Below are positions 1-21,308 of a stretch of 21,308 nucleotides of DNA, piece after piece. The DNA is taken from IMG/VR virus record IMGVR_UViG_3300004448_000624, positions 1 through 21,308 of that record. One strand, 5' to 3'. Position numbers and translations under genes: made by a program. The notes beneath the pieces are model-generated. The model ran no database searches. It was given only the letters and a program-made list of their open reading frames with translations, and was not told the DNA's origin. Each line of letters opens with the position of its first letter. The stretch's first letter is position 1. This DNA comes from a virus.

Positions 1-1
1 A

Positions 2-208
2 TTAAAAAATGACCTTCGTACTGATTTACGCAGAGTTGAGTCCATAATAGAAGACGTAGAACAAAATCAAAAACAAGATTCCAGAGAAAATCAAGCAGAT
101 ATTAAAATTGCAATAAAAGATATTAAGGAAGACATGAGTGAACTAGAAACAAAAATTACAGATGTAATACAAAAAACTTTAGCTAATCCTTTGGCGGGTA
201 TGAAGTAA
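2..208 (+). CDS. C-terminal part of a coiled-coil phage protein (5' truncated)
   Basis: The frame is open from the left edge of the window to a TAA at 206-208, giving about 68 residues with no start that must be used. The visible part is highly charged (many E, D, K, Q, with I/L/V at regular spacing), as in a long coiled coil, and ends in ANPLAGMK. The stop overlaps the start of the next gene as TAATG, so it belongs to the same late operon. The next protein is also a membrane/coiled-coil type, and the two could interact. I do not recognise the family; the position just before virion genes suggests a small structural or lysis-accessory protein. Confidence 0.75.
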   Translation, partial: LKNDLRTDLRRVESIIEDVEQNQKQDSRENQADIKIAIKDIKEDMSELETKITDVIQKTLANPLAGMK

Positions 209-402
209 TGAAAATAGATATAAAATTCTTACTAAGTTTTATACCAATGTTATTAACTGTAGGAATTATATATGGAACACTCAATACAAAAGTAAAAGCA
301 TTAGAAACAAAAGTAGATAATGTAACACAAATGCAACAAGACATCGCAGTAATTAAAGAAAAGATTATGTGGATGGAAAGCTATCTAATAGGAGAGAAAT
401 AA
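208..402 (+). CDS. Small membrane-anchored coiled-coil protein
   Basis: This 64-aa protein has one N-terminal hydrophobic segment (about residues 7-24, FLLSFIPMLLTVGIIYG). A short heptad-like helix follows (about residues 27-55, KVKALETKVDNV onward). The layout is that of a type-II membrane anchor with a short periplasmic coiled coil, similar in plan to small phage lysis-accessory or spanin-like proteins, but I cannot name a family. The ATG overlaps the upstream stop (TAATG), and the next gene starts two bases after its stop, so translation is probably coupled. It lacks the lipobox of an o-spanin. Function unknown. Confidence 0.75.
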   Translation: MKIDIKFLLSFIPMLLTVGIIYGTLNTKVKALETKVDNVTQMQQDIAVIKEKIMWMESYLIGEK

Positions 403-403
403 T

Positions 404-1789
404 ATGGCAACACAAATAATACCTACAGTTCAATTACCTACAGGTGCAGTACCTTCACCTCAAGCAGGTACCTCACAAGATACATTAGATCTTGTAAAAA
501 AACAAACTGTAAATCCTTTATTGCCACAAAGCGCAACTATGACTCCTGCCTTACAGCAGGCTCAAACTAATGAAATTATAGCTACTCCCGGAGTTTCAAC
601 AACTGTACCTACTTCTGCAATACCCGCAGCAACAGCAGGAACAGCAACGGCTACCACACCCACTGCAACAGTTCAGGTAGCAGACCCTGCAGCACAAGCT
701 GCAGCCAATTACACAGCCACTACGGTAGGCACTGCTCCTACTATGACAGCAGCGCAAGGTGCAGTCACTCAACCTATGACTGCTGAAACTGGTCAAATTA
801 CAAGTGATGCAACTGTAGCAGGACAGCTAGCTACATTACAACAACAAGTTACAGACTCTGTTTCTCAAGGTAAAGATTTACCTGCATGGGCTAGAGGGGC
901 GCAAAAACTAGTAGAAGCTAATATGGCTAAGAGAGGCATGGGTGCTTCTAGTATGTATGCAGAAGCTTTAGCAGAAGGTATTATGAACTCTGCAACACCT
1001 ATAGCTGCAGCAGATGCAAATACTTACAAGGCTATGATTTTTCAAAACCTTAACAACAGACAACAAGCAGCAGTCCAAAATGCACAATCCTATCTTCAAA
1101 TGGATATGGCTAATCTATCAAATAATCAACAAGCCAATCTTCAAAACCTACAATCAAGACAAGCACAATTATTTTCAGATCAGGCAGCTTCTAACGCTGC
1201 ATTACAGTTTAATGCAACAAGTCAAAATCAAGTAGATCAGTTTTATAAAAATTTATCAACATCTGTATTTACAGCTAATGCACAAAGAGCAGATGCTATG
1301 AATCAATTTTCTGTTAGTGAGAGCAACAGAATTGAAGCACAAAATGCCAATAATGAAACATCAATAGCACAAGCTAACTTACAAACAGAGGCACAAATAA
1401 ATCAATTTAACTCACAGTTAGCAGACCAGAGAGAAAGATTTAATGTTCAGAATCAACAAGTTATAGATCAATCTAATGCTAACTGGAGAAGGTCAATAAA
1501 TACAGCAAATACAGCAGCAGTTAATGCAGCTAATCAAACCAATGCACAAAATGCATTAGGTATATCTAATTTTGCAATGTCATCACTATGGCAACAATGG
1601 AGAGATGAAGCATCATGGACAAATGAAGCTGCTCAAAACTCTATGAACAGAGCACATAATTTAGCTGTAGCAGCATTAGAAAGACAGACAGCTTTTGATC
1701 TACAGGATCAAGCTTCAAGAGACGGTTTATATGAACTACTAGGAAGGTTTGCTTCTGGTATGTTTGGAAGTAAAGGGGGTACAACGTAA
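404..1789 (+). CDS. Gln/Ala/Asn-rich virion protein, possible internal core protein
   Basis: The 461-aa protein is preceded by GGAGAG at 391-396. Residues 1-130 are low-complexity Ala/Thr/Pro/Gln. A more ordered segment around residues 160-200 contains MAKRGMGASSMYAEALAEG. From about 205 to 430 it is a long, almost uninterrupted Gln/Asn/Ala-rich helical stretch; the end is Gly-rich. I recall the 'RG-GASS' segment followed by a Q/N-rich helix from marine podovirus virion proteins, but from memory only. Its place ahead of two gp15/gp16-sized proteins fits a gp14-like core or ejection protein. A fibre or tail component is the alternative. The codon pattern matches the neighbours, with no sign of transfer. 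Confidence 0.72.
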   Translation: MATQIIPTVQLPTGAVPSPQAGTSQDTLDLVKKQTVNPLLPQSATMTPALQQAQTNEIIATPGVSTTVPTSAIPAATAGTATATTPTATVQVADPAAQAAANYTATTVGTAPTMTAAQGAVTQPMTAETGQITSDATVAGQLATLQQQVTDSVSQGKDLPAWARGAQKLVEANMAKRGMGASSMYAEALAEGIMNSATPIAAADANTYKAMIFQNLNNRQQAAVQNAQSYLQMDMANLSNNQQANLQNLQSRQAQLFSDQAASNAALQFNATSQNQVDQFYKNLSTSVFTANAQRADAMNQFSVSESNRIEAQNANNETSIAQANLQTEAQINQFNSQLADQRERFNVQNQQVIDQSNANWRRSINTANTAAVNAANQTNAQNALGISNFAMSSLWQQWRDEASWTNEAAQNSMNRAHNLAVAALERQTAFDLQDQASRDGLYELLGRFASGMFGSKGGTT

Positions 1790-2064
1790 TGATTGGTGAT
1801 ATTATAGGAAATATGCTAACAGGTAAAATTAAAGATGGTCTTAGCAACATGTTTGCACCAGGAGGATCTGGAAGTAGTGGTGGAGTTCAAATCAATCTTC
1901 CTTCTACTTCTAATACAGATATGTCTTTTTCAGCTAGCACTCCTCCAGGAGAAGCAGAAAGTATTGACACATCAGATCCAGAGGTAAATTTAATGTCGTG
2001 GCAAAGACGTTTATTTCAAAGTGAAAATGCCTATGCAATTAAGATTGGGGGAAGAGCAGAATAA
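1789..2064 (+). CDS. Small unknown virion-cluster protein
   Basis: This 91-aa protein starts in a TAATG overlap with the upstream gene. It begins with an amphipathic helix (MIGDIIGNMLTGKIKDGLSNMF), continues with a flexible Gly/Ser-rich linker (about residues 25-36) and a Ser/Thr/Pro-rich middle, and ends in a short basic segment around MSWQRRLFQ. No catalytic or metal-binding motif is visible. Its coupling between two late genes suggests a minor structural or assembly protein. I do not recognise a family. Confidence 0.75.
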   Translation: MIGDIIGNMLTGKIKDGLSNMFAPGGSGSSGGVQINLPSTSNTDMSFSASTPPGEAESIDTSDPEVNLMSWQRRLFQSENAYAIKIGGRAE

Positions 2065-2570
2065 TGAAAGAAAATATTTTTGATACGCCTGTACCGGGGC
2101 AGTCTTTAACAAATACTCCAGGAAACTATCCTTGGGAACATGCACCACAATATACTTCTGTAGATGAAGCCTCAGAGTATGTTTGGGATAGAATGCACGA
2201 TCCTGCCATGTTAGATCAAATTATTACATTTTTAAAGAATGATATACCTGTAGAAGCTATTACTCGTATGATTGTATTTGGTGGATTTACAGAAGGTAAG
2301 TGGACAGTAGATACTGCTATACTAATTTCTGAAGTTGTATTTAATCAGGTACTAGCTATAGGAATGAGAGTAAAAGTTCCCAATATAAAAATGTTTATAA
2401 AAGACCAGAGCAATAATAAGTTCCATAAACGTTTTGCCAAATTTAAACAAATGAAAGATTCAAGTAAACCAGAAAAACCTACTAAAGATAGATTAAAACA
2501 ATTTGTTGAAGAAGTAGGAGAAGAATTAAAAGAACAACCCTCAGGCATAATGGCAAAAGGAGATAACTAA
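2064..2570 (+). CDS. Conserved phage protein of unknown function (late operon)
   Basis: The 168-aa protein starts in a TAATG overlap. The N-terminal part carries PVPGQSLTNTPGNYPWEHAP followed by a helical domain (about residues 35-115). The C-terminal third is Lys/Glu-rich and probably extended or coiled. The short 'PGxSLT...PGNYPWE' opening followed by a helical domain resembles small proteins I recall next to internal virion proteins in marine podoviruses; this is from memory. It has no signal peptide or clear membrane segment. Its place immediately upstream of the two large putative ejection proteins suggests a role in packaging or assembling them, but the function is unknown. Confidence 0.75.
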   Translation: MKENIFDTPVPGQSLTNTPGNYPWEHAPQYTSVDEASEYVWDRMHDPAMLDQIITFLKNDIPVEAITRMIVFGGFTEGKWTVDTAILISEVVFNQVLAIGMRVKVPNIKMFIKDQSNNKFHKRFAKFKQMKDSSKPEKPTKDRLKQFVEEVGEELKEQPSGIMAKGDN

Positions 2571-5008
2571 TGAGTATAATGAGAGCATTTGAAAAAGGTG
2601 TAAGTGGGTTTTTGTCAGGTGAAATAGATAAAAGTACAGCCAGAAGACTAAAGCAAGAAAAAATAGATGACAGAAATGCGGCACAAGCTGACCAAATAGC
2701 GCTTATGGAAAAAGAAGCAGAAATTAATGCACAAATAGAAGCTGATAAAAATAAATCTTTAAAGGAACAAAACAAAAAAGATATAACCAATCTAATGCTA
2801 GGTATGGGATTTACTGAAGACTACATAAATAAGCACGGTCAATCTGCTCTATTTAGTGAAAATGCTTTTAATAGTTGGTATAATCAAAGAGCAAGTTACT
2901 TTGGCTCCGACTCATGGCATTTACAGAGCGTGCACCCAAATGCTCAGGGGGCAAAACCTGGTATGTTAGTATGGGAATATGAAATGCTTAACCCTAATAT
3001 AAACCAACTAGTAACTCCAGATACCTCTAGTTTTAATGCAGAAACAGTTACCTCTAACCTTGAAAATAATAACAACCTAACAAGTAATGTTGCAAAATCT
3101 CAAATTGAAACAGGAAATATAGAAACAGGAAATAAAGATCCTTTTGCTATAACAGGTGCTGCAAATATGTTTAACACTAACACTAAAGGACCACTTAGGG
3201 GCACTGAGTTAATATATGGACGAAGAAATGAAAATCAAATTGGAGATTCGAAGCAACACGCAAGTCTTGATGGAAGCATTACAGTAACAGCTTATCAAAT
3301 GTTGTCACAGTCTCGAGACGATAATGGAAAAATAACTAAAAACTCTAAAGGTGATTATTATGTTCCTACTACAGTAGGTCCCGTACTTGTTAGCGAATAC
3401 TTCCAAAGCAAGGGAATTGATGCCTATACTTTTGAAGGGCAACCGGCATTTAATGATTTACAAAAAAGTTTAATGTCAGGAGGAATTGAAAACATATATC
3501 CAGTGACTTATAAAGTTTATGACCCTACTAAGAAGATTTCTCATATAATAAGTGGAGTAGGTACTTCATACCTTGACAAATCAAAACAAGACACAGTAAA
3601 AATTGATAACATGCACAAAGATCTTGAAACTATTTTAGGCTATAACTTATCAGAGTATGTAAATTTTAATGCAGGAAATCCCGGTTTTACACAAAGCGAT
3701 GTACAGTATCAAGCATATAGCGTGCCTTTTCCTGAATTAAGAGATTCTTTAGAAGGGATCGGATATAACACTGCTCAAATATATAATGGCAAAGGGACAT
3801 CATCATCTAAATCCGCTAGTTCAGCCACAGATGTAGATAGTATGCTAGGAATACAACCACCTATAGATATTAAAACAAGTGAAAGGGCACAGGCTATAAG
3901 TACTCTTACATCAGTCAGTAATTATCTTACAAACGATGATATTAGAACTAGGGACATAGGGGATGATGTAGTATATGAAATTCCTGCACTAGAATCTAAT
4001 AGCATTCAAGGTGCTCTTTTTGCATCTTTCAATGAACTTTTAGGTAGTTATAGTCAAAACAATTTATCTGAAGGGCTACTAAAAGAACTTTATGGCGAAG
4101 AGTATAGTCTAAATATGACTCCTGATCTTAATGATTTGGTTTCAAGATTTGCTTTATATCATAATGATCTATATAACAGGTCAATTGCATATCATACTGG
4201 AGAACTAACAGGCATGTCTGATGATGCTTATAAAGATAAATACGACAGTAAAAAAACAGACACTAATATATTCGAACAAGCAAAAGTCTTGACTAGTAAT
4301 GATTTTAAAGAACTTAGAACCTCTTCAGATACAATAAATCAATCTAATATTTATAAGACTAATATTGAAAGAGCAGCAGAAGCCGAAAGCAATCAAGTTC
4401 AGGAAAATATAGGAAGCATATTTAGAGTAAATACACAAGGCGGATTTGATACAGCCAAATCTATTATTGATGAAACAGTGGCTAGCTTTGTAAATAATCC
4501 TAATGATGAAAGTCAAATAGAAGACCTAGTAGCAGACTTAATAGATCAACTAGGTGCAGATAGAGATAACGTAGGTCAAGATGTAGATTATGTAATGAAT
4601 AATTACGTAATTCCACAATTATTTCCTTCTATCTTAGGTCAGTCTACATCCGACCTAACAAAAGGTGAAGTAAAAGCTGCTGAAGAAAGTGTAGCTACAA
4701 CTAAATGGTTAGAGAAAGATTCTGTAGAAGCTATGCCTACTATACCGGCAGAAGCTGCAGAGTGGAGAAAAACCTATGCATCTGATAAAAGTATTAAAAA
4801 CTCTGGAGGAGGTCAGGGATCTTTATTTGATGAGGATACAGGCTACCAATTATTTAAAAATCCTGAGTTACCTGCAGGTGAAGTAGACCCTAGACCAGGA
4901 GGAGATAGCCCAACTGCAAATACAGGATTTGGTAATAATACAACAAAAAACTGGGATTTACTATACGGAAACACTCATAACGCAGACGGAACACCTAAAG
5001 AGCAATAG
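2570..5008 (+). CDS. Large virion protein, candidate gp15-like ejection protein
   Basis: This 812-aa protein begins in a TAATG overlap. Residues about 18-75 are a charged coiled coil rich in K, E, Q and A. The bulk (about 80-720) is polar and Asn/Ser/Asp-rich, with no hydrophobic membrane segment or enzyme motif. The last 60 residues are Gly/Pro/Asn-rich and probably disordered. It has no recognisable homology by eye. Its length and its place directly before a 1396-aa protein parallel T7 gp15 (747 aa) and gp16 (1318 aa), the periplasmic part of the DNA-ejection conduit. That parallel is inference from size and order only; a tail or baseplate protein is the alternative. Confidence 0.78.
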   Translation: MSIMRAFEKGVSGFLSGEIDKSTARRLKQEKIDDRNAAQADQIALMEKEAEINAQIEADKNKSLKEQNKKDITNLMLGMGFTEDYINKHGQSALFSENAFNSWYNQRASYFGSDSWHLQSVHPNAQGAKPGMLVWEYEMLNPNINQLVTPDTSSFNAETVTSNLENNNNLTSNVAKSQIETGNIETGNKDPFAITGAANMFNTNTKGPLRGTELIYGRRNENQIGDSKQHASLDGSITVTAYQMLSQSRDDNGKITKNSKGDYYVPTTVGPVLVSEYFQSKGIDAYTFEGQPAFNDLQKSLMSGGIENIYPVTYKVYDPTKKISHIISGVGTSYLDKSKQDTVKIDNMHKDLETILGYNLSEYVNFNAGNPGFTQSDVQYQAYSVPFPELRDSLEGIGYNTAQIYNGKGTSSSKSASSATDVDSMLGIQPPIDIKTSERAQAISTLTSVSNYLTNDDIRTRDIGDDVVYEIPALESNSIQGALFASFNELLGSYSQNNLSEGLLKELYGEEYSLNMTPDLNDLVSRFALYHNDLYNRSIAYHTGELTGMSDDAYKDKYDSKKTDTNIFEQAKVLTSNDFKELRTSSDTINQSNIYKTNIERAAEAESNQVQENIGSIFRVNTQGGFDTAKSIIDETVASFVNNPNDESQIEDLVADLIDQLGADRDNVGQDVDYVMNNYVIPQLFPSILGQSTSDLTKGEVKAAEESVATTKWLEKDSVEAMPTIPAEAAEWRKTYASDKSIKNSGGGQGSLFDEDTGYQLFKNPELPAGEVDPRPGGDSPTANTGFGNNTTKNWDLLYGNTHNADGTPKEQ

Positions 5009-5011
5009 TAT

Positions 5012-8000
5012 ATGGCAATAAAACTTTTAAAAGAGTATACGCCTTATGGCTCAAAGGAAAAAAATACTAATACACAATCTATAGTAGATAAAATTAGAGA
5101 AGGTAAATATCAATACAAAAGAAAAAAAGAAGAAGAGCAGCCTTATGCTGAAAAACTACTATCTGATATTTTTACACAACCTGTAGGAGGAATTGTAGAT
5201 GCTGCAGAATCAGCTTATAATTTTGTAGTACCTAAAGATAAAGAAGTAGAGATAAGCTATCTAATACCAGAAGCTAAAACTAAAATAGGTCAATTTGTAA
5301 GACCTGCTTCACAATTTTTTATACCCTATACAGGTGCTTATAAGATTGCAAAAGGTGCATCTCTATTCGTTAAAAATCGTAAAAATCTAAATGTTTTAGT
5401 AGATGAAATAGGAAAAAAGAAAAAGGTTCTAGGGGTGGAGCCTGGAAAGATAAAAGGCACAAAAAACATTATGGTTGAAGGTACAAAAACTGTAAGCAAA
5501 AAAGTACCTATAACTACAACTTCTACTAAGCCCTTGACTTCAAGTCAAATTCTTATGAATCAATTAAGTGGTAAGGCGACAAAACCTATCACTACAAGTA
5601 GAACTATTAACCAAGTAGTTAAAGAAAAAGTACCTACAAAAAAAGTAGGAGATATTTTTACCCCTGATGCAACACTAAGTAGAAAACAAGTAGCAGGTTT
5701 AGCTTTAGGTGCAGGTGCATTAGCAGATGGTGTTTTCTTTGCCCCTTATGATCCTAACCTTGCAGACTTACTAGTTAGATTTCCTGCTACAAAAAATGGA
5801 TTAACTCAATGGTTGCAAACAGATCCTAATGGAGATCCTAAAATGGAAAGATTAAAGAATATTATTGCAGGTGCAATACCTTCTGCGTTTATTCCTGCAT
5901 TTGCTAGTGGTGTAGCTAAAGGTTTTGTTTGGAGTAGAGACAGTATTGCAAAAAAAGCTATAAAAGAATTAAATCTAGGAAAAGAAATAGAGCCTAAAGC
6001 AGGACAAATATATACTGATAGTAATGGCGATAGAATTAAAATATTAGATATACTAGAACCTAAACCTAAATCAGGAGTGACTACTAGAACAGTAAGAACT
6101 CAAAATTTAGATAAACCTTCTAGAACAGTAGGAACGGATTCTTTAGATACATTTTTAGTAGGTGTAAGGGACGGAAGATTTAAACTACAAGACGGAGCGG
6201 CAAAAACTAAAAAAGATATAAATGTAGGTGTAGGAAGAGGCAAAAATGAAGAGGCAGCAAGGACTACAGACCCAGAAATCAGAGAATCATTAGTAACTCA
6301 GACTGATGACGCATTTTCACAAAAATCTTTAGGTACTACAGGTATACCAAAATTCATTGCTGCTAAAAAAACCCTTAGTGAAAAATTAAAATTTAATTTT
6401 TTTAATAGTTCTATGGTTAAGAAAAGTGTTATTCAATATCTAGATAGTAATGCAGGACTAAGATTTTTAGAAGAGGCTGCTACAAAAGCAGGGGTAAAAA
6501 GTATACCTAGATTATCCTCAAAGTATAAAGATCAATTAGGTGTATATGCAGAGTCTAGATTCCTACCTGCTGTAGGTGGAATGATAGAGCAATTCTTATT
6601 TGGAAAAACATTTAAATTTAAAGACGGGTCATCTGTAGCATTAGGAGATAGCCTTCAAGTTTTATTACAAAAGAATTTAGGAAAGAAATATGATGCTGAT
6701 GAATTTTTTAATTACATCGGTGCTAAAAGCTTGCTGTCTTTATCTGATGATAAGTTTAAAAGCCTATTTAAAAATTCAGAAAAAGTAAAGAAAGACCTAC
6801 TTGCAGAAGCAAAAAAAGGTGATTTAATAACTGAGTACAAAAATGCAATGAGTTCTTTGAATGAGTTCAACTCTCAATTGCTAGATTTTGCAGTAGATGC
6901 AGGTCTTATTACATCAGCTAGAAAAGCTAAATTAATAAAAGCTAGAATGCCTTATGTTCCTTTATACAGAGACTTAACTTCAGATGAGCATTTAGTTAAT
7001 CTTGCTAGAGGGGGAGGATCAGCAGTTAACAGAAAAGCAAAGTTTTCCCCTATAGGTTTTGATGCTAAAGCAGGAGAACTACCTTTAAGAAATCTATTTG
7101 ATAACTATATAGAAAATATTAATAGTATTATAACAACATCTTATAAAAATTATGTGTTAAGAAATACTTTTGATCTGATAGACCAAGCCAATAAAGGTAT
7201 AAAACCAGGACAAGACGGAGGCTTAACGGCATGGGCAAGAGAAAATACAGAGACAAAATTAAAAGCTATACCTTTAAAGTCTAGCGAAATTGAATCTGCC
7301 CTTATAAGAAAAAGTAAGAAGGACGGACAAACTCTACAGATTGACCCTGACACATTAGAAGATTTAGATGGACTCACTCTATTTAGATCTGAAAATATAC
7401 CTTTACAAAATAATCAGTTTATTGTATTTAGAAATGAACTAGTAGAAAATAAAAAAACAGGAGAACTTGTAGAGACAATAGTCCCTAGAAAGTATGATGT
7501 AAATAATGAATATCTGTTCTTAACTCTAAATGCTATAAGTCCTAAACAGTTTGCTAAAACAAATGCTTTTATAAAAGCAGCAGCAACATTTAAAAACTTG
7601 TTGACAAAAGGTGTTACCATAGACCCAGGATTCTTTGCAGGTGCTAACTTACTAAGAGATACTTTTTCATCAGCCATACTATCTAAAAATCCTTTCTACA
7701 TACCTATGTTAAGTACTGCTGTAAAGACCTCTCAAAGATTTCAAAGCAATGCAAAATTAACACTAAAAGATGGTGCAGAAATTACCTACAAAGAACTCTA
7801 TGAAGAATTTATATTAAATGGAGGGTCTTTTGGATCTACTCTATGGAGAGGAGAAGTATCAGAGCAATTCTTAGGTGAATTTCATAGAAAGCTAGGCACT
7901 AACTATAAAAACGTACTAGATAGACCTAAAAAATTTATAGATCAATATGGTGAAGTTGTCACAAGTTTTGAAAATGCATCTCGTTTTACAGAATATACAA

Positions 8001-9202
8001 TGCTTAGAGAGATGGGATACTCTGCAAGAGAGTCTGCCCTAGCTGCTAGAGAAGTTGCTGTAGATTTTGGTATGCATGGTGCAAACACTTTCTTTAGACA
8101 GTACACTTCTACAGTTCCTTTTTTAAATGCAGGTATTCAAGGTATTTACAGAACTGTAAGAGCACTTAAAAATGAAGGTCCTAAAGTTAGGACAGCAGTG
8201 ATTGCTAAAATAACAGCTTATGTAGCTGCACCTTCTTTATTACTTCATATTCTTAATAAGGATGATCCTAATTATCAAAACACATCCCAACAAATACGAG
8301 ACTTGCATTATATGATACCTATGGGTGATGGTGATTTTATTAAAATTCCAAAGCCTTTTGAATTTGGTGCAGTAGGAACTATACTAACAAACTTTTTAGA
8401 AACTTTAGATGGTACTAAAAATGGAGATCAATTCTTTCTTACCTCATGGGTAGTATTAAAAAATCAAGCTAGATTATCTTATGTGCCACAAGTAATATCT
8501 CCTTTATTTAATACAGCAAGAAATAAAACATTCTTTGGGTCTCCTGTTATATCCCCAAACATGCAAAACAGTTTGCCTGATTATGGTCAGTCTTATCCTT
8601 GGAGTAGTAAATCTATAACTGCGGCAATTGAGGGAGCCCCTCCTGGAATTAGAAAATTTCTAATGTCTCCTATACAGTTTGAAAACTTTTGGAATGCGTA
8701 TACAGGCGCAATGGGTGGATATCTTTTAGATTTAGTAGATGAAACTTTTGATGTATTTTCTGATGCAAAAATGCCAGATAAAAGATTAGATGAGTTTATT
8801 TTTATAAAGAGATTCTTACAACTAGACCCTCCTAAATTTACACAAGCTGAAGCAGACTTTTACAGATTCAAAGCTGAAGCAAGTAAAGCAAGAAATCAAA
8901 TGATGAAATTTAAAGACGAGGGTAAAGTGGAATTATTAAAAGAGTTTGTGGAAGATCCTGAAAATCTAGAATTATTGTCAATATCTGGTAGACTAGAGAA
9001 CTATGGCAGAACTGCAGCAAAGTTTAATGCCCAAAGAAATCTTATTATACAAGATAAAAATATGTCAGGTGCAATGAAAAAGTTTAAATTATCCCAACTA
9101 GATAAAATTATGGCAGACTTTTTTGACAAAATAATGCAAGGCATAGACGATATGGATTTAGAAGTTCGTGAGCCGTTTTTTAATTTTAACAGAGGAGACT
9201 AA
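5012..9202 (+). CDS. Large LPD38-type polyvalent protein, candidate gp16-like internal virion protein
   Basis: The 1396-aa protein starts three bases after the upstream stop. Residues 1-220 are basic and low-complexity. A hydrophobic Ala/Gly-rich stretch near residues 228-250 leads into an 'APYDPNLADLL' segment. Around 860-1170 is a region I recognise as large-polyvalent-protein-associated domain LPD38, with ANLLRDTFSSAIL (about 875), FENASRFTEY (about 985), TVPFLNAGIQG (about 1030) and SYVPQVISPLFN (about 1155). Such proteins are carried inside virions and injected with the DNA. There is no lytic transglycosylase motif like that at the N-terminus of T7 gp16; the phage has a separate lysozyme. 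The C-terminus (about 1240-1390) is helical and charged. The function in ejection is inferred from size, order and the LPD38 context. Confidence 0.82.
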   Translation: MAIKLLKEYTPYGSKEKNTNTQSIVDKIREGKYQYKRKKEEEQPYAEKLLSDIFTQPVGGIVDAAESAYNFVVPKDKEVEISYLIPEAKTKIGQFVRPASQFFIPYTGAYKIAKGASLFVKNRKNLNVLVDEIGKKKKVLGVEPGKIKGTKNIMVEGTKTVSKKVPITTTSTKPLTSSQILMNQLSGKATKPITTSRTINQVVKEKVPTKKVGDIFTPDATLSRKQVAGLALGAGALADGVFFAPYDPNLADLLVRFPATKNGLTQWLQTDPNGDPKMERLKNIIAGAIPSAFIPAFASGVAKGFVWSRDSIAKKAIKELNLGKEIEPKAGQIYTDSNGDRIKILDILEPKPKSGVTTRTVRTQNLDKPSRTVGTDSLDTFLVGVRDGRFKLQDGAAKTKKDINVGVGRGKNEEAARTTDPEIRESLVTQTDDAFSQKSLGTTGIPKFIAAKKTLSEKLKFNFFNSSMVKKSVIQYLDSNAGLRFLEEAATKAGVKSIPRLSSKYKDQLGVYAESRFLPAVGGMIEQFLFGKTFKFKDGSSVALGDSLQVLLQKNLGKKYDADEFFNYIGAKSLLSLSDDKFKSLFKNSEKVKKDLLAEAKKGDLITEYKNAMSSLNEFNSQLLDFAVDAGLITSARKAKLIKARMPYVPLYRDLTSDEHLVNLARGGGSAVNRKAKFSPIGFDAKAGELPLRNLFDNYIENINSIITTSYKNYVLRNTFDLIDQANKGIKPGQDGGLTAWARENTETKLKAIPLKSSEIESALIRKSKKDGQTLQIDPDTLEDLDGLTLFRSENIPLQNNQFIVFRNELVENKKTGELVETIVPRKYDVNNEYLFLTLNAISPKQFAKTNAFIKAAATFKNLLTKGVTIDPGFFAGANLLRDTFSSAILSKNPFYIPMLSTAVKTSQRFQSNAKLTLKDGAEITYKELYEEFILNGGSFGSTLWRGEVSEQFLGEFHRKLGTNYKNVLDRPKKFIDQYGEVVTSFENASRFTEYTMLREMGYSARESALAAREVAVDFGMHGANTFFRQYTSTVPFLNAGIQGIYRTVRALKNEGPKVRTAVIAKITAYVAAPSLLLHILNKDDPNYQNTSQQIRDLHYMIPMGDGDFIKIPKPFEFGAVGTILTNFLETLDGTKNGDQFFLTSWVVLKNQARLSYVPQVISPLFNTARNKTFFGSPVISPNMQNSLPDYGQSYPWSSKSITAAIEGAPPGIRKFLMSPIQFENFWNAYTGAMGGYLLDLVDETFDVFSDAKMPDKRLDEFIFIKRFLQLDPPKFTQAEADFYRFKAEASKARNQMMKFKDEGKVELLKEFVEDPENLELLSISGRLENYGRTAAKFNAQRNLIIQDKNMSGAMKKFKLSQLDKIMADFFDKIMQGIDDMDLEVREPFFNFNRGD

Positions 9203-9203
9203 T

Positions 9204-9590
9204 ATGTTATCACTACTAATTAAACCTTTACTATCAGTAGCAGGAAGTGCTGTTACAGGATTTGTGGAGACAAAGAAAGCTAAAGCTGAGTTAGCTGTTA
9301 CAGAAATTAAAGCTAAGACTAAATTAAAAGAAGACCAGATAGCAGGAAAAGTTGCTTGGGAAGCATCTGCAGTAGACCAGATGAAAGGGTCGTGGAAAGA
9401 CGAAGTAAGTTTAGTAGTCCTACTTTTACCTGCCGTATTAGTATTCACACCTTGGCAAGAACATATACATAAAGGCTTTGTCGCCTTACAAGATTTACCA
9501 TCGTATTATCACAATTTATTATATATTGCAATTTCTGCAAGTTTTGGTATAAAGGGCGCACAAGGTGCAGCAAAGTTATTTAAAAAATAG
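9204..9590 (+). CDS. Holin, 3-TM GTA-type family
   Basis: I place the start at ATG 9204, six bases after AGAGGAG (9191-9197). An in-frame ATG at 9168 lies inside the previous gene and has no ribosome site. The 128-aa product has a hydrophobic N-terminal helix (1-20), a Lys/Ala/Glu-rich middle helix, then the signature EASAVDQMKGSWKDE (54-67). Two membrane segments follow (about 68-84 and 102-118), separated by WQEHIHKGF and LPSYYHNLL. This matches the family called 'holin of 3TMs, for gene-transfer release'. Holins open the inner membrane at the end of infection so that lysozyme reaches the cell wall; the next gene encodes that lysozyme. Confidence 0.85.
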   Translation: MLSLLIKPLLSVAGSAVTGFVETKKAKAELAVTEIKAKTKLKEDQIAGKVAWEASAVDQMKGSWKDEVSLVVLLLPAVLVFTPWQEHIHKGFVALQDLPSYYHNLLYIAISASFGIKGAQGAAKLFKK

Positions 9591-9604
9591 GAGTGTTTAC
9601 AATA

Positions 9605-10036
9605 ATGGTTAGTATACAAGTAGAAAAATTAAAGCAACAAATTAAGGAGCATGAAGGGTATAGGCTAGATGTCTATGTTGACACGCTAGGCTTCGACACA
9701 GGGGGCTATGGTCATAAAATGTTACCGGGCGAAGTGCCTCCAACAACTAAAGAAGGTTGGGATAAAATATTTGATGAGGACTTTGATAAAGCATGGAATC
9801 TTACTCAGAAGTTTTGTGAAGACAATGAACTAAGTATACCTTTAGATGCTGAGTGTATTCTATGTGAAATGATTTATCAAATGGGTTTTGCAGGAGTCAG
9901 TAAATTTAAGATGATGATTAAGGCTCTCAAAGAAAAAGACTTTAAGGAAGCTGCTAAGCAGATGCTCGATTCAAGATGGGCAAAACAGACGCCCTCAAGG
10001 GCAAATCAACTAAGCAAACAAATGGAAAACGTATAG
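9605..10036 (+). CDS. Endolysin, T4-type lysozyme (glycoside hydrolase 24)
   Basis: The product cleaves the glycan strands of peptidoglycan at lysis. From ATG 9605 it is 143 aa. An in-frame GTG at 9593 overlaps the AGGAG ribosome site (9589-9593) and is less likely. The catalytic triad of T4 lysozyme is conserved with exact spacing: E17 (KEHEGYRL), D26 (VYVDT) and T32 (FDTGGYGH), as in T4 E11-D20-T26. The C-terminal motif DSRWAKQTPSRA is also typical. There is no signal peptide or SAR segment, so it should depend on the holin encoded just upstream. The gene is followed after eight bases by a tiny membrane-protein gene. Confidence 0.92.
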   Translation: MVSIQVEKLKQQIKEHEGYRLDVYVDTLGFDTGGYGHKMLPGEVPPTTKEGWDKIFDEDFDKAWNLTQKFCEDNELSIPLDAECILCEMIYQMGFAGVSKFKMMIKALKEKDFKEAAKQMLDSRWAKQTPSRANQLSKQMENV

Positions 10037-10044
10037 GAGGAAAC

Positions 10045-10182
10045 ATGAATAAATATTTACAAAAAGTTGTAGAGTTATATGAAACTTGGAAAGCAAAATG
10101 GGAAGACCTAAATAAAAAAGGTAAGCTTATTGTGTCAGGATTAGTTTTAGTAACAGTTATTATTTTATTAAAGGTACTGTAA
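10045..10182 (+). CDS. 45-aa membrane peptide in the lysis cassette
   Basis: The ATG at 10045 lies four bases after a perfect AGGAGG (10035-10040), so this start is preferred over an in-frame ATG at 9976 inside the lysozyme gene. The peptide has a charged amphipathic N-terminal half (YETWKAKWEDLNKKGK) and a single C-terminal membrane helix (about residues 27-45). It could be a holin regulator, an inner-membrane spanin component or a membrane-tethering factor; nothing in the sequence decides. No overlapping second spanin frame is visible. The stop overlaps the next start as TAATG. Confidence 0.75.
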   Translation: MNKYLQKVVELYETWKAKWEDLNKKGKLIVSGLVLVTVIILLKVL

Positions 10183-10613
10183 TGGCACTACCAGTTACAC
10201 AACAATTAACAGATCAATTAAACAAGGAAAGTGTAGGAGAGATTCCTACTACACCTATGGAAGGTAATGTATCAAGACCTTTAATTATAGGGGATTTATT
10301 AGCGGCTATGAAAGATTTAAATTTTAGCGACTTAGTAAAAGAATATGGATCTATGGCTGCAGTTACTGCTCCCAATACTAGTCCAAACTCAGGTTTAATG
10401 GCAGAGATACAGTCTCCACCCTCACCTTTAGAAACTCAAAAGTCTGAAGAGAAAGTAGAGGCAGCAAAAGTACCTCAAGGTGATCCTGATTTTATAGTAC
10501 CTGAGCCGGGAGATATTCCCACACCAATGACAGATGCTATGAATATTCAGCCTGACCCTAATGTGATAGATACTACAGCAAACTCCGGGCTAATGAAGCC
10601 TGCTATAGCTTAA
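10182..10613 (+). CDS. Pro-rich unknown protein, last gene of the late block
   Basis: This 143-aa protein is translationally coupled (TAATG) to the membrane peptide. Residues 1-62 are ordered and mildly hydrophobic (RPLIIGDLLAAMKDLNFSDL). From about residue 62 on it is Pro/Glu/Ser-rich and probably disordered, with the motif NSGLM occurring twice: shortly after residue 65 and near the C-terminus (just before KPAIA). Its stop codon (10611-10613) overlaps, on the opposite strand, the stop of the convergent gene. I do not recognise a family. A linear-motif or virion-associated tail is possible. Confidence 0.72.
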   Translation: MALPVTQQLTDQLNKESVGEIPTTPMEGNVSRPLIIGDLLAAMKDLNFSDLVKEYGSMAAVTAPNTSPNSGLMAEIQSPPSPLETQKSEEKVEAAKVPQGDPDFIVPEPGDIPTPMTDAMNIQPDPNVIDTTANSGLMKPAIA

Positions 10614-10828
10614 AAGTCTTTTAGTAAAACATTTAGTGAGTCATCAAAGTCATATGTTTTTGACCTACAATGACCCACTATTGCGTTAATCATGTTTGCG
10701 TGATAGCCCTTACCTAGTTTCTTAGTTATTTGGTCACTAGGTAAGGACTCATGATCTACTACTACTTCTCCTTTACCACTTACAGAAACAGTGGTTCTAA
10801 AAAGAATAGCCTCGTCTTTTGATTTCAT
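10610..10828 (-). CDS. Unknown 72-aa protein at the end of the early operon
   Basis: The ATG at 10828 overlaps the upstream stop as ATGA, so it is coupled to the 56-aa gene. The short protein has a beta-rich N-terminal part (AILFRTTVSVSGKGEVVVDHE) and a helical second half (ANMINAIVGHCRSKTYDF). The coding sequence contains a perfect 11-base inverted repeat (10708-10746). Its stop overlaps the stop of the plus-strand gene by two bases. No family recognised; it is the last gene of the minus-strand transcript. Confidence 0.68.
   Translation of the reverse strand: MKSKDEAILFRTTVSVSGKGEVVVDHESLPSDQITKKLGKGYHANMINAIVGHCRSKTYDFDDSLNVLLKDF
10708..10746. repeat. Perfect 11-bp inverted repeat near the convergence point
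   Basis: CCTTACCTAGT at 10708-10718 is the exact reverse complement of 10736-10746, with a 17-base loop. There is no T-run on either side, so it is not a standard intrinsic terminator. It lies inside the 72-aa coding region, about 100 bases beyond the stop of the last plus-strand gene. Late transcripts running past 10613 would form this hairpin near their 3' end. Confidence 0.6.
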
Positions 10829-10995
10829 TTCTTTTTAGAGTCTTCTTTAACGAAATCAGGTTTAATCTGAGGATCTAACTTAGATAAACTCCCCAACAGC
10901 CCTACAAAACCTGCAACTTCTGCATAGGGTCTTGTAAATAAATATTTTACAATATCATTTACTTGCTTCTGGGTAATCAAATAATTATTTTCCAT
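10825..10995 (-). CDS. 56-aa conserved-looking phage protein
   Basis: The reading frame runs from ATG 10995 to TGA 10825-10827 and fills exactly the gap between two accepted genes: 11 bases of overlap upstream and ATGA overlap downstream. The product starts MENNYLITQKQVNDIVKYLF, continues TRPYAEVAGFVGLLGSLSKL and ends in a Lys-rich tail. 'Two helices with TRPYAEV and G..GLL..L' resembles a family of very small phage proteins of unknown function that I recall. It is probably a helical hairpin. No function can be given. Confidence 0.75.
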   Translation of the reverse strand: MENNYLITQKQVNDIVKYLFTRPYAEVAGFVGLLGSLSKLDPQIKPDFVKEDSKKK

Positions 10996-11269
10996 TTACA
11001 CTACCCCTAGATTTTAGTTCCCCCGCTATAGCGCTATAAGCAGCCATATCTATATATGTGTCCTCAGTAACATTTCCTGCTTTAGTTCTAGCCATCTTCA
11101 ACTGCACCATCATCAAAGCAACATCATGTCCTGTGATGTGCACACCTAAATACGCAGACCATAGTTTTGCTATGTTGTCATGCATAGTCTCTTTGTCCCC
11201 ATACTCTCTTGCTCTATCCCCTGATATTAATTCATCAGCGATAGATAGTAGATTATTTGCGTCCTTCAT
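10985..11269 (-). CDS. DUF6378-like protein
   Basis: This 94-aa all-helical protein carries the pattern LISGDRAREYGDKETMHDNIAK, then LWSAYLGVHITGHDVALMMVQLKMAR and DTYIDMAAYSAIAGE. I recognise this as the DUF6378 family, common in phages and of unknown biochemical role; the acidic helices suggest a MazG-like nucleotide-handling fold, which is inference. The start at 11269 overlaps the end of the phosphoesterase gene by 17 bases, with AAGGAG upstream at a rather long spacing. Confidence 0.75.
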   Translation of the reverse strand: MKDANNLLSIADELISGDRAREYGDKETMHDNIAKLWSAYLGVHITGHDVALMMVQLKMARTKAGNVTEDTYIDMAAYSAIAGELKSRGSVNGK

Positions 11270-11999
11270 ATCTATTTTTTAACTCCTTTATACTAATCGA
11301 CTCTAAGTCGTATTCCCCTTTGTTAACGTTTCTCTTTACAATAAGTCCACTCCACCATAGATGTTGTGTGCCTTTTGCAAAGTTTTCTTTATGGTTTAAA
11401 TAACACCCTGCATTTAATCCCATAATCTTTCTTCCATTATGCAGTGACCTAACAGCATAATCAAATAAATGTGAGTGACCTACAGTAGCAGATTGAAAGT
11501 TCTTCTTTAATAAATTAGAAGCTACATACTCTCCACTAATAGGCTTACCCATAACTCCACTTGCGATATTGTGACAGTATAGTATGCCATCAACTTCTAC
11601 TATCTTTTCATAGTCGTGATACTCCCATCCGTATTTCGTAAATGGTATATCCATAACGCTTAGTGTGCCATCCAATTCAGGATTGTCTTCTACAAATCTG
11701 GTTATTCTATGTTCATGATTACCTCCCAACATAATTTTCCTAACCTTCTTATCTTTCAAAGATTTATTAAAAAGATACAATGCTTCTTCTGCATGATCTA
11801 TTTCTTTCTTGTATCTTCTTCCCTCAAATGACTTCTTCCCTCTATCAAAGTGTGATAAAGAATCCATATTAACCCAATCTCCTAGGCATATTATTGTGTC
11901 GGGATTGGTATCTCTTGCAAACTTTCCTGCCCAAGTAAGTCTGTCGTTACTGACTCCCATTTTAACATGGGGATCAGGTATCACTAGGTGTGTTCCCAT
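11253..11999 (-). CDS. Calcineurin-like metallophosphoesterase
   Basis: The 248-aa protein has the complete dinuclear-metal signature: D9-x-H11 (PDPHVK), G40-D41 (CLGDWVNMD), G93-N94-H95-E96 (LGGNHEHR), H143 (YCHN) and G174-H175-S176-H177 (VGHSH). Family members hydrolyse phosphomono- or diesters, including nucleic-acid ends and cyclic nucleotides; the substrate here is unknown. GAGAGG stands eight bases before the ATG, which overlaps the upstream stop as TAATG. Being in the same operon as two nucleases and a ssDNA-binding-like protein suggests a role in DNA or nucleotide metabolism. The metal ligands look intact, so an active enzyme is expected. Confidence 0.88.
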   Translation of the reverse strand: MGTHLVIPDPHVKMGVSNDRLTWAGKFARDTNPDTIICLGDWVNMDSLSHFDRGKKSFEGRRYKKEIDHAEEALYLFNKSLKDKKVRKIMLGGNHEHRITRFVEDNPELDGTLSVMDIPFTKYGWEYHDYEKIVEVDGILYCHNIASGVMGKPISGEYVASNLLKKNFQSATVGHSHLFDYAVRSLHNGRKIMGLNAGCYLNHKENFAKGTQHLWWSGLIVKRNVNKGEYDLESISIKELKNRYEGRK

Positions 12000-12286
12000 T
12001 AGTGCATCCTCTCTTTACGTCTGTCTAGTATTTCCTGGAAGTCTACCTTAGACTTGCCATCAGTTTCTTGCATAGCCTCTATGCCCATATCGAATATGTA
12101 ATCAGGCTCTTCTACAGAAGCCTTTACCATTCCATGCGCTATAGTTAATGCTACAGCGTAACTCTCTATTTGTGGAGTATCTGCTGCAGGTAACACAGTA
12201 CATGCAAATCCCTCGTCTGTAGGATATATAGATACTAAAATAGACTCTTTAATATTAGTAGGTATCTTCTTAGATTTAGTTGTCAT
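11999..12286 (-). CDS. Unknown 95-aa protein of the nuclease operon
   Basis: The ATG at 12286 follows GGAG closely and overlaps the 3' end of the small nuclease gene by 11 bases. The N-terminus is basic (TTKSKKIPTNIKES), then a predicted beta segment (ILVSIYPTDEGFACTVL), a helical middle (SYAVALTIAHGMVKA) and an acidic, then basic C-terminus (FQEILDRRKERMH). No catalytic motif or Cys cluster is visible. I do not recognise the family. Coupling on both sides places it firmly in the DNA-processing operon. Confidence 0.75.
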   Translation of the reverse strand: MTTKSKKIPTNIKESILVSIYPTDEGFACTVLPAADTPQIESYAVALTIAHGMVKASVEEPDYIFDMGIEAMQETDGKSKVDFQEILDRRKERMH

Positions 12287-12635
12287 TTTTCTCCTTTATT
12301 AAGTCTATAAAATGATCTGCATTTACTATTACTAACGGCTCTTGCTGATTCATTTTGATTACAGCAATTGCTGTATTGGTGTCAAAACGTTTTATATGGT
12401 GACTTGCTTGCTCCATAATATCGTATATACCTTTGAATGTTTCTTTATTCTTACATTCAATTGAGTAAGGTATAAGTTCTTTAGCTTTAGTAGATAGTTT
12501 AATATCTACTCCAGTCTCTCCCATAACAGCGCCAGACACATCATCTTCTGTCAAAGAAGGGAAAGCCGAAAGTAGTTTGTCTCTCACCCAATTTTGCAGT
12601 CTTCTACCTTTAGCTTTTCTACTCCGTGTGTCCAT
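12276..12635 (-). CDS. Small PD-(D/E)XK nuclease, putative Holliday-junction-resolvase-like
   Basis: The 119-aa protein shows a compact PD-(D/E)XK core: a basic N-terminal helix (SRKAKGRRLQNWVRDKLL), E40 and D44 in MGETGVDIKLS, E60-C-K62 in YSIECKNKE, then a helix with IMEQASHH. Nucleases of this size and motif spacing include phage Holliday-junction-resolvase-like and VRR-type enzymes that cut branched or damaged DNA. The ATG has GGGAGG three bases upstream and overlaps the Fe-S nuclease gene by 17 bases. It probably resolves replication or recombination intermediates, or works with the neighbouring exonuclease; the exact substrate cannot be read from the sequence. Confidence 0.82.
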   Translation of the reverse strand: MDTRSRKAKGRRLQNWVRDKLLSAFPSLTEDDVSGAVMGETGVDIKLSTKAKELIPYSIECKNKETFKGIYDIMEQASHHIKRFDTNTAIAVIKMNQQEPLVIVNADHFIDLIKEKNDN

Positions 12636-13518
12636 CTTCCTCCCTAGGATTAGTTACGTCAGTATACCATACCCACTTAGGTGTAAGTGCTTTGGACTGT
12701 TGCTGTGGTAGATACTTAAGTTTTTCACCCCAACAAGGTTTCTTGTACGCACAAAATCTACACTCTAGTGGTAATATTTTATTACCTGTAGCTTTTCTAT
12801 TAAAGAACTCTTCTTCATCTTTAAACAGTTTTTTAAAGGGCACATCAGAATTTAATGCATCCATATTATCTTTAGCTTTCTTAAGAGCATCACTAGAATG
12901 CTTCTGATCTGCTAGTGGAGTCTCAGTTACTGCCCACTCTCCTGTAGACTTGTTAATAGCAATCCACCCTGCAAAATCCGTATTTTCTGCACTAGCGTAC
13001 AGATAACCTTGAGGTACATACCCAAAGCTATCCTCTTTCTGTATAGCATCAAAACCCCCATTATCCCCAAACTTATTTTCAAAAGCCCAAGGTGATGCAC
13101 TCTTAATATCATAAATATTATTTTGAATCTTGATATCATAAGTACCATCAATCTCTGACCCATCATCAAATTTATGTTTAACTTTCTTCTGTATAGCATC
13201 TACTTTTACTCCTGATGCTTTTAGTATAGCTACTGCAGCAGCTTCAATCATATCCCCAAAAAGATTTCTCATCTTGAAGTTATAAGGCATAGGCTCTGCC
13301 TCTGCACCAGACTTCTCCATCTGAAGCTGACACAAAGGTCTGCCTATGTTCGACATCCTAGTTCTGAATGTCCTATCGTGTTGCTCTGTAAACTGCTTTT
13401 TAAAGGCATCTTCACAGGCTTGCCCAAACTCTTTAACTATTGTACTAGACACTCCCACAGAGGCTTTGTTAGCCTCCGTGAGAAACATCTGTACTCTGTT
13501 TAAAATAGAGTTTGACAT
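12619..13518 (-). CDS. Cas4/AddB-like PD-(D/E)XK exonuclease with predicted Fe-S cluster
   Basis: The 299-aa protein has the nuclease core D124 (EIDGTYD), D137-I-K139 (YDIKS) and Q170 (VPQGYLY). It has four cysteines in the 1+3 arrangement of Fe-S nucleases: C63 (GRPLCQLQ) and C253/C256/C262 (CRFCAYKKPCW). In Cas4 and AddB this cluster staples the N- and C-terminal ends of the nuclease domain. It probably resects DNA in phage recombination or host-DNA breakdown. Its start overlaps the ssDNA-binding-like gene (TAATG), so a recombination pair (exonuclease plus ssDNA binder) is a reasonable inference. It is not part of a CRISPR locus. Confidence 0.85.
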   Translation of the reverse strand: MSNSILNRVQMFLTEANKASVGVSSTIVKEFGQACEDAFKKQFTEQHDRTFRTRMSNIGRPLCQLQMEKSGAEAEPMPYNFKMRNLFGDMIEAAAVAILKASGVKVDAIQKKVKHKFDDGSEIDGTYDIKIQNNIYDIKSASPWAFENKFGDNGGFDAIQKEDSFGYVPQGYLYASAENTDFAGWIAINKSTGEWAVTETPLADQKHSSDALKKAKDNMDALNSDVPFKKLFKDEEEFFNRKATGNKILPLECRFCAYKKPCWGEKLKYLPQQQSKALTPKWVWYTDVTNPREEDGHTE

Positions 13519-14378
13519 TAAGTAGCTAGAAAGTCCTCAGGATTATCAGAAGATACTGCGTCTATAATCGTAGCACTCTCTGCGTCTTTCATGCTAGTTT
13601 TAGAGTTAGCTTGCTTCCACTGCTCTGCAATCTTTTTGTTCTCATCTTGAATAAGATCGTTAAACATATCCATGTGTTCAAGATCCTTCTTGGTGAACTC
13701 AACTTGCTTAGAGTCAACATCAATGTCAGCTACATAGAACGTATTACTTCCACTCTTCTTTCGCTTAGTAGATAAGTTTAGCACATGATTAAACATCAGA
13801 CTGTTTCTACCCTTCAATCCTTTTAGAGTTTCTCCAATAGGTTTAAAGTTCATACCTGTTACACGCCATAGAACGGGCATTTCTTTTACAGTTGTAGCTT
13901 CACCATTTGCTTTTGTACATTCCATACTAAGGACTCCATAAACAAGTCTATAGCATTTTATGTTTCTTTGCGCATCTACTTCAGCATCAGTAAGTTGCTC
14001 CTTATCTTTACCAATAACTTTGCCGCATCGTACTCCTCCTTTAGTGTCAATAGGCTCATCTTTCCATGATTTAAATATTACTGATGTAGAGGCATACTTG
14101 TTATCATCTGCATCATACTCCATGTACTGATAAGCATTAATAAATGGTCGAAACTGTACTGCTGTATCTTTTAAGCTGTAAACTTTAGCTTCTGATTCAG
14201 GGTCGTAGATATTATAGACACCTGCCCTCAAAGCATTCCCATCATCATCTTCAGCAGCCCTGTTTATTGCCAGTCTTGGCAAAGTTCCTGATCCCATTTG
14301 AGATCCATCGTCCTGTCCTGTCATCTTCATTATCTCTTCATTACTTAGAGACTCAAAAGGCTTTACTTCATTAGTCAT
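13518..14378 (-). CDS. Putative ssDNA-binding protein, first gene of the recombination operon
   Basis: This 286-aa protein has no enzyme motif. It has a beta-rich middle (about residues 50-210) containing AVQFRPFINAYQYMEYD, KCYRLVYGVLSME and NTFYVADIDVD. A helical segment (about 220-255) follows, and the tail is acidic and ends SDNPEDFLAT. An OB-like core with an acidic, aromatic-containing C-terminal tip is the plan of phage ssDNA-binding proteins such as T7 gp2.5. Together with its place between polymerase and exonuclease genes, this is why I propose it; sequence alone does not prove it. GGAGGT precedes the ATG, and a consensus promoter lies just upstream. Confidence 0.62.
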   Translation of the reverse strand: MTNEVKPFESLSNEEIMKMTGQDDGSQMGSGTLPRLAINRAAEDDDGNALRAGVYNIYDPESEAKVYSLKDTAVQFRPFINAYQYMEYDADDNKYASTSVIFKSWKDEPIDTKGGVRCGKVIGKDKEQLTDAEVDAQRNIKCYRLVYGVLSMECTKANGEATTVKEMPVLWRVTGMNFKPIGETLKGLKGRNSLMFNHVLNLSTKRKKSGSNTFYVADIDVDSKQVEFTKKDLEHMDMFNDLIQDENKKIAEQWKQANSKTSMKDAESATIIDAVSSDNPEDFLAT

Positions 14379-14410
14379 GTTTACACCTCCAGTGCTTTAT
14401 TGTTAATCGT

Positions 14411-14439
14411 ATAGTATCATAGATACTGCGTATTGTCAA
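14411..14439 (-). promoter_or_regulatory. Strong sigma70-type promoter for the recombination operon
   Basis: On the minus strand, TTGACA (14439-14434) is followed after exactly 17 bases by TACTAT (14416-14411). The -35 box overlaps the stop codon of the DNA polymerase gene. The predicted transcript starts near 14404 and gives a leader of about 25 bases with a GGAGGT ribosome site before ATG 14378. Confidence 0.75.
14413..14427. promoter_or_regulatory. Inverted repeat over the -10 region, operator candidate
   Basis: AGTATC-N3-GATACT is a perfect 6-base inverted repeat that covers most of the -10 box and the adjacent spacer of the recombination-operon promoter. A dimeric repressor bound here would block RNA polymerase. 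Similar repeats sit on the other two strong promoters in the window. Confidence 0.45.
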
Positions 14440-16472
14440 TGATAAATCGTAGTGTCTAACCAATTTGGTCCTACTTTTATCTCAACCTCTAATGGAACAT
14501 CAAAATCAACATCGTACCTGTCTTTTAGTTCTTGAACAACACCTAGGCAACCTCTCTTTAAACAGTCAGCAACAATATCTTCTTCACCAGGAAATATGTC
14601 AGCAACTATAGAGTCATGCACTGTGTTGATTAAGATGCTCTTTGTGGCATTGTCCTCTAGCAATTTTTGAGAAAGGATACAGGCTAGAGGCACAATGTCA
14701 GCAGTAGCGAAGCCTTGCACAGGATAATTTTTTATCTGTGTTGAAAAGCTTGAGCCACCCCACGGCATTCTTTCTGCACTTGGAAAAGCGTACTGTCTAC
14801 CTGTTGGTAGAGTTATGACTTTACGTCTTATTGCTTCATCCTGCAGTTTATCATGCCAAACTTTTATATCAGGGTACTTCTGTAAAAACTCTACATAATA
14901 CTTTTGTTGCGGAGGAGTACCTGACATGCCTCCGTAGAGTGGTTTAAATGTATGTGCCTTAGCTTCTTGCCTCTCACAGCCTATCACACTTGCTGTGAAA
15001 GCGTGAACATCAACACCATCTAAAATATCTTTTAATCCATTCTTATCTTTGGCTAGGCATACAGCAGCCCTAAATTCTAACTGAGCAAAGTCTATTTCCA
15101 TAATAGATCCTCCCTCAAATCTTGAACTAATAGCTTTTCTTATAGGGAAAGTATTACCTCTAGGTTGGTTTTGGAAGTTAGGATCACGGCTTGACAGCCT
15201 ACCTGTTGCAGTAATGCATTGCATAAAGTTTGGATACAAATAGTTATCTTCTGTCTTATGTTTTTTTATACCTTCAACAAAAGTTTTTAAGTATGTCTCT
15301 AATGCATTGTACCTAGATATCTTTTCAATAAACGATCTTAACTCATCATCACCTGTATTGCCTACTTTAAGTAGAGTAGTCTTGTCTGTTTTAAATCCAC
15401 CTTCAGCAACATCTAAAGAAGATTCTACCTTACCTTTGAAACCTGCTTTCTCTTTTGTATTTCTGTATATGTATCCTTTGCCTCCACAGTCAAAACATTT
15501 TGTAAGATTTTTGTAAGGTTCTTTGTTGACTTTGAACTTCTGAATCTGACCTTTGCCGGAACAAGCAACACAATGCTCTGCCTTAGTTCTATACACAGGC
15601 TGTAAAAACATATCAAATATCTTTCTAAGTTCTGTCTTAGAATATTTAGTTCTGCGCTTGGGTTTTTTTGTGTAAGGGTCTACCCCTAGATTAAATTGAA
15701 CTGCCCATTTCTTTTTGTCAGTTACTTTGACTCCATATAATAACCAAGATAGTTGCTCAGGACTAGAAGGATTTATAGAAGTGTCTCCCATTTTTTCATA
15801 TATAGCCTCGTCTATCTGTATTCTAAGACTGTCATACTCTTTCTGAAAATCATTTTCTACTTGTTGCAAGGCATTGTCATCAATAAATATACCATTGTTT
15901 TCCATTTTAGATAAAACAACTAAAAACTCACACATCATCTTAACACTATTGATTAGATTTTTATTCTTACCAATCTTAAACTGCTCCATCTGGGCATCAA
16001 ACAGTGATCTTGTAGACTTAATATCAAACCTGCCATACTCTTCAAGCATTTTTATAGGTACATTCTCAAAAGAAGTTTTGTTTTTGATAAATCCTTCCAT
16101 TAGATCTGACTTCTGTGTTACATTTCTTCTTACACAACAATCTTTTAGCTTTAGACTTCTTTTTACCCCTCTATTTAACAGATACTCACCTACCATAGTG
16201 TCGTAGACCCTGCCTGAGTATGTAAATCCAGATTCCCATAGCCAAATTATGTCAAACTTTATATTATGACCAACTAATAGCGTTGTTTTGTCTAGTATAG
16301 CCTGAACTCTATTTCTATCAGGAGTACCTCTAAACTCATTGTGTTTAAAAAATATGTAATCCTCGTTCAAACCCATACAAATTAAAAAGTTGTGTGGGTT
16401 TTTTGCTGAAGGGTCTAGTTTACCCTCTTCAGTTACTTGAAAGCTAGTCTCTACATCGAATGTAGTAATCAT
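14436..16472 (-). CDS. Family-A DNA polymerase with 3'-5' exonuclease and DnaJ-like zinc-knuckle insertion
   Basis: This 678-aa replicative polymerase has exonuclease motifs D6/E8 (TFDVETS), D74 (GHNIKFDII) and Y146-x3-D150 (YGRFD). Polymerase motifs are TATGRLSSRDPNFQNQP (421-437), motif A D461 (MEIDFAQLE), motif B R501-x3-K505-x3-F509-x3-Y513 and motif C H619-D620 (NTVHDS). Between the thumb-region sequence SSPEQLSWLL (236-245) and GGFKTDKTTL (358-367) lies an insertion with two CxxCxGxG repeats (C301/C304 and C326/C329), as in the central domain of DnaJ. A partial DnaJ domain in the polymerase is known from phage HMO-2011. All catalytic residues are present. The start overlaps the helicase stop as ATGA, with CGAGGT upstream. 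Confidence 0.96.
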   Translation of the reverse strand: MITTFDVETSFQVTEEGKLDPSAKNPHNFLICMGLNEDYIFFKHNEFRGTPDRNRVQAILDKTTLLVGHNIKFDIIWLWESGFTYSGRVYDTMVGEYLLNRGVKRSLKLKDCCVRRNVTQKSDLMEGFIKNKTSFENVPIKMLEEYGRFDIKSTRSLFDAQMEQFKIGKNKNLINSVKMMCEFLVVLSKMENNGIFIDDNALQQVENDFQKEYDSLRIQIDEAIYEKMGDTSINPSSPEQLSWLLYGVKVTDKKKWAVQFNLGVDPYTKKPKRRTKYSKTELRKIFDMFLQPVYRTKAEHCVACSGKGQIQKFKVNKEPYKNLTKCFDCGGKGYIYRNTKEKAGFKGKVESSLDVAEGGFKTDKTTLLKVGNTGDDELRSFIEKISRYNALETYLKTFVEGIKKHKTEDNYLYPNFMQCITATGRLSSRDPNFQNQPRGNTFPIRKAISSRFEGGSIMEIDFAQLEFRAAVCLAKDKNGLKDILDGVDVHAFTASVIGCERQEAKAHTFKPLYGGMSGTPPQQKYYVEFLQKYPDIKVWHDKLQDEAIRRKVITLPTGRQYAFPSAERMPWGGSSFSTQIKNYPVQGFATADIVPLACILSQKLLEDNATKSILINTVHDSIVADIFPGEEDIVADCLKRGCLGVVQELKDRYDVDFDVPLEVEIKVGPNWLDTTIYH

Positions 16473-17680
16473 TCTGCGTACCTCGACAATTCTGGGATTA
16501 TGTTACAAGGTATCATACCATGCCACCCTGTGATTTTATTCTTAGTTATGTTTAAGCCTCTTAGATTCTTATCCATATCTACCTTGTCTCTATATCCTAC
16601 GCCTATGATTACATCTGCCTCTGCCGCCTTTCCTGTTTTACTATTCTCCATCATGTCGAATGTTATATCAAGTTTACCTTGAGCCTCTGCAGATGCCTGA
16701 GAGATCGCAATCACACAGCAATTGTTTCTTTTCGCAATCTCCCTAGCACCTGTGTATATAGCCCTAAGTTTTTCGTCAGTACGAGCAAAATTTCCTGCTA
16801 CTCCAACTTTGTCAAGTTGGTCTATAACAATTATATCAGGTTTTTCTTTCGCTACTAACTCATCTACTTTGGCTAGATCCCAATCAACAGTATCTAGTAT
16901 ACGAACATTCTCTTTGATCTCAGCCCATTTCCTATTGGCTAGGGCAGTATCGTTTTTTATTTCTTCGAATGTCATACCTGTATGCGCATTGATTAGTCTC
17001 ATCTGTGTTCTGATAGCAGGTTCTTCATTTATCAGCGCACAAACTTTCGCACCTTGCGATGCAAAACCGTCTACTCCTGCAATTAGGTTTACCCAAAATG
17101 CAGTCTTACCACTTTCAGGGCGAGCAAATAATATAACTAAGTTGCCCTCACCTACACCATGTACTCGCTCCTGTAATGGTTTAAGATTGAACTTGAACTT
17201 AGTGTTATCTTTTAATTGTTCCACTAACTCGCCCACATCGGAAGTAATATAATCGTAAGTGTCACCTTCATCGTCTATAGATGACTCCAAACATTTCTGT
17301 ATCTCACTAAAATCTGCGTCTTTACCATTATATATTTCTGTAGCCAATACAGCAATTTTATTTGCTTGTCTTCTTTTGTACAGAGACTCTAGTATGTTAT
17401 GTGCTATCTTTGCATTCGGTAAAGACGAAGATTCTATATCCTCAATCAGAGATTGAAAATTTTGTTTTGCAACTCTCGTTAGAGCAGGATTATCAACATC
17501 CGTGTACAATGTAGATATCTCATTCAATGTTAAATCATTGTCTGAGTCCTGATGGGCTTTGGCGATTGTGGCGTACAAATCTCCTGTACCATTTGTAAAT
17601 AATTCTTTGGATAACTTGCCTTTGTTTTTTGTATAAAACTCTTTGCTGAGTAGTAATTTTATAAGTTCTTTTTCTATCAT
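16469..17680 (-). CDS. DnaB-type replicative helicase
   Basis: The 403-aa protein has an N-terminal helical part (1-165) and a RecA-like motor domain. Walker A is ARPESGKTA (186-194), matching the DnaB form ARPxxGKT. The catalytic Glu region is ALINEE (215-220), and Walker B is IIVIDQLD (283-290), with VIAISQAS (323-330) as the sensor motif. A basic NKITG follows near the end. It unwinds DNA 5'-3' ahead of the polymerase and should work with the separate primase encoded upstream, unlike T7 where both activities are fused. The start overlaps the zinc-ribbon gene (TAATG), and the stop overlaps the polymerase start. Confidence 0.92.
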   Translation of the reverse strand: MIEKELIKLLLSKEFYTKNKGKLSKELFTNGTGDLYATIAKAHQDSDNDLTLNEISTLYTDVDNPALTRVAKQNFQSLIEDIESSSLPNAKIAHNILESLYKRRQANKIAVLATEIYNGKDADFSEIQKCLESSIDDEGDTYDYITSDVGELVEQLKDNTKFKFNLKPLQERVHGVGEGNLVILFARPESGKTAFWVNLIAGVDGFASQGAKVCALINEEPAIRTQMRLINAHTGMTFEEIKNDTALANRKWAEIKENVRILDTVDWDLAKVDELVAKEKPDIIVIDQLDKVGVAGNFARTDEKLRAIYTGAREIAKRNNCCVIAISQASAEAQGKLDITFDMMENSKTGKAAEADVIIGVGYRDKVDMDKNLRGLNITKNKITGWHGMIPCNIIPELSRYAE

Positions 17681-17892
17681 TAGTCTATTATACCATAATC
17701 ATTTCCATATGTCCAATCATCTGTGTGCTTACAAGGAGTACATATCCTATTGTGATTGCCCTCACTTACAAAAACATCACTGCACATCATACATATTCTT
17801 GTTTTGCTTTTCTTGCCTTCGGATTCTATAAGCATACGTTCTTGGTCTTTTATTTGCTCATCCATGATCCATGATTTAAATTTAAGATTCAT
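17680..17892 (-). CDS. Small zinc-ribbon protein
   Basis: This 70-aa protein has a charged N-terminal helix and a zinc ribbon formed by CMMC and CTPC about 15 residues apart, with F-x-SEG-x2-NR between (RICMMCSDVF...SEGNHNRICTPC). This four-Cys pattern binds one Zn. Small ribbons of this type occur beside phage replication genes, where they may contact polymerase or DNA; the role here is not shown. ATG 17892 overlaps the upstream gene by 11 bases. An in-frame ATG at 17865 is an alternative start that keeps the ribbon. Confidence 0.8.
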   Translation of the reverse strand: MNLKFKSWIMDEQIKDQERMLIESEGKKSKTRICMMCSDVFVSEGNHNRICTPCKHTDDWTYGNDYGIID

Positions 17893-18052
17893 CTACTATA
17901 CCTCTCTCTTTTCTCATATGTTCTATTACCCTATTTTGGTAATGCTCAATCGCTTCTTTTATGTTTTTTCTTGTCTTTGCTTTTGATTTTAAATAAGCAT
18001 ATATAAAATTAGTCATAATGTCAACTGACTCTTCTGTCATAAATACTTTCAT
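17882..18052 (-). CDS. Unknown 56-aa helical protein
   Basis: I choose ATG 18052, which overlaps the upstream stop as ATGA, rather than the longer in-frame start at 18091 inside the previous gene. The product (MKVFMTEESVDIMTNFIYAY...) is short, basic in the middle (KSKAKTRKNIK) and helical throughout. No motif is visible and I do not recognise a family. Its place between two coupled replication genes supports a real gene. Confidence 0.7.
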   Translation of the reverse strand: MKVFMTEESVDIMTNFIYAYLKSKAKTRKNIKEAIEHYQNRVIEHMRKERGIVDES

Positions 18053-18531
18053 TTCAACCACCATGTAGGCATAGCCACACCTTTTTCCCATTTAGCAAAA
18101 TAAGATTTATCACCTTTGTAATATTTTCTGTATGCAATTACATGGCTTTTACCTTTGTAGTTATCAGGCATACATTGAGGAGGATTTGTCATATCACCTT
18201 GTGGGATGCTGTCACTAAAATCCCAATACTTTATAAATTCTATAACTCTGTTTGACTTGTGCTTTTTATTGAAACGAACTTCATACTGTTTGTTTATAAA
18301 AGAGGCATTTTCTAATGCCCATTTAAAATTGTTTTTATTATCTCCTACCCAAATAGTCATAGGGTGTTTAGGATAGGCAGGTTTATACAACTCACCTATT
18401 GTGCCACCCAAATGTCTTTGGATGGCAGTTGATAGCATCTGCGAAGATTCTAATAGCATTTTAGGAACATGCTTATCACACAAATACTTTGCAGCAAGTT
18501 CCGGGCTTTTATCTAGAAAAAATATATTCAT
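18049..18531 (-). CDS. Conserved phage protein, possibly related to pyrimidine-dimer glycosylase-like family
   Basis: The start at ATG 18531 forms TAATG with the upstream stop; a GTG nine bases earlier is less likely. The 160-aa product has the pattern MNIFFLDKSPELAAKYLCDKH, KMLLESSQMLSTA, HPMTIWVGDN, HKSNRVIEF, PPQCMPDNYKG, AYRKYYKGDK and a C-terminal PTWWLK. I recall this 'MNIF-LD...CDKHV-KM..E-AQ-L' family from many phages, where it is often labelled pyrimidine-dimer DNA glycosylase. The label should be treated with care: T4 endonuclease V acts through an N-terminal Thr2, whereas residue 2 here is Asn. A nucleic-acid role fits the replication operon; activity is uncertain. Confidence 0.75.
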   Translation of the reverse strand: MNIFFLDKSPELAAKYLCDKHVPKMLLESSQMLSTAIQRHLGGTIGELYKPAYPKHPMTIWVGDNKNNFKWALENASFINKQYEVRFNKKHKSNRVIEFIKYWDFSDSIPQGDMTNPPQCMPDNYKGKSHVIAYRKYYKGDKSYFAKWEKGVAMPTWWLK

Positions 18532-18707
18532 TAGTACCACCCTGTATCTATAGCATTATCATTAAACTTGTTTTCCAATGACTGAATTACATTTGCTTTC
18601 ATTTGTATTTCTTCAGGCAGTGAAGTGTTTTCAAGTTTTAAATATTTAATCGCCCAGGCTAATGCTGTGGATTCTTCTTCTGTTAGTTTTAAGTATAGTC
18701 TATGCAT
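18531..18707 (-). CDS. 58-aa helical protein
   Basis: The frame from ATG 18707 to TAA 18531-18533 fills the gap between primase and the 160-aa gene. AAAGGAGAT stands five bases before the ATG. The start overlaps the primase end by eight bases, and the stop overlaps the next start as TAATG. The product starts MHRLYLKLTEEESTALAWAI and ends NAIDTGWY. It is acidic and helical with no motif that I recognise. The close fit of both ends makes it a confident small gene. Confidence 0.8.
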   Translation of the reverse strand: MHRLYLKLTEEESTALAWAIKYLKLENTSLPEEIQMKANVIQSLENKFNDNAIDTGWY

Positions 18708-19488
18708 TTAGTATCTCCTTTATTTGTTTTTCGTTATAGTACTTTAGATCGTCTTCTAGTATCTTGACTTTTGTTTCTACATAATAGTTTAGTTTTTCAC
18801 TTATGTCAAATGATTTTGTTGTAGCGTCTCTGTCAAGAGCAATGATTATTTTCTTGTACTTTTTTTTGAGTATAGGTATGTAAGTCTCAGGTAAACTTGT
18901 ACCCATCAATGCAACTCCTGTGTAAACAGAAGATACTGCACAAGCACTTGCACAATCCTCTACTAGTACTGCTGTATCACTATTGCCACAAGTAAACGGA
19001 TAAGTCTTGCCTGAGTACATATACCATTTTGGATATACCTTTGAGTTTAAAGCACGACCTACTGCACCCATTATCTTTTCTTTTTCTTTTATAAGAAAGA
19101 CTATTCTGTGTTGCTTTACATCATACATAAAACTTGCCTTTGCTTTTTCTTTTGCTTGCATACAATTATTTTTTCTAAGATAATCGTAGCACTTAGGCTC
19201 AGATAAAATAGATATAAAACTACTAGGCACAGCAAATTGCTTTTCTTTTTCTTGCTTTGCTTTGTTTTCTCTAACTACGGTATCTGCCACCTGTTGCATT
19301 GACATCTCCACTTCGTGTTTTCCACGAGCAGAGCATGACGCACTAAAGCAATACCATTTTAATTCTGATTGCTCTCGCTTTACTACAAATGTGTTGGAAT
19401 GATGGCAGAATGGACAATCAAATCTCATGTCCAGATCTCCCTGTGGTATTAGTGTTTTTACTATTGTTAGCTGTTGATTATAATTCAT
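18700..19488 (-). CDS. Stand-alone T7-type DNA primase (zinc finger + TOPRIM)
   Basis: The product makes RNA primers for lagging-strand synthesis. Counting from ATG 19488 (262 aa), a zinc finger is formed by C25/C28 (CPFCHH) and C47/C52 (WYCFSASCSARG). The TOPRIM core has E177 (VEDCASA) and D219-x-D221 (IALDRDA). The T7 gp4 helicase half is absent; helicase is a separate gene downstream. The start is uncertain. ATG 19509 lies upstream of the -10 box of the promoter at 19498-19525. ATG 19488 would give an almost leaderless mRNA but keeps a helix (IVKTLIPQGDLD) that looks genuine. ATG 19428 has an ideal GGGAG eight bases upstream but begins just before the zinc finger. First gene of the replication operon. 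Confidence 0.88.
   Translation of the reverse strand: MNYNQQLTIVKTLIPQGDLDMRFDCPFCHHSNTFVVKREQSELKWYCFSASCSARGKHEVEMSMQQVADTVVRENKAKQEKEKQFAVPSSFISILSEPKCYDYLRKNNCMQAKEKAKASFMYDVKQHRIVFLIKEKEKIMGAVGRALNSKVYPKWYMYSGKTYPFTCGNSDTAVLVEDCASACAVSSVYTGVALMGTSLPETYIPILKKKYKKIIIALDRDATTKSFDISEKLNYYVETKVKILEDDLKYYNEKQIKEILNA
18781..18809 (-). promoter_or_regulatory. Internal sigma70-like promoter inside the primase gene
   Basis: On the minus strand TTGACA (18809-18804) is followed after 17 bases by TATTAT (18786-18781), 11 of 12 consensus bases. It lies inside the 3' part of the primase gene, with the start of the 58-aa gene some 75 bases downstream. It could supply extra transcript for the distal replication genes. 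No inverted repeat is seen over it. A chance match in AT-rich coding DNA is possible. Confidence 0.4.
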
Positions 19489-19497
19489 TGTTTTAGG

Positions 19498-19525
19498 AGT
19501 ATAGCACATATCTATACTTTGTCAA
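19498..19525 (-). promoter_or_regulatory. Strong sigma70-type promoter for the replication operon, with inverted repeat
   Basis: On the minus strand TTGACA (19525-19520) is followed after 16 bases by TATACT (19503-19498). A perfect 7-base inverted repeat, AGTATAG-N7-CTATACT (19498-19518), covers the whole -10 box and most of the spacer, and is a good operator candidate. The box lies just downstream of an intrinsic terminator (19534-19569), so the operon can start afresh here after upstream transcripts end. Predicted start near 19491. Confidence 0.75.
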
Positions 19526-19533
19526 ATAGGCAT

Positions 19534-19569
19534 AAAAAAACGCCCAAGAGGTAATTAATCTCTTGGGCG
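19534..19569 (-). terminator. Intrinsic terminator ahead of the replication operon
   Basis: On the minus strand a perfect 10-bp stem (CGCCCAAGAG pairing with CTCTTGGGCG; arms 19560-19569 and 19541-19550) with a nine-base loop is followed directly by seven T residues (19540-19534). It should stop transcription coming from the early genes upstream, about ten bases before the -35 box of the primase promoter. It is the only clear intrinsic terminator in the window. Confidence 0.92.
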
Positions 19570-19721
19570 CTGTAGTGAGGTGGGGCGATATCTGTAATTA
19601 CTCTGGCAACCTCCCTCAATGTGCTTTGCGTTGCGTTTCCTTTAACTCTCTAGTATTTCACTAGGTAACGAACCCAATGCACACAATGGCTTACACCTGC
19701 AAGACCTAGAGTAGTTAAATA

Positions 19722-19772
19722 AAGTATCTATAGCTAAGATTTTTACCTCTCTTCGCTTGTACATAGATACTT
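19722..19772 (-). repeat. Perfect 10-bp inverted repeat inside the gene-free region
   Basis: Minus-strand AAGTATCTAT (19772-19763) is exactly complementary to ATAGATACTT (19731-19722), with a 31-base loop. The core AGTATCTATG also occurs at the palindrome over the recombination-operon promoter (near 14413-14427). It could be an RNA stem, a protein-binding site, or both. Confidence 0.6.
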
Positions 19773-19850
19773 AACTTAACCTGTAACCCAAGAGCCGAAA
19801 GGAATAGACTCTTGGGTTGAAATCGAGGCAATGTCAGACCTCGAAACTTT

Positions 19851-20258
19851 TTATATTATAGCAGTTTTTTGTGCTTGTTTGCTATAATGATTATACCTAC
19901 CTTCAGTATGATCTAAGTTAGGATTAGGAAAGGGAGGAATACATTCTTCTCTGACTACCCAAAAGTGCTTAGACTTTTTTAAAGCAACATACACTTGCTC
20001 AGGCTCTCCATTCCTAGCACTAGCTATTTCTCGATTAACTAATTTAAACCAATCCGTAACTGCTATTTGTATGCCGTTATAGCGATACTCGCCATCTTCT
20101 TGTTGCTTATGCACACAAAGAGTCCAAAGTTGGGCAAAGTCTCCTGAAGCATGGGAAGCATACTTTATTTCAGAAAAGGTAAAACTTATATCACTACCTT
20201 TATATTCAACATCATCTCCCCATCTTTCAGTATCTTCTGCGTGTCTACGAACCCACAT
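19851..20258 (-). CDS. Unknown early protein, 135 aa
   Basis: The start at ATG 20258 overlaps the end of the 315-aa gene by 14 bases. The protein is aromatic-rich and mixed alpha/beta, with segments SDISFTFSEIKYASHASGDF, LWTLCVHKQQEDGEYRYNGI and VYVALKKSKHFWVVREECIPPF. There is no Cys cluster, Walker motif or membrane segment. It shares a transcript with the 315-aa gene and is followed seven bases after its stop by the first hairpin of the gene-free region. I do not recognise a family. By position it is one of the earliest expressed genes seen here, so host takeover or DNA replication control is possible, but this is a guess from position only. Confidence 0.75.
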   Translation of the reverse strand: MWVRRHAEDTERWGDDVEYKGSDISFTFSEIKYASHASGDFAQLWTLCVHKQQEDGEYRYNGIQIAVTDWFKLVNREIASARNGEPEQVYVALKKSKHFWVVREECIPPFPNPNLDHTEGRYNHYSKQAQKTAII

Positions 20259-21192
20259 GCCTATTGCCTTTTGTTACGACAACAAGAGTCTCGTCTTGCA
20301 TCTTGCGTTTTAGTTGATCTTGCTTGATGAGATTAATAGCATCTTCTGAGACAATACTCAAAGCAGTTTCACCTTTTCTTCCAACATGAGACGACATAGC
20401 ACTAGCCTCTGCCCAAGTTTCTAAGATAGTTTCAAAGTATTTTGAAGCCATGATTAGACCTTTGTATGCCTCGAATAGTTTTTCTCTTGACTTTTGTAAG
20501 GTAGTGAAAGCTATCTGCAACCCTTCAAACAATCTAGCGTTTCGTAGAAACGGCTCTATCTTAATAGTAGATATAAGTCTTGCTCTTTGATGACAGCTAT
20601 TCTTACTGTAAGGTACTGCGAAAGACATACCCTCAAAAGAAACATGATTGTGCCACTCTTTGTCTGCAAAGTCTTTCATCTTATTTCTTATAGAGTCATT
20701 CTCTGCGTAACTCATGCGTTTGCCTTGTGCATTTTTGCCATAGCTATTCTCATAAGCCAAGTAGTCAGTAATGTTGATACCCTCTGCAACCATTTCGTCA
20801 TGGAATAATGCCATTCTCTCATAGCCAGTATCAGGCTTAGCCACTTTGCTTGACCTTCTATTGCTACTATAGTATGTATGCCCTTCGCTACAGCCTTTTG
20901 GAGGCATACTGACATAGACTTCTCTCTCAGCCTCTGCATCTTCTTTTAGCCAGAAGCATGACTCTTGCTCTTGTAAGCTGTGTTTAGCCAATACTTTGAG
21001 ATCATCTTTAGAGTATAGCTTAGCTATCATATCTTTGATGACTTGTTTGCAAGGCTCGAAGCTATCAAAGTACTCTTGTCGTGTTTCTAGGTACTCTTGC
21101 TTTTCTTGGCTGTCGGTCTTTGCAATTTGTGCTTTTGCAAAGTTTAGCAACAACGCTCTGTTGTCTTTGTTAAGTAAAGTTTTACTTGCCAT
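20245..21192 (-). CDS. Unknown early protein, 315 aa
   Basis: ATG 21192 is preceded by AAAGGA at seven bases and by a strong promoter about 30 bases upstream. The protein is mostly helical and charged at both ends: residues 1-75 are Lys/Glu/Gln-rich helices, followed by VYVSMPPKGCSEG, an Asn/Tyr-rich middle, then HNHVSFEGMSFAVPYSKNSC and a basic helical C-terminus (about residues 225-315). No catalytic signature, Cys cluster or membrane segment is evident. I cannot name the family. As the first gene after a consensus promoter it is likely expressed early. Confidence 0.8.
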   Translation of the reverse strand: MASKTLLNKDNRALLLNFAKAQIAKTDSQEKQEYLETRQEYFDSFEPCKQVIKDMIAKLYSKDDLKVLAKHSLQEQESCFWLKEDAEAEREVYVSMPPKGCSEGHTYYSSNRRSSKVAKPDTGYERMALFHDEMVAEGINITDYLAYENSYGKNAQGKRMSYAENDSIRNKMKDFADKEWHNHVSFEGMSFAVPYSKNSCHQRARLISTIKIEPFLRNARLFEGLQIAFTTLQKSREKLFEAYKGLIMASKYFETILETWAEASAMSSHVGRKGETALSIVSEDAINLIKQDQLKRKMQDETLVVVTKGNRHVGS

Positions 21193-21221
21193 TAGTTAGT
21201 CCTTTCGTTTAGTTATAGTTA

Positions 21222-21250
21222 ATAGTACCACATAGCATTAGCTATGTCAA
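21222..21250 (-). promoter_or_regulatory. Strong sigma70-type promoter for the two early unknown genes
   Basis: On the minus strand TTGACA (21250-21245) is followed after 17 bases by TACTAT (21227-21222), the same box pair and spacing as the recombination-operon promoter. The predicted start near 21215 leaves a leader of about 22 bases with a ribosome site before ATG 21192. Confidence 0.78.
21230..21247. promoter_or_regulatory. Inverted repeat between -35 and -10, operator candidate
   Basis: ACATAGC-N4-GCTATGT is a perfect 7-base inverted repeat in the promoter spacer, touching the -35 box. It differs in sequence from the repeats over the other two promoters, although all three lie within the RNA-polymerase footprint. 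Confidence 0.45.
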
Positions 21251-21251
21251 A

Positions 21252-21308
21252 TCAATGCTTCTTGTAACTTATGTTGTTTATCTTCTTAGTCCAACAAGCA
21301 CGGCAATC
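21252..21308 (-). CDS. C-terminal end of a Cys-containing early protein (partial)
   Basis: The minus-strand frame is open from the right edge of the window to TGA at 21252-21254, giving 18 residues beginning DCRACWTKKI and ending YKKH. The C-x-x-C followed by basic residues looks like half of a zinc-binding site, as in small phage Zn-ribbon or endonuclease-VII-like proteins. With only 18 residues this is tentative. The stop lies two bases before the -35 box of the next promoter. Confidence 0.4.
   Translation of the reverse strand, partial: DCRACWTKKINNISYKKH

Follow-up and report, generated by a model that had tools for sequence, protein, structure and literature searches.

A pseudoknotted RNA shared by unrelated marine phages: very likely a new family of non-coding RNA genes

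Comparable RNAs and the locus in the window

Among described RNAs, the antitoxins of type III systems (ToxI, CptI, TenpI) and phage pseudo-ToxI are H-type pseudoknots, like the core of the RNA analysed here, and the pseudo-ToxI of phage TE is a documented phage-borne mimic that neutralises a host toxin (PMC5086642). The AbiF RNA, or RCd22 (RF03085), a non-coding RNA of phage regions, provides a precedent for direct neutralisation of a protein, which it achieves by binding (PMC12373285). The ornate RNAs GOLLD and ROOL, found in bacterial and phage DNA, are also structured, and their role is unknown or only partly known. The put RNA of HK022 is a structured phage RNA that, like the present one, lies near early genes and terminators; it acts in cis without a terminator of its own.

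The present RNA differs from each of these. Whereas ToxI consists of 34-36-nt units in tandem repeats adjoining the toxin gene, the core here spans 60-100 nt in a single copy; the H-type pseudoknot expected of a type III antitoxin is present (crossing helices P1 and P2, by comparison only) and tandem repetition of the pseudoknot unit is not, there being one core per record. No toxin gene was recognised beside the core among the neighbours searched, which encode replication, terminase or unknown proteins, with several small flanking ORFs left unassigned. The AbiF RNA is made of hairpin motifs adjoining the abiF gene, whereas the RNA here has no Rfam match; compared with GOLLD and ROOL, it is much shorter, differs in helix order and, again, lacks an Rfam match. 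Unlike put, it has a terminator at its end, and a separate promoter serves the next gene.

The window, that is, the whole stretch analysed, is a 21,308-base virus record, a fragment of an HMO-2011-type phage. Phages of this type are described as dominant and widespread in the ocean (PMC9038755; the text of that paper, when searched, contained no mention of non-coding RNA). Two early genes, one of 135 aa with its end at 19851 and the primase with its start at 19509, flank a 341-base gap (19510-19850), the sole sizeable internal gap of the window, which no frame of at least 50 aa overlaps on either strand. Among cultured records, the primase matches HMO-2011-type phages only; other genes on the minus strand include those for a family A DNA polymerase, with a weak match to a DnaJ-type central zinc domain, and a helicase of DnaB type. 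The minus strand of the region folds with an MFE of -107.5 kcal/mol (z = -6.27; none of 100 dinucleotide shuffles is equally good), and the excess is weaker on the plus strand (z = -3.80). An earlier sequence-only reading had noticed a non-coding gap of about 340 bases with stems on one strand, and this description held, with hairpins H1, H2 and M4 and a perfect terminator confirmed; it missed the pseudoknot at 19620-19716, which is conserved in other phages, and the modular spread. The features, all on the minus strand, are as follows.

19855-19863, minus: extended -10 element TGCTATAAT of the RNA gene, an exact TGnTATAAT; consensus match only, no transcript data
19534-19848, minus: inferred non-coding transcript of about 315 nt (fold z = -6.27), bracketed by promoter and terminator; no transcript data
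19823-19844, minus: 5' hairpin H1, UCGAGG/CCUCGA, from the fold and stem reading
19785-19818, minus: hairpin H2, 10 perfect pairs, AACCCAAGAG/CUCUUGGGUU, homologue of the terminator upstream of the primase in L003-L010
19714-19780, minus: long hairpin M4, perfect 10-bp AAGUAUCUAU/AUAGAUACUU inside a longer bulged stem, from the fold and comparison with L052
19706-19716, minus: 5' arm of P0, AACUACUCUAG, supported by covariation; 3 nt at its 5' end are shared with the foot of M4
19695-19698, minus: 5' arm of P1, AGGU, supported by covariation between lineages
19685-19694, minus: invariant loop L1, GUAAGCCAUU, identical in 21 of 22 distinct cores
19667-19683, minus: 5' arm of P2, UGUGCAUUGGGUUCGUU; P2 is in the MFE structure and its outer part covaries
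19663-19666, minus: 3' arm of P1, ACCU, supported by covariation
19644-19653, minus: 3' arm of P0, CUAGAGAGUU, supported by covariation
19620-19637, minus: 3' arm of P2, AACGCAACGCAAAGCACA, outside P1, from comparison of cores
19576-19618, minus: hairpin P3 after the core, outer stem UGAGG/CCUCA, from comparison of members
19534-19569, minus: Rho-independent terminator, 10 bp plus U7, perfect stem CGCCCAAGAG/CUCUUGGGCG
19498-19526, minus: separate primase promoter, TTGACA-16-TATACT with TG, 11 of 12 consensus matches, downstream of the RNA terminator
18700-19509, minus: DNA primase gene of HMO-2011 type (PHROG 47, 2e-24; tblastn to HMO-2011-type phages), downstream of the RNA

The pseudoknot core and its relatives

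Comparison of phages shows that the core (19620-19716, minus strand) is a conserved H-type pseudoknot. Both GUAAGCCAUU and the 5' arm of P2 lie inside P1, and P2 closes beyond P1; because the 3' arm of P2 falls outside P1, the two helices form a pseudoknot. In the window, P2 pairs UGUGC-A-UUG-G-GUU-CGUU with AACG-c-AAC-G-CAA-A-GCACA. The invariant letters of the core are GUAAGCCAUU, GUUCGU and AACGCAACGC. Outside P1, half of the lineages have P0, which reads AACU(A)CUCUAG/CUAGAGAGUU in the window, AAGAUAGUAG/CUACUAUCUU in L053, AAGAUAAGGG/CUCUUAUCUU in L059 and AAAUACUAG/CUAGUAUUU in L077. P1 varies as ACUAGGU/ACCUAGU (L080), CCUUGGU/GCCAAGG (L084) and ACUCGuGC/GCCGAGU (L093), and the outer part of P2 as UGUGC/GCACA, UGUUCUUA/UAAGAACA and GUAC/GUAC.

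These helices covary. In P0, 49 of 49 cells are paired across four different sequences, with double changes in 6 of its 10 pairs; P1 is paired in 44 of 56 cells and outer P2 in 73 of 81, and double changes are present in these helices as well. Taken together, P1 and P2 are paired in 92.4% of cells (alignment A1), compared with 26-55% when slid, and whole-arm shuffles match the observed pairing in only 1.9% (P0), 0.6% (P1) and 0.4% (P2) of cases. It has to be kept in mind that the covariation depends in part on an alignment made by hand from few lineages, with four variants of P0, and that the arms in it omit single bulged bases. An alternative pairing in the MFE structure of the window, GGUCUUGC/GUAAGCC, is not conserved and was rejected.

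A k-mer from the core identified L053 and L054, which match the window at E ~1e-19 to 1e-20 in pairwise blastn. Gapped-pattern scans of IMG/VR extended the family to about 35 phage contigs or loci with 22 distinct core sequences; many pattern hits were unrelated sequence and were discarded. As the members were found with sequence patterns, their sequence conservation was partly selected for. The covariance model R1 scores members at 67-94 bits and the best non-member at no more than 15 bits; these scores are not independent because R1 was built from 14 members, in contrast to the pairwise match of L053 and L054, which is independent. One core copy is present in each of 34 records.

The core is found in two unrelated groups, HMO-2011-type and HTVC027P/023P-like phages, plus others; the hosts, to judge from the relatives, would be marine Alphaproteobacteria. 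In HMO-2011-type members (L080, L083, L093, L104, L115, L184, L197), the RNA lies directly or a few genes ahead of the primase. In the second group, the L073 terminase is 61-67% identical to those of HTVC027P, HTVC023P and relatives, L059 shares the gene order of L073, and that of L098 and L116 is similar. L053/L054 and L084 represent other genomic contexts; in L054, the one that extends far enough to show it, the RNA comes after an SSB-like gene (a call made by eye from the protein sequence). The core is absent from seven cultured genomes (HTVC027P, HTVC023P, 023Pt_psg01, DSL-LC04, HTVC033P, HMO-2011 and HTVC115P), and blastn produced nothing real, whether the region and three other cores were compared with cultured phages or the region with plasmids. 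With R1, no match was found in 398 Pseudomonadota genomes, a set without a positive control; a pattern scan of a genome collection gave six hits, all chance matches in unrelated sequence, with a pattern that would miss L093-type cores.

Could the region belong to a known RNA class or encode a protein? Rfam 15 (4227 models) returned no match at the gathering threshold in the window or 14 member loci, and a relaxed search gave only chance hits (E >= 0.55). No paper on such an RNA was found in the open-access literature searched, subscription papers and preprints being outside the scope. The sequence-only reading had proposed that the minus strand encodes a new structured RNA of the phage, to be checked by compensating changes in other phages and refuted by a conserved protein frame through the region. 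Such changes were found in P0, P1 and outer P2, and these homologues, together with the lack of an Rfam match, support the proposal. The protein-frame reading was rejected, given stops in most lineages and no frame common to lineages; only the L059 group has a 93-aa ORF through the core, the sole ORF of note there.

The presence of the RNA is patchy. Two nearly identical phages (L001/L051 and L002/L052) retain it; compared with its sister phage L052, the window has 3 changes in 94 positions of the core and keeps the same stems in H1, H2 and M4, with the tip of M4 replaced (18 of 33 positions). The next relatives, L003-L010, have at the same place a single terminator, CCCAAGAG..CUCUUGGGUUUUUUU, together with a frame of 90 aa; therefore, the RNA occupies an exchangeable slot. 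H2 of the window is the homologue of this terminator, without a U tract. A hairpin at the position equivalent to M4 is present in other lineages, and most other members have GGGG..CCCC-type hairpins at the P3 position. L059, L060 and L066 have identical cores with different 5' flanks. The 90-aa ORF of L003-L010 is itself conserved upstream of the primase (MIWERKVRLAEIL...RPFWRK).

A probable gene of its own and the rival explanations

In the window, TGCTATAAT sits 166 nt ahead of the core, with no good -35 element, only a weak one. The start near 19848 is inferred from sequence alone, as are the promoter assignments, which are consensus resemblances rather than mapped starts. The 9-base loop of the terminator exceeds the loop limit of the automated terminator scan. 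In L084, a TTGACA-16-TAGAAT element, the RNA and a terminator fit within about 230 nt and an unrelated gene comes next; thus, the promoter and terminator expected of a trans-acting phage RNA gene are present by sequence in the window and L084, without transcript data. A terminator also follows the RNA in L080. In L093 and L104, the palindrome ACTTAACACGTGTTAAG lies ahead of gene starts and directly ahead of the RNA, behind a terminator-like hairpin, and in L116 and L153 a TTATCCACA..TTGCAATTA..TATATT module precedes the RNA, with a similar module ahead of the next gene. The promoter-type elements of L084, L093/L104 and L116/L153 are, again, resemblances, not mapped starts. Because several lineages give the RNA its own promoter-type element and terminator, it appears to be a gene rather than a primase leader. 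Of the two possibilities previously raised, the autonomous RNA (about 300 nt) is favoured over the read-through leader by the extended -10, the terminator and the separate primase promoter in the window and by the gene-type elements elsewhere.

We propose that 19534-19848 is an autonomous non-coding RNA gene of an undescribed family, probably a trans-acting, protein-binding RNA, and assign this reading a probability of about 0.6; that it represents a new family of structured non-coding RNA genes, whatever the function, is very likely. Under this hypothesis, the RNA would be transcribed from its own promoter, end at its own terminator and fold as a chain of hairpins around the pseudoknot, the invariant loop and helix letters of which would bind one conserved host or phage protein; the bound protein would be sequestered or inhibited, which would help takeover or counter-defence early in infection. 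Letters that stay invariant across unrelated phages, patchy presence, module shuffling and independent transcription, the last inferred, would all be expected if the RNA acts in trans on a conserved partner. A decoy or RNA-antitoxin mimic is the most likely among the functions considered but, taken alone and with no partner protein known, falls well short of an even chance. Sequence and comparison establish the family, its covarying helices and pseudoknot topology, the promoter and terminator elements, the occurrence in unrelated phages with its patchiness, and the accompanying modules; transcription itself, action in trans, the partner and the anti-host role are all inferences. The absence of transcript data and of an identified partner limits the trans reading, and the usual location of the RNA upstream of primase and helicase in HMO-2011-type phages, which would suit a cis role in replication, counts against it. 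No complementarity of the RNA to phage messages was found (host targets were outside this search), and an antisense role for GUAAGCCAUU was rejected, complementary sites in phage DNA not being in excess.

The principal rival is a cis-acting leader or antiterminator, put-like or riboswitch-like, in which the RNA would form the 5' portion of the transcript for the replication genes and control the passage of transcription through the terminator into primase and helicase. The RNA indeed lies directly or within about 500 nt ahead of the primase in the window and several HMO-2011-type relatives, and a terminator separates the two in the window, L080, L093 and L104. However, a strong promoter dedicated to the primase follows that terminator; elsewhere the RNA precedes terminase genes, follows the SSB-like gene or precedes unrelated genes; and in L084 the complete promoter-RNA-terminator unit is followed by an unrelated gene. 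A leader of this kind should always precede, and share a transcript with, a single class of gene, which is not the case, as the downstream genes differ and the RNA has its own terminator. We consider this explanation unlikely.

Still less support exists for the other possibilities. A DNA-level element (a replication origin, primosome or packaging site, the strand folding and the RNA reading being incidental) could be suggested by the adjoining primase, SSB or terminase genes and by the DnaA-box-like TTATCCACA near the RNA in the HTVC023P-like group. Yet the minus-sense strand tolerates G-U pairs in P0, P1 and P2, the orientation of promoter and terminator agrees with that strand, where the folding excess is larger, and TTATCCACA also precedes ordinary genes, all of which makes such an element very doubtful. 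A selfish or catalytic mobile RNA (a ribozyme, intron-like or insertion element) is compatible with the location at a terminator of which relatives have only one, the identical cores with different 5' flanks in L059, L060 and L066, and the invariant core letters; against it, no Rfam intron or ribozyme model matches (by model search), each record has one core copy, and no repeated ends or mobility gene were recognised alongside, so this option is highly improbable too. Finally, two terminator-type hairpins of similar sequence in the window might suggest a mere cluster of strong terminator hairpins with chance folding; in unrelated phages, however, the intervening core is conserved and shows covariation, and the homologues already contradict this view, which is virtually ruled out.

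Returning to the autonomous RNA, this is probably a new kind of phage RNA because two unrelated groups have the core, with base changes that match, and no described family does; it is new as an RNA family, and a new variant if 'phage ncRNA' is counted as one kind. A covarying pseudoknot RNA common to unrelated phage groups, each of which treats it like a gene, suggests strong selection and exchange. In practical terms, the function of structured phage RNAs can now be approached with a defined RNA for which compensatory-mutation tests are at hand.

Modules and recurrent elements around the core

Two other crossing-helix elements with covarying helices travel with the core (M1): M2, GGC..GGGUAGU-GCC..AA-ACUACCC, and M3, AAACAC..CGAGGG-[b]..GUGUUU..[b']. 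Both occur no more than about 600 nt from M1, in varying order: they precede it in L080 and L098 and follow it in others. Regular-expression search of the loci examined gave no further occurrences, and neither module has an Rfam match. A bolder reading, which is no more than possible, is a mix-and-match array of pseudoknotted modules (M1, M2, M3 and more), each a sequence-specific inhibitor of a different host factor. If true, the array would be an RNA counterpart of clustered anti-defence protein genes. The intergenic arrays of marine phages may hold many more unlisted RNAs.

Several additional observations pertain to these regions. A perfect palindrome with core AACACGTGTT, often ACTTAACACGTGTTAAGT, recurs before gene starts 10 times in about 8 kb of L093 (1259-9126, minus orientation) and, with the same core, in L104 at 74, 1747, 2655, 2995 and 3296; it is likely to be a phage operator or promoter element. 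In the HTVC023P-like group, repeated promoter-like modules that open with the perfect DnaA-box sequence TTATCCACA lie ahead of transcription units (L098, 3672 and 4380; L116, 11058 and 11513; L073, 2315 and 2945). At 330-620 of L124 (minus orientation), a further structured element occurs twice, as GAGGATGTTGACGT..CACATCCTC and as GAGAGAGTTGCTGT..TACTCTCTC, with an unassigned one in between; these are read as additional RNA modules. An intergenic element of Pelagibacter phage HTVC115P (L209, 2740-2860) resembles an L124 module at minus 540-680 (blastn E 4e-3), with outer stem TTGTGG/CCACAA vs TATGG/CCATA and CAAT/ATTG vs CAAC/GTTG. In L101 (255-400) and L104 (2880-3000), a conserved structured stretch, TAGTGGCTGGTCTGCTGAAAAATTATATGCAG..CCAGACTTGGACACTA, follows the core. 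The 29-nt M4 tip of L051, AGGCAAAGTAGGGTAGAAGTAACCCACGC, recurs nearly unchanged on a diverged stem in the distant phages L078 and L197, and the window and L079 have other tips, a case of tip swapping.
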